A stretch of DNA of 46,185 bases from a virus: IMG/VR virus record IMGVR_UViG_3300029327_000047, positions 1-46,185 of that record; one strand, given 5' to 3'. Position numbers and translations under genes: made by a program. The notes below the pieces were generated by a model. It was not told the origin of the DNA. It worked only from the letters and a program-made list of their open reading frames with translations, and made no database searches. Of the stretch, positions 1 through 46,185 are shown in pieces (positions within the stretch are counted from its first letter, which is position 1; each line of letters starts with the position of its first letter).

Positions 1-1161
1 TTAGGTCGTTTTTGGCAGGTGCAGGATCGGTGCAGCGCTCTTTCGCGTGAGTGCGTACCCTTCCCGCATCTCCTCAAAGTTCTTTTCAAGATAGCGGTCC
101 AGCGCTTTATTCGTGGAATGGTCCGAGAGTACCTTAACGTCTTCCTTTGATTTTCCGAGTGACCGCAAAAACTGCATTGTACTGTGCCGAGTCCCGCCGT
201 ATAGATCGACCCCTTCTACCCCTACGATGTTACACGCATTAATCCAGTACCGGTAAAGCAGCTTAGGTCCGAACTGTTCTCCCGCCTTATGCCCGCCCCC
301 CTTAGTGTCCCGCCTGAAAAAATATGACTTCGGGAAGCCTTTTGGCAAGGTCCCTATTAACTCGATATCCTCTTTCAGGAGCGGCACGACTTTAGGTCCT
401 TTGTGTGAAACCGTTTTGTGGTCGCGGATTACGAGTAGACCCTGGCGTAAATCAATGTCTTCCTCAAGGATTCCGAGCAATTCTCCGGGCCGGATACTCA
501 CATAGGTGCAGAGCCATTTTATCCCGATGTAGATTCTCGGGTTATTAAGACTAAGTTTTCGTACCTCTTCAATGATCGCGTCTTGAGTGGTCTTATTTAC
601 CGTCTTTCGATATCCAAGCTCAAAGCTCAGTTCTGGGAACTCCGGCATCTGGTCTTTACGAAAGACCCGGCGCTTAATCAGCCAGACAAAGAAGGTGTGT
701 AGGTTGGTTTTGATATTGTATCGGGTTTTGCTCGAGATGCCCTTTTGAGCAAGAAGGAAATCCTCAATCTCGCCGTACCCGATCTCTTTTACATTGGTCT
801 GGCCGAAATGCGCGGCAGCGTTTTCAATGTCCCGTTTGATATGGGTGTAAGAGCCTGGCTTGACGGTCTCCTTTTTTATCTCCAGGTATTTTTCGGTGAG
901 ATTGGCGAAGCCGAGGGGATTTGCTTTTTTGTAGTCGCGTTCATCGAATGTGCCTTTTGAGGTCTCATAGCGAATTCCACTTAGGAAGTACGCAGCTTCA
1001 TCATAGTTTTTGAAGCGCCGGAAGACCCCCGGAAACTTCACGAAAACCTTCGACGCTTTCTGCTTCTTGTGTTTGAGGCAGCAAACGGCGTCTTTGCCGT
1101 TATCGACCATGCGCTGCCCGCACAGCTCGCAGTTCTCCGACGTATAAATGCTTCCCAGCAT
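1..1161 (-). CDS. int: Tyrosine recombinase (phage integrase), 386 aa
   Basis: Catalyses site-specific integration and excision. The N-terminus has a Cys cluster (C11-x2-C14, C27/C28, H31) that looks like a small zinc finger, then a SAM-like core-binding domain near residues 85-165. The catalytic domain shows the box I Arg in SIRPGELL (about R224), GGTRHS (about R325, H326), SDHS (about H348) and the Tyr nucleophile in DRYL (about Y357). The box II HxxR is GGTR here, so its usual first His is Gly. I chose the ATG at 1161 because AGGAGG sits 7 nt upstream; an in-frame ATG at 1236 has a much weaker site. It is the last gene of the leftward operon, and the window is cut at its stop codon, so attP/attL would be expected just outside. 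Confidence 0.93.
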   Translation of the reverse strand: MLGSIYTSENCELCGQRMVDNGKDAVCCLKHKKQKASKVFVKFPGVFRRFKNYDEAAYFLSGIRYETSKGTFDERDYKKANPLGFANLTEKYLEIKKETVKPGSYTHIKRDIENAAAHFGQTNVKEIGYGEIEDFLLAQKGISSKTRYNIKTNLHTFFVWLIKRRVFRKDQMPEFPELSFELGYRKTVNKTTQDAIIEEVRKLSLNNPRIYIGIKWLCTYVSIRPGELLGILEEDIDLRQGLLVIRDHKTVSHKGPKVVPLLKEDIELIGTLPKGFPKSYFFRRDTKGGGHKAGEQFGPKLLYRYWINACNIVGVEGVDLYGGTRHSTMQFLRSLGKSKEDVKVLSDHSTNKALDRYLEKNFEEMREGYALTRKSAAPILHLPKTT

Positions 1162-1239
1162 ACACATGCCTCCTGCTATCTGTTGTCCGGACAGAGGCAT
1201 ATTAGAGGCTGTGTATGTGGGAAAGCAACCGTTCATTTC

Positions 1240-1401
1240 TTAGGCGCGCCTCTCAAATACGTGTATGCATGGCTCGATTCCCGCCCTATCGCATTCCAGG
1301 CAGTACCAATACCAAATGGTTTCGGAAGGGTGCTCCCACCAGGACCAGCGGAGCAGTTTCGCGCCGCATTTTGGGCAAGAGGGATTAGATGAAGGATTCA
1401 A
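1240..1401 (-). CDS. Small zinc-ribbon protein, 53 aa, TTG start
   Basis: Function unknown. The reading frame encodes a compact protein with the pair CPKCG (C9, C12) and CLEC (C34, C37), the spacing of a four-Cys zinc ribbon, with a Trp-rich strand (RWSWWEH, IWYWY) between the pairs. The start is a TTG at 1401 preceded by GGGGGAG, overlapping the end of the methyltransferase gene by 17 bp; there is no ATG in frame. The tight fit between the methyltransferase and int, the ribosome site and the clean Cys pairs argue that it is a real gene. It could bind DNA or a partner of the recombination genes, but nothing in the sequence says which. Confidence 0.7.
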   Translation of the reverse strand: MNPSSNPSCPKCGAKLLRWSWWEHPSETIWYWYCLECDRAGIEPCIHVFERRA

Positions 1402-2803
1402 CCAACTCCCCCATGAAATCCACCTGACGAAGCTCTTCCTGGATATTCTTTTCCGCCAGCATCAGATATTCTTTCTTAAGCTCAATCCCGGTAAATTTCC
1501 GTCCAAGACGAACCGCTAGCACTCCCTCACTTCCGATCCCGGCAAAGGGCGACAGTACATGCTCGCCTCGGTCTGACCAGAGCCGGATAGCCGCATCAAT
1601 CACGTCGATCTGCAAAGGACAGATGTGCTTGATGTCGCCTTCCGAGAGCCGCTTAGTTTGTGCATTGAGGGTCTTGGTTTCCCGTACCCAGTCCCAAATA
1701 GGATGGGCCATTCTTATCCAGTCCTCGTTTGTAACGTCCTGGCTGGCAAATTCCGGCGCGTCTCCGGGTTTCATGAACTTCAGGAGGTAATCCGGGATTG
1801 CGAATCGGAGTTTCCGGCTATTGCTGTGAAGCGTTTTAAAAGCTAGCCCCTGGGCATGGGTCCGGATGCTTTGCGCTTGCGGGTTTTTTCCTATCGTCGC
1901 CTTGCCGTCGTAAATGAAACCGACCGACTCAAAGACGGCCCGGCACTCTGCGGGAAAATCCCTGATGCCTGTATATCCTTTAACTGATTTCAGGATTGCC
2001 AGCGGCGCAACATGCAGGGCCACAACGCAGCCGGGTTTCATTACCCGGAAAAGATGATGGGCGAAAAAAGAAAAATGCATTTCGAATTCATCATCGAGGC
2101 CGTTGCAGTTTCCGAGGTCTTCGTTTTTGCAGGAGTAAGAATAGAGGTCCGCAAACGGCGGGGAGAACACGGCCAGGTCAAATTGATTCTCAGGCATCCC
2201 CGCCATAACCTTGATGCAGTCGCCGTGAATCAGCTGGTAATCTGGCCCGGTAATATCGGGAAGCGGTTCTTCCTCTTCGGTCTCGATCTGTAGCGTCCTG
2301 TTTGCGAACGCCTGAAGATCGTCAAGCAGGCATTCGACATAAAGACGCTCCTGGAATTGGGCGTCCTCAATGTAGTCGGCCTGCTTCCGCATGACGTTTT
2401 CAAGCATCGGGCGTTCGAGCGCTGTATGAGGAATATAGACTAGGACCTGTTCTTTTTGCCCGTATCGGTGCAGCCGGCCGATGGCTTGATACAGAGCCTC
2501 GAAAGAATCGGCCGCCCAGGAAAAGATACAGATCCGGCAGTGTTGCAGATTTAAGCCGGTACCCATGAGCCGGGGTTTTACAATGAGTACTTGTATCCGG
2601 CCCTGGCGAAAATCCTCCAGGATTTTTAGCCGGACTTCCTGCTTCGTTATTTTCCCGGTCAGGTGTACTGAATTCGGGATAAGAGCTTGCAGGATTTCGC
2701 CCTCTTCATCAAACTGAGTCCAGATGATTACCTGTTCGCCCTCGTGAGAATCCACGATCTCGGCAATGCGCTGCGGTTTATTGCTGGATAAGGCTAAGCT
2801 CAT
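1385..2803 (-). CDS. Helicase C-terminal half fused to beta-class DNA methyltransferase, 472 aa
   Basis: Residues about 1-160 are the second RecA lobe of an SF2/SNF2-like helicase: IIWTQFDEEGE, motif V MGTGLNLQHC and motif VI QAIGRLHRYGQ. Residues about 185-460 are a DNA methyltransferase with the catalytic SPPF (motif IV, N4-cytosine or N6-adenine type) before the AdoMet-binding FAGIGSEG (motif I), the order of the beta class. The ATP-binding first lobe is in the upstream gene, which overlaps by ATGA at 2800-2803, so the two are probably made by coupled translation or as a frameshift fusion. Phage helicase-methyltransferase proteins such as P1 DarB protect DNA from host restriction; that role here is inference. 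Confidence 0.88.
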   Translation of the reverse strand: MSLALSSNKPQRIAEIVDSHEGEQVIIWTQFDEEGEILQALIPNSVHLTGKITKQEVRLKILEDFRQGRIQVLIVKPRLMGTGLNLQHCRICIFSWAADSFEALYQAIGRLHRYGQKEQVLVYIPHTALERPMLENVMRKQADYIEDAQFQERLYVECLLDDLQAFANRTLQIETEEEEPLPDITGPDYQLIHGDCIKVMAGMPENQFDLAVFSPPFADLYSYSCKNEDLGNCNGLDDEFEMHFSFFAHHLFRVMKPGCVVALHVAPLAILKSVKGYTGIRDFPAECRAVFESVGFIYDGKATIGKNPQAQSIRTHAQGLAFKTLHSNSRKLRFAIPDYLLKFMKPGDAPEFASQDVTNEDWIRMAHPIWDWVRETKTLNAQTKRLSEGDIKHICPLQIDVIDAAIRLWSDRGEHVLSPFAGIGSEGVLAVRLGRKFTGIELKKEYLMLAEKNIQEELRQVDFMGELVESFI

Positions 2804-3786
2804 TTATAGAGAAACCCCTTCGATATTTGACTTGCCTTCAACCGGTTTACCATCCCCTTATTTGTGCCGAACTGCTCGGCCGCGACCATTTGGTCAAATG
2901 TCAACTCGACTTCATTCCAGATGACTTCCGGGGGCTTCAGGTCGCAAAGATTATCCTCGAAGCCGTATTGCGCTGGACTGCGAAGGAAAACACTCCAGGT
3001 TGATAGAAAATCATAGAAAGCTCGCCGGGCATGGGGTTTCAGAACGTACTCATTTCCCTTGCCGGTGTTAAAAAAGAATTTATTGAAAAACTGCTTGTAG
3101 TTGCTGATGTAGTCCAGAAATAGCGCGTGCGAAGCGTATTCCTGCCGGTCATTCGGCGCGGGCGTTGCCGTGCAGGCTAGTTTGTAGGGAATACCTTTGC
3201 AGGAGTTTATGATGTTGGTCCGGAGCTTTCCATCTGCCGCCTTGAGGATACTGGACTCGTCGAGAATAATCGCGCCGACATGATCCTGAAGCCAGAAGGG
3301 GGTACGGAACTTATCGACGTTTACGATTCCAATCGGAGGATCTTCCCAGGGATAGCTCTTCGCCTGGAGAAATGCTTCGATATCTCCCCGGTAAACAGCA
3401 TTGATGTCGATCAAGGTCGCGCGGCCGTAAAACTTCTGCTGTTCGCGTATGGTCTGGTCGATCAGGTGGAGCTGCGTGATTATCAAGGTTTTCTTCGGGT
3501 AAACCCGCTCGGATACGTGGCGCGCCCATTCAAGGAAAATGGCCGTTTTTCCGAGGCCGATGTTGGCAAATACGGCAAAGCGTTTCTTGAGAAGAGAAAG
3601 CCGAGTAATGAATTGCTGATAATCCCAAAGGTGGGGCGCAAGTTCGATTCGGGCATCGGCATCGTTGTACTCGAAATCATCTACATAGATGACATTTCCG
3701 TCAACTCTGTGAATCGGGGCACGCTTGGCCTCGAGGAAAAGTTCGTAAGAGGCAAGGGAGAAATCGGAGATGGGGATTGATTTCAT
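2800..3786 (-). CDS. SF2 helicase N-terminal ATPase lobe, 328 aa
   Basis: Carries the first RecA lobe only: Walker A in FANIGLGKTAIFLEWA, a DEAH-box-like Walker B in IILDESS and motif III in CTATPAPND. The remaining helicase motifs are in the next gene, fused to a methyltransferase. I chose the ATG at 3786, which overlaps the polymerase stop codon (ATGA) and has AGAGG upstream; an ATG at 3843 would lie deep in the polymerase gene. It ends in GFLYK and the next frame resumes with LSSNKP; as I remember related single-chain helicases these stretches are almost adjacent, so this is a split of one protein, either natural or caused by a one-base change. Confidence 0.85.
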   Translation of the reverse strand: MKSIPISDFSLASYELFLEAKRAPIHRVDGNVIYVDDFEYNDADARIELAPHLWDYQQFITRLSLLKKRFAVFANIGLGKTAIFLEWARHVSERVYPKKTLIITQLHLIDQTIREQQKFYGRATLIDINAVYRGDIEAFLQAKSYPWEDPPIGIVNVDKFRTPFWLQDHVGAIILDESSILKAADGKLRTNIINSCKGIPYKLACTATPAPNDRQEYASHALFLDYISNYKQFFNKFFFNTGKGNEYVLKPHARRAFYDFLSTWSVFLRSPAQYGFEDNLCDLKPPEVIWNEVELTFDQMVAAEQFGTNKGMVNRLKASQISKGFLYK

Positions 3787-5876
3787 TTCCGATACCTCTT
3801 GCCTCTCCAGCCTTCTGCCGCAACCGGGCAACCTTCCGCCCATTCAGGCACCTGGGCCATGATCTGTTCGTACTCCTCAAGAGACCCAAAGCCCTCCGGC
3901 ACTTCCGAGATTACCTCGTCGTGTACCGACAAAATCACCGGATACCCCGAATCCTCAAGTCGCAACATAGCCTCGGCCATAAGATCGCGGGCCGTTGCCT
4001 GGACGATGTTTTCTACCAACTTCCCGCCGTATGTTGCCTCACGCAACCACTTTCCTTTGACAACAGCCATGTGCGTGAGCACCGACTTTTCCCGCTCAAT
4101 CGGAGGTCCGACGATCCTCAGATCCTCATCTTCGGCGCGTTTCTTTGCTCGACGCTCGGGCTGATTCCGTCCGACGATCATGATTGAGGTTTCCTTGCCG
4201 TCTTCATCGATGCAGGGATAAATGTAAGCCGGTTCGATCACTAAAGTGGGGTAAGGATAGGAAAGCAGGCGCCCGGAAGGCAGGCGGCAGTGGAGAAACT
4301 TGTCTCGTGTAAACCAGGTGGTTTTTCCGTATTCAACGGGATTGCCTGTTTGCAGGGCCGCGATTGCCGCACGCTCAGTCGCATACCAGAATTCTTTTAC
4401 GTTCGGGTATTTCGCCCGATAGGTCTTAACGACTTTACGGGCGAGCTTTTTATCGATTTCGACCTTAGCCTGAATTGCGCACGTGGCTTTAAATTTCGGC
4501 GCGCCCATACCAAAACCAAGGCCGAGGATCGCGGTCTTTCCGACCTGGCGCTCTTTCTTATCCGCTTTGGTTACAGCTCGCTCGTAGATCGTGGTCGCCA
4601 TATCCAGGTATATATCCGCCCCGGATCGGAACAGCTCGACGCCTTCTGTTTCACCGGCCAGCCAGAGGAGTACCCGCGCCTCGATTGATGCAAAGTCGGC
4701 GCAGATCAGGTCTTGCCCAGGTGCGGCGGTAAGAGTTGGCCGAATCAGGGCTTGTGCAAGTTGCATGACATCGCCGAAGCAGTTTTCGATCCAATCCATA
4801 TCACCAGACCGCACAAGCGCCAGTGCCAGCTCCAAGTATTCCTGCTCGATACCTTTTCTCGGGAGATTCTGAAGCTGCACCCCCCGACCGGCCCATCTTC
4901 CGGTTGTGGCCGCATGGTAGAGCACCGTTCCCCGGATTCTGCCGTCCAGGTTTGCCCGGTCCAGGACCGCCTTGTATTTTGAAACGGAGGCAAGTCCGAG
5001 GGATTGGCGGATCTCCAGAAGACGGCGGACCTCCGGGGCGAGATCGCCTTCAAGGGCGGCCGCGACGGTGGCTTTTGTCATATCGTCGGTGCCGCAGTAT
5101 TCGGACATTGCGGCAACCTGTTTAACTGACTGGATACGCCCTTCGGTGAGTAGCTCTACTTCGCCGAGTAGCGTTTCTTCATGTTTACAGATAATCGAAA
5201 TCATCTGCTTAGCAAGCCGAGTATCCGCCTGGATGCCCCGCTCATTCATCTTCTGATCAAGATGCCAGACCTTCTGTTCGATCGGATTCAGGTCCGGAAG
5301 GGCACTCGATACCGCATGCTCGGCCTCTACATCTTGCAGGCAGTACCGAAAGAGCGTGATTAAATCTTTCGGATCTTCGTACCAATAAAGACCGTCAGGC
5401 TCGCCCTTTCGGGGCTTTCTCGGTTTGCAGAGTTTGAGCATCAAAGTATGCCCGGCCTTGTCTTTTTGAACCGGAACCTTCAAGGCCGCTCCGGAACCTT
5501 CGAGGGACCGAGGCAGGGCAAATGCCGCGGCTTTTGCCAAAGAACATCTCCACTTGTGGTCTGGAATATCCGGCCAGCCCAGGCGCGGCACCATAATCAT
5601 TCGCCAGATGGCGCGCTCAAATTCCGCATTATGGGCTTCAATTATTTCCGCCCTATTGATTGCTTCGATGAATTGACCGGGGTCACTTGAGCAGGCGAGT
5701 TCATTTCGAAATTCAGGACGATAGATTTTAGGGTTTACCCAAAGCCCCTTTGCGCCTTTGTCCGTTCGCATGGCGAGACAGAGCGGCTCGGTATTCGGGT
5801 GCTCGGCATAAACCCACGGGCCGGTCTTTTTGATGTCGACAACGGCCCGTGTTTCGAAATCGATTGCCAGATTCAT
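3783..5876 (-). CDS. polA: Family A DNA polymerase with 3'-5' exonuclease, 697 aa
   Basis: Replicative polymerase of the phage type. The exonuclease domain (about 1-200) has exo I in AIDFETRA, exo II in EAHNAEFE and exo III in YCLQDVEAEH. The polymerase domain has motif A DFASIEARVLLWLAGE, motif B RQVGKTAILGLGFG and motif C SVHDEV near the C-terminus. There is no 5' nuclease domain, as is usual for phage enzymes. The ATG at 5876 is preferred because the DFET motif then starts at residue 6 as in relatives; it overlaps the stop of the small gene before it, and the Shine-Dalgarno (GGGAAG) is modest, suggesting translational coupling. Confidence 0.96.
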   Translation of the reverse strand: MNLAIDFETRAVVDIKKTGPWVYAEHPNTEPLCLAMRTDKGAKGLWVNPKIYRPEFRNELACSSDPGQFIEAINRAEIIEAHNAEFERAIWRMIMVPRLGWPDIPDHKWRCSLAKAAAFALPRSLEGSGAALKVPVQKDKAGHTLMLKLCKPRKPRKGEPDGLYWYEDPKDLITLFRYCLQDVEAEHAVSSALPDLNPIEQKVWHLDQKMNERGIQADTRLAKQMISIICKHEETLLGEVELLTEGRIQSVKQVAAMSEYCGTDDMTKATVAAALEGDLAPEVRRLLEIRQSLGLASVSKYKAVLDRANLDGRIRGTVLYHAATTGRWAGRGVQLQNLPRKGIEQEYLELALALVRSGDMDWIENCFGDVMQLAQALIRPTLTAAPGQDLICADFASIEARVLLWLAGETEGVELFRSGADIYLDMATTIYERAVTKADKKERQVGKTAILGLGFGMGAPKFKATCAIQAKVEIDKKLARKVVKTYRAKYPNVKEFWYATERAAIAALQTGNPVEYGKTTWFTRDKFLHCRLPSGRLLSYPYPTLVIEPAYIYPCIDEDGKETSIMIVGRNQPERRAKKRAEDEDLRIVGPPIEREKSVLTHMAVVKGKWLREATYGGKLVENIVQATARDLMAEAMLRLEDSGYPVILSVHDEVISEVPEGFGSLEEYEQIMAQVPEWAEGCPVAAEGWRGKRYRK

Positions 5877-5989
5877 CGAGCTTCCCACTTGCAGCAAGTT
5901 CCTCGGTCCGATATTTCCGAAATGAACGGGGCCTGAATTACAGGACAAAGCCCCTCGAATCCGTGTTTGCAGTTACCGCAGCATTTCAT
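5873..5989 (-). CDS. Small Cys-rich protein, 38 aa
   Basis: Unknown function. It starts MKCCGNCKHGFEG and carries a CxxC pair, further Cys residues and a terminal CCKW, like the small metal-binding proteins found in phage replication operons. The ATG at 5989 follows GGAGG at 11 nt, and its stop codon overlaps the polymerase start by ATGA, which supports it being translated and coupled to the polymerase. Confidence 0.6.
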   Translation of the reverse strand: MKCCGNCKHGFEGLCPVIQAPFISEISDRGTCCKWEAR

Positions 5990-6008
5990 ATTCTCTCGTC
6001 CTCCGTAT

Positions 6009-6057
6009 TGTGGAGCCCGGATTCGAACCGGGCTTGAGCGCCGTTCGCTCTCCACTA
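6009..6057 (-). other. tRNA 3'-half-like structured element
   Basis: On the minus strand this gap folds as three stems: closing GTGGA/TCCAC, a hairpin GAGCG-loop-CGCTC, and an arm GCCCGG-TTCGAAT-CCGGGC. The last is a textbook tRNA T arm with a 7-nt loop, and the middle hairpin resembles the long variable arm of class II tRNAs. No matching 5' acceptor strand, D arm or anticodon arm is found upstream, where the ssDNA-binding protein gene ends, so it is not a complete tRNA. It could be a tRNA-derived remnant, an RNA-processing signal or a terminator-like structure. Confidence 0.5.
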
Positions 6058-6669
6058 AAAATCAGCCACTTCGCTATACGCTCCCGGATCATCCGAGAAA
6101 TCATCGAGCGGGGTGAAGTCGGTATCGGGATCACAGCGCGAGGTAAAAGGCTCGCCGTCTTTTACCTTCTGTACCCCGAGCAGACCGAACGATACGCCCC
6201 GATTTCCGGAGTTATCCCATGCAAATGCGTTGATCGAGGCCCGGCAGTAGCACCCCGGATAAACGTCGCTCTTGTCGAGTACCGGCTTTAGTTTTTGATC
6301 GACAACAATCGGCCGAACTTCCGAGCTGGCGGGGACGGAAACCATGCCGGGGTACCCGTCATAATTCTGCGCATCGCCGTCGCGAAACGGCCAGCCGTCT
6401 TTACCCGAGACTGTCAGGAAAGTTGTCAAGTTGATCGTTCGAAGGTTCGCCGGCCACTTTGCCTTGTCGCTTCCCCACTTTGAAACGATGGCGTCAAAGG
6501 CCAACTTCTTGAGGGCGCGTAGGTCCTCTTTTTTGTCGAAGAGCATCACAAGGCGGTATTTTTCCTTTGCCCCGGCTCCCGGTCCGGCCTTCGGTTCGAA
6601 TAAACTTGGAAAGCTCAGCCGGAATACCGGCGTAGTGAGTTTTCCGTTACTTGGTGCTGCCTCTGTCAT
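6055..6669 (-). CDS. Enc34-type ssDNA-binding protein (DUF2815), 204 aa
   Basis: The fold type is recognised from the start TTPVFRLSFPSLFEPK, the KYRLVMLFDK strand, the PGCYCRASINAFAWDN segment and the GVSFGLLGVQKV strand, typical of DUF2815 single-stranded DNA-binding proteins, which are usually encoded next to a DUF2800 nuclease and a family A polymerase, as here. It ends in an acidic tail (DDFSDDPG...), common in SSB-like proteins for partner contacts. The ATG at 6669 has GGGAG 8 nt upstream; an in-frame ATG at 6699 would overlap the previous gene. Confidence 0.9.
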   Translation of the reverse strand: MTEAAPSNGKLTTPVFRLSFPSLFEPKAGPGAGAKEKYRLVMLFDKKEDLRALKKLAFDAIVSKWGSDKAKWPANLRTINLTTFLTVSGKDGWPFRDGDAQNYDGYPGMVSVPASSEVRPIVVDQKLKPVLDKSDVYPGCYCRASINAFAWDNSGNRGVSFGLLGVQKVKDGEPFTSRCDPDTDFTPLDDFSDDPGAYSEVADF

Positions 6670-6682
6670 TTGGTTTCTCCCT

Positions 6683-7888
6683 TTATACGAAATCTTCACA
6701 AAACTCGATTGCCGGGGATACTGCCTCTACTGCCGCGCGCCGGTCAGACTCTGGGGCGATAACGAGCCCACCTTCCGGCTTTTCAATCCATTCATGCACT
6801 GGCAGCTCCCATCCTTTTTCCTCGACAAGCTTTTCCATCTTGGCCGGAGAGAGTAGCTTCTTTTCGTAGACCCCGAGATCCCGGTATTTGAAGAGGCGGT
6901 TATCGAGATCCACCCCGTCTTTCCATCGCCGATTCGCCCGTTTCCGGACGAGTTTAAAGCCGGGAACGGCCTGACCCTGCTCAAGAAGTCCTTGTGCATA
7001 AGAGCTGACGCTTTTTAGCCAGGTCTTTAAGAGGTCTTCTGATTGCAGGACCTTGACCAGCTCGTCAGTTGTCAAATGTTCGGGATTGGGAAGTGGGATT
7101 GTCTGAAAATCGCTTTTAACGACTTCCATCGCATGGGCCTGGAGAGTTGGGCAACTCGCCATCGCCGGGCAGAACTTGCACCAGGTTCCGGCTATTACTG
7201 GGGCATCCGGTGCGCCCGTTTTCTCGGCAGCGGGAAGCAGTTGCTTTCGCGCCCATTCTTCCAGGTCTCGCGGGTAGGTTGTCCAACGTCTCGTAGGGCC
7301 GTCTTTATGTCGAGCCCGCGGCTGGACGATTACGCACTCGATTTCATCATAGTCTGAATCGAAATAGGCCCCGAGCGCATAGTAGAGTAATTGGGGATTT
7401 CGCCCGACCTCGACTGCATGCCCGGCGCCGTACTTGAAATCATAGACGATAAGCTTTCCAAACGGCTGACTCAGGCATGCGTCATTAGTGCCGAACATGC
7501 CGGGATAGAACTTGGAAAGATCAAATCGATGCTCGATTTCAAGCTTCGCATGTGGATTTGTCTCAACATCAGACGCGATAACCTCGAGATATGTCTGGAC
7601 TGCCTGAACCATCTCTTCGGTTATCTCAAAATCCCCATCCTCTCCGGTTGCCCCGCTTTTAAGGATCGAGAAGTCGTCACCTACACGTCGGATGAATCTG
7701 CCTTCATACTGTGCGGCTTTTTCTCCTTTTTTGAGGCAGCGCTCAGCTAGATGGTGCGCCGCCGACCCCTCCTCGGCATAAACCGAGGAGGAGCTTTTCA
7801 CGCCCTGGCACAGCCGAATCGAACCAGGGCACTCCATCCACCTGTAAGCAGATGATGCGCCTAACGTGGCATGGCTAAGCGGCGGCAT
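6683..7888 (-). CDS. RecB/Cas4-like PD-(D/E)XK nuclease (DUF2800), 401 aa
   Basis: DUF2800 family phage recombination nuclease. The core shows GTNDA (D136), IVYDFKYG (D150, K152) and the Gln of NPQLLYY (Q166), the PD-(D/E)XK layout of RecB-type nucleases. A Cys near the N-terminus (C20, MECPGS) plus CKFCPAMASC (C237, C240, C246) match the Cys arrangement that holds an iron-sulfur cluster in Cas4 and AddB. The start at 7888 has AGGAGG 6 nt upstream and overlaps the preceding gene by 14 bp. Probably processes DNA ends for recombination together with the ssDNA-binding protein. Confidence 0.9.
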   Translation of the reverse strand: MPPLSHATLGASSAYRWMECPGSIRLCQGVKSSSSVYAEEGSAAHHLAERCLKKGEKAAQYEGRFIRRVGDDFSILKSGATGEDGDFEITEEMVQAVQTYLEVIASDVETNPHAKLEIEHRFDLSKFYPGMFGTNDACLSQPFGKLIVYDFKYGAGHAVEVGRNPQLLYYALGAYFDSDYDEIECVIVQPRARHKDGPTRRWTTYPRDLEEWARKQLLPAAEKTGAPDAPVIAGTWCKFCPAMASCPTLQAHAMEVVKSDFQTIPLPNPEHLTTDELVKVLQSEDLLKTWLKSVSSYAQGLLEQGQAVPGFKLVRKRANRRWKDGVDLDNRLFKYRDLGVYEKKLLSPAKMEKLVEEKGWELPVHEWIEKPEGGLVIAPESDRRAAVEAVSPAIEFCEDFV

Positions 7889-8303
7889 CCAGGGCCTCCT
7901 TGGCGGCTTTATAGATCACCGGGAGGGCGGCTGGATCGGCTTCGGAAAGTCGATCTTTTCCGCCAGAGTGCGTACGTAAAATTTCTTTGGCCTTGGCGAG
8001 ACCGACCTTCGGATGCACCGAGAGCTTTTTAAGCAGCTCGTTTATATCCTGCATTGTCACCTGCTTTTCAGGCTCAGACCCGAAGTCGATCTCCTGTTCC
8101 GGAGGCGCGCTCAGATCCGATGCAGGGAGTACCTCAACTGTTGTTGCCGGTTCATCTTTTTTCTTCCGGGTCCGCTTTGCAGTCTCGGTTGGTGACTCTG
8201 TTCCAGCGGGAGCCGTCACCTGTGACAAAAAGGCTTCGGTTTGGTCTTTGAGTGAAGCGGCAATCGATTCAAGCGCCTTTACCAGTCTTTCAAGTAACTC
8301 CAT
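7875..8303 (-). CDS. Hypothetical replication-operon protein, 142 aa
   Basis: Not firmly recognised. It has an N-terminal amphipathic helix (LLERLVKALESIAASL), a charged low-complexity linker (AKRTRKKKDE and a Pro/Glu stretch) and a C-terminal helical module from about residue 85 (MQDINELLKKLS...LAKAKEIL...ALPVIYKAAKEAL). That C-terminal pattern resembles small phage proteins often mislabelled rRNA biogenesis protein rrp5; this link is from memory. The ATG at 8303 is chosen because GGAGGG lies 7 nt upstream. It may be an accessory of the nuclease, with which it overlaps. Confidence 0.75.
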   Translation of the reverse strand: MELLERLVKALESIAASLKDQTEAFLSQVTAPAGTESPTETAKRTRKKKDEPATTVEVLPASDLSAPPEQEIDFGSEPEKQVTMQDINELLKKLSVHPKVGLAKAKEILRTHSGGKDRLSEADPAALPVIYKAAKEALDAAA

Positions 8304-8318
8304 CATTTTTCCCTCCAT

Positions 8319-8510
8319 TTAGATATTTGCCGTTAAGATCGGCCCCTTTTTTCTTGATGCGACGCGGAAGGTTTTCTGCCATCCGCATTTGCACCGGATT
8401 CGAAACTTTCCCAGGTATCTGCCGTCAATCCGGCGCACCTGGCCCCATAAAACTTTTATCCCTTCCGGCGGACACTCATGCTTTGCCGCCCGCAGCAACT
8501 TGGTTAGCAT
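8319..8510 (-). CDS. Small hypothetical protein with Cys pair, 63 aa
   Basis: Unknown function. The protein is basic (about 14 Lys/Arg), with KCGW and an RCKC motif in the middle and a single upstream Cys in HECPP, so a metal site is possible but incomplete. Its ATG has AAGGAGG at good distance and it overlaps the helicase gene by 35 bp, which together with operon placement supports translation. Confidence 0.65.
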   Translation of the reverse strand: MLTKLLRAAKHECPPEGIKVLWGQVRRIDGRYLGKFRIRCKCGWQKTFRVASRKKGPILTANI

Positions 8511-10056
8511 CCTCCCCCTCCTTATCCAGTATCTTGCGTATATTGCTCCGCTTCCTGGCCGCCGCTCTCAGGATCGCCGCATCAAGTGACCCTTCGACAA
8601 CTAGATAGTGAATCAGCACGTTTCGTATTTGCCCTATTCGGTGGATTCGATCTTCCGCCTGTTCATTCTCCCCTGGTACCCAGGACGCCTCGGCAAACAC
8701 GATATCGGAACTCGCCGTCAAGGTGATGCCGGTTCCCGCGGCGATGATGTTTCCGATAAAAACTCGCGTGAAAGGGTTATTTTGGAAACGATCAACATAG
8801 GCTTGTCGTAGGGCGGCGGCGGTCTGACCGGTAATTACCACCGGCCCGTATTGCTCCAATCCGCGCGTAAGAATTTCGATGACGTCTCTGTGGTGGGCGT
8901 AGATGACGATTTTCGCCACTCCGTCATCAAGCATGTCCCGGACGTAGCGAACAACGTGCGGGGCTTTGGCGATTCCCATTTCCCTTCGGATCTCGGGCAG
9001 GACCGATCCGACTGGCGCGCCGTGTCTGATAATCTCGGATGCCGAGAAACCCGACTCGCGGCGCAAAACTTTAGCAGCGCCGCCATCGGCGGGAAAAACA
9101 ACCATCTTGTATTGTTTTTCGGGCAGGTCCTGCAGAACGTCTTTTTTTAGCCGGCGAACCATGAATCCGGCTCGCAAACGCATGTAAAGTTCGTCTTCAT
9201 TTCTGACGCCTACGATCGATTGGCCGAACTGCCCTTGGACCACCACGGCGTAGTAGTTCAAAAATGCCCGATAATTCATATGATCGATTGTTTCCGGGGC
9301 GAGTTTTCGGACAATCGGGTAGATCTCGTTTACGCGATTAGGTACCGGAGTCCCGGTGAGAACGAGCTTGCGAGGTGCGGCGTCAATCAGGCCGGGCTTT
9401 CCACGGGTGCCGAGAACGGCTTTGGTGCGCCGGGCCTCCGGATTTTTAATGTAGTGGCCTTCATCAACTATCACGAGATCGAATCGGCCGGGGCTAAATG
9501 CGAGATTGTTGCAAAGGTCATAGCTGGTAATGATAGTTCGGTCTTTCAGTGCTGAACGAGGACGGGTGAGACAGACATCGAGACCTGGATTATAAAGATG
9601 CCATTTCTCAATCTCACGCGCCCAATTGAGCCGAAGGCCCGCCGGGCAGATAATCAGGAGTCTCGACAGTCCCAGGTAATTCGCAACTCCGAGAGCCTGG
9701 ATGGTCTTTCCGAGACCCGGCTCATCCCCTATAAGGCAGTTTTGGTGTCTGGATGCATAGACGATCCCGGCTTTTTGAAACGGCATGTATTCAAGACCTT
9801 CAGGGGCCGGAATCGGTAGAATCGAATTTACGGCCTTTGATTCTTCAATGGATTGCAGATACGGATTCAGGATTGTCGCCGCCGGGCCTTCGGCAAAATG
9901 GGCGAACCGAAGCGCCCGGAATACAGAAGAGGTTTTCCAGAAACCCCGGTCGTCCCACTCAAAGCGGGCTTTTCGAGCCTCGTTGCGAACCGAAAAAGCG
10001 TTCATGAGGCCGAAAAGATTGGAGGACGCGGAGTATTTGAGAACAGGAGATAACAT
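8476..10056 (-). CDS. SNF2-family DNA helicase/translocase, 526 aa
   Basis: A complete SNF2-type ATPase: Walker A GDEPGLGKTIQALG, motif Ia IICPAGLRLNW, Walker B IVDEGHYIKN, motif III LTGTPVPNR, then in the second lobe IGNIIAAGTGITLT (motif V) and ENEQAEDRIHRIGQ (motif VI). Size and layout resemble SMARCAL1-like phage helicases found beside DUF2800 and DUF2815 genes. The ATG at 10056 has no strong ribosome site; a start at 10005 is an alternative. Unlike the other helicase of this operon, it is in one piece. Confidence 0.93.
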   Translation of the reverse strand: MLSPVLKYSASSNLFGLMNAFSVRNEARKARFEWDDRGFWKTSSVFRALRFAHFAEGPAATILNPYLQSIEESKAVNSILPIPAPEGLEYMPFQKAGIVYASRHQNCLIGDEPGLGKTIQALGVANYLGLSRLLIICPAGLRLNWAREIEKWHLYNPGLDVCLTRPRSALKDRTIITSYDLCNNLAFSPGRFDLVIVDEGHYIKNPEARRTKAVLGTRGKPGLIDAAPRKLVLTGTPVPNRVNEIYPIVRKLAPETIDHMNYRAFLNYYAVVVQGQFGQSIVGVRNEDELYMRLRAGFMVRRLKKDVLQDLPEKQYKMVVFPADGGAAKVLRRESGFSASEIIRHGAPVGSVLPEIRREMGIAKAPHVVRYVRDMLDDGVAKIVIYAHHRDVIEILTRGLEQYGPVVITGQTAAALRQAYVDRFQNNPFTRVFIGNIIAAGTGITLTASSDIVFAEASWVPGENEQAEDRIHRIGQIRNVLIHYLVVEGSLDAAILRAAARKRSNIRKILDKEGEDANQVAAGGKA

Positions 10057-10078
10057 AGTTATGGCTCAATCCAGACGA

Positions 10079-10450
10079 TTAAAGGAAAGAAACTGATTCG
10101 TGAAAACACTCCAGCGGAAGCTGTTTCACCCGTTTTTGGATTTTCTTGAGTATGTTTTCCTCATGACGCACCCGGAGTTCAGTGGTCGCAATCAGGATTG
10201 AAACGAAATCGAAACCGTCAAGTGATTTCAAAAAAGCGCGATGGGCCGGGCGTTCATCGCACTCAACACAGGCTCGGAACCGAAATGTTCGGTACTGCAT
10301 GCACCTGGAAGCCCCCTCACAAGGACTGCGATCCGCTTTTAGGAAAAAAGCCTTTCGAAGACCCTGCGGCGCCGAATTAATAAGCGCTTCCAAACTTTTC
10401 AGTACCTCGTTCTTGGCGACCGGGCATTCCAGCTGGCCTACTCTGTCCAT
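10079..10450 (-). CDS. Hypothetical protein, 123 aa
   Basis: Not recognised. Cys residues at 9, 44, 50, 61 and 64 (CVECDERPAHR) and a basic C-terminal helix (ILKKIQKRVKQL) are visible; no catalytic motif. It lies between the first gene of the leftward operon and the SNF2 helicase gene and overlaps the former by 72 bp, which is long; a shorter form starting at the ATG at 10300 is possible. Confidence 0.55.
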   Translation of the reverse strand: MDRVGQLECPVAKNEVLKSLEALINSAPQGLRKAFFLKADRSPCEGASRCMQYRTFRFRACVECDERPAHRAFLKSLDGFDFVSILIATTELRVRHEENILKKIQKRVKQLPLECFHESVSFL

Positions 10451-10619
10451 TACTCTGCATCCTGTAATTGGCGATTTTTGTGTAAACCACTTCTCCGCGT
10501 TCCATCGCCCGCATTGTCAGGCTCGGACTTATCCGAAGAATCACGAGCGACCTTCGAAGATCCGGTTCCGAAATCGGTATCCATTCGTTTCGGCGATTAA
10601 AGTTAACCTCGAATTGCAT
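10377..10619 (-). CDS. Small hypothetical protein, first gene of the leftward operon, 80 aa
   Basis: Unknown function. The ATG at 10619 has AAAGGGGG directly upstream. The product has a mixed N-terminal part (FNRRNEWIPISEPDLRRSL) and a helix MRAMERGEVVYTKIANYRM like those of small phage DNA-metabolism proteins. First gene after the long leader of the leftward promoter, so it should be an early product. Confidence 0.55.
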   Translation of the reverse strand: MQFEVNFNRRNEWIPISEPDLRRSLVILRISPSLTMRAMERGEVVYTKIANYRMQSNGQSRPAGMPGRQERGTEKFGSAY

Positions 10620-10791
10620 AAGCCCCCTTTCCGACTTCCCCCTCATTCCCGCGCTACCCGCTTCATCCCGCGACCCCGCAGAGCGATTCAGAGGTTTTAT
10701 TACGGTCCTTTTCCGGTGCCGTCCCGGTTGGCCATGCCGGTTCGGGATAGGCTCAGATCAGGTATTTCTCTATTTTGGTTTTGTTTTATTT

Positions 10792-10820
10792 TTGAGGGCG
10801 GAAGGATCGGGTGCCCTCAA
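10792..10820 (-). other. Hairpin at 5' end of the leftward early leader
   Basis: A perfect 8-bp inverted repeat TTGAGGGC/GCCCTCAA with a 13-nt loop begins about 4 nt after the predicted leftward start point. It is followed on the transcript by an A-rich, not U-rich, run, so it is not an intrinsic terminator. The rest of the leader (10620-10791, no gene seen) is GC-rich with further short inverted repeats (CCGG/CCGG). A 5' stabilising or antitermination (put/nut-like) role is possible. Confidence 0.5.
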
Positions 10821-10824
10821 GCTG

Positions 10825-10850
10825 GAGAACAAGATACACAAGTTAGCTTG
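10825..10850. promoter_or_regulatory. Operator copy over the leftward promoter
   Basis: Matches 23 of 26 positions with the reverse complement of 12212-12237, the divergent repressor/Cro control region. The core here is GATACACAAGTTA. It covers the -10 of the leftward promoter, as expected for repression by the S24 repressor of this element. Confidence 0.8.
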
Positions 10851-10859
10851 AGTTGTCGA
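10831..10859 (-). promoter_or_regulatory. Leftward early promoter (PL-like)
   Basis: On the minus strand, -35 TCGACA (10854-10859), 17-bp spacer and -10 TATCTT (10831-10836). It has the same layout as the rightward promoter at 12202-12231 and is covered by a copy of the operator. It would drive the whole minus-strand block from 10619 to int. Confidence 0.7.
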
Positions 10860-10916
10860 GAGAAAAGATAAAGTACACTGGATAATGCCGAAGGCGCGGA
10901 GCGCCCCGAACGTATG

Positions 10917-10940
10917 AAAAAGCTAATCGGAAACCGGATT
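10917..10940 (-). terminator. Candidate terminator of the repressor operon
   Basis: On the minus strand, 8 nt after the membrane-protein stop codon, AATC(C)GG-TTT-CCGATT forms a six-pair hairpin with one bulge, and TTTTT follows after AGC. Position fits the end of the repressor transcript before the leftward promoter. Stem strength is modest. Confidence 0.4.
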
Positions 10941-10947
10941 TTGGAGT

Positions 10948-11436
10948 CTAGTTTTTTATTGCTGGTTGGTCTTTACCGCAAAATCGGCAGATGGAAGCAG
11001 CCAGAAGGATATCCTCAGCGCAGAAGACGCAAGGCTTTGTGGGCTTTCGAAACTGAAATCTGTTCCAAAGAGTAATGATGGTTCCAATGAGGGTAAGTAA
11101 AGAGGATATAATCAGATATATAAGTCGTTCGTTCAAAAGACCTATATTATGTATTCTATTGCCCGTGGCGCTTGGAACGCTCGTCTCCATCGTTAATGAG
11201 AAAAAAAGACCGAAAATGCCCATTACAAGGATGATCCGGCCAAAATTTATTCTCGGTAAGATGCCACGGCCACTAATCCAGCGTCCAAGGCAAAAAAGCC
11301 CTATTCCGATTAAAAGGATTACAGATAGAAATGGGCCACCGGACTTGATTTGACAAGAAACAAACAGAGCTAATGCAACAAAAAAGAGACCTAAAATCTG
11401 TAATACTATGGAGAGTATCCTAAAGATCAGAGGCAT
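10948..11436 (-). CDS. Four-helix membrane protein with C-terminal zinc ribbon, 162 aa
   Basis: Four hydrophobic segments are visible: FRILSIVLQILGLFFVALAL, FLSVILLIGIGLFCLG, RIILVMGIFGLFF and YLIISSLLTLIGTIITL. They are followed by a cytoplasmic-looking zinc ribbon, CVFCAEDILLAASICRFCG. The ATG at 11436 has AAGGAG 7 nt upstream. It lies 10 bp after the repressor gene on the same strand, so it should be expressed in the lysogen. Repressor-linked membrane proteins of temperate phages often block superinfection; that function is inferred from position only. Confidence 0.75.
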   Translation of the reverse strand: MPLIFRILSIVLQILGLFFVALALFVSCQIKSGGPFLSVILLIGIGLFCLGRWISGRGILPRINFGRIILVMGIFGLFFSLTMETSVPSATGNRIHNIGLLNERLIYLIISSLLTLIGTIITLWNRFQFRKPTKPCVFCAEDILLAASICRFCGKDQPAIKN

Positions 11437-11446
11437 TCTTCGCTCC

Positions 11447-12208
11447 TTACCGTTTGGCCCACCACCAGGCCACGCGGCCAACTATTCTCTCATAACTGTC
11501 ACTCGCTTTCATGTAAATTCGAGAACCTTCCTCCTGGCGGTTTTCGGGATCAGCGATGACTAAATCTGATTCTTCAATATACCTCAGCCACTTCACGGTT
11601 ACCCAGGTATCTTCTCGATTGGATTCACGAAACACAACCATTTTATTATTGAGTTCACTAGCGACTCTGTCCGCATGGTCTATAGCAATCACATCCCCGT
11701 GTTCCAGTATTGGAGACATCGAGGAACCGCGCACATGAGCACAGGTGTAAAACTCCGGATCGTGCTTCATCCAATCACTAGAGGCATAGATAAGCACCCA
11801 CCCCTCAATATCATTTTCGCTTATTTGCGTCGGCGAGCCCGCCGCAATACCATCTTTCAAAAGTCGTATTGGAATATAGTGCTGCATTGAAAGGGGTGAT
11901 GCCGCGGTAAAGGCCCTTAATTTAGGGGTAATGTCAACTATCAGATCCGGGGGTTTAATAGCCCCGCCTGATCTTCCGAAAAACCAGTCCATGGGTTTCC
12001 CGAGCACCTTAGATAGCCCAAATAGAACCGCAGAATTTGGAATAGCCCCACTGTTAATCATATTGCCGATAGCTGTTGCGGTTAAAGAAAAACCGGCGTC
12101 CGCCATCATTCTCGAAAGAGATGCGGGGATGAGTCTCTTTTCCTCCATAGCTCTTAGAAGCTGCGAAGAAAAGATGTCGGAAAGTTCGCTTGATTTCGAA
12201 TTTGACAT
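11447..12208 (-). CDS. CI/LexA-type S24 repressor, 253 aa
   Basis: Lysogeny repressor. The N-terminal part (about 15-75) is an HTH domain ending in GKPMDWFFG. The C-terminal half is an S24 LexA-like fold: the Ala-Gly bond in IAAGSPTQIS (A123-G124) is the likely autocleavage site, GSSMSPILEHGD carries the nucleophile Ser163, and TVK206 supplies the general-base Lys. This predicts SOS-triggered induction. The ATG at 12208 has no Shine-Dalgarno and a TTAACT box 6-11 nt upstream, so the message may be leaderless as for lambda cI from PRM. An in-frame ATG at 12289 would run through the divergent promoter and is less likely. Confidence 0.92.
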   Translation of the reverse strand: MSNSKSSELSDIFSSQLLRAMEEKRLIPASLSRMMADAGFSLTATAIGNMINSGAIPNSAVLFGLSKVLGKPMDWFFGRSGGAIKPPDLIVDITPKLRAFTAASPLSMQHYIPIRLLKDGIAAGSPTQISENDIEGWVLIYASSDWMKHDPEFYTCAHVRGSSMSPILEHGDVIAIDHADRVASELNNKMVVFRESNREDTWVTVKWLRYIEESDLVIADPENRQEEGSRIYMKASDSYERIVGRVAWWWAKR

Positions 12209-12231
12209 AATTAAGTTAACTTGTGTATCAT
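12202..12231 (+). promoter_or_regulatory. Rightward early promoter (PR-like)
   Basis: A consensus -35 TTGACA (12202-12207), an 18-bp spacer and -10 TATCAT (12226-12231) lie 35 bp before the Cro-like start codon. The operator overlaps the -10, so the repressor would shut this promoter. Confidence 0.82.
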
Positions 12232-12237
12232 GTTCTC
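12212..12237. promoter_or_regulatory. Operator in the repressor/Cro divergent region
   Basis: The 17-bp partial dyad at 12218-12234 has half sites AACTTGTG and ATCATGTT (6 of 8 positions symmetric). An adjoining 10-bp perfect palindrome AAGTTAACTT lies at 12213-12222. The same sequence recurs inverted at 10825-10850 and in part at 12486-12506, as expected for the binding site of the repressor or of the Cro-like protein. Confidence 0.8.
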
Positions 12238-12265
12238 GGTAATCAAATTGAGAGGAAATCAACTC

Positions 12266-12526
12266 ATGCCGACACAACGCCTGTCCCAAGGCAAACTCAT
12301 AAAGATGGCGCTCATCGAGTGCGAAATGACTCAGCGCGACCTCGCGAAACGTCTGGGGATAGCTGTATCCAGTCTGAATATGAAGCTTCTAGGAGAGCGC
12401 ACCTTCACCGATCATGAAAAGAATCAGATAGCCGGGGCGCTCGGGAAAACTGTTGAAGAGCTGTTCCCATCCGATGATAGCGAATGTGAACAAAATACAC
12501 AAGCAGAGGGTTACTCGTCTATTTGA
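12266..12526 (+). CDS. Cro-like HTH regulator, 86 aa
   Basis: Small XRE/Cro-family DNA-binding protein: LIKMALIECEMTQRDLAKRLGI and SVSSLN-like recognition region (AVSSLNMKLLG), followed by EKNQIAGALGKTVEELF. The ATG at 12266 has AGAGGA 9 nt upstream. It is divergent from the repressor and first in the rightward transcript, the position of Cro in lambdoid phages. It likely antagonises the repressor by binding the same operators, one of which lies in its own 3' end. Confidence 0.85.
   Translation: MPTQRLSQGKLIKMALIECEMTQRDLAKRLGIAVSSLNMKLLGERTFTDHEKNQIAGALGKTVEELFPSDDSECEQNTQAEGYSSI
12486..12506. promoter_or_regulatory. Third operator-like site inside the Cro-like gene
   Basis: GAACAAAATACACAAGC matches 15 of 17 positions of GAACAAGATACACAAGT at 10827-10843, in the same orientation. 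It sits in the last 40 bp of the Cro-like coding region, about 260 bp from the promoter site, a distance at which repressor looping is possible. Confidence 0.6.
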
Positions 12527-12854
12527 TCTTTCCTCAGCCTTCCCGCCAGGCGCAACCGTAAAGGCGGGCATGTCTCCAGCTAGGGGCCGGAAACCAGTAT
12601 CGGGCACCGCCGCATGCCTTGAGAAGACCGGCTCCACTCCTCTAATCCCCCTTTCACTGGAGGGCCTTCCGGGCCTTCCCGCGAGAGAGCGATTAAACCC
12701 CGAAGACCAAAAACTCCATTTGATCCGACCCGCTTAGGGAAGCGGGAGTTATAGGCGTGCGCGGAGCACCCCCGCCGGAGGGGCTTAGGCGGGCCGGATG
12801 AAATGGGGAGAACCACTTGCATTGAAACCTTACGGACCTGGAGGGGGAACCCGT
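12527..12854. other. Gene-free structured region after the Cro-like gene
   Basis: No convincing gene in 328 bp. It holds three GC-rich inverted repeats: CCCGCC/GGCGGG at 12542-12568, CCCGCTT/AAGCGGG with a 4-nt loop at 12729-12746, and CCCGCC/GGCGGG at 12771-12793. None has a U run, so they are not ordinary terminators. This is where lambdoid phages keep nut and tR1 signals, so an RNA-based control element is plausible. One short frame (from 12570) runs through it but is Pro-rich and unlike a protein. Confidence 0.5.
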
Positions 12855-13037
12855 ATGGAACTTGCCGAGTACACCCACGCCTGCACCAAAATCGCAAAAC
12901 AGCAATATGGAATCGAGCCGCACTGGACCCTGGAATCTTTCCGAGTGATGCACAAACTCGAGATTCCGGCGGAACTGGCGGTAAGGGAGAGATTCGAGGA
13001 ATACGGAATTGCTCAGGGAGAAATGAATGAAAGTTGA
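12855..13037 (+). CDS. Small hypothetical protein, 60 aa
   Basis: Unknown function. The ATG at 12855 follows GGAGGGGG. The product is helical and charged (MELAEYTHACTKIAKQQYG...LAVRERFEEYGIAQG) with no recognised motif. It overlaps the next gene by 11 bp and opens the right early/middle operon. Confidence 0.6.
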   Translation: MELAEYTHACTKIAKQQYGIEPHWTLESFRVMHKLEIPAELAVRERFEEYGIAQGEMNES

Positions 13038-13251
13038 TCGACCGATAAATTTCAAATCTTCGGAACCGCTGGAAAGCCTCATATCCAAAGTTGTCCTCAA
13101 GCTGGATAAAGAGAAGTCTAAAGTTTTACGAGCATGTGTCCTGCTCAGCATACCTCAAATTCTCGCTCATCCTGAACTAGTGGACAGTTTAGGAGACGGT
13201 GAAGTGGATGTCAGTAATATATTGGTATTACTAACCACGTCGCCCACTTAA
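13027..13251 (+). CDS. Small hypothetical protein, 74 aa
   Basis: Unknown function. Starts at an ATG inside the end of the previous gene, with AGGGAG about 7 nt upstream. Sequence suggests a helical protein (LESLISKVVLKLDKEKSKVL) without Cys pairs or transmembrane segments. Confidence 0.55.
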   Translation: MKVDRPINFKSSEPLESLISKVVLKLDKEKSKVLRACVLLSIPQILAHPELVDSLGDGEVDVSNILVLLTTSPT

Positions 13252-13264
13252 CAGGAGGTGGATA

Positions 13265-13405
13265 ATGGTGGTCTACTTAGCTGGAATTTTCACCGGTGTT
13301 CTGATCGGGGCGGTAATTATCGGTCTACTGCGTGGCGGCAATCCCCCGGATCTGACCGAAGAGCAAAAGCAAATGCGCATGATGGCCGAAAGTCTCCAGA
13401 AATGA
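13265..13405 (+). CDS. Small single-span membrane protein, 46 aa
   Basis: The protein begins with one hydrophobic helix (VYLAGIFTGVLIGAVIIGLL) and ends with a charged tail (LTEEQKQMRMMAES). AGGAGG lies 6 nt before the ATG, and its stop overlaps the next start (ATGA). Topology would be a short N-terminal anchor with a cytoplasmic tail. Role unknown. Confidence 0.6.
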   Translation: MVVYLAGIFTGVLIGAVIIGLLRGGNPPDLTEEQKQMRMMAESLQK

Positions 13406-13689
13406 TCGAGACTACCTGGACCTGCCGCAACTGCGGGCCGCTCGATGTGAATCTGTTTTCACCCGGAAACAAAAGTCTTTGCAGGAAGTGCAACAATGAA
13501 CGGCATAAACGGTACAAATATGGCGGCAGAGGGAAAAAGATTGCACGGCACCGAATCCTCTGTGCCCGGTGCAAAAGGTATTTTATGGGCAAAAAGGCCA
13601 CTTATTGTCCCCAATGTGCGGTCATAGTGGGGCGCGAGACAAAGGAATCTGGCCGGATCGTCCGGCGAGAACAGGGTACAAACCTTTAA
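13402..13689 (+). CDS. Double zinc-ribbon protein, 95 aa
   Basis: Four CxxC pairs are visible: CRNC, CRKC, CARC and CPQC, enough for two zinc ribbons, with a basic stretch between them (RHKRYKYGGRGKKIARHR). Likely a nucleic-acid-binding phage protein. The ATG at 13402 overlaps the preceding stop codon, so translation is probably coupled; an upstream in-frame ATG at 13258 would run across the membrane-protein gene. Confidence 0.65.
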   Translation: MIETTWTCRNCGPLDVNLFSPGNKSLCRKCNNERHKRYKYGGRGKKIARHRILCARCKRYFMGKKATYCPQCAVIVGRETKESGRIVRREQGTNL

Positions 13690-13743
13690 CCGTGGGGGCG
13701 GGCGTCCTGGGCAACGCCTGCTCCCATAAAAAGGGGGCAATAA

Positions 13744-14055
13744 ATGGCCGAAATAACTGAAGTGGTTTCAGCCATAGGCCGCGAAAGAGGTTACCAGGAC
13801 GAAAAATGGGGCACCATAAAAGATCATCCTCACGATGTCCCTGGCTGGCTACTAATAATGAAATCCGAGCTTGATGAAGCATTTGAAGCCTGGGTGCACA
13901 ACGGCGGCAAGCAAGAAGCTCTGAGAGAGATACTGCAGGTTGTAGCTACCGGTGTGGCCTGCCTCGAACAACACGGAGTCTTCGAGCGCGAATGCAGCGG
14001 GAAAGGGGTCAAACGGGATACGGATAAAACAGGCACCTATACTCGGAGATCCTAA
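13744..14055 (+). CDS. MazG-like nucleotide pyrophosphohydrolase, 103 aa
   Basis: All-alpha NTP pyrophosphatase type. The N-terminal RERGYQDEKWG and the acidic helices IMKSELDEAFEAWV and REILQVVATGVACLE supply the ExxxE/D-like metal-binding residues of the MazG superfamily. Phages carry such enzymes to trim nucleotide pools or alarmone signals; the substrate cannot be told. The ATG has AGGGGG 7 nt upstream. Confidence 0.75.
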   Translation: MAEITEVVSAIGRERGYQDEKWGTIKDHPHDVPGWLLIMKSELDEAFEAWVHNGGKQEALREILQVVATGVACLEQHGVFERECSGKGVKRDTDKTGTYTRRS

Positions 14056-14056
14056 C

Positions 14057-14272
14057 GTGAATCTCAAATATGTTGCCAAGGGCAACGCAATTTCGAAAGA
14101 AGATTTCACCGAGATTGAAAAACGGGTAGGCGGACCATCCGAAGCGGCAAGAATCGCGGGCCTTAATCGCGTGACCTGGTGGAAGCTCAAAGAGGGCAAG
14201 CGCAGACTGACTCCGCACATGCAAAAGCATATCACAATGATGCTGCAAACGATTCGGATGCCGCTTACGTGA
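14057..14272 (+). CDS. HTH DNA-binding protein, 71 aa, GTG start
   Basis: Cro/XRE-like helix-turn-helix: GGPSEAARIAGLNRVTWWKL then KEGKRRLTPHMQKHI, the pattern of small phage regulators. The GTG at 14057 is preferred: it follows GGAG at 8 nt and lies 1 nt after the MazG-like gene, while an upstream in-frame ATG at 13952 overlaps that gene by 100 bp. The stop overlaps the next start (GTGA). Confidence 0.7.
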   Translation: MNLKYVAKGNAISKEDFTEIEKRVGGPSEAARIAGLNRVTWWKLKEGKRRLTPHMQKHITMMLQTIRMPLT

Positions 14273-15474
14273 TTTACTACAACGACAATAACCCGGAGTC
14301 GTGCGCTTGGTTAAAAGAGCTAATAACAGACCAACTGATTTCCGAGGGGCATATAGACCTTCGATCCATCCTCGACGTACAGCCGGAAGATGTTGCCGGG
14401 TACAGGCAAGCACATTTTTTCGCCGGCATAGGAGGCTGGATTGAAGCTTTACGCCTTGCCGACTGGCCTCCATATATTCCGGTTTGGACTGGATCATGCC
14501 CTTGTCAACCCTTCAGTTGTGCCGGGAAAGGCAGGGGAGAAGCCGACGAGCGGCACTTGTGGCCTGAATTTCGGCGGCTCATTGACGAGTGCAGACCTCC
14601 AATTGTCTTTGGAGAGCAGGTTGCGTCAAAGGCTGGAAGGTTATGGCTCTCCGGAGTACGCGCTGACTTGGAAGCAATGGGATATGCAGTCGGGGCCGCC
14701 GATTTGTGCGCTGCGGGCGTCTCAGCGCCGCACATCAGGCAAAGGCTGTACTGGGGAGCGGTCGGGATGGAATACCCCGATTGTGAACGATGCGGAGAAA
14801 AGGGGAAAACCTGTAGTCGGAGCGGGGCTTGCGGGAGCAGGGAACTTGACAGGCTGGCCGAGCCCAAACACTCCGTCAGGCGGCAGGTCGGTATCGATAG
14901 AAAAAATGGACGCTACGGGGCGGACGCTGGACGGCAAGAAGCACACGGCAAGCTTGGAACACGCGGCCAAGTTTGTCGGCTGGAACTCTTCCCGCGCAAC
15001 GGACGGGAGCAACGGCGGGCCGAATCAGGCAGGCGGGTCACTGAGTGCGGATGCAAATCTGGCGGGTTGGACTACCCCGCAAGCGATGGAGCCAGAAACC
15101 GATTTCTACAGGCCGAGCAGGACGGCGACGGGGAGAACTACCGACTACCTAGGCCGTCAAGTACAGGGTCTGGCGGGGTGGGCGACATGCGCCAGCCGGG
15201 ATTGGAGATCCGACCAGGGGCAGAAAACGGATTCGGAGCAATACGGTACCAAGGGCAGACCATTATCCCGGCAAATCCTTGGTCTGACTCCCGACCAATC
15301 CTCTGCCGGGACGGAAAAACAAGAAGGATACCGGTTGAATCCCTTCTTTTCCCTGTGGCTCATGGGGTACCCGGTAGAGTGGGGCTACTCCGGGGTGCGG
15401 GCAATGCAATCGTGCCGGAACTCGCGGCGGAATTCATCAAGGCGTTCTTAGAGGCAATAAAAGGGGCTGTATGA
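14269..15474 (+). CDS. dcm: C5-cytosine DNA methyltransferase, 401 aa, GTG start
   Basis: Motif I HFFAGIGGWIEAL (49-61), motif IV GSCPCQPFS with catalytic Cys79, motif VI as FGEQVASK (EQV for ENV), motif VIII HIRQRLYW, and C-terminal motif X RGAGNAIVPELAAEF. The region between VIII and X is the target-recognition segment. The GTG at 14269 overlaps the HTH stop codon (GTGA) and gives the family's N-terminus IYYNDNNPESCAWL; longer starts have no support. Probably protects phage DNA from restriction. A second open frame of 336 codons lies wholly inside it. Confidence 0.93.
   Translation: MIYYNDNNPESCAWLKELITDQLISEGHIDLRSILDVQPEDVAGYRQAHFFAGIGGWIEALRLADWPPYIPVWTGSCPCQPFSCAGKGRGEADERHLWPEFRRLIDECRPPIVFGEQVASKAGRLWLSGVRADLEAMGYAVGAADLCAAGVSAPHIRQRLYWGAVGMEYPDCERCGEKGKTCSRSGACGSRELDRLAEPKHSVRRQVGIDRKNGRYGADAGRQEAHGKLGTRGQVCRLELFPRNGREQRRAESGRRVTECGCKSGGLDYPASDGARNRFLQAEQDGDGENYRLPRPSSTGSGGVGDMRQPGLEIRPGAENGFGAIRYQGQTIIPANPWSDSRPILCRDGKTRRIPVESLLFPVAHGVPGRVGLLRGAGNAIVPELAAEFIKAFLEAIKGAV
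14441..15451 (+). CDS. Overlapping second-frame protein nested in the C5 methyltransferase gene, 336 aa
   Basis: An open frame wholly inside the methyltransferase gene, shifted one base. AGGAGG (14430-14435) lies 5 nt before a TTG start at 14441. The protein has five copies of a GWxxP-like motif (residues 109, 138, 180, 209, 246: GWNTP, GWPSP, GWNSS, GWTTP, GWATC), a block SLESRLRQRL...YALTWKQWDM, and the ending LNPFFSLWLMGYPVEWG. From memory these are hallmarks of a phage protein family often seen beside or within C5 methyltransferase genes, with no known function. Alternatively its likeness arises only because the methyltransferase frame is conserved. Confidence 0.5.
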   Translation: MKLYALPTGLHIFRFGLDHALVNPSVVPGKAGEKPTSGTCGLNFGGSLTSADLQLSLESRLRQRLEGYGSPEYALTWKQWDMQSGPPICALRASQRRTSGKGCTGERSGWNTPIVNDAEKRGKPVVGAGLAGAGNLTGWPSPNTPSGGRSVSIEKMDATGRTLDGKKHTASLEHAAKFVGWNSSRATDGSNGGPNQAGGSLSADANLAGWTTPQAMEPETDFYRPSRTATGRTTDYLGRQVQGLAGWATCASRDWRSDQGQKTDSEQYGTKGRPLSRQILGLTPDQSSAGTEKQEGYRLNPFFSLWLMGYPVEWGYSGVRAMQSCRNSRRNSSRRS

Positions 15475-15914
15475 ACGAGGCAATCGAAGCGGCAAAACGA
15501 GGTTGGAAGATCTTCCCCATTAAGACAATGCAGAAAAAACCCCCGATTTTTAAAGACTGGGAAAACATCGCCTCAAGCGACCCGGAACAGATCCGGAAAT
15601 GGGGTGAGAAGTATAAAAACTGTAATTGGGGCGTGGCTTGCGGGCCCTCAAATCTGGTGGTAATCGACGTAGATATAAAAGACGGCAAGCCCGGCCGCGA
15701 AACCCTGGCCGCCCTGGAAGCCAAATACGGCCCACTCCCTCAATGCCGAATGGCCATAACCCCTTCAGGCGGGTATCACTACTACTTTACCGGCCTTTGC
15801 TCAAGCGGAACCGATAAGCTCGGCCCCGGAATCGATATCAAGTCGAGTGGCGGGTATGTCGTGCTCCCCGGCAGTAAAACCGAAAACGGCGCCTATAACT
15901 GGCTGGAGTTTTGA
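15471..15914 (+). CDS. PrimPol-type primase domain protein, 147 aa
   Basis: Bifunctional primase-polymerase (PF09250-like) domain: RGWKIFPIK at the start, the metal-binding VVIDVDIKDG, the His strand MAITPSGGYHYYF and GIDIKSSGGYVVLPGS. It would make primers for replication. The ATG overlaps the methyltransferase stop (ATGA) and follows AAGGGG. It ends right after the fold (NWLEF) and the helicase gene begins 1 nt later in another frame; in many plasmids and phages the two are one chain. Confidence 0.9.
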   Translation: MNEAIEAAKRGWKIFPIKTMQKKPPIFKDWENIASSDPEQIRKWGEKYKNCNWGVACGPSNLVVIDVDIKDGKPGRETLAALEAKYGPLPQCRMAITPSGGYHYYFTGLCSSGTDKLGPGIDIKSSGGYVVLPGSKTENGAYNWLEF

Positions 15915-15915
15915 T

Positions 15916-17364
15916 ATGGAGGCCGCCCTTCCCCTCTGGGTCTACGAGTACGCTGAAGCACCAAGGCAAAAGACACCGCGCGCCGATGTCCCAGCTTGCG
16001 AGCTGGACACCCCCTCGGCCATTATTGCCGCAATAAAATATGCCAAAATTGCCGAGCCCTCCATCGAGGGCCAAGGTGGAGACGATAACGCCTACCGGGT
16101 AGCCTGCAAGATGCGAGATCTCGGGGTGTCCGAAGATACCTGCACGGAGATCCTGGCCGATGAGTGGAATGATCGGTGCCTGCCGCCCTGGAACTTCGAA
16201 GAGCTACAGGCCAAAGTCGGACATGCATACCAATACGCCCGAGGACAGGCCGGGGCGATTTCGCCTGAAGCCATAACTGAGATGTTTACCGTGATCGAGG
16301 AAGAAAAGCCGGCTGATAGGCCGGTACCTTTCTTTGATTACGAGCTGGACGGCGAGCCCCCGGCCCGGAAATGGATTGTGCAGGATTGGTTGCCCCAGGG
16401 CGAGGTCTCGAGCCTCTACGGCGATGGGGGCCAAGGTAAGACACTTCTCGCCGAGCAACTCGGTTTCTGTGTTTCCCGCGGCCTTCCTTTTCTCGGGCTC
16501 CTAACAGCCAAGATGCCTGTTTTTGCCGCTCTGGCGGAGGATGATCGAGACGAAGTGCATCGCCGGCTATCAGCTATCAGAAAGGCGTACAGCTCCCCAC
16601 CAAAAGAAGAATCATATTTCCGGATCTTCGCCTTCCCTTCGGAAAACTACATCCTGGCAAAGGCGAGCGGAGAGGGCCGACTTGTCAAAGGCCCGTTTTA
16701 TGATCTGCTGGTTTCCTTTCTCGAAGAAATGCCGGAAGGCCCTAAATTCCTGATCCTCGATACCCTGGCTGATATGTTCGATGGTAACGAAAACATTCGC
16801 AACCAGGCGAACCGGTTCATTAAAAACGTGCTTCGCGGCCTGTGCGCCAAGTATGAAACGACAATCTTGATGTTGGCGCACCCTTCCCGCTCCGGCATGG
16901 CCGCCGAGGACAACCTTAGCGGATCCACGGCGTGGAATAATGCGGTCAGAAACAGGATCACCCTGACCAGCCATAAAGTTTTGTCTGACGTCCGCATACT
17001 CACTCGGGTCAAAAGCAACTACGCCCGATCCGGTGACACCATAACCCTTTGCTGGCAGGCCGGCGTTTTCGTAGTGATAAATGAGGCCGAGGCACTGAGG
17101 GAAGCCGCTGACACGCACGAGGAAGTGATCCTTAAAGCTTTGGAAGAGGCGGCAAAAGAAGAGATGCCCTTCGGGGATTCGCGAAATCACGGGAACAATA
17201 TCTTTAACAGTTTGAGCCGGTTTTCGACCAATGGAAAGCCCATAGACAAGGCGCTCTTGAAATCCGTTTTGGACTGTCTGATTGCATCCGGCAAAGTGGT
17301 GAGGGTCAAAGGTAAATACCGGGGTAACGGCCTCTACCCCGCTGATTTCGAAAGAGATGATTAA
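15916..17364 (+). CDS. RepA/DnaB-like replicative helicase (AAA_25 type), 482 aa
   Basis: An N-terminal helical segment (about 25-110, IIAAIKYAKIAEPS...) precedes a RecA-type core: Walker A LYGDGGQGKTLLAEQLG, Walker B FLILDTLADMF and the sensor TTILMLAHPSRSG. This is the hexameric RepA/AAA_25 helicase family, usually joined to PrimPol primases. A winged-helix-like tail (IDKALLKSVLDCLIASGKVVRV) ends it. GGAG, inside the end of the primase gene, lies 7 nt before the ATG. The iteron array starts directly after its stop codon. Confidence 0.9.
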   Translation: MEAALPLWVYEYAEAPRQKTPRADVPACELDTPSAIIAAIKYAKIAEPSIEGQGGDDNAYRVACKMRDLGVSEDTCTEILADEWNDRCLPPWNFEELQAKVGHAYQYARGQAGAISPEAITEMFTVIEEEKPADRPVPFFDYELDGEPPARKWIVQDWLPQGEVSSLYGDGGQGKTLLAEQLGFCVSRGLPFLGLLTAKMPVFAALAEDDRDEVHRRLSAIRKAYSSPPKEESYFRIFAFPSENYILAKASGEGRLVKGPFYDLLVSFLEEMPEGPKFLILDTLADMFDGNENIRNQANRFIKNVLRGLCAKYETTILMLAHPSRSGMAAEDNLSGSTAWNNAVRNRITLTSHKVLSDVRILTRVKSNYARSGDTITLCWQAGVFVVINEAEALREAADTHEEVILKALEEAAKEEMPFGDSRNHGNNIFNSLSRFSTNGKPIDKALLKSVLDCLIASGKVVRVKGKYRGNGLYPADFERDD

Positions 17365-17378
17365 TGGAAAAGGGCATC

Positions 17379-17744
17379 TGCGAGATTCCTGCAAGATTCG
17401 CGAGATTAACCCTACAATCCTGCAAGCAAAGGAAAAATTGGAGCACATTCAATGGGTTGGGATTCTTGCGAGATTCTTGCGAGATTCTTGCGAGATTTGA
17501 ATGCGAGATTTCTGCGAGATTATGCGAGATTGCAAAAATGGAGGTTGGAATAGGCAGATATATCAACAGTTTAGAAGCTGCGAGATTCTTGCGAGATTAT
17601 GCGAGATTGGCTATGCGAGATTTGAATGCGAGATTTCTGCGAGATTATGCGAGATTGCAAAAATGATAGTTGGAATAGGCAGAAATATCAGCAGTTTAGA
17701 AACTGCGAGATTCTTGCGAGATTTGCGAGGTGGGGTGCGAGATA
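17379..17744 (+). repeat. Iteron-like array of TGCGAGATT, candidate replication origin
   Basis: About 20 copies of TGCGAGATT or close variants on one strand, starting at 17379, 17390 (A variant), 17399 (C variant), 17467, 17478, 17489, 17502, 17513, 17523, 17579, 17590, 17600, 17614, 17627, 17638, 17648, 17704, 17715, 17724 (variant) and 17736. Inside clusters the step is mostly 10-11 bp, one helical turn, so bound proteins would line up on one face. It lies between the primase-helicase genes and a resolvase gene. The repeats leave long frames open (17364-17666), which I regard as a by-product. Confidence 0.85.
17489..17723 (+). repeat. 110-bp direct duplication within the iteron array
   Basis: 17489-17598 and 17614-17723 are copies of each other at a fixed 125-bp offset, with only about six differences. 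Each copy has six iterons and a non-iteron middle containing TTGGAATAGGCAGA and CAGTTTAGAA. The array seems to have grown by duplication of a larger unit. Confidence 0.85.
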
Positions 17745-17781
17745 TATACCCCTTAAGGGGTATAAATATCTCGCAAACCCC
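17732..17781. repeat. Long imperfect hairpin closing the iteron array
   Basis: The left arm GGGGTGCGAGATATATACCCC and a right arm GGGGTATA(AA)TATCTCGCA(AA)CCCC pair around TTAA with two 2-nt bulges, giving about 21 base pairs. The outer part pairs the last forward iteron with its only inverted copy (17766-17775). The AT-rich centre could be a melting or nicking site, or a cruciform; as RNA it would also be a strong hairpin before the resolvase gene. Confidence 0.75.
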
Positions 17782-17811
17782 CCACTAAGCAGGCGAGAGG
17801 ATAGGCAAAGA

Positions 17812-18702
17812 ATGATTCTCGGATTAGACCTTGCACAAAAAACCGGCTGGTGCCTTCGGGCAAATGGGAAAGTGGTTGCCTCGGGCATGCAGGACTTCAC
17901 TAAAAAACGGGGGGAGTCAAACGGCCTGCTGTTTCTGAAGTTTCGCAAGTGGTTTGAAAGTATGCTGCTTAATTCTAACGCCCTAAACAACGATTCAAAG
18001 CAGAGAGAGAAACTAGCCTGGGCAGCGGGGCTATTTGACGGAGAGGGATCTACAGGGACTTATCAACAAAGTGTGAAAGAGAAGCTAAAGAGCGGCGAAA
18101 CGAAAAAATACGATTACCAATCCGTGCAAATGGGGATAGCTCAAACGGATACCCGAGTACTTAAGCGATTCCAGGAAGCCATCGGAGTGGGTGTGATTTG
18201 CGGTCCGTACTCAGAAGGAAGAGACGGAAATCCAAAGCGGAAGGGGTGCTACGCTTGGAAGGTAAGCGGGGTGGAACGTGTAAGAAAAACCTTGGAATTG
18301 ATATGGCCATGGCTCGGAGAAGTTAAAAGAGAGCAGGCTGAAAAGGCTTTAGCAACTAAAATCGCTGCAGCAGTCAATCCCCATAAACCCGTTCCCCGCT
18401 TTGGAATAGTAGTGTATGAGCAGCCTCACCATAGAGGCGGGCATGCGACTGAGCTCCTGCTCGGAATGGTTTCAGTGGTGCAAGAGGTATGCGCCTTATG
18501 GAATGTAGAAATCGCTACAGTGCATACAGCCACTCTCAAAAAGCATGCATGCGGCTCGGGACGAACTGAAAAGGGGCAGATGATAAAGGCAGCGGCGCGT
18601 ATTCTCGGCCGGCCTCCGGTTGATGATAACGAGGCTGATGCCGTGCATGTCGCCGCATGGGCGGAGCAGGAATTCGTATCGACACGAACGGATTTTATTT
18701 AA
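17812..18702 (+). CDS. RuvC-like Holliday-junction resolvase with inserted LAGLIDADG domain, 296 aa
   Basis: The ends form a phage RuvC-type RNase H fold: MILGLDLAQKTGW (D6), IVVYEQPHHRGG (E203), TVHTATLKKHACG and DDNEADAVHVAAW (D271/D272, D276), so the acidic catalytic set is intact. Residues about 56-185 (DNA about 17977-18366) are foreign to that fold and carry LAWAAGLFDGEGST, a LAGLIDADG homing-endonuclease motif, then QTDTRVLKRFQEAIG and a C-terminal helix pair. No intein splice residues (N-terminal Cys/Ser, C-terminal His-Asn) are seen, so the domain probably remains in the protein. It would resolve replication or recombination junctions. Confidence 0.85.
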   Translation: MILGLDLAQKTGWCLRANGKVVASGMQDFTKKRGESNGLLFLKFRKWFESMLLNSNALNNDSKQREKLAWAAGLFDGEGSTGTYQQSVKEKLKSGETKKYDYQSVQMGIAQTDTRVLKRFQEAIGVGVICGPYSEGRDGNPKRKGCYAWKVSGVERVRKTLELIWPWLGEVKREQAEKALATKIAAAVNPHKPVPRFGIVVYEQPHHRGGHATELLLGMVSVVQEVCALWNVEIATVHTATLKKHACGSGRTEKGQMIKAAARILGRPPVDDNEADAVHVAAWAEQEFVSTRTDFI

Positions 18703-18719
18703 AACGAGGGAGGATGCAA

Positions 18720-19037
18720 ATGGGCGAACACAAAACTAATCCGATGGCAATAGCAGCTCGAAATGGTATGGCACCCCCAAAAGGTCAGCAGGTCCAGTTA
18801 AACATCGAGGATCTACCGAAACGGGTTTGCCATATCTGCAAATGCGAAGCTTTCGAGCCTGAGTTCAAGTTTTTCGCGGTGCCGGAAGTTTTAAGGTTTG
18901 CCACTCAAGGCAATGATCTCCTGATAACCCAGCTTTACGCCTGTAAGGACTGCGGCCAGGTGCAGAATTTCCAGCAGATGGCAACGATCATGCCGGAAAA
19001 GCGGGAGGAAAAGCCGGTAATTGAGATCGCGCGATAG
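18720..19037 (+). CDS. Zinc-ribbon protein, 105 aa
   Basis: Unknown function. Pairs CHICKC and CKDCG, about 40 residues apart, frame a beta-rich stretch (FKFFAVPEVLRFATQGNDLLITQLYA), the layout of a four-Cys zinc ribbon. The ATG at 18720 has GGGAGG 6 nt upstream; an ATG at 18714 is too close to that site. It sits between the resolvase and the putative late regulator. Confidence 0.65.
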   Translation: MGEHKTNPMAIAARNGMAPPKGQQVQLNIEDLPKRVCHICKCEAFEPEFKFFAVPEVLRFATQGNDLLITQLYACKDCGQVQNFQQMATIMPEKREEKPVIEIAR

Positions 19038-19451
19038 ATGCATCGGCTCATCTGGCTCCTGGAGCGTTGGTGCGAACGAGAGAGCATTCGGGTTAACGGG
19101 CGGGGGCTTTTTATCCCGGATGCCGGCTTTGTCTGGATTCGAGATGCTCTCGGTAGATGGCATCACGGATCGTATGACGGCCACGGCCATTTTATTCCGC
19201 TGCAGGCGTCATTCAATCTGGAGCGGGCAACCGGGAGCCGTGAAAATCCGGTACTCGATGAATTCGAAGTCGCGTTCCGGAAACTGGATCCGGGCGACCA
19301 GGGGCTAATTGTCATGGCTCATTTTGCGGGGGCGGAAGGATGGGCAAACTATCTCGTACAGAAAAGGCTATCAGGGCAGCAGAGCGAAAAGAGGCTAAGC
19401 TTGGCGTGGTTCCTTCTGCGGATGGAGTGCAAAAGGCGGGGGTTGGTGTGA
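19038..19451 (+). CDS. Putative Q/ArpU-like late transcription regulator, 137 aa
   Basis: Tentative. The segment ENPVLDEFEVAFRKLDPGDQGLIVMAHF followed by a helical C-terminus (KRLSLAWFLLRMECKRRG) resembles phage late antitermination/regulator proteins, which pair an acidic helix with a sigma-like helical end. Position is the stronger argument: it is the last middle gene, followed by a small HTH gene, a non-coding stretch and a terminator, and then the lysis and structural genes. It could instead be an unknown DNA-metabolism protein. Confidence 0.45.
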   Translation: MHRLIWLLERWCERESIRVNGRGLFIPDAGFVWIRDALGRWHHGSYDGHGHFIPLQASFNLERATGSRENPVLDEFEVAFRKLDPGDQGLIVMAHFAGAEGWANYLVQKRLSGQQSEKRLSLAWFLLRMECKRRGLV

Positions 19452-19606
19452 AATACTACACCATCAAAGATATGGCTATCAGTCTGGGTGTAAACGAAAA
19501 AACGGTGCGCCGCTGGATAGCGTCAGGGAAAATAAAATGTGCGCAGCCAGGGGGTAAAGGTGGCGCAGTAATGATACCTTGCTCTGAATGTCCGAATTTG
19601 TCCTAA
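19448..19606 (+). CDS. Excisionase/MerR-like HTH protein, 52 aa, GTG start
   Basis: The sequence YTIKDMAISLGVNEKTVRRWI is a winged HTH of the excisionase (HTH_17) type, followed by SGKIKCAQPGGKGG. The GTG at 19448 overlaps the previous stop (GTGA) and follows GGGGG; the longer frame from 19340 overlaps the previous gene by 112 bp. It could regulate late genes or act in excision, though it is far from int. Confidence 0.6.
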   Translation: MKYYTIKDMAISLGVNEKTVRRWIASGKIKCAQPGGKGGAVMIPCSECPNLS

Positions 19607-19613
19607 TTTGTCC
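19591..19613 (+). promoter_or_regulatory. 10-bp tandem repeats before the late operon
   Basis: TCCGAATTTG and TCCTAATTTG stand in tandem with a third TCC, one helical turn apart, at the end of the HTH gene. A weak promoter-like pair follows (TTAGAC at 19622, then TTACTA at 19645). A protein-binding site for the late regulator is possible. Confidence 0.3.
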
Positions 19614-19697
19614 ACTTGCAATTAGACAGAAAAAGGCCCATGCTTTACTAGACTGCGAAAACTGCCACTAAGGGACAGCGAGGTTTTTCCGGGGCTG

Positions 19698-19730
19698 AAA
19701 GCCGCTCAGAAATGGGCGGCTTTTCTATTT
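19698..19730 (+). terminator. Rho-independent terminator before the lysis genes
   Basis: AAAGCCGC (19698-19705) pairs with GCGGCTTT (19716-19723) around a 10-nt loop, followed by TTTTCTATTT. It lies between the regulator genes and the endolysin, as tR' does in lambda. Confidence 0.8.
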
Positions 19731-19745
19731 CTGAGGGGGTCAAGC

Positions 19746-20237
19746 GTGCCTCAATACGAAACTGCGTTTATCGCGGCTGTTGGCCAGGTCCTAAGTTTTG
19801 AGGGCGGGCTATCTAACGACCCTGATGATCCTGGCGGGCTCACGAAATACGGCATTTCTCAAAGATCCTATCCAACCCTTGATATCCGAAACCTGACTCA
19901 GGAACAGGCTATCGAGATTTATTACAGGGATTGGTGGCGGAAACACAACCTGGGGATAATCCCTGATCCCAAAATAGCGGCTAAATGTTTTAGTCTCGCC
20001 GTAAACATGGGGCCCAAACCCGCTTTTAAGCTTCTGCAATCAGCGATAAACGCCACGCTCCCAAAAAGCATGGCCATCGCAGTTGACGGCGTAATTGGCC
20101 CTAAAACTCTCTCCCGTATCAGGTTTTCGACGCCCGAACTACTTCTAGCGCTCTATAAACTCGCGGCCGTGGAGCATTATGCGGCGCTCAATAAACCGAA
20201 ATACCTAAAAGGGTGGATCAGGAGAGCGATAGCATGA
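19746..20237 (+). CDS. GH108 N-acetylmuramidase endolysin, 163 aa, GTG start
   Basis: Cleaves host peptidoglycan at lysis. The catalytic FEGGLSNDPDDPGG (Glu in EGG) and LTKYGIS near the N-terminus, and the DWWRKHN segment, define the glycosyl hydrolase 108 family; the C-terminal half with VDGVIGPKTLSRI fits the family's peptidoglycan-binding end. There is no signal peptide, so export depends on a holin. The GTG at 19746 has GGGGG upstream. Confidence 0.92.
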   Translation: MPQYETAFIAAVGQVLSFEGGLSNDPDDPGGLTKYGISQRSYPTLDIRNLTQEQAIEIYYRDWWRKHNLGIIPDPKIAAKCFSLAVNMGPKPAFKLLQSAINATLPKSMAIAVDGVIGPKTLSRIRFSTPELLLALYKLAAVEHYAALNKPKYLKGWIRRAIA

Positions 20238-20491
20238 AGGCGTTAAAACCGATTGAATCGGCTAACGTCTGCGACGCTCATTGCGCCCTGCTCGAAACGC
20301 TCACAAAAATCTCCGTAAATTTAGGCTGGGTTGTAAAGCTCGGGTTCGTGCTGATCCCTCTCATCCTTCTTTTTTTAGCGTCTTATGTGGATCTCAGGCA
20401 GCAAGTTGTCGTTAATGCGGGCAAACTCAACGATATATGCGAGCAGGTAACCAAGCATATCGACCAGCAGTCAAAAACCGTAACGAGGTGA
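20234..20491 (+). CDS. Single-span membrane protein of the lysis cassette, 85 aa
   Basis: One clear transmembrane helix (WVVKLGFVLIPLILLFLASYV, about residues 32-52) followed by a polar, coiled-coil-like tail (LRQQVVVNAGKLNDICEQVTKHI). Start overlaps the endolysin stop (ATGA). Could be a holin or the inner-membrane spanin subunit, the next gene encoding a lipoprotein. Confidence 0.65.
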   Translation: MKALKPIESANVCDAHCALLETLTKISVNLGWVVKLGFVLIPLILLFLASYVDLRQQVVVNAGKLNDICEQVTKHIDQQSKTVTR

Positions 20492-20494
20492 TTT

Positions 20495-20776
20495 ATGAGA
20501 CAGCTTTTTGTGGCTTTTATCTTTCTTGGTTTGCTTTCCGGATGCGCGACCCTGCAACTCCCTAAAGACGCGACAATCGAGCAGAAGACGGCAGCAAAAC
20601 AGGTTGATTGTGATGCCGCAAACGCTCTTGTCGAAAAATCGAATGAAATGCTGGCCCGTCTAAAAGCCGGCGGCGACCTTGATCAAGATGCCATCTCATA
20701 TTGGTCTGATGCTAGATTCGGGGCGCAAATGGCGCTAAGCATTACCTGTGCCGGCGCGGGCACTGCCACGAAGTGA
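20495..20776 (+). CDS. Small lipoprotein, possible outer-membrane spanin, 93 aa
   Basis: The signal MRQLFVAFIFLGLLSGC ends in a lipobox (LSGC), so the mature protein would be lipid-anchored at Cys17. The remainder is a short helical domain with two further Cys (VDCDAA, SITCAG). Placement after the endolysin and a membrane protein suggests an o-spanin or other lysis accessory. Confidence 0.7.
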   Translation: MRQLFVAFIFLGLLSGCATLQLPKDATIEQKTAAKQVDCDAANALVEKSNEMLARLKAGGDLDQDAISYWSDARFGAQMALSITCAGAGTATK

Positions 20777-20829
20777 CCTGAAGGATGCGAGCCTTCCGGG
20801 TGGAAAGGCTTTTGGCCTGAACTCGGACT

Positions 20830-20845
20830 GGCTTTATTTAAAGCC
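20830..20845. repeat. Short near-perfect palindrome
   Basis: GGCTTTATTTAAAGCC has 7-bp arms around TT. It lies in the 107-bp gap between the lipoprotein and phospholipase-like genes and could be a weak hairpin or a binding site; no U run follows. Confidence 0.4.
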
Positions 20846-20883
20846 CTTCCGACGATTGTGACTGTGACTCTGATGGTGATCCC

Positions 20884-21288
20884 ATGAGTGATACCTTCCG
20901 GGGCATTTCGCTAAATCGGCAAGGCATCCTGATGCCAAACGTGATAGCGAGCCTCTTGCCTGAGCAACTCGCGGATCTGTCAAACGGCTGCGGTCCTGCA
21001 TCAATGAAGGTTAAACTCATTCCCGATTCGATCTTGGGAGTTGACTTCTTTCCTGCTTGTTCCGGGCATGATGCCTGTTACGCGTTCGGTGAGGATGAGG
21101 ACGATAAGCGGCTGGCTGATCGGATCTTTCTATTCAACCTGCTCGCGGCAGTAGATGAACACTGCATTGAGAACGGCATCGTTGATCGAGTGCAGCGGGT
21201 AGCATGTCGAGAGGCGGCCTTTGCTTATTATAAGGCTGTTGCTGATTGGGGTAAGTCTGCATTTTGGGCAGGGAAAGAAAAGCGATGA
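20884..21288 (+). CDS. Phospholipase A2-like protein, 134 aa
   Basis: Carries the phage/bacterial PLA2-like signature: NGCGP (C36), then CSGHDACY (C59, H62, D63, C65) with the His-Asp dyad, and a downstream Asp in RLADRIF. Such enzymes hydrolyse sn-2 ester bonds of phospholipids, with calcium. It has no signal peptide. Lying inside the lysis cassette it may help membrane disruption, or be a virion protein; both are inference. Start at the ATG at 20884 with a weak GGTG site; MPNVIASLL (ATG at 20932) is an alternative. Confidence 0.7.
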   Translation: MSDTFRGISLNRQGILMPNVIASLLPEQLADLSNGCGPASMKVKLIPDSILGVDFFPACSGHDACYAFGEDEDDKRLADRIFLFNLLAAVDEHCIENGIVDRVQRVACREAAFAYYKAVADWGKSAFWAGKEKR

Positions 21289-21443
21289 GCAGCATTCTGC
21301 AAGAGATCAGAGAGCCGCTTGCCATAGCCGGGTTGATCCTTATTGCCGTGGTAGCGATGGCCTGTCTCGGCAAAGATGGAATCCCAATCGTTACAGGGTG
21401 CGCGGGTGGACTCGGCGGGATCATCGTTGGAAAGAAGATGTAG
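21285..21443 (+). CDS. Small two-span membrane protein, holin candidate, 52 aa
   Basis: Two hydrophobic segments (LAIAGLILIAVVAMACLG and PIVTGCAGGLGGIIVG) with a short turn and a basic end (GKKM) match a class II holin outline. The ATG at 21285 overlaps the phospholipase-like stop (ATGA). Confidence 0.6.
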   Translation: MSSILQEIREPLAIAGLILIAVVAMACLGKDGIPIVTGCAGGLGGIIVGKKM

Positions 21444-21522
21444 TGTGCGCGGCGCGATTCGAAAGGATCTAGCAAGCGCCCAAGAAGATCATCTTATAGC
21501 GGTCATCGATAAAAGGAATGCG

Positions 21523-21888
21523 ATGCCTTCTGCCCCGCCCCATGCATGTGGGCATCCTGGATGCAGTGCGCGCGTACCTCGTGGGCAGAGTAGATGTGAT
21601 GCCCATGCCAAGCAGTTACGCAGACAGTCTGATGCAGGCAGGTTGAGTAGCACAAAGCGTGGGTATGACGGTAGATGGCGAAAGGAAAGCGCCGAGTATC
21701 TAAGACAGCATCCAGACTGTGTTGATTGTGGCAAGGCAGCAGTACAGGTGGATCACATACGCCCTCATAAGGGCGACATGATTCTGTTTTGGGACAAATC
21801 TAATTGGGCGGGCAGGTGCGGCTCGTGCCACTCGATTAAGACAAATAAATATGATGGGGGCTTTGGCAATAAGGAGAGGGGGGCCTAA
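21523..21888 (+). CDS. HNH endonuclease, 121 aa
   Basis: An N-terminal CGHPGC zinc motif, RGYDGRWRK, then CVDCGK and VDHIRPHKGD, and the terminal NWAGRCGSCHSIKT give the HNH motif with its structural Cys pairs. This class commonly sits immediately before terminase in cos-type phages and is needed there for DNA packaging. The ATG at 21523 has AAGGA upstream; a GTG at 21445 could extend it by 26 residues. Confidence 0.9.
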   Translation: MPSAPPHACGHPGCSARVPRGQSRCDAHAKQLRRQSDAGRLSSTKRGYDGRWRKESAEYLRQHPDCVDCGKAAVQVDHIRPHKGDMILFWDKSNWAGRCGSCHSIKTNKYDGGFGNKERGA

Positions 21889-21967
21889 ATCTCTGGAACT
21901 CCTTAAGAACGACCGGGCGCCCAGCCATTTTCTTACGGACGCGATTTAAAATCCTGGATTTTTTAAT

Positions 21968-22369
21968 ATGGGCATTCGAGGCCGAAAACCAACTCCAACA
22001 GCATTGAAGGTGATTCAAGGCAATCCTGGACATCGGCCTTTAAATAAAAACGAGCCAAAGGTTGAGCCGGGAATCCCGGAGCGCCCGAAGTGGCTTAAAG
22101 GCGAAGCAAAAAAAGAGTGGGACCGTGTGATAGCTCTTTTCGGCCAAACGGGGGTCATCACCCCGATAGACGGATCCATGCTTGCCGTTTACTGCTGTCT
22201 GTTTGCAGAATGGGTAAATTCGATCAGGGGCAAATGCCCGCCAATGACGGCCAGTAGAATCGCACAGATGCGAGCACTCGCGTCTTCTTTCGGTCTTGAT
22301 CCATCAAGCAGATCCAGAATCTCCGGAAAGGATAAGAGCAAATCCAACAAGTGGGGGGCGCTTGTCTAA
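21968..22369 (+). CDS. terS: Terminase small subunit (P27 family), 133 aa
   Basis: Recognised from MGIRGRKPTPTALKVIQGNPG and the later PERPKWLKGEAKKEWDRV, typical of P27-type small terminase. It would bind the packaging site. No Shine-Dalgarno is visible; the 79-bp gap before it (21889-21967) has no gene and could hold the cos site. It ends in a basic tail (KDKSKSNKWG) overlapping the large subunit gene. Confidence 0.9.
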   Translation: MGIRGRKPTPTALKVIQGNPGHRPLNKNEPKVEPGIPERPKWLKGEAKKEWDRVIALFGQTGVITPIDGSMLAVYCCLFAEWVNSIRGKCPPMTASRIAQMRALASSFGLDPSSRSRISGKDKSKSNKWGALV

Positions 22370-24077
22370 GTTCGCCCATTGCGATGCGGCGCTAAAATAC
22401 GCGCAAGACGTTGTATCCGGCGTTATCCCGGCCGGTAAGTGGGTTCGGCTGGCCTGCCAGCGGCACCTTGACGACCTCGTAAAAGGGCAAAATAAAGATT
22501 TCCCTTTTCGGTTCGACCGCAAGAAAGCCGAAAAGGTTTGCCGGTTCATCGAAAACCTGACTCACATAAAGGGCAAGTGGGCAGGAACCACGATCCAACT
22601 GGAGTCCTGGCAGAAGTTTTTCACTTGTAGTGTTTTCGGCTGGGTCCGGAAATCGGATGGATGCCGGCGATTCCGCGAAGCCTATCTCGAGGTCCCCAGG
22701 AAAAACGCAAAAAGCACAATAGCCGCTGGTATCGGGCTTTACATGCTCACCGAAGACGGTGAACCGGGCGCGGAGGTTTATTCCGGCGCCACAACAGAGA
22801 AACAAGCATGGGAAGTTTTCCGCCCGGCGCGGCTCATGGCAAAAAAGGACGAAGAATTTCAGGCTCATTACGGGGTAACGGTCAGCGCGTCGAATCTTTC
22901 AATCCTGGACACGGCGGCAAAATTCGAGCCGATTGTTGGTAACCCAGGAGACGGAGCGAGTCCGCATTGCTCCATCACTGATGAATTTCACGAGCACAAA
23001 TCGCCCGAGCAATACGACACGATGATAACCGGCATGGGCGCTCGTACCCAGCCACTGAGCCTCATAATCACAACGGCCGGAAGCAACTTGGCCGGGCCTT
23101 GCTACGATAAGCGCGCCCAGGTTTGCAAAACGCTTCTCGGCGTCTTTGAAAACGATGACATTTTCGGCGTCATATACACGCTCGACGAGGCTGAAAAAGA
23201 CTCAACCGGGGCCATCGTAAAGCCCGAAGACGACTGGTCGGATTTTAAAAACTGGATCAAGGCCAATCCGAATTATGGCGTGAGCGTTTTCGAGGACTTC
23301 TTAAGATCCCGGCACCGGGAAGCGCTTCAGCGCGCGTCTAGGCAAAACATAATCCGCTGCAAGCATTTAAATCAGTGGATGAATGCCGCTACGGCCTGGA
23401 TGAACATGATTGCCTGGCGTAAATGCGTAGATCCGAATCTTAAGCCTGAAAATTTTAAGGGGCGGCGATGCTGGATGTCGCTCGATCTTGCCAGCAAAAT
23501 CGATATCGCGGAACTCGTTAGGCTCTTTAAATGGCAGGACGAGGAGGACGGTTCGGATCATTACGCCGCTTTTTGCAGTCACTACCTGCCTGAAGAGGCC
23601 GCCGAGCCCGAAGACAAAGCGCATTATGCAGGATGGGCGGCAGAGGGGTGGATCACCCTTACACCCGGAAACGTGATCGACTACGGCTACATCAAAGACG
23701 ATATGCGGGACTTTAAATCGGAGTTTGAGGTAGTCGAGGTTCCCTATGATCCTTTCCAGGCGACGCAACTCTCGGTTGAAATGCTCGAAGAGGGTTTTCC
23801 GATGGTCGAAGTTGGGGCCACGGTCAAGAACTTTTCCGAGCCAATGAAAGAGCTGGAAAAACTCGTGCTGTCCGGCCGTTTTCACCATAACGGAGACCCG
23901 GTTTTGACCTGGATGATGAGCAATGTACTGGCTCGGGTCGATAAAAAAGACAACATCTACCCGAATAAAGAGCGGGAAGAGGCCAAGATAGACGGTCCGG
24001 TGGCGATAATTATGGCGCTTTCGAGGGCGATATTGGGTGAAGGCAATGAGGTAAAGGAAGGAGTGTTGCTGCTCTAA
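22362..24077 (+). CDS. terL: Terminase large subunit, 571 aa
   Basis: DNA-packaging motor and nuclease. Walker A is YLEVPRKNAKSTIAAG, Walker B HCSITDEFHEH, and the coupling motif SLIITTAGSN; the nuclease part has WMSLDLASKIDIAEL and the later Asp-rich DGPVAIIMALSRA. The frame has no ATG near its start. I prefer the TTG at 22362 after GGGGGG, 8 bp inside the small-subunit gene; a TTG at 22296 is possible. Confidence 0.93.
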   Translation: MSKFAHCDAALKYAQDVVSGVIPAGKWVRLACQRHLDDLVKGQNKDFPFRFDRKKAEKVCRFIENLTHIKGKWAGTTIQLESWQKFFTCSVFGWVRKSDGCRRFREAYLEVPRKNAKSTIAAGIGLYMLTEDGEPGAEVYSGATTEKQAWEVFRPARLMAKKDEEFQAHYGVTVSASNLSILDTAAKFEPIVGNPGDGASPHCSITDEFHEHKSPEQYDTMITGMGARTQPLSLIITTAGSNLAGPCYDKRAQVCKTLLGVFENDDIFGVIYTLDEAEKDSTGAIVKPEDDWSDFKNWIKANPNYGVSVFEDFLRSRHREALQRASRQNIIRCKHLNQWMNAATAWMNMIAWRKCVDPNLKPENFKGRRCWMSLDLASKIDIAELVRLFKWQDEEDGSDHYAAFCSHYLPEEAAEPEDKAHYAGWAAEGWITLTPGNVIDYGYIKDDMRDFKSEFEVVEVPYDPFQATQLSVEMLEEGFPMVEVGATVKNFSEPMKELEKLVLSGRFHHNGDPVLTWMMSNVLARVDKKDNIYPNKEREEAKIDGPVAIIMALSRAILGEGNEVKEGVLLL

Positions 24078-25360
24078 TGTGGCCTTTTGGACGCAGAAAG
24101 CGCGAAATCGAAGCGCTAAGAACTGAATTGATGGAATTTAAGAACCAAGCCCCCACTGACGCGGCTTTCAGTAACTGGGTGGAACTGTTCGGCCATCATT
24201 TTCAGAGCTTAGCGGGTCCGGTTGTTACTTCTGAAAGCGCTATGCGCTCGTCCACCGTTTTTGCATGTGTCCGATTGATCGGGTCTTCGATTTCTAGTTC
24301 TCCTTGCCTGACTTACAAGGGCCGATACGGGATCAAGGGGGAGCGAAAGCTTGCTTGGGACCATCCGCGGGCGGCGCAGCTTCGGCTCCAGCCATGTGCT
24401 TCAGTGACCGCTTCTATGTTTTGGAAATTCATAATTCAGCACAAACTGCTAAGCGGAAATGCCTACGCCATCATACGCCCGGATTCGCTAATACCGATTA
24501 ACCCGGCTCGTGTGACGCCGTACCAGGCGTGGGAACTTGGGCTTGATGTAAAGCTGGGGGTAGACCCTTTCCGGCTTTATTACTATGTGGTTTGGGATAA
24601 TGGAAAATTCGAAATTTTCGATCAGTCGGACATGCTCCATTTTCCGAATCTCGGATGGGATGGAAAACAAGGTCTTTCCACGGTGCGCGCGGCCACTCAA
24701 AACATCGGATTGGCGCTCGCCCAGGAAGGTCATGGGGCGAAATTCTACGGCCAAGGGGCTCAATATAACGTAGTACTCAAATACCCCACAAAGGTCGGGA
24801 AGGATGCGGCCGAGCTAATCACAAACGCCTATCTTGCGAAGCGCCAATCCCATGGAAATCAGTACGATATTCCACTTATCCTCTCCGAGGGTGGGGATAT
24901 TTCTCAGGTTTCCATGAGCGCCAGAGACGCTCAAGCACTCGAAGCCCGTCAATATTCGGTTATCGATCAGTGCCGGTGGTTTGGGGTTCCCCCTGTGATG
25001 GTGGGCGAATCGGAGAAAACCTCATCTTGGGGGACCGGGGTTGAACAAATGGGCCGCTGGTTCGTGATGTTTACGCTTAACGACCATTTTTCGGATATCG
25101 AGCAGGAACTGGAGCGCAAACTTTTTAATACCGGCCGTTTTTTCGCTGAGTTTGATGAATCAGAACTTACCCGCGGCGACACAAAGACACGCGCTGAATA
25201 CTACAGAGTCATGCGAGGGAACTCTCAAGAGCCCGGTATTTTGACCGTCGAGGAAATGCGAATCGATGAGGGCCGGTCCCCAAAACCCGAAATTGGGGAG
25301 CTTCAGAAGCCCACTGTCGGAGGATTACCAAATGATAAATCGTCTGCAACAGCTGATTAG
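24077..25360 (+). CDS. HK97-type portal protein, 427 aa
   Basis: Forms the dodecameric portal. SAMRSSTVFACVRLIGSSIS, KLLSGNAYAIIRP, GLDVKLGVDPFRLYYYVV and FGVPPVMVGESEKTSSWG are portal family features, and the C-terminal MRIDEGRSPKP is typical. The start overlaps the terminase stop (TAATG). Confidence 0.95.
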   Translation: MWPFGRRKREIEALRTELMEFKNQAPTDAAFSNWVELFGHHFQSLAGPVVTSESAMRSSTVFACVRLIGSSISSSPCLTYKGRYGIKGERKLAWDHPRAAQLRLQPCASVTASMFWKFIIQHKLLSGNAYAIIRPDSLIPINPARVTPYQAWELGLDVKLGVDPFRLYYYVVWDNGKFEIFDQSDMLHFPNLGWDGKQGLSTVRAATQNIGLALAQEGHGAKFYGQGAQYNVVLKYPTKVGKDAAELITNAYLAKRQSHGNQYDIPLILSEGGDISQVSMSARDAQALEARQYSVIDQCRWFGVPPVMVGESEKTSSWGTGVEQMGRWFVMFTLNDHFSDIEQELERKLFNTGRFFAEFDESELTRGDTKTRAEYYRVMRGNSQEPGILTVEEMRIDEGRSPKPEIGELQKPTVGGLPNDKSSATAD

Positions 25361-26096
25361 CGCTAATGCTCGGGCTGGGGGTTTCTTCAGGCTCGATGCG
25401 GATAGTACAGAGCCCACCATCTATCTCTATACGATTATCGGAAAGGGCTACAATTGGGAAACCGATGAAGTTGTTGGTGTTTCCGATTTGGAATTTATGG
25501 CGGCTTTGCATGAGTGCCGGGATGCTCCGGTAGTTCATTTGAGGGTTAACTCTCCGGGGGGAAACGTATTTCAGGCCAAGGCCATGCAAACTGCCATAAT
25601 GCAGCATCCCGGTAAGATTATAGCCCATGTGGATTCTCTCGCGGCTTCTGCGGCATCCGCTCTGGTTATGTACGCATCAGAGGTCGAAATGTCCGTTAAC
25701 GCCTTCATGATGATTCACAAAGCTTGGGGGGCGTGCGTTGGAAATGATGACGATATGGTTGATATGGCGGCCAAACTCGCACAAATGAACGAGTCTTTAG
25801 CCCAGGATTACGTCAGAAAGACCGGGCTCGGAACGCCTGAAATCATGGAAATGATGAAAAAAACTACTTATATCGACGCTAAAACGGCCAAAGATAAGGG
25901 CTTTTGCGATTCGATCCTTGAACCAGACAAGAAAGTGCAAAACAGTTTCGATCTGAGCATCTACGGTGAAATTCCCGAGCCTCTTCGGATTGTGACGAAA
26001 GACGAGCCGATGAGTGTGCGGGAAGTGGAGCCGTATCGATGTGATCGAGCGAGTATAGAGCGCCGCTTGGCACATATCGAGCGGGTTTCTTCCTAA
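25332..26096 (+). CDS. ClpP-like prohead protease, 254 aa
   Basis: Head-maturation serine protease of the ClpP fold: LRVNSPGGNVFQAKAM, nucleophile in DSLAASAASALVMYAS, His in MMIHKAWGAC, and the Asp-containing helix further on (YIDAKTAKDKGFCD). The ATG at 25332 has GGAGGA 8 nt upstream and overlaps the portal gene by 29 bp. It should process the capsid protein's N-terminal delta domain. Confidence 0.94.
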   Translation: MINRLQQLISANARAGGFFRLDADSTEPTIYLYTIIGKGYNWETDEVVGVSDLEFMAALHECRDAPVVHLRVNSPGGNVFQAKAMQTAIMQHPGKIIAHVDSLAASAASALVMYASEVEMSVNAFMMIHKAWGACVGNDDDMVDMAAKLAQMNESLAQDYVRKTGLGTPEIMEMMKKTTYIDAKTAKDKGFCDSILEPDKKVQNSFDLSIYGEIPEPLRIVTKDEPMSVREVEPYRCDRASIERRLAHIERVSS

Positions 26097-26125
26097 AAGT
26101 TGTTCTTCGGAAAGGACTGAAAAGC

Positions 26126-27433
26126 ATGACTCTCAAAGAGTTGCGCGAATTGCGTAAGGTTAAGGCAGCGGAGGCCCGGAATCTCGTGGAAAAAAACACG
26201 GGAGACGCCTGGACCGTCGAAATCAACAACCAGTATGACGCCTTGATTTCGGACATTGACCACCTGGACGCCGAGATTGAGAGGCATCAGAAGATCATGG
26301 ATCTGACCGCGAAAGAAGTCCATGCCGCTACGGGGCGCGATCCCGCTCCGAGAATCGAAATCTCCGAGCCTCCTATTTATCTCAATCTCGGCCAGCAGCT
26401 CCTCGATGTTGCGGCGGTAATGTCCGGGAAGGTCGAGGGGGTCAAGCCCCAAGATGCCAAGGACCGTCTCATGAAGGTGCAGGCGGCGGCATCCGGCCAG
26501 AGTACCGGGGTTCCGAGCGACGGCGGATTTCTGGTCCAGAAGGATTTCACGACCGCTCTGATGGATAAAGCCATGAACGCCGCCAAACTCGCGCCCAAGT
26601 GTCGCGACATCACCATAGGCGAAGGCGCGGACGGCCTGGAGGCCCCCTATGTCGATGAAACCTCACGGGCAACCGGATCGCGCTGGGGTGGGGTGAGGGT
26701 CTACCGCCGCGCTGAAGCCGATACGGTTACGGCGAGCAAAATAAAGCTCGGGAAATGGGCCTGTGATCTCGAAGATCTTATGGCCATAACCTATGTCACG
26801 GGCCGGGCGCTTCGCGATGCGTCCTCTCTCGGCGCCATGATATCGATGGCCTTCGAGGAAGAGGGGGCGTTCGTTATTGACGACGAGATTCTTCGCGGGT
26901 CTGGCGCCGGTCAGTGTCTCGGTATTCTCAATTCCGGAGTCCTGGTATCCCAGGCAAAGGAAACCGGGCAGACCGCTGATACAGTCGTGGCGGAAAATAT
27001 CATCAAAATGCACTCCAGGCTCAACGCCCGTTATATCTCCGGGGCCGAGTGGTACATCAATCAGGAACTCTTGCCGCAGCTTCAGACTATGTCCATAGCT
27101 GTTGGCACTGGCGGGCAGCTGGTCTACACGCCGCCCGGAGGGCTAAACGTAGCTCCCTACGGGACGCTTCTCGGTTTGCCGGTGGTCCCGATTGAGCACG
27201 CTTCCGCGCCGGGGGATCTTGGTGATATCACACTCATGAACCTCTCCCAGTATATCCTCATCAAAAAGGGCGGAATGGACGCTCAGCAGTCCATGCATGT
27301 CCGTTTCCTCTATGATGAAATGTGCTTCAGGTTCATGTGGCGCATGAATGGCCAGCCCAAGGATAAATCGGCGCTTACGCCCTATAAGGGCAACAACACT
27401 ATTTCGCCTTTCGTGGCGCTTGCGGCCAGATAA
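26126..27433 (+). CDS. HK97-type major capsid protein, 435 aa
   Basis: A helical, coiled-coil delta domain fills about residues 1-100 (ELRKVKAAEARNLVEKN...). The mature HK97 fold follows: VPSDGGFLVQKDFTTALMD, SRWGGVRVYRRAEADT, FEEEGAFVIDDEILRGSG and the C-terminal RFLYDEMCFRFMWRMNGQ. Together with the protease upstream this predicts proteolytic maturation. Confidence 0.95.
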   Translation: MTLKELRELRKVKAAEARNLVEKNTGDAWTVEINNQYDALISDIDHLDAEIERHQKIMDLTAKEVHAATGRDPAPRIEISEPPIYLNLGQQLLDVAAVMSGKVEGVKPQDAKDRLMKVQAAASGQSTGVPSDGGFLVQKDFTTALMDKAMNAAKLAPKCRDITIGEGADGLEAPYVDETSRATGSRWGGVRVYRRAEADTVTASKIKLGKWACDLEDLMAITYVTGRALRDASSLGAMISMAFEEEGAFVIDDEILRGSGAGQCLGILNSGVLVSQAKETGQTADTVVAENIIKMHSRLNARYISGAEWYINQELLPQLQTMSIAVGTGGQLVYTPPGGLNVAPYGTLLGLPVVPIEHASAPGDLGDITLMNLSQYILIKKGGMDAQQSMHVRFLYDEMCFRFMWRMNGQPKDKSALTPYKGNNTISPFVALAAR

Positions 27434-27445
27434 GGAGCAGATGAG

Positions 27446-27931
27446 ATGAAATTCCCCGAACATTTTAAAATTGTTCCGATTATCACGAGCGCGAATATCG
27501 GAGCTTCAACCGACTGCGACAGCATCGATATGAGCAAGTTCCGCAAGGCCACCTTCATTTTTACTTGCGGGGCGTTTACGGGAGACGGGACCTTCTCCGT
27601 CAATAGTGGTTTGACGGAAGGGGCCAAAACCACTGCCGTCCCTTTTAAGTACGCGATGGGCGGAGCGGCAATCGGCACGGCTACGGCGGGAAGTGCTACA
27701 TCATGTGATGTATTGGCTGCCACTGCGAAGACAACCTCTGGATCGCCGACTGTCGCACTGACCTGCACAACGAAAATGGTAGTGCTCGAAGTAGACACTA
27801 TCGACATGGATACGGCAAACGGCCATAACTGGCTGACTGCAACCGTGGCGGCTACGGCGGGAATCCTTCACGGTGTCGCCATTCTGGCGCCGCGCTATAC
27901 CGGAAACCGGTCGGCAACCGCGCTCAAATAA
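27446..27931 (+). CDS. Hypothetical virion protein, possible capsid decoration, 161 aa
   Basis: Not recognised. Thr/Ala/Gly-rich beta protein (ATFIFTCGAFTGDGTFSV..., TTKMVVLEVDTIDM) of the kind found directly after capsid genes, 12 bp from the capsid stop and with AGGAG upstream. Role as decoration or head protein is inferred from place. Confidence 0.65.
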   Translation: MKFPEHFKIVPIITSANIGASTDCDSIDMSKFRKATFIFTCGAFTGDGTFSVNSGLTEGAKTTAVPFKYAMGGAAIGTATAGSATSCDVLAATAKTTSGSPTVALTCTTKMVVLEVDTIDMDTANGHNWLTATVAATAGILHGVAILAPRYTGNRSATALK

Positions 27932-27985
27932 TCAAACCGGGGCGGCCCGGAATGATGGCCGCCCTCATCCCGAAAGGATGAAATC

Positions 27986-28501
27986 ATGAATTACAACCCG
28001 AGCACTATTGCGCGAATCGCTGACATAAAAAACGGAATCGCGGTGCATACCGGGGCGCTGGCAAATGCGACCTATCTGCTTACCGGTGGGACGCAGACGG
28101 AGCTGTTTGGTGTCTATGGCCTGGTTCTGGTGCATGAACTCTATCTCGAAATCATCACGGACTGTTCGGCGCATGCTACCCAGGTAGCGTTTAACTGTAC
28201 GTTTACGACGCCCTCGATTGCGGTTAATCCGATGTGCGCTAAATGCGCGGCCATCACGAGTCTGGGGCAAGGAGGGCGAGTCGTATGGAAGGGCGGGGCG
28301 GTAGCAACGGCGGCCGTGATTACCGATTCTCCGGGGCTCTCTGATGTTCTCCCTACTTCCGGGCATCTGGTCGGCGGTGTAGGGTTTATTGGCTCCATCG
28401 GAATTCTGGCCTCAGATGCAAGCCAGGCTTCCGGGACATTCAAGGCGACGGTGCTCTACACTCCCAGGACCGAAGGCGCTTACGTCGCGGCGCTGCTCTA
28501 G
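27986..28501 (+). CDS. Hypothetical virion protein, 171 aa
   Basis: Not recognised. Beta-rich, with LVLVHELYLEIITDCSAHAT and a Gly-rich C-terminal half. It ends the head operon, with a strong terminator 22 bp downstream. AAGGATG precedes its start. Confidence 0.65.
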   Translation: MNYNPSTIARIADIKNGIAVHTGALANATYLLTGGTQTELFGVYGLVLVHELYLEIITDCSAHATQVAFNCTFTTPSIAVNPMCAKCAAITSLGQGGRVVWKGGAVATAAVITDSPGLSDVLPTSGHLVGGVGFIGSIGILASDASQASGTFKATVLYTPRTEGAYVAALL

Positions 28502-28522
28502 ACATAAATCCTGTTTTAATTA

Positions 28523-28550
28523 AAAAAGGCGGACCGAGGTCCGCCTTTTT
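28523..28550 (+). terminator. Strong rho-independent terminator after the head genes
   Basis: AAAAAGGCGGAC pairs perfectly with GTCCGCCTTTTT around CGAG. Being symmetric in A and T tracts, it could work in both directions. It separates the capsid genes from the cargo block. Confidence 0.9.
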
Positions 28551-28588
28551 CTGTGAAACCAGGAGAGCCTTAAACGAAAGGATAGAAA

Positions 28589-29005
28589 ATGGCCGGATCA
28601 TGGTCGGAATCGGTGATTAATAACGTAAAGGAAAACGGCGGTAGTCCATTTGGCACGATTGAATGGGTGTTCATTGGTGATGCCGCGAATGGTGCTGTTC
28701 CGGATCTGGTTATTCCCGCAGCCGACCGCCAGTGGATGGCCGGAAAGTCCTTTTACATGGCGGAGATAATTCCGGGGACCGACAGCCCGACAGCCGATTA
28801 TGACATCACGATCGAGGACGCCAGCGGAGATATTTTCGAGGATGCTTTGAAGGACTTATCCGCAACGCTACGCGCCCGCATACGGCCCAAGGTTAACGGC
28901 AAGGAAGATGTCTGGCCCTATGACGGCCGGCCGATCACAATTAAAGTCGCCAACACCACGGCGCCCTCAGCTCAGGCAACCGTTCGCCTATTCATGTGGA
29001 GGTAG
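28589..29005 (+). CDS. Hypothetical protein, 138 aa
   Basis: Not recognised. Beta-sandwich-like sequence (YMAEIIPGTDSPTADYDITI, PITIKVANTTAPSAQATV) resembling small phage structural proteins. AAGGATAG lies before the ATG. It leads the block of exported proteins but has no signal peptide itself. Confidence 0.65.
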   Translation: MAGSWSESVINNVKENGGSPFGTIEWVFIGDAANGAVPDLVIPAADRQWMAGKSFYMAEIIPGTDSPTADYDITIEDASGDIFEDALKDLSATLRARIRPKVNGKEDVWPYDGRPITIKVANTTAPSAQATVRLFMWR

Positions 29006-29009
29006 CCCC

Positions 29010-29921
29010 GTGAAAAAAATAGTCGTTTCGATTTGTCTGCTCACCGGATGCCTGGTCTTTGCGGCGTATCTTAATGCCGGGTCCAGCGTTCCTGCTGCCC
29101 CGAGTTCCGGTTCCGTACCGGCCACGGTCTCTCAAGCCGATGCCGAGGCGGGCACTTCCACAACGGTTAAATCATGGACGGCCCAGCGGGTTGCCCAGGC
29201 CATAGCCGCGTATCTGCTCGGAGGGCACGCCGCTGTATTTGAGTCCATTGCTGTAGGGACTACGGGCCTAACAACCGCCTCCGGTCCAAAACACTACGTC
29301 ATGTCCGCTCTTACCGGGGGAGCTGCGGGCGCACTCGATTCCATCCCAGTAGCCGCACTTGCAACCGGGGTTTTTGCGATAACTGCCAAGACGGATGGGG
29401 CTTGGTATATCCATATTTACGACTCGACCAGTGCGGCGGCTGAATCCAGCCCGGATGTGATCGCCCCTGATGATAATGCGGGCAACGGACGCTGGCTGCT
29501 CAGACAGACTTTTTCGAGCCTCACTTTACCCAACGGGACCGATGCTGCACCGACTACGGCTGCCCAGGCTTACTACAACACGACCAATAAGGCCCTGACC
29601 ATCGGTGACGGGACTGGCGCGATTACGCAGACACAGACCATCGCCAAGGGCACTTCCGCCCTTAATACTGCCGAAATAGCTTCCGGAAATCATGCGACCG
29701 TGGTCACTACATCGGCACCTGGTGTACTATCCACCGATGTCATTAACTGCAATCCAAACGCCGATGTGCATGGTGTAACTGGATACGCTCCATCCGCCAA
29801 TGGGATGTTGACAATTTTATACTACCCCACCGCTGACAACGTAAATTTCCTCGTGGTCAATAACACCGCTGGAGCAATCACTCCGGGGGCGGTTACACTG
29901 AACTGGCAGGTGCTAAGATGA
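29010..29921 (+). CDS. Exported fibre-like protein with signal peptide, 303 aa, GTG start
   Basis: The GTG at 29010 has GGAGG 7 nt upstream and gives an N-terminus MKKIVVSICLLTGCLVFAA that is a Sec signal. LTGC could be a lipobox (SPII), or cleavage may follow YLNA (SPI). The mature part has modules seen in tail fibres: QADAEAGTSTTVKSWTAQRV, and DAAPTTAAQAYYNTTNKALT. The mix of an export signal and fibre-like modules is odd for a virion gene. The stop overlaps the next start. Confidence 0.65.
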   Translation: MKKIVVSICLLTGCLVFAAYLNAGSSVPAAPSSGSVPATVSQADAEAGTSTTVKSWTAQRVAQAIAAYLLGGHAAVFESIAVGTTGLTTASGPKHYVMSALTGGAAGALDSIPVAALATGVFAITAKTDGAWYIHIYDSTSAAAESSPDVIAPDDNAGNGRWLLRQTFSSLTLPNGTDAAPTTAAQAYYNTTNKALTIGDGTGAITQTQTIAKGTSALNTAEIASGNHATVVTTSAPGVLSTDVINCNPNADVHGVTGYAPSANGMLTILYYPTADNVNFLVVNNTAGAITPGAVTLNWQVLR

Positions 29922-30508
29922 GACGATTAACCCTTGCACTTATTCTCTGCCTATTCCCCTGTTTCGCCTTTGCCGGTTCAGGTTTTTGGCCGGGGCCGGG
30001 GTTGGGCAAGGGCGGTGGAGCGGCATCGTGCGACCCTAGCACAAAAGAGGTCGGAACCAGGGATGTAGGCGCAACGGCTTTGTCCATGATAGCCCACCGT
30101 ATGTACTTGTATGCTGCCACATCTGATTGTACCGGGAATCTAAACACAGCCTATTGGTACTATGACAATTCCGGGACCGGCAGTTGTGATGTCTATATCT
30201 ATTCCAGGGCTGGTGCCGCTCCGGATAGTGCGGACGCGCTGGTAGGTGGAGTGACGGGGATATCTTCTGGAACTGGCTCTGAGTGGAGGTCCAGTTCTAC
30301 CGGCGTAAGCGGAAGCGTCGTAAATGCTACGGGATATTGGGTCTACACTATATGTGATGCCCAGATGGCATCCAAAAGGGGTTCGGCTGTCAGCCGGTAT
30401 TATAAGGACGGCGGCACGGTAGGCTCCCCGCCTGCAACCCTTGGCACTGGCTGGGCGGATGATGGTGTCAAAGCTCCAATTAGCGCATATATCAGCGTGG
30501 GACCATAA
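29918..30508 (+). CDS. Exported protein with signal peptide, 196 aa
   Basis: MRRLTLALILCLFPCFAFA is a clear Sec signal with an AFA cleavage site, leaving a mature beta-rich, Ser/Gly/Thr-rich protein of about 177 residues with four Cys that could form disulfides in the periplasm. No family recognised. Start overlaps the previous stop (ATGA), so it belongs to the same transcript. Confidence 0.65.
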   Translation: MRRLTLALILCLFPCFAFAGSGFWPGPGLGKGGGAASCDPSTKEVGTRDVGATALSMIAHRMYLYAATSDCTGNLNTAYWYYDNSGTGSCDVYIYSRAGAAPDSADALVGGVTGISSGTGSEWRSSSTGVSGSVVNATGYWVYTICDAQMASKRGSAVSRYYKDGGTVGSPPATLGTGWADDGVKAPISAYISVGP

Positions 30509-30509
30509 C

Positions 30510-32507
30510 ATGAGACGAGTTATCAGTATATCGTTCCTTTTATTTTTGCTGTGTGTTGGCAGTTGTTATGCCGCAACCTATCACGTCCGCACCGATGGGC
30601 ACGATACGACTTGCAACGGATCAGCCGACGCTTCTGTAGCAGCAGCCCCCAACTGTGCCTTTTTGACCCCTCAAAAAGGGGTAGTTACTGGTGCAAATCC
30701 AGATGATCTAGTGATAGTTCACGCTGGTGATTACTCCTCTACGCTGACCACGGTAAACACTACGGCAAGCGGAACCTCGGGGCATCCTATCACGATCCGG
30801 GCCGATACGAGCGAAACCGTGATATTTGGCAGGGCTATCATAGACCAAAACTATATCGTTTTTTCAGGGATAAAACTTATATCGCCGGGTCTAGGAGATG
30901 GCACCACTGCCTCAGTGCTCGTGTCTGGCAGCTACAACACGGTCAGTGGATGCACAATAGTTGGAGGAGTTTATTACACCTCTGCTGGTTCTTATGGTTT
31001 GACTGTTTCCGGGAACAACAATCTTATAGACGGCAACACGTTTGATGGTGAACTCAACTATGTGGGGACGCATACCGGCCCAAACGGGAGCGCCGATTTG
31101 GTCGATTCCACCAAAACATGGACCGAGAACGAATTGCAGGGGCTTTTCATCAGAAATCACTCAACAGGGAAATATAATACTTCTATAACCTCAAATACCG
31201 CCAATACCATCACCGCCACCCTCACGGATGGTGGAACATGGAATACCGGAGATTACTACCTGGCAGGGAAAAGTTTTCGAGATGTCATAGCGGTTCGTGG
31301 TACTAATAACATTATTTCGAATAATACCATCAAGCGACTTGCTGATACGGAAAAAGTATTCCAATTCTCCGGTGGGTGCGACAATACAATAATACGCACA
31401 AACGAAATGTATACGTTGCAATGGAGTCAAACGCCAAATGTGCATCCAGATATATTCCAACGAGTCAAGCCTACTTCTGGAGATCGCAACTGCCGGAATG
31501 TGCTAATAGAGCGTAATTATATGCACGATATGGACACCCAAGTAGGCATAGTTGAAACAGACAACGCAGACGAGGTAACAGGATGGGTCTTTCGTGGGAA
31601 CATCCTAGCCAATATAACCCAAGCGTACATGATGGGTGGAAACATATACAATAACACTTTCTATCTATGCGGTGGTGATGATTTGGCTTCCAGCCAGCGG
31701 ACCATTGGGGCGGGTGATGGGATGTCACTGAAAAACAATATCATAATAACAAGGAATACTGATCCTGAACAGGTGGGCATATTGTTGCCGACTTCATGCA
31801 CCGGGACGATAGATATTGATAATAATTACTATGCCAACCCTGATTTTACCGCCAAAACAGCCGCCATCTTAGGGGGTGGGTCGGTAGTCTGTAACCCAAA
31901 CGTAGCCCAGCAGCGACTTGCTGATTCTTCGCCGGTGAATGGCGGTGACCCACTGTTCACGGCTGCATACTCAGATTGCGTAAACAACACTTGTGATTTT
32001 CATATTGCTGCGGGCAGTCCATTAATAGATGCGGGAGCAAACCTGTCGGCTATATGGGCAGACGCAGTAGATAAAGATGGAGTTTCTCGCCCCGTAGGCG
32101 CGGCATGGGATATCGGGGCCTATGAATATCAATCTGGTGCCGATACGACCGCGCCGTCTCTCGTGACCGTGGATATTGACGACGATCAAATCCTCTCGGG
32201 CACAGCCTCAATCCCTGGATCATGTACTGACGATACCGCCTGTACCGGGATGCAACTATTTGTGGATGGAGTAACCGCTGGCTCCGAGGATACATCCTCC
32301 CCGTGGTCAGTAACGATCAATACGCAAGACTGGGCGGATGGGGTACATGAACTTGAGTACCGTGGCCGGGATGCGGCAGGGAATAACACTAAGTCCGGGA
32401 AGAAGCGACCTATATTCCGCAACCGAGCCGGGGCGTTCAGCGGCTTCGGGGCCGGGACTGGCGCGATGGGCGGCATGGGTGCCGGGACCGGGAAGATGAC
32501 AATGTAA
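30510..32507 (+). CDS. Secreted right-handed beta-helix protein with Ig-like domain, 665 aa
   Basis: A Sec signal (MRRVISISFLLFLLCVGSCYA) is followed by a parallel beta-helix: opening ATYHVRTDG, repeated Asn-rich coils (VSGNNNLIDGNTF, TNNIISNNTI, NIYNNTFYLCG) and the typical closing GSPLIDAGAN...WDIGAYEYQ. About residues 545-625 look like a bacterial Ig-like domain (SCTDDTACTGMQLFVDGV). The end is a Gly/Ala/Met-rich tail. Beta-helix proteins of this type often act on polysaccharides; no catalytic residues can be assigned. Base composition is richer in A+T than the flanking head genes. Confidence 0.8.
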   Translation: MRRVISISFLLFLLCVGSCYAATYHVRTDGHDTTCNGSADASVAAAPNCAFLTPQKGVVTGANPDDLVIVHAGDYSSTLTTVNTTASGTSGHPITIRADTSETVIFGRAIIDQNYIVFSGIKLISPGLGDGTTASVLVSGSYNTVSGCTIVGGVYYTSAGSYGLTVSGNNNLIDGNTFDGELNYVGTHTGPNGSADLVDSTKTWTENELQGLFIRNHSTGKYNTSITSNTANTITATLTDGGTWNTGDYYLAGKSFRDVIAVRGTNNIISNNTIKRLADTEKVFQFSGGCDNTIIRTNEMYTLQWSQTPNVHPDIFQRVKPTSGDRNCRNVLIERNYMHDMDTQVGIVETDNADEVTGWVFRGNILANITQAYMMGGNIYNNTFYLCGGDDLASSQRTIGAGDGMSLKNNIIITRNTDPEQVGILLPTSCTGTIDIDNNYYANPDFTAKTAAILGGGSVVCNPNVAQQRLADSSPVNGGDPLFTAAYSDCVNNTCDFHIAAGSPLIDAGANLSAIWADAVDKDGVSRPVGAAWDIGAYEYQSGADTTAPSLVTVDIDDDQILSGTASIPGSCTDDTACTGMQLFVDGVTAGSEDTSSPWSVTINTQDWADGVHELEYRGRDAAGNNTKSGKKRPIFRNRAGAFSGFGAGTGAMGGMGAGTGKMTM

Positions 32508-33135
32508 ATCGTAAGCAAATGGAACTTATCGCCAAAAGAAGTAAGCTGGAAGGCTCAGGGACGGATGGTGGCGAAGTTGCTTCCTCATCAATGTATGTTC
32601 GAAATACTAAATCCGAGAATTTGGAGTTTATATCGTCCCAGGAGCCGCCATTTAACCGTGTTTTTGCGGTTCCTCCAACATAAAGGTCTGATGATGAGAA
32701 CCCGTAGCCAACGCAGTATTCTTGTGCTGGAGAATAGGCTCCGTAGAGAATGAATAAAAACGTGTCATTTGGTGCCACTGCTAAGTTTAATGAACTTAAA
32801 TCAAAATATTGATAGTGCAAGTAGCGAGAAATATTGCTAGCCTGGATCGTTATGTTAATTAGTGATGACGAATATTCATCGGGAAATTCCGAACCCATAA
32901 ATAGACCAAAGGTAAGATCCGATGGTGTATCACCACCTCTTTGCAGATACACGGATATGCCAGAAAGGATGCCTTCTTTGCCAACTGTAAATGATTGTCC
33001 GTTTTCGCGGGGGATTGTGCCTAATTCTGAAATGATTCCATCCCATTCTTCTTGGCTTTGATCTAAGACGGGTGTGGCCGAACAAGGCGTGGCAACTATG
33101 CATGCAAGAATAAATACAATGGCTAAGACTCTCAT
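32437..33135 (-). CDS. PEP-CTERM secreted protein (cargo gene), 232 aa
   Basis: N-terminal Sec signal MRVLAIVFILACIVATPCSA, a beta-sandwich body (QSFTVGKEGILSGISVYLQR..., YFDLSSLNLAV), then the exosortase signal VPEPSS (192-197), hydrophobic LLLLAISSICL and an Arg-rich end. This protein class is anchored or processed by exosortase in EPS-making Gram-negative bacteria. The gene runs against all its neighbours; the last 23 codons, after the membrane segment, overlap the 3' end of the beta-helix gene. GGAG lies 8 nt before the ATG. The 211-bp gap to its right has no gene and should hold its own promoter. AT-rich, probably acquired. Confidence 0.85.
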   Translation of the reverse strand: MRVLAIVFILACIVATPCSATPVLDQSQEEWDGIISELGTIPRENGQSFTVGKEGILSGISVYLQRGGDTPSDLTFGLFMGSEFPDEYSSSLINITIQASNISRYLHYQYFDLSSLNLAVAPNDTFLFILYGAYSPAQEYCVGYGFSSSDLYVGGTAKTRLNGGSWDDINSKFSDLVFRTYIDEEATSPPSVPEPSSLLLLAISSICLRFTLSSSRSRHPCRPSRQSRPRSR

Positions 33136-33346
33136 GGCAATTCTCCAGGCATGGGTTCACTTCAGCGAGTGTGTAGCGGATGCATAAATCATGCTACCCG
33201 CCCCCGGCCTGGATTTGCGATATTTGAGGAAGCGAGATTGTAAGGCAGACCGACGCTTTGATTAGAGATCGGTCGAAACGATGTTAAATTTTCCGACAGG
33301 CAACACAGTGACAGGGACTACGGACCATGACAATTAAGGGAAAAAG

Positions 33347-34120
33347 ATGGGTCTAACAACTCTCGCAAATGTGAAATCCTGGCTCGGGCTTTTTCCTGAT
33401 AAGCACGTTTCCGCCATATCTAAAGCCAATCCGGGAATTGTTACTTGTGCGGATCACGGTCTTCAGACCGGTCAGCAGGTGATACTCAGCGGGATTGCGG
33501 GCATGATCGAGCTAAACGGTGCTATTCTCACGCCCATTGTAATTAACGATAGCTCATTTTCTATCGGGCTTGATACATCGGGTTATCAGCAATATACCTC
33601 TGGCGGGTTTTTCGGATTCGATGACGTTCTCATTTCGCGCCTCATAAACTCGGTTTCAGAGTCCATCGAAAACTACCTGGGCGAAAGGGTTCTCGCGGCA
33701 AATTATACCGATGTTCGGTATATCGAGAGCGGTAAGACGAGCTTTAGCCCGAACCACCTTCCAATTGCCGGGATCACTACTCTGACGGTGGACGGTGATG
33801 TTATTCCGGTTTCCACTAACGGTTCTGACGGGTATCTTTTCGATCAATCAACGATCTATCTTCAGGGATATAATTTTTCGAATTCGCTCGGAACCAGGTT
33901 CAACACAACTTTGGTTTACAGTGCCGGGAATGCAACGGTACCGACATCCATCGAGCAGGCTGCAATTGATTGGGTATCGTACATCTATCGTGGAAAAGAG
34001 CGTGTCGGTCAAAGATCGAAAACTCTTGCCGGGGAAACTATGACCTATCTTGTCGATGACATCCCTCCTGGGGTCAAGTCGGTGCTTGGCTCGTACCCGT
34101 GGCGCCGGGTGTTTGTATGA
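33347..34120 (+). CDS. Head-tail connector with inserted E1-FCCH-like domain, 257 aa
   Basis: Connector (gp6-like) features: TLANVKSWLGL at the start and, after residue 90, DDVLISRLINSVSESIENYLGE and SIEQAAIDWVSYIYRGKERVG. Between them about residues 20-88 form a small beta domain (GIVTCADHGLQTGQQVILSG, LNGAILTPIVINDSSFSIG) resembling the FCCH domain of ubiquitin-activating enzyme that recurs in phage proteins. The start has AAGGGA upstream. Confidence 0.75.
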   Translation: MGLTTLANVKSWLGLFPDKHVSAISKANPGIVTCADHGLQTGQQVILSGIAGMIELNGAILTPIVINDSSFSIGLDTSGYQQYTSGGFFGFDDVLISRLINSVSESIENYLGERVLAANYTDVRYIESGKTSFSPNHLPIAGITTLTVDGDVIPVSTNGSDGYLFDQSTIYLQGYNFSNSLGTRFNTTLVYSAGNATVPTSIEQAAIDWVSYIYRGKERVGQRSKTLAGETMTYLVDDIPPGVKSVLGSYPWRRVFV

Positions 34121-34596
34121 TTAAAGCCTACTATACTGGGGATCAGGAACTCGTAGCCGAGTTTAGGACGAAAGGCCAGGCGGTAAATGCCGCCCTGGTT
34201 AAGAAGGTACGGGATATCTGCGAGGAGATCGACTCCAGGGCAAAGACCAAACTAAGCGGGGCCAAGCTCCGGATTATAAGCGGAAGCCTTCTCTCGGGCT
34301 TCGGTTTCCGGGTTGAAGTCGGGGCTGACAGGGTGGACGGAATTTTTATGGATACCGAGGTCTATGCGGGCGTGCAGGAATTCGGGGTCTACAGAAATGT
34401 AGTTGTTAGGAGCCATCTGCGGTCCCAAAAAGCAGCCTTCGGGCAGCAAATGAAAGCCGGGCCAAAAGATATTTTCATCCAGTCCTACGTGCGTGAAATG
34501 AATTTACCTGAGCGATCCTATGTAAGGTCTTCGATGTCGGAAATGGACACTATTAAGGATATGCTCGCTGATTCTGTTGCCGAGGTCCTCCATTGA
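34117..34596 (+). CDS. HK97 gp10-like head-tail joining protein, 159 aa
   Basis: Matches the outline of the HK97 gp10 family: a helical start (VNAALVKKVRDICEEIDSRAK), TKLSGAKLRIISGSLLSGF, YAGVQEFGV, and a C-terminal PERSYVRSSM...MLADSVAEVL. Start overlaps the connector stop (ATGA). Confidence 0.8.
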   Translation: MIKAYYTGDQELVAEFRTKGQAVNAALVKKVRDICEEIDSRAKTKLSGAKLRIISGSLLSGFGFRVEVGADRVDGIFMDTEVYAGVQEFGVYRNVVVRSHLRSQKAAFGQQMKAGPKDIFIQSYVREMNLPERSYVRSSMSEMDTIKDMLADSVAEVLH

Positions 34597-35018
34597 GTAC
34601 GCGCAAAGAGATCTACGCCGCGGCATTCGCCAGGGTTTCGCGCCTTTCGTGGGTGCGCCATTCCAGCAAGCGCATTAAAACGTGGGACGATGTACCTCCG
34701 AACCAGCAGCCGGCTATTTTCATAAAACAAAAAGGCGAGTCGGCTAGATATAAAAAGGGAGTGCCGTCGATCTGGACACTTCGGGCCGATTTATGGATTT
34801 ATGCCCAGATCCCGGATTCCGCCACGGTTCCAAGTGATATCTTAAATCCTTACCTGGATGCTATCGAGGCGGCATACGCCCCGGATAATGCTTCGGCAAA
34901 TGAATGCACCCTTGGCGGAATCGTTTCCCATTGCAGAATCTCAAATATTCAAATCGATGACGGGGCACTCGATAAACAGGCGGTGCTCATCATATCTTTG
35001 GAGATGCTTGTGGCCTAG
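34593..35018 (+). CDS. Tail terminator/completion-like protein, 141 aa, TTG start
   Basis: Small alpha/beta protein (RKEIYAAAFARVS, PAIFIKQKGESARY, TLRADLWIYAQI, DILNPYLDAIEAA) with the pattern of tail-terminator proteins that cap the tail tube. The TTG at 34593 overlaps the preceding stop (TTGA) and has GAGG upstream. Confidence 0.7.
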   Translation: MSTRKEIYAAAFARVSRLSWVRHSSKRIKTWDDVPPNQQPAIFIKQKGESARYKKGVPSIWTLRADLWIYAQIPDSATVPSDILNPYLDAIEAAYAPDNASANECTLGGIVSHCRISNIQIDDGALDKQAVLIISLEMLVA

Positions 35019-35051
35019 TTAGCCAAAAGCCCGCAATTAACACCCATCTCA

Positions 35052-35091
35052 AAAGCCCCGGAGGTTAGCCCCTCTCGGGGCTTTCTTTTTT
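35052..35091 (+). terminator. Rho-independent terminator before the tail tube gene
   Basis: AAAGCCCCG (35052-35060) and CGGGGCTTT (35076-35084) pair, extended inside by GAGG/CCTC, followed by CTTTTTT. It falls between connector and tail genes, so late readthrough or separate promoters are needed. Confidence 0.9.
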
Positions 35092-35106
35092 GGAAGGGAG
35101 AGAAAG

Positions 35107-36099
35107 ATGCAAAATATTTTCGGCGCCGGTTCGCTTTGGGGCATTCGAACTGACAACACCACGGGTGTTTCCACCCCGGTCAAGTTCGGAGTGCTCCAGG
35201 AGGTTCAGTTCGATTTCACTCGGACAATCAAGGAGCTTTTCGGGGGCTATCAGATGCCCATTGCCATCGGCGCCGGTACGATGAAGCCGACCGCCAAGGC
35301 GAAAAATGCCCGGATCTTTATAGACCAGTATGCGGAGCTTTTTTTCGGGCTTTCATCGGCCGCCGGGCAAAGCTTGATCTCTGAAGATGAGGCGGGCACT
35401 ATCCCCGCTGCAGGTGGTCCCTATACGATCTCGGTCACCGATGCCGCGACCTGGACGGATGATCTCGGGGTATTCTTTACCGCAACCGGATTGCCCCTCA
35501 AAAAGGTAGCGACCGGGGCCACTCCGGCAAAGGGGCAGTACAAGGTAGCGAGTGGCATCTATACCTTCGCGGCGGCCGACGCCGGTCTGGCGGTGTTGAT
35601 CAACTACGCCTACACCATGGCTGCGACTCTCAATGCCGTTCAGACGACCTACATCCCCGCTACCCCGTATCAGGTAACCGTCGATCACGCGACGGACTTT
35701 GTAGCAAATGTGAGCGTTAAAAACCTCGCAACCGGCGTCTCGCTGACGGATGATTCCCCCAGCTCTCCGACGCTGGCCGGGCATTACAAGGTGGCAAACG
35801 GACTCTATACGTTTGTTTCTGACGATGAGGACCTGGCAATTCAGATCGAATACACCTACACCGGCCAGTCGGGTCGGAAGCTCACCCTCACCAATCAGCT
35901 TCTCGGTGTAACGCCGACATTCCAGGGATGGTTCAAGGGCAATTACCGCGGGAAGCAGTGTGTTTTGAAGCTGGCAAACTGTGTCAGCTCGAAACTCACC
36001 CTGCCGACCAAACTCGAAGATTTCTCCATCCAGGAATTTGACTTTTCCATGTTTGCCGATGACAGCAATAACATCGGCATACTCTCTGCCTCGGAGTAA
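35107..36099 (+). CDS. Major tail tube protein with duplicated beta domain, 330 aa
   Basis: Tail tube type: QEVQFDFTRTIKELFGGYQ near the start and the C-terminal FQGWFKGNYRGKQCVLKL...DFSIQEFDFSMFAD. Between them are two related copies of a roughly 65-residue module (105-170 and 187-252), each with PY-x-V/I at the start, GxYKVAxGxYTF in the middle and YTYT/YAYT at the end. These are probably surface domains on the tube. Confidence 0.85.
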   Translation: MQNIFGAGSLWGIRTDNTTGVSTPVKFGVLQEVQFDFTRTIKELFGGYQMPIAIGAGTMKPTAKAKNARIFIDQYAELFFGLSSAAGQSLISEDEAGTIPAAGGPYTISVTDAATWTDDLGVFFTATGLPLKKVATGATPAKGQYKVASGIYTFAAADAGLAVLINYAYTMAATLNAVQTTYIPATPYQVTVDHATDFVANVSVKNLATGVSLTDDSPSSPTLAGHYKVANGLYTFVSDDEDLAIQIEYTYTGQSGRKLTLTNQLLGVTPTFQGWFKGNYRGKQCVLKLANCVSSKLTLPTKLEDFSIQEFDFSMFADDSNNIGILSASE

Positions 36100-36102
36100 C
36101 CA

Positions 36103-36453
36103 ATGTCGAAAAAGGTAACGGAAATCGTTATCGGGGAACAGGTCTATCAAGTTCCCCGGATGAACCTTGAACAGGTCGAAGAGTTTCTCGATCTCAATGC
36201 AAAACTGGCCGAAACGCCCCTGCTCAAAGACCAACTCCCCATTCTGGTTGACCAGGTGAAAGTGGCGCTTTCCAGGAATAACCCGGAAGTAACAGTCGAA
36301 GAACTCAAACGGGTGCTCGACCTAGAGGATCTTTACGGGTTGGTTGAAAAACTCGGGGAGGCAGCGGGCCTTAAGAGGCCATCGGGGGATGCTTCGCCGG
36401 ACCCTTCGATTGGGGATTTATCTACGGGCACGTCGCATCCGGCCTCGGAGTAG
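36103..36453 (+). CDS. Tail assembly chaperone (G-type), 116 aa
   Basis: The position between tail tube and tape measure, the helical sequence (NLEQVEEFLDLNAKLAETP, TVEELKRVLDLEDLYGLVEK) and a Pro/Ser-rich end identify the G-like tail chaperone. A continuing T frame in -1 is open to 36695. Confidence 0.82.
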   Translation: MSKKVTEIVIGEQVYQVPRMNLEQVEEFLDLNAKLAETPLLKDQLPILVDQVKVALSRNNPEVTVEELKRVLDLEDLYGLVEKLGEAAGLKRPSGDASPDPSIGDLSTGTSHPASE

Positions 36454-36695
36454 GCTTCGATACCGTTGCAAAAATGACGCTTGAGGATGTGGACAGGCTT
36501 CTGTCTTACTGGGCGGATCACCCCCCTGTCCATGTCCTTGCCGCGGCATATCTCGGCTATAAGCCCAGAGAGCCGAGAAAATCCCCGGAAAAGCTTGACG
36601 ACAAGTGGTGGGAAACCATCGAGGAAAAGTTCGCGTCTCAGGAATTGGCTGGAATAACGGATCAATTGAGTGGGACCTTGCGGGTTGAGGAATAA
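36375..36695 (+). CDS. T part of the tail chaperone, read by -1 frameshift
   Basis: In the -1 frame, open from 36375, the sequence reads FDWGFIYGHVASGLGVGFDT and on to MTLEDVDRLLSYWADHPPVH, like the T extension of chaperones. The only ATG in the frame (36474) would cut off the conserved-looking first 33 residues, so expression by frameshifting from the G gene is more likely. The product G-T would have about 197 residues. Confidence 0.75.
   Translation, partial: EAIGGCFAGPFDWGFIYGHVASGLGVGFDTVAKMTLEDVDRLLSYWADHPPVHVLAAAYLGYKPREPRKSPEKLDDKWWETIEEKFASQELAGITDQLSGTLRVEE
36382..36390 (+). other. Candidate -1 slippery site
   Basis: TCGGGGGAT, read TCG GGG GAT in the G frame: GGG can slip back one base onto GGG. 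It lies just after the last stop codon of the -1 frame (36372-36374) and before the conserved T sequence. Confidence 0.5.
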
Positions 36696-36698
36696 GAG

Positions 36699-39557
36699 AT
36701 GCCTTTAAATTTCAAATTCGGTGCGGATTCATCGGAAGTGCAGTCGGAGATGCAGGCCTCCGCTAAGAGCATTGAAGATAATTCCGCTAAGATCCGCACT
36801 TCCTTCGCCGGTATGGCGTCTGACACGCAAAGGCATTCTCAGACATCATCAAACTACGTCGGGCAGTACGCGCGAGACGTGCAGAAAAACGCGCAGCTCA
36901 TGACCCGGGAAATCGAAACCTTCAGGAGCGCCTTTGCGGAAAACTTTGACGCAATCGGCGCTAAAATGCGAGACCAGTCCGGGGTATTCGATTCTTTCGC
37001 CCAGGATACGGCGTCAAAGCTCTTAAACCTCGGGGTCCAAACCGGGGAGACCGCAATTCGTATCAAGGCGTGGTGGAACTCAATCGGCGCGGGAATGCAG
37101 GAAGTTAAACACCCCATTGATACCATCACGGAGGGTTTCGGGAAGCTCAGCGACCAGATCAGTCTTGCTGCGAGAAATGCCGGTGCTCACCTCGGGAAGT
37201 CTTTCCTCGATAACGCGACAAATCTCGCCGGGATGAACCGTGAAACCGGGATATCGGTATCGCTTCTCCAGGATCTTGACGGAGTTTCAAAAGCATCCGG
37301 GGTATCTCTCGATACCCTCAAAACCGTTTATAAAACCCTCCAAAGCGCAATGTCCGGTAGTTCTGAAGAGGCGATAAAATCCCGACTGGTTCTCGAAACC
37401 ATGGGGATCTCGATGGATGAGGGTTCCCGAAAATCGATGACTTTTCAAGGGCTGCTCGCTCAAATTGCGGATCGGTTTACGCAATACGAAGACGGCGCGA
37501 AGAAAAACGCCCTTGCGAATGATGTCCTTGGCTCCTCCGAACAAAAACTCATAGGGCTGCTCAACCAGGGCGGGCAGTCGCTGAGTCAGTACATGAAACT
37601 CGCCGAGGAAAAGGACTCCAAAATAAGCGACTCGGCGGTAAAGAGATCCGAGCAGCTCAAGAATACGCTTCAGATAGAAACCGCCGAGCAGGAACTGTCC
37701 GCTAAAAAAGACGGAGAAGCGTGGGCCAAATACGCTATCGAAATGGAGCGAATCCGTAACAGTGATCTCAGCGGCTGGGATAGATTCAAAAGTCAGGTTA
37801 CGGGACTGTGGACGGCAATTGCGGCCAGCGCCGAAGAAAAAGCCGGTAGAATACAAAAAGCGGCCGAGGCGATGGTGCCTAGTGCTTTTCGCGCCAAAAC
37901 CTCCGGATCGGGTTCGAATAGCGGAGTTATCCCCGCTTCGCCGTTAGACCTGCAATATCCTGTTTGGTGGCTTACTCCTCCAGGTGAGGCGCTTCCGGGA
38001 GGCGCGGGTAAAGCTGGCGGCAAGGAAGACGCACCGAAAACCAGCACTTTTGACGACTATAAAAAAGAGCTTTCCGACATAAAAGAGCAGGAGCAAAACT
38101 GGTTTACATGGGACGCCGAGCACGATGTTGCCTTTTGGAGATCCAAGCTTAAAAACGCGAAAGAGGGCACTGAAACCGCCAAGCAGATCTACAAAGAATT
38201 ACAGGCCGCCAGGAAAATAGACGAGAAACCAGAAGAGGTAAAAGACGAGAAAGAAACTGACACCTGGTACACCGATAAGGTGTATCAGCTACAGCAAATC
38301 CATGATGCCGAGCAAAACGTATTTAAGTCCACCCAGGAACTCCGCCAAATCGATCTCGCTTTTTGGAAAGACTCCGCCGCCGAATCGGGCCTGAGTGCCG
38401 ATAATCAGATAAGGGCTATCCACGAAATTCAGGCGATCCGTAGAGCGGCTTTTGTTGAACAGCAGGCCCAGGAGCAGCAGGCCAATAGCATCCTCGGCAG
38501 CATGAAGCGCCAGGAGGCCGAGGCCGAGATCCGCATTGAAAGTGATAAAATCAAATCGCAGTATGAACTTGGGAAGATCAGCGCCGGCCAGCGGCTTGCT
38601 CTTGAAAATGAACTTTACCAAAAAGAATATCAGGCGGCGATTAATGCGAAGTACGCGGAACTTGATGTCCAGAATCAAAGCGTTGCCCAGCAAGCAAAGA
38701 TCTACAAGGAGATCGAAAAACTCCAGCTTGACCATCGGATAAAGATGGCGAACGCCGAGGCACAGATGGTTGCAGAGCGCAAAAGGGAGGCTGATGAGAT
38801 AGCGTCTCATATCAGTGGCTCTTTTAATAGCATGCTTTTCAGCACCCAGACCTGGGCGCAAAAAGCACAGAGCCTATTCCAAAGATACGCTCAGATGGCT
38901 ATCGACTGGGGCGTTAAAAAGGTTGTTCAAGCATGGGTGCTCGGTGAGTCTGAAAAAACCACCGCCACGTCTCTAGGGGCGCTGGCAAGGGCGGCCATTG
39001 AACGGATAACAGGACTAGGCGGACTCGTAAATCTTATTACCAGTACCGTTTCATCGTGGGTAGGGGGGGAGACGGCAAAGACTGCGGCAACAGTAGCCGG
39101 GGCTACTGCCCGAAGTGCGGCGACCGTGGCGCAGATAGCCGAAAATGTAGCTCTGGCTTTTTCCGCTGCCGGTCTAGGGGCTGCCGCCGCCGGTGCAAGT
39201 GTCGCGGCAATACCTTTTATAGGATGGTCCATGGTTCCAGCGGTAACGGCAGAGACCTATGCTCTTTTGGCGGGTTTTGCCGGGATGGCGTCTCTCGATG
39301 TCGGCGCGTGGAACATTCCCGGCGATATGATAGCCAAGGTGCATGCCGGAGAGACTGTCTTACCTGCTACTTTCGCGAGTGGGTTCCGGGATGCCGTATC
39401 TGGCAAAGGCAATACAGGCAGCAGCGAGATCCATAATCACTACTGGCAGGTAATGGACTCGAAATCAATCAAGCAGATGCTCAGTGAACACGATGACACC
39501 ATTTGGAAATTGATGGGCAGCAAAATAAGGAAATTTAAGCACCTGGGGGGCCAGTAG
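36699..39557 (+). CDS. Tape measure protein, 952 aa
   Basis: Long, largely helical protein that sets tail length and enters the cell envelope at injection. The first part is rich in Ser/Ala/Gln helices (EVQSEMQASAKSIED), the middle is charged coiled coil, and about residues 745-880 hold hydrophobic Ala-rich stretches (AIPFIGWSMVPAVTAETYAL) typical of the membrane-active part. At about 0.15 nm per residue, a tail of about 140 nm is expected. Confidence 0.92.
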   Translation: MPLNFKFGADSSEVQSEMQASAKSIEDNSAKIRTSFAGMASDTQRHSQTSSNYVGQYARDVQKNAQLMTREIETFRSAFAENFDAIGAKMRDQSGVFDSFAQDTASKLLNLGVQTGETAIRIKAWWNSIGAGMQEVKHPIDTITEGFGKLSDQISLAARNAGAHLGKSFLDNATNLAGMNRETGISVSLLQDLDGVSKASGVSLDTLKTVYKTLQSAMSGSSEEAIKSRLVLETMGISMDEGSRKSMTFQGLLAQIADRFTQYEDGAKKNALANDVLGSSEQKLIGLLNQGGQSLSQYMKLAEEKDSKISDSAVKRSEQLKNTLQIETAEQELSAKKDGEAWAKYAIEMERIRNSDLSGWDRFKSQVTGLWTAIAASAEEKAGRIQKAAEAMVPSAFRAKTSGSGSNSGVIPASPLDLQYPVWWLTPPGEALPGGAGKAGGKEDAPKTSTFDDYKKELSDIKEQEQNWFTWDAEHDVAFWRSKLKNAKEGTETAKQIYKELQAARKIDEKPEEVKDEKETDTWYTDKVYQLQQIHDAEQNVFKSTQELRQIDLAFWKDSAAESGLSADNQIRAIHEIQAIRRAAFVEQQAQEQQANSILGSMKRQEAEAEIRIESDKIKSQYELGKISAGQRLALENELYQKEYQAAINAKYAELDVQNQSVAQQAKIYKEIEKLQLDHRIKMANAEAQMVAERKREADEIASHISGSFNSMLFSTQTWAQKAQSLFQRYAQMAIDWGVKKVVQAWVLGESEKTTATSLGALARAAIERITGLGGLVNLITSTVSSWVGGETAKTAATVAGATARSAATVAQIAENVALAFSAAGLGAAAAGASVAAIPFIGWSMVPAVTAETYALLAGFAGMASLDVGAWNIPGDMIAKVHAGETVLPATFASGFRDAVSGKGNTGSSEIHNHYWQVMDSKSIKQMLSEHDDTIWKLMGSKIRKFKHLGGQ

Positions 39558-39558
39558 A

Positions 39559-40152
39559 ATGAGTAACGCTGTTTTCCCCACTCTAGCCGGGCTCATGTGG
39601 GATAGAGAGCGTACGCCGATGTTCTCGACTCTAATTCAGGAGTCGGTAAGCGGTAAACGAACAGCGCAGTCCCTTTGGGCCGGTCCAAGGTGGAAATGGA
39701 CTCTGAGCTATGATTGTCTGCGCGATGATGTTGCCCATAACGAGTTGAAATCCCTCGCGGGTTTTTTCCTGGCGCGTGGCGGCCGGGCTGACACGTTTCT
39801 CTATAACGACCCCTACGACAATGCCGTAACCGGCCAGATACTCGGCACGGGTAATGGGGCCAATCAGTATTTCACCGTAGGGCGAAGCTTTGGCGGCTAC
39901 TTCGAGCCTCTCAGGTCCACCGAGGCCCGGAGCGCCATTGTCCCGTTTGTGGATGGGGTCCAGCTTACCACTGGTTTTTCCTGGGTCGGAACCACTCTCA
40001 CCATAACGACACCCCCGGCCAACGGCAAAATCGTTACCGCTAACATTGCTTACTATTGGCGATGCCGATTTACCGAGGACAGCGCGACCTTCAAGAATTT
40101 TATGTACCTGCTCTGGGAGTGCCAAAAAATTGAATTCGATACGGAGTTCTAA
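39559..40152 (+). CDS. DUF2460-type distal tail protein, 197 aa
   Basis: Matches DUF2460 (gene transfer agent ORFG12-like): an N-terminal strand set with TLIQESVSGKRTAQSLW and WKWTLSYDCLRDD, FFLARGGRADTFLYNDPYD, and the C-terminal YYWRCRFTEDSATFKNFM. Probably forms the distal tail ring between tape measure and hub. Confidence 0.85.
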   Translation: MSNAVFPTLAGLMWDRERTPMFSTLIQESVSGKRTAQSLWAGPRWKWTLSYDCLRDDVAHNELKSLAGFFLARGGRADTFLYNDPYDNAVTGQILGTGNGANQYFTVGRSFGGYFEPLRSTEARSAIVPFVDGVQLTTGFSWVGTTLTITTPPANGKIVTANIAYYWRCRFTEDSATFKNFMYLLWECQKIEFDTEF

Positions 40153-40155
40153 CCT

Positions 40156-41004
40156 GTGAAAACCGTATCTCCCGGATATTTCGACCTGGTTGCAACCGAC
40201 CACTATGTAAGCGCGGATATCTATACGATCACCTTGATTTCGGGAACCGTAATCCGGCTGACAAGGGCTCCTCTGGATCTCATTGTTGGCGGGAATGTCT
40301 ATAGCAGCACGCCCCTCGTTAAAAAAGGCAGTCAGACTTGGTCTACCGGTATATCGGTAGATAGCCTCGATCTTACCGTATACCCTGCATCCTCTGATCT
40401 GGTGGAGGGTGTGCCGTTCCTGCAAGCTCTCAGGAAGGGGTATTTTGATGGGGCTGAATTCAGACATGACCGCGCTTTCGCTGAATTTTGGGGTAGCTCG
40501 GTCATCGAAACGGTTGATAAGCTCTTTGAGGGCAGAATCGGGGAGATAAATGCTGACAGGTCCGAGGCCCAAATCACCGTCAACTCACATACCGAGCTGC
40601 TCAATATCAAGATGCCCCGCGAGATGTTTCAAACCGATTGCCGCCATAATCTCTACGATCCTCAGTGCGGTGTAAGCCGGGAGGCGTTTACGGTCGCCGC
40701 GACAGTAAGCGGCTCGGTGTCTACATTGAGCGCCATATACCTGCCGGGCACCGGTAAAGCGGCGGGCTATTTCGATAACGGATATATGCTCATGGCGGGT
40801 TCCTTCAGGCGCCACATAAAGACCTGGAATTTTGATTTCGCTACCCTTAGTGTCCCACTCCCGAGCATCCCAAGTACCGGAGCGGGCGTATCGCTGATCC
40901 CCGCCTGCAACAAAAACACGGTGGATTGCTATACCAAATTCGGCAACAGCTCATCACGTTTTGGCGGCTGCCCGCTGATACCGATTCCGGAGACCGCGAT
41001 ATGA
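40156..41004 (+). CDS. DUF2163/BR0599-type tail hub protein, 282 aa, GTG start
   Basis: Second gene of the GTA-like tail-tip set (ORFG13-like): YVSADIYTITLISGTVIRLT, the GISVDSLDLTVYP strand, and Cys motifs TDCRHNLYDPQCG and ACNKNTVDCYTKFGN...FGGCP. In gene transfer agents the Cys of this hub hold an iron-sulfur cluster. Confidence 0.85.
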   Translation: MKTVSPGYFDLVATDHYVSADIYTITLISGTVIRLTRAPLDLIVGGNVYSSTPLVKKGSQTWSTGISVDSLDLTVYPASSDLVEGVPFLQALRKGYFDGAEFRHDRAFAEFWGSSVIETVDKLFEGRIGEINADRSEAQITVNSHTELLNIKMPREMFQTDCRHNLYDPQCGVSREAFTVAATVSGSVSTLSAIYLPGTGKAAGYFDNGYMLMAGSFRRHIKTWNFDFATLSVPLPSIPSTGAGVSLIPACNKNTVDCYTKFGNSSSRFGGCPLIPIPETAI

Positions 41005-41477
41005 CAGATCTCGAACAATCCCAGCGCAAGGCCGCAGTAGATGAGGCCCTATCCTGGCTCAAGACCCCCTACCATCACGCTCAGTGCCTGAAGGGCGCGG
41101 GAGTCGATTGCGCACTGTTCCTGGCCGCCGTCTTCGAAAATGCCGGTCTGATCCCAAAGATCGAATGGGGCTACTACCCCGCCGACTGGCACATACACAA
41201 TAACGATCAACTCTATCTAAAGCACGTTTTGCAGTATGGCCGAAAAGTTGATTTGGATGGTCGATTCGAAGGCAATAAATGGATCGGCGAGACTCCATTG
41301 CCGGGCGATATCGCCATGTATCAGTTCGGACGATGCACCGCTCACGGCGCGATTGTAACTGAGTGGCCGATGCTGGTTCATGCCCGGCTGAATTTGACGG
41401 TGATGCTCGAGGAGGCGTTTAATCCGGCACTCGCGAAAGAATTTAGAGGCATCTACCGATACAAGGGCTGGTCCTGA
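41001..41477 (+). CDS. NlpC/P60 tail-tip peptidase, 158 aa
   Basis: ORFG14-like cell-wall peptidase carried at the tail tip: TPYHHAQCLKGAGVDCALFL holds the catalytic Cys, and RCTAHGAIVTEW the His. It would cut peptide crosslinks during DNA entry. Start overlaps the hub stop (ATGA) and its own stop overlaps the next start (TGATG). Confidence 0.88.
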   Translation: MTDLEQSQRKAAVDEALSWLKTPYHHAQCLKGAGVDCALFLAAVFENAGLIPKIEWGYYPADWHIHNNDQLYLKHVLQYGRKVDLDGRFEGNKWIGETPLPGDIAMYQFGRCTAHGAIVTEWPMLVHARLNLTVMLEEAFNPALAKEFRGIYRYKGWS

Positions 41478-44455
41478 TGTTTGGGGGCAGTACTACACAG
41501 TCCACAACGGACAATAAGATCAGCTCGTTTAAAGTGCAGAGTTCGGTCAAGGGCGGGGTTCTTCCTCTCGTCTACGGCCGTAATCGGGTCAAGGGCAACT
41601 TGCTATGGTTCAGTGATTTTTCCGCTGTCTACACCCCAAACCAGCAGCAGGCCGGAAAGGGCATGGGCGGTGGGGGTGACAGTGGCGGATCTTACGAGTA
41701 CTTCGGTTCCTATATGCTCGGCCTATGCGCCGGGCCTATAACCTCGGTGCTTTATGCGACGGCTAACAACATTGTGTATGAGCCGGATAAATCGGGCCTG
41801 GTTTATATGTATGGTGGTTTCGGGTCTCAAGACCCTTGGGGATATCTCACAACCTCTCATCCAGACGATGCTTTCGGCTATCCCGGTATTGCCTATGGGG
41901 CGGGTTGCGGTTTAAGTCTCGGAAGCAATGCTTCCCTCCCCAACTGGAATTTTGAAATAGTCGGCCTCTGTCCCTATTCGTGGTCCTATGACGGTTATTC
42001 GGCTTTTCCGGCCGATATCGTCTACGATTTTTTGTGCGATCCGTATCACGGCGCATACTGGCCACGGGAACGCCTAGACGATCTAAGTTGGCTGGGAGTC
42101 AGCACTTACCGAGGCTACTGCTACGATAACGGATTTTGGGCCTCGCCGGCCTACGAAAGCCAGCGTTCAGCCGCCGAAATGGTCACCGAGATCGCCGATC
42201 TCACAAACTCGGCATTGGTCTTCACTCAGGGTAAGCTCAAAATCATCCCCTACGGCGACGAAAGCTCGACATATTATGTTGCTCCGAGCGCCCCGCTTTT
42301 TGATCTCAACGATGACGACTACCTGGACAAGGGCCAGCCTGTAAAGTTCTCGCGCGTCAACCAGTCCGACATCTACAATCAGATGACCTATGAGTTTTTA
42401 GACGGTGGCGGACCTGCCGGGCTGAGATTTTACGCCGATACCATAACCGTTCAGGACGATGCGTCTATCGCGCTCTGGGGCGCGCGCCCGGCTGATGTCA
42501 AACAGGCCCATATCTACACCAACAAGCTGGCGCCTCAGAGGGCCGCGCAGCTCGCCCTGCAGCGCCAGTTAAACGTACGCAACACCTACGAGATCCAGCT
42601 CGGCTGGAAATACATCGTCCTCGATCCGATGGATATAGTAACCCTTACCGATGTCAAGCTCGGCCTCGACCGCCAATGGGCGAGGGTAAAAGAAATCAGC
42701 GAGGATGAAGACGGAAAGCTCACAGTGACCCTCGAAGAATATCTCCAGGGCACAGGGGCCGCTGCCAAATACGATTTTCAAAACACCAACGGCTATTGGG
42801 CTGACTATCGCATTGATTGCGGAAACCCCAATGCTCCGGTGATTTTCGAGCCGCCTTGGCTCCTCACTCAAGACCTCGAAATCTGGCTGGCTGTCTCGGG
42901 CGGCATCAACTGGGGCGGCTGCGATGTCTACGTCAGCACAGACGATAAGTCATATAAGAAATTTGGGTCCATAATCGGCCGGGCCAGGCAGGGGACGCTC
43001 TCTGCTCCTCTGCCGGCGGGACCGGCGGTCGATACCGTCCATACCCTTGCGGTTGACCTGGCCATGAGTATCAGTACGCTCTCCGGCGGCACGCAACAGG
43101 ATGCAAAGCTACTTAATACCTTGTGCTATTGCGGCGGCGAACTGCTCGCCTACCAGGGCGCGACCCTTACCGCTGTCAATAGCTACAACCTGACATGGTT
43201 GGTTCGGGGAGCTTACGGATCACCCATCTCCTCCCACGCCGCGGGCAGTCAGTTCGTGCGACTCGACAGCCTGGTTTCCAAGTTTCCCTTCGATGCGGGC
43301 TATATCGGCCAGACCCTCTATTTTAAATTTGTTGGGCGGAACCTCTACCAGGAAGCGATTCAGGATCTCTCCCAGGTCCGGGCCTACGCGTATAAAGTCC
43401 AAGGCTCCGCACTCAAAGCCACGCCCGGCGATGTAACAGGGCTCAATACCAACTACATAGGGGGCATTGCCCGAATTTACTGGTCCAAAGTCGAGGATTT
43501 CCGCCCGACCTTGGATTACGAAGTCCGCATGGGGGCAAGCTGGTCGAACTCCAAATCTCTCGGCCGCACTCCTTTGACCGAATTTCCTTATCAAGGCGAC
43601 GGTACGTATTGGGTAGCAGCGCATTACCGGCACCCGAATGGAGTAGAGATCTATTCGGCAAGCCCTTCCAGCATCGCTATTTCTGGCGGCATGCTGCCGC
43701 GAAACGTACTCGCAACCTACGACGAAAAGGCCCTGAACTGGCTTGGTACCCTGGTGGGGCTGGATCGTAGTGGCAGCAATTTGATGTTTACCCCAGGGGC
43801 GATAACCGACCATAACGGGGATCATGTCTTGGATCATAACAGTCGGCCCGTAACTGATGGTACCACGGCTGATTTTGGTTATTACACCATACCAGTCGGC
43901 CACAAAGTGGACATTGGCTATGAGTCCCAATGCAACGTAATGCTAAATTACGTTCTGGGTGCCATCAGCCAGAGCCAGGATATCCTTTTGGAACCTGATA
44001 TCCTCTTAGACCCCGACATCCTCCAGACTGCTCTATGCAAGTATGCGGGGGCGCAGCCACAAATAAACCTCGCCATGAATGACGGTGTATGGATTGGATG
44101 GCAGAACTTCGTGCCGGGCACTTACTCAGCGAGGCATTTCGATTTTAGATTTGCTATGTCGAGTAATGATTCCAGTGTTGCCTCGCTCCTGGAAGGGTTC
44201 AGCTTCACCGTGGACGTCCCGGATCGCGAGGACACCGGCACCAACGTATCACTCTTGGCTGCCGGTTCCACTATAACCTTTGCTACTCCGTTTCACGCAC
44301 CACCCCATGTGCAGATTACCCGGCTGAATATGCAGGCCGGGGATATTTTAGTTTTTGATCAAGCAAATGTCACAACCACGGGATTTCCGGTACGTATAAC
44401 AAACAGCGGAATTGGGGTTGTGAGGTCGATTAACTGGCGAGCGAAAGGATACTAA
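41477..44455 (+). CDS. J-like tail tip/host-specificity protein, 992 aa
   Basis: Large tail-tip protein of the GTA ORFG15/phage J group: FKVQSSVKGGVLPLVYGRNR at the start, a Gly-rich loop (GKGMGGGGDSGGSYEY), a middle with YLDKGQPVKFSRVNQSDI and QRAAQLALQRQLNVRNTYEI (typical of the family), and C-terminal beta domains ending in the SINWRAKGY strand. It probably sets tail-tip structure and receptor contact. Confidence 0.88.
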   Translation: MFGGSTTQSTTDNKISSFKVQSSVKGGVLPLVYGRNRVKGNLLWFSDFSAVYTPNQQQAGKGMGGGGDSGGSYEYFGSYMLGLCAGPITSVLYATANNIVYEPDKSGLVYMYGGFGSQDPWGYLTTSHPDDAFGYPGIAYGAGCGLSLGSNASLPNWNFEIVGLCPYSWSYDGYSAFPADIVYDFLCDPYHGAYWPRERLDDLSWLGVSTYRGYCYDNGFWASPAYESQRSAAEMVTEIADLTNSALVFTQGKLKIIPYGDESSTYYVAPSAPLFDLNDDDYLDKGQPVKFSRVNQSDIYNQMTYEFLDGGGPAGLRFYADTITVQDDASIALWGARPADVKQAHIYTNKLAPQRAAQLALQRQLNVRNTYEIQLGWKYIVLDPMDIVTLTDVKLGLDRQWARVKEISEDEDGKLTVTLEEYLQGTGAAAKYDFQNTNGYWADYRIDCGNPNAPVIFEPPWLLTQDLEIWLAVSGGINWGGCDVYVSTDDKSYKKFGSIIGRARQGTLSAPLPAGPAVDTVHTLAVDLAMSISTLSGGTQQDAKLLNTLCYCGGELLAYQGATLTAVNSYNLTWLVRGAYGSPISSHAAGSQFVRLDSLVSKFPFDAGYIGQTLYFKFVGRNLYQEAIQDLSQVRAYAYKVQGSALKATPGDVTGLNTNYIGGIARIYWSKVEDFRPTLDYEVRMGASWSNSKSLGRTPLTEFPYQGDGTYWVAAHYRHPNGVEIYSASPSSIAISGGMLPRNVLATYDEKALNWLGTLVGLDRSGSNLMFTPGAITDHNGDHVLDHNSRPVTDGTTADFGYYTIPVGHKVDIGYESQCNVMLNYVLGAISQSQDILLEPDILLDPDILQTALCKYAGAQPQINLAMNDGVWIGWQNFVPGTYSARHFDFRFAMSSNDSSVASLLEGFSFTVDVPDREDTGTNVSLLAAGSTITFATPFHAPPHVQITRLNMQAGDILVFDQANVTTTGFPVRITNSGIGVVRSINWRAKGY

Positions 44456-44457
44456 GA

Positions 44458-45039
44458 ATGCCGCGTGCCGATTCTTATACGCCCTTACTTGGGGCAGACG
44501 TCGCCGATGGTGACACTATCATCATCTGGGACCTGAGCGCCGTCGAATTAAAAAGAATCACCATAGCCGAACTCCGCAGGGCAATCGGAATCATCCCCGT
44601 GGCAAAATCGGCTGTAAAGGTTTCTCATACTGGGGACACCAGCGAATTCGTGCTGGCAACTATACCGATTGCCGCGGGCGTCTTGGGCGTCAATAGCAGA
44701 CTCAGAATAACAGTTATGTACAGCAACAACAGTACCGCGGATAACAAGACCTTGGCGCTACGATTCGGTGCTTCCGGAGCTGGATTGGCGGGGTCTTTAA
44801 TGGCGGTTCAAACAGTCACGACAACGCTCTCCGGGCACGGTCAGGTAGATTTATGCAATCGAGGCGCCCTCAATTCCCAGGTCTGTTCATCGGCTCTGGG
44901 TAGCCAACTCTCGGGCCTCGATGTCTATACAAGCTCCATAAATACCGCCCTGGCGTCCGAGATCGCCATTACCGGCCAGCTTTCCAATGCCGGTGATTCC
45001 ATTGTCCTGGAGGGGTATTCGGTAGAGATCATCCTGTAG
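44458..45039 (+). CDS. Hypothetical tail fibre-associated protein, 193 aa
   Basis: Begins with a short phage-fibre-type anchor (YTPLLGADVADGDTIIIWDL and ELKRITIAELRRAIG), followed by a beta-rich domain. Placement between J-like and fibre genes suggests a fibre or its base; no known family. Confidence 0.65.
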   Translation: MPRADSYTPLLGADVADGDTIIIWDLSAVELKRITIAELRRAIGIIPVAKSAVKVSHTGDTSEFVLATIPIAAGVLGVNSRLRITVMYSNNSTADNKTLALRFGASGAGLAGSLMAVQTVTTTLSGHGQVDLCNRGALNSQVCSSALGSQLSGLDVYTSSINTALASEIAITGQLSNAGDSIVLEGYSVEIIL

Positions 45040-45051
45040 AGAGAGGTTTAT

Positions 45052-46185
45052 ATGAGCCAGCATCCGTATACGATTTCGAAAGATGATCCGCTTCCAGGGT
45101 CCGTCCTGGTTGACGATATAGTAGCGGCAGACCAGGCGCTTGCATCCAACAACTCAGGGGCCTCAGAGCCGGAAGTTACCTATCCGAATATGTGGTGGGC
45201 AGATACGGTTAACAAGCTTATAAAGTTGCGTAGTGACGATAACACAGTTTGGATAACCGTAGGGTATTGGGACACGGCATCGAGCATCTTCATTCCGTTC
45301 ATTGGGGCTTATGCCGCGAATGCTGACTCTTTCAAAAACCGCTTGGGCAATGGCGAGATGTACATTGACCAGGTCAAGACCTCGCATGCAGCGGGAGCGG
45401 CCCAAACCTTTACGGCAGGGGCGGCATATGCTCACGCCGTAGATCTTTGGCGGGGCAAATGTACTGGCGGAAACGTCACCGGTCAGCAGGTATCGGCACC
45501 ATCGGGCGCGCTTTACCGTAATGCTTACAGGTTTACTGGAGGAGCCGGGTGCACTGGTGTGTATTTTTGCCAGCGTATCTCAGGAGACGACGTAGCCGAT
45601 TTGGTAGGCGCGGCTTCTAAGCTTCAGGTAAATCTATGCTCCAGTGGATCTCTGAATGTCACATGGAAGGCGTGTAGCGCAACAGCGCCAAATGATTTTT
45701 CGACCGTAACAGCACCTTTCGCTAATGGCACTTTCGCGACTACCCCGTCACAGCAGATATTTACCGCAGATCTCGCGCTTCCCGTGAGCGCATATAACGG
45801 CGTGCAAATCGAGTTTTCAATTGGGGCGTTTACATCGGGAACCTGGACGACCACCGGCGCTCAGCTGGAAGCCGGGTCAAAGGCGACGCTTTTTGAATCA
45901 CTTCCGCCTGAGCGCGTTTTGCAGAGATGCCAAAGGCAGTACTGCATAATTGATATGGCGGCCCAGGCATCCGCAGCCGGGGCCTATGGATACGTAGTTT
46001 ATCAGTTTCCAGTCAAGATGCGGGCTACCCCATCCATGAGTGTAATTTCGGCCGGAACCGCATTGAGCGCATCCGAGGTGGCGGCCGGCGCACTAAATGA
46101 CCGGTGCGCTAATTTTCAGATCCTGGCTACGGCCGGCAACGGATATGTAATCGGCGTGATCAAGGCTCTTTCGGCGCTCCTGTAA
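45052..46185 (+). CDS. Tail fibre / receptor-binding protein, 377 aa
   Basis: The N-terminal part has an attachment-like segment (YPNMWWADTVNKLIKLRSDDN, cf. fibre connector domains). The middle is a jelly-roll-like carbohydrate-binding-type domain, and GAQLEAGSKATLFESLPPER followed by VLQRCQRQYCII is the well-known fibre junction to a C-terminal receptor-binding tip. The window ends at its stop codon, so further fibre or assembly genes may lie outside. Confidence 0.82.
   Translation: MSQHPYTISKDDPLPGSVLVDDIVAADQALASNNSGASEPEVTYPNMWWADTVNKLIKLRSDDNTVWITVGYWDTASSIFIPFIGAYAANADSFKNRLGNGEMYIDQVKTSHAAGAAQTFTAGAAYAHAVDLWRGKCTGGNVTGQQVSAPSGALYRNAYRFTGGAGCTGVYFCQRISGDDVADLVGAASKLQVNLCSSGSLNVTWKACSATAPNDFSTVTAPFANGTFATTPSQQIFTADLALPVSAYNGVQIEFSIGAFTSGTWTTTGAQLEAGSKATLFESLPPERVLQRCQRQYCIIDMAAQASAAGAYGYVVYQFPVKMRATPSMSVISAGTALSASEVAAGALNDRCANFQILATAGNGYVIGVIKALSALL

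What the first reader, a model, noticed from the sequence alone, without database searches (positions are those of the whole stretch)
17977..18366. LAGLIDADG domain inserted inside a RuvC-type resolvase without intein splice sites
All acidic residues of the RuvC-like core are kept, yet about 130 residues with LAWAAGLFDGEGST are inserted in frame between the first helix and the strand carrying E203. There is no Cys/Ser at the front junction nor His-Asn at the back, so protein splicing is unlikely. It would be a two-nuclease protein: a homing domain that has colonised a resolvase in a tolerated loop, next to the likely origin.
Basis: partly seen in the sequence, partly recalled or inferred. Interest (0 to 1): 0.75.

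Follow-up and report, generated by a model that had tools for sequence, protein, structure and literature searches.

The report
Homing nuclease inserted inside phage resolvase
A phage gene for a DNA-junction-cutting enzyme (a RuvC-like resolvase) has a complete second DNA-cutting domain, of a selfish 'homing' family, built into one of its loops with no sign that it is ever spliced out, which is rare and gives a testable case of one nuclease colonising another.

Summary
The 296-aa protein at window 17812-18699 (+) is a phage RuvC-like resolvase with a 141-aa LAGLIDADG domain (about 17971-18393) in frame between its first helix and the strand carrying E203. The two RuvC pieces together give a full RuvC fold (Z 19.9, 1.9 A over 146 residues). 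The insert, modelled alone (pLDDT 93), is an I-CreI/I-CvuI-like single-motif LAGLIDADG endonuclease. All RuvC acids and all near-invariant LAGLIDADG residues are kept. Among 293 other distinct full-length RuvC-like proteins fetched, none has the insert. The two nearest (L342, L090) are syntenic and insert-free, and a tree nests the window among them, so the insert was gained. There is no Hint/intein module and no group I intron signal, with positive controls for both. The insert's family (PHROG 5046) is almost always free-standing. One close precedent exists: an unspliced LAGLIDADG in mycobacteriophage DNA methylases (Taj_79, PMC9957025, PMC11855218), which I find belongs to the same PHROG. 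That it still homes, and that both nucleases are active, is inferred: only one insert-bearing allele is known.

The parts
17812..18702 (+). whole gene: RuvC-like resolvase with in-frame LAGLIDADG insert (296 aa)
   Evidence: start ATG aligned with the starts of insert-free relatives
17812..17970 (+). RuvC-like N part (residues 1-53; beta1-3 and first helix, catalytic D6 at 17827-17829)
17971..18393 (+). inserted LAGLIDADG homing-endonuclease domain (residues 54-194)
18013..18054 (+). LAGLIDADG motif LAWAAGLFDGEGST; catalytic acid E78 at 18043-18045
18394..18699 (+). RuvC-like C part (residues 195-296; E203 at 18418-18420, D271/D272 at 18622-18627, D276 at 18637-18639)
15471..15914 (+). primase-polymerase domain gene, synteny marker shared with L342 and L090
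15916..17364 (+). AAA helicase/primase-helicase gene, synteny marker
19746..20237 (+). endolysin gene, synteny marker shared with L090

Best explanation
The gene encodes one unspliced two-domain protein. A normally free-standing phage LAGLIDADG homing-endonuclease gene (PHROG 5046) was captured in frame in the length-variable loop between the first helix and the E203 strand of a phage RuvC-like resolvase. Shown: the insertion is derived; both folds and both sets of catalytic residues are complete; no splicing element is detectable. Inferred: translation gives the whole chain; the RuvC core still cuts branched DNA as a dimer; the single-motif LAGLIDADG domain acts as a homodimer, which RuvC dimerisation would help; and it can cut insert-free copies of the gene or another site in co-infecting phages, so that repair copies the insert over. 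The tolerated loop removes the need for an intron or intein.
For: Insert-free alignment and junctions. 293 other distinct complete RuvC-like proteins span 140-169 residues against 288 here. Syntenic insert-free relatives L342 and L090, window nested with them at 99/88 and 97/94 support. RuvC flanks modelled at pLDDT about 95 and matching RuvC at Z 19.9, 1.9 A. Insert modelled at pLDDT 93 and matching I-CvuI/I-CreI, E 1e-7; profile matches I-MsoI, I-CvuI and I-HjeMI. 30 of 33 near-invariant RuvC columns and 10 of 10 LAGLIDADG columns kept. No intron: LittleE's group I intron is found by the same search (E 3e-5) but nothing in the window insert. No Hint module in the insert, whereas a related domain in a real terminase intein gives one weakly (Hint E 0.0034, below its cut-off). 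Family almost always free-standing (79 of 80 loci). Same-family unspliced insertion in Taj_79 (PMC9957025).
Against: Only one insert-bearing sequence is known, so mobility cannot be tested. The site is a variable loop, not a conserved target as homing sites usually are. A search for a pseudo-palindromic target at the joined flanks gave nothing beyond what 100 trials allow (best 8 of 11 pairs, 0.002 per random joint). The RuvC part has a somewhat longer branch than its nearest relatives (0.74 against 0.53 and 0.48), which could mean relaxed constraint. No expression data.
Confidence: 0.6

Rival explanations
1. Domesticated fusion: the LAGLIDADG domain no longer homes but serves the resolvase, as a DNA-binding or site-specific cutting domain directing it to a phage sequence such as the upstream repeats.
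For: Both catalytic sets intact; insertion in a variable loop rather than a conserved target; repeat array just upstream of the gene; the precedent in methylases looks vertically inherited rather than mobile (PMC9957025).
Against: No second phage with the same architecture among 293 other RuvC-like proteins, so no sign of maintenance by selection.
Confidence: 0.22
2. Dead resolvase: the insertion inactivated the phage RuvC function, which is dispensable because the host has its own RuvC; the open frame is a young remnant.
For: Host genome carries ruvC beside ruvA; only one allele known; somewhat longer branch.
Against: RuvC acids and 30 of 33 near-invariant columns kept, no stop or frameshift; flanks model as an intact RuvC fold.
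Confidence: 0.12
3. Spliced element: an aberrant intein, or an intron whose whole length is open reading frame.
For: In-frame placement inside a conserved enzyme; relatives of this endonuclease family do live in a group I intron (LittleE) and in a true intein (L500).
Against: About 14 residues before the LAGLIDADG motif, no room for a Hint domain; no Hint match; no RF00028 match while the LittleE control is found; nearly all of the 423 nt codes for the endonuclease, leaving no room for a ribozyme core.
Confidence: 0.04
4. Assembly or binning artefact joining two phage genes.
For: Single metagenome-type assembly (119 contigs), no reads available.
Against: Both RuvC halves are contiguous, in frame and close to the same two relatives, with the insert between them; two independent breakpoints in frame are unlikely.
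Confidence: 0.02

Closest known systems
Lone LAGLIDADG domain in actinophage DNA methylases (Taj_79, Akhila_67; PMC9957025, PMC11855218)
   Same: In-frame insertion of about 139 aa, no intein or intron detectable, domain predicted to fold on its own; same PHROG 5046 family.
   Different: Host is a methylase, not a nuclease; found in nine related phages, here in one; the Taj insert scores far better against Pfam LAGLIDADG_1.
Free-standing phage LAGLIDADG endonucleases of PHROG 5046
   Same: Same fold, motif and length of domain.
   Different: They have their own start and stop codons and lie between genes; here the domain has no start codon of its own nearer than M51 in the RuvC part.
Phage RuvC-like Holliday junction resolvases (PHROG 159, for example AcaML1 gp18)
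   Same: Whole RuvC core and catalytic acids.
   Different: None of 293 other distinct complete relatives fetched carries the insert.
IscB/Cas9: HNH nuclease inserted in a RuvC-like domain (PMC6452270)
   Same: Second nuclease of a homing-endonuclease type lodged inside a split RuvC fold.
   Different: Different nuclease family, insertion between RuvC motifs I and II rather than II and III (own knowledge for the latter), no guide RNA expected; an analogy, not kinship.
Rps3/LAGLIDADG fusion proteins of fungal mitochondria (I-OnuI, I-LtrI structures)
   Same: Homing endonuclease fused to a host protein without removal.
   Different: Fused to a ribosomal protein in organelles; two-motif monomeric enzymes.

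Membership tests
RuvC-like resolvase (PHROG 159) | four acidic active-site residues in order on the RNase H fold | tested here: met
   D6, E203, D271/D272, D276 kept
RuvC-like resolvase (PHROG 159) | RuvC fold | tested here: met
   Z 19.9, 1.9 A, 146 residues to D. radiodurans RuvC
RuvC-like resolvase (PHROG 159) | dimeric cleavage of four-way junctions | not testable with these tools
   needs protein
LAGLIDADG homing endonuclease | LAGLIDADG helix with catalytic acid | tested here: met
   AGLFDGEG with E78
LAGLIDADG homing endonuclease | alpha-beta-beta-alpha-beta-beta-alpha fold | tested here: met
   pLDDT 93 model, I-CvuI/I-CreI E 1e-7
LAGLIDADG homing endonuclease | site-specific cleavage of the insert-free allele | not testable with these tools
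   single allele, no assay
Intein | Hint splicing domain around the endonuclease | tested here: not met
   no Pfam Hint match in insert or whole protein; a related domain in a real intein gives a weak, below-cut-off match (L500)
Intein | Cys/Ser/Thr at the start, Asn then Cys/Ser/Thr at the end | tested here: not met
   no such pair at the junctions mapped; S55 and N189-P190 lie near but without block A or G sequence
Group I intron | conserved ribozyme core | tested here: not met
   no RF00028 at E up to 10; LittleE control found at E 3e-5
Unspliced LAGLIDADG insertion as in Taj_79 | in-frame endonuclease of the same family without splicing module | tested here: met
Unspliced LAGLIDADG insertion as in Taj_79 | evidence of mobility between alleles | tested here: inconclusive
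   only one insert-bearing sequence found

The most novel reading that the evidence does not exclude
A homing endonuclease and a recombination nuclease have become one enzyme: the LAGLIDADG dimer makes the cut and the RuvC dimer resolves the junctions formed when the cut is repaired from the insert-bearing copy, so the element carries two steps of its own homing. It would also be a young natural parallel to the capture of an HNH nuclease inside RuvC that led to IscB and Cas9.
Probability: 0.12. Interest if true: 0.85.

Novelty: new variant of a known kind. Interest (0 to 1): 0.52.

Why it matters
Homing endonucleases are thought to need an intron, an intein or an intergenic site to avoid harming their host gene. 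This is a case in which a variable loop of an enzyme appears to be enough, and the host enzyme itself works on the recombination intermediates that homing makes. Together with the methylase case of the same endonuclease family it suggests a repeatable route by which selfish nucleases become built-in domains, comparable to the step that made IscB and Cas9.

Tried and rejected
Intein and group I intron were tested with positive controls and rejected. A hidden endonuclease in another frame, as in the ShiLan element, was looked for: the other five frames of the insert hold 5-10 stops and no open stretch over 53 codons. Independent translation of the domain: no start codon between M51 and the motif. 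Target-site duplication at the junctions: only 5-nt matches, chance level. Pseudo-palindromic homing site: not significant after counting 100 trials. Direct searches with the chimera or its insert in viral contigs found no close relative; plasmids gave only RuvC-like fragments. MAFFT of mixed RuvC and LAGLIDADG rows misaligned and was not used for folding. In the whole-chain model the insert is poorly predicted because its alignment held only RuvC relatives; it was therefore modelled alone.

Full report
What is there. The window is a tailed-phage genome or prophage (terminase, portal, major head, tape measure and tail genes) held as almost a whole contig of a 4.6-Mb genome assembly. The gene at 17812-18702 encodes 296 residues. 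PHROG profiles match its back part as a RuvC-like Holliday junction resolvase (PHROG 159, E 2.7e-16) and its middle as an endonuclease family (PHROG 5046, E 4.8e-15). PHROG 5046 is labelled HNH, but a profile of its members matches solved LAGLIDADG enzymes (I-HjeMI, I-MsoI, I-CvuI; E down to 7e-13), and 50 of 50 aligned members fall in that PHROG.

Junctions. Aligned with 26 insert-free relatives, the RuvC part is continuous up to residue 53 and from residue 195; the insert is about residues 54-194 (17971-18393), where relatives have a loop of a few residues of variable length and sequence. The DNA alignment with L342 and L090 agrees. The loop lies between the first helix and the strand carrying E203. 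In RuvC the two catalytic strands run parallel with the acids at their far ends, so this loop should face away from the active site (inference from the known fold).

Insertion is derived. Relatives were collected from phage, viral-contig and genome collections. A profile of insert-free proteins run over all open frames fetched found 295 distinct complete proteins; 293 span 140-169 residues and only the window protein and its own copy span 288, as two pieces. The two nearest relatives, L342 and L090, are about 60% identical and syntenic: primase-polymerase, AAA helicase, resolvase, and in L090 the same endolysin downstream. A tree of the flanks places the window with L342 (99/88) and then L090 (97/94), inside an insert-free group. 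They are homologues rather than strict alleles. No other genome among 98 relatives of the host carries the chimera. The host has a normal ruvC next to ruvA.

Structure. AlphaFold2 on the whole chain gives pLDDT about 95 for both RuvC parts; compared with solved structures, residues 1-288 align with D. radiodurans RuvC at Z 19.9, 1.9 A over 146 residues, and with E. coli RuvC at Z 18.8. The insert is poor in that model, because its alignment held no relatives of the insert. Modelled alone with 49 relatives it reaches pLDDT 92.9 with the alpha-beta-beta-alpha-beta-beta-alpha pattern, and its best matches are the single-motif homodimers I-CvuI and I-CreI (E 1.3e-7 and about 2e-6, TM 0.6).

Integrity. 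Of 33 RuvC columns at least 85% conserved, 30 are kept, among them D6, E203, D271, D272 and D276; of 10 such LAGLIDADG columns all are kept, including the catalytic acid E78. The insert is open for 141 codons (1 in 20,000 shuffles). Its third-position G+C is 0.45 against 0.58 and 0.51 in the two flanks, which fits a foreign origin but is weak on 141 codons.

Splicing. Inteins: a relative of this very domain sits in a real terminase intein (L500), with CTPAETPI at the front, about 115 residues before the motif, and SSN-S at the end; there Pfam Hint is detected weakly and below its cut-off (E 0.0034), in the window not at all. The window insert has about 14 residues before the motif. Introns: the relative in LittleE lies inside an annotated group I intron, which Rfam finds at E 3e-5 when searched permissively though below its gathering score; the window insert gives no such match at E up to 10. 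Almost all of the insert codes for the endonuclease, so no ribozyme core fits.

How unusual. In a sample of 80 viral loci with the AGLF(D/E)GEG motif, 79 are free-standing small genes and one is in the intein; the best 80 relatives of the insert are likewise not fused to a resolvase. The closest precedent is in the literature: actinophage DNA methylases such as Taj_79 contain a lone LAGLIDADG domain of about 139 residues for which neither an intein nor an intron could be found, apparently inherited vertically (PMC9957025, PMC11855218). I fetched Taj_79 and found that its insert matches the same PHROG 5046 (E 1.6e-8, residues 62-189), directly after the methylase DPPY region. A recent text states that free-standing homing genes are generally limited to intergenic sites to spare host genes (PMC13405050), so both cases are exceptions.

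Mechanism. Shown: a derived, in-frame, apparently unspliced insertion of an intact endonuclease domain in a loop of an apparently intact resolvase. Inferred: both activities, and homing. Against easy homing: the site is not conserved DNA, no pseudo-palindrome stands out, and only one allele is known. Rivals kept: a domesticated targeting domain, and a resolvase killed by the insertion.

Analogy. IscB and Cas9 carry an HNH nuclease inserted in a RuvC-like domain (PMC6452270). The window protein is a different nuclease in a different gap of the same fold, in a resolvase without guide RNA; it is offered as a parallel, not as kinship.

Limits. The metagenome collection could not be scanned; collection scans return only the best 80 loci, so other insert-bearing alleles may exist. 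No reads, RNA or protein data were available.

Noticed in passing
window 15471-17364: The primase-polymerase and AAA helicase parts are two abutting genes (TGA at 15912-15914, ATG at 15916), whereas in the syntenic relatives L342 (621-2648) and L090 (278-2425) they form one open frame.
   Followed up: partly
window 17378-17782: Array of GCGAGATT repeats (eight 27-nt copies, two 110-nt copies 95% alike) followed by a nearly perfect inverted repeat around CCCCTTAAGGGG, directly upstream of the resolvase gene; possible replication origin or regulatory site.
   Followed up: partly
window 21376-21888: HNH endonuclease gene (PF01844) just upstream of the terminase large subunit gene.
   Followed up: no
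L500 2-1993: A PHROG 5046-like LAGLIDADG domain inside an apparently intact intein of a phage terminase large subunit.
   Followed up: partly
L173 1447-1980: In mycobacteriophage LittleE the homing endonuclease gene lies in the capsid group I intron on the strand opposite to the capsid gene.
   Followed up: no
L088 744-2025: Host genome contig C21 carries two overlapping, adjacent RuvC-like open frames of an unusual type.
   Followed up: no
PHROG 5046: The family is labelled HNH endonuclease in PHROGs and in some phage records although its members are LAGLIDADG enzymes.
   Followed up: yes
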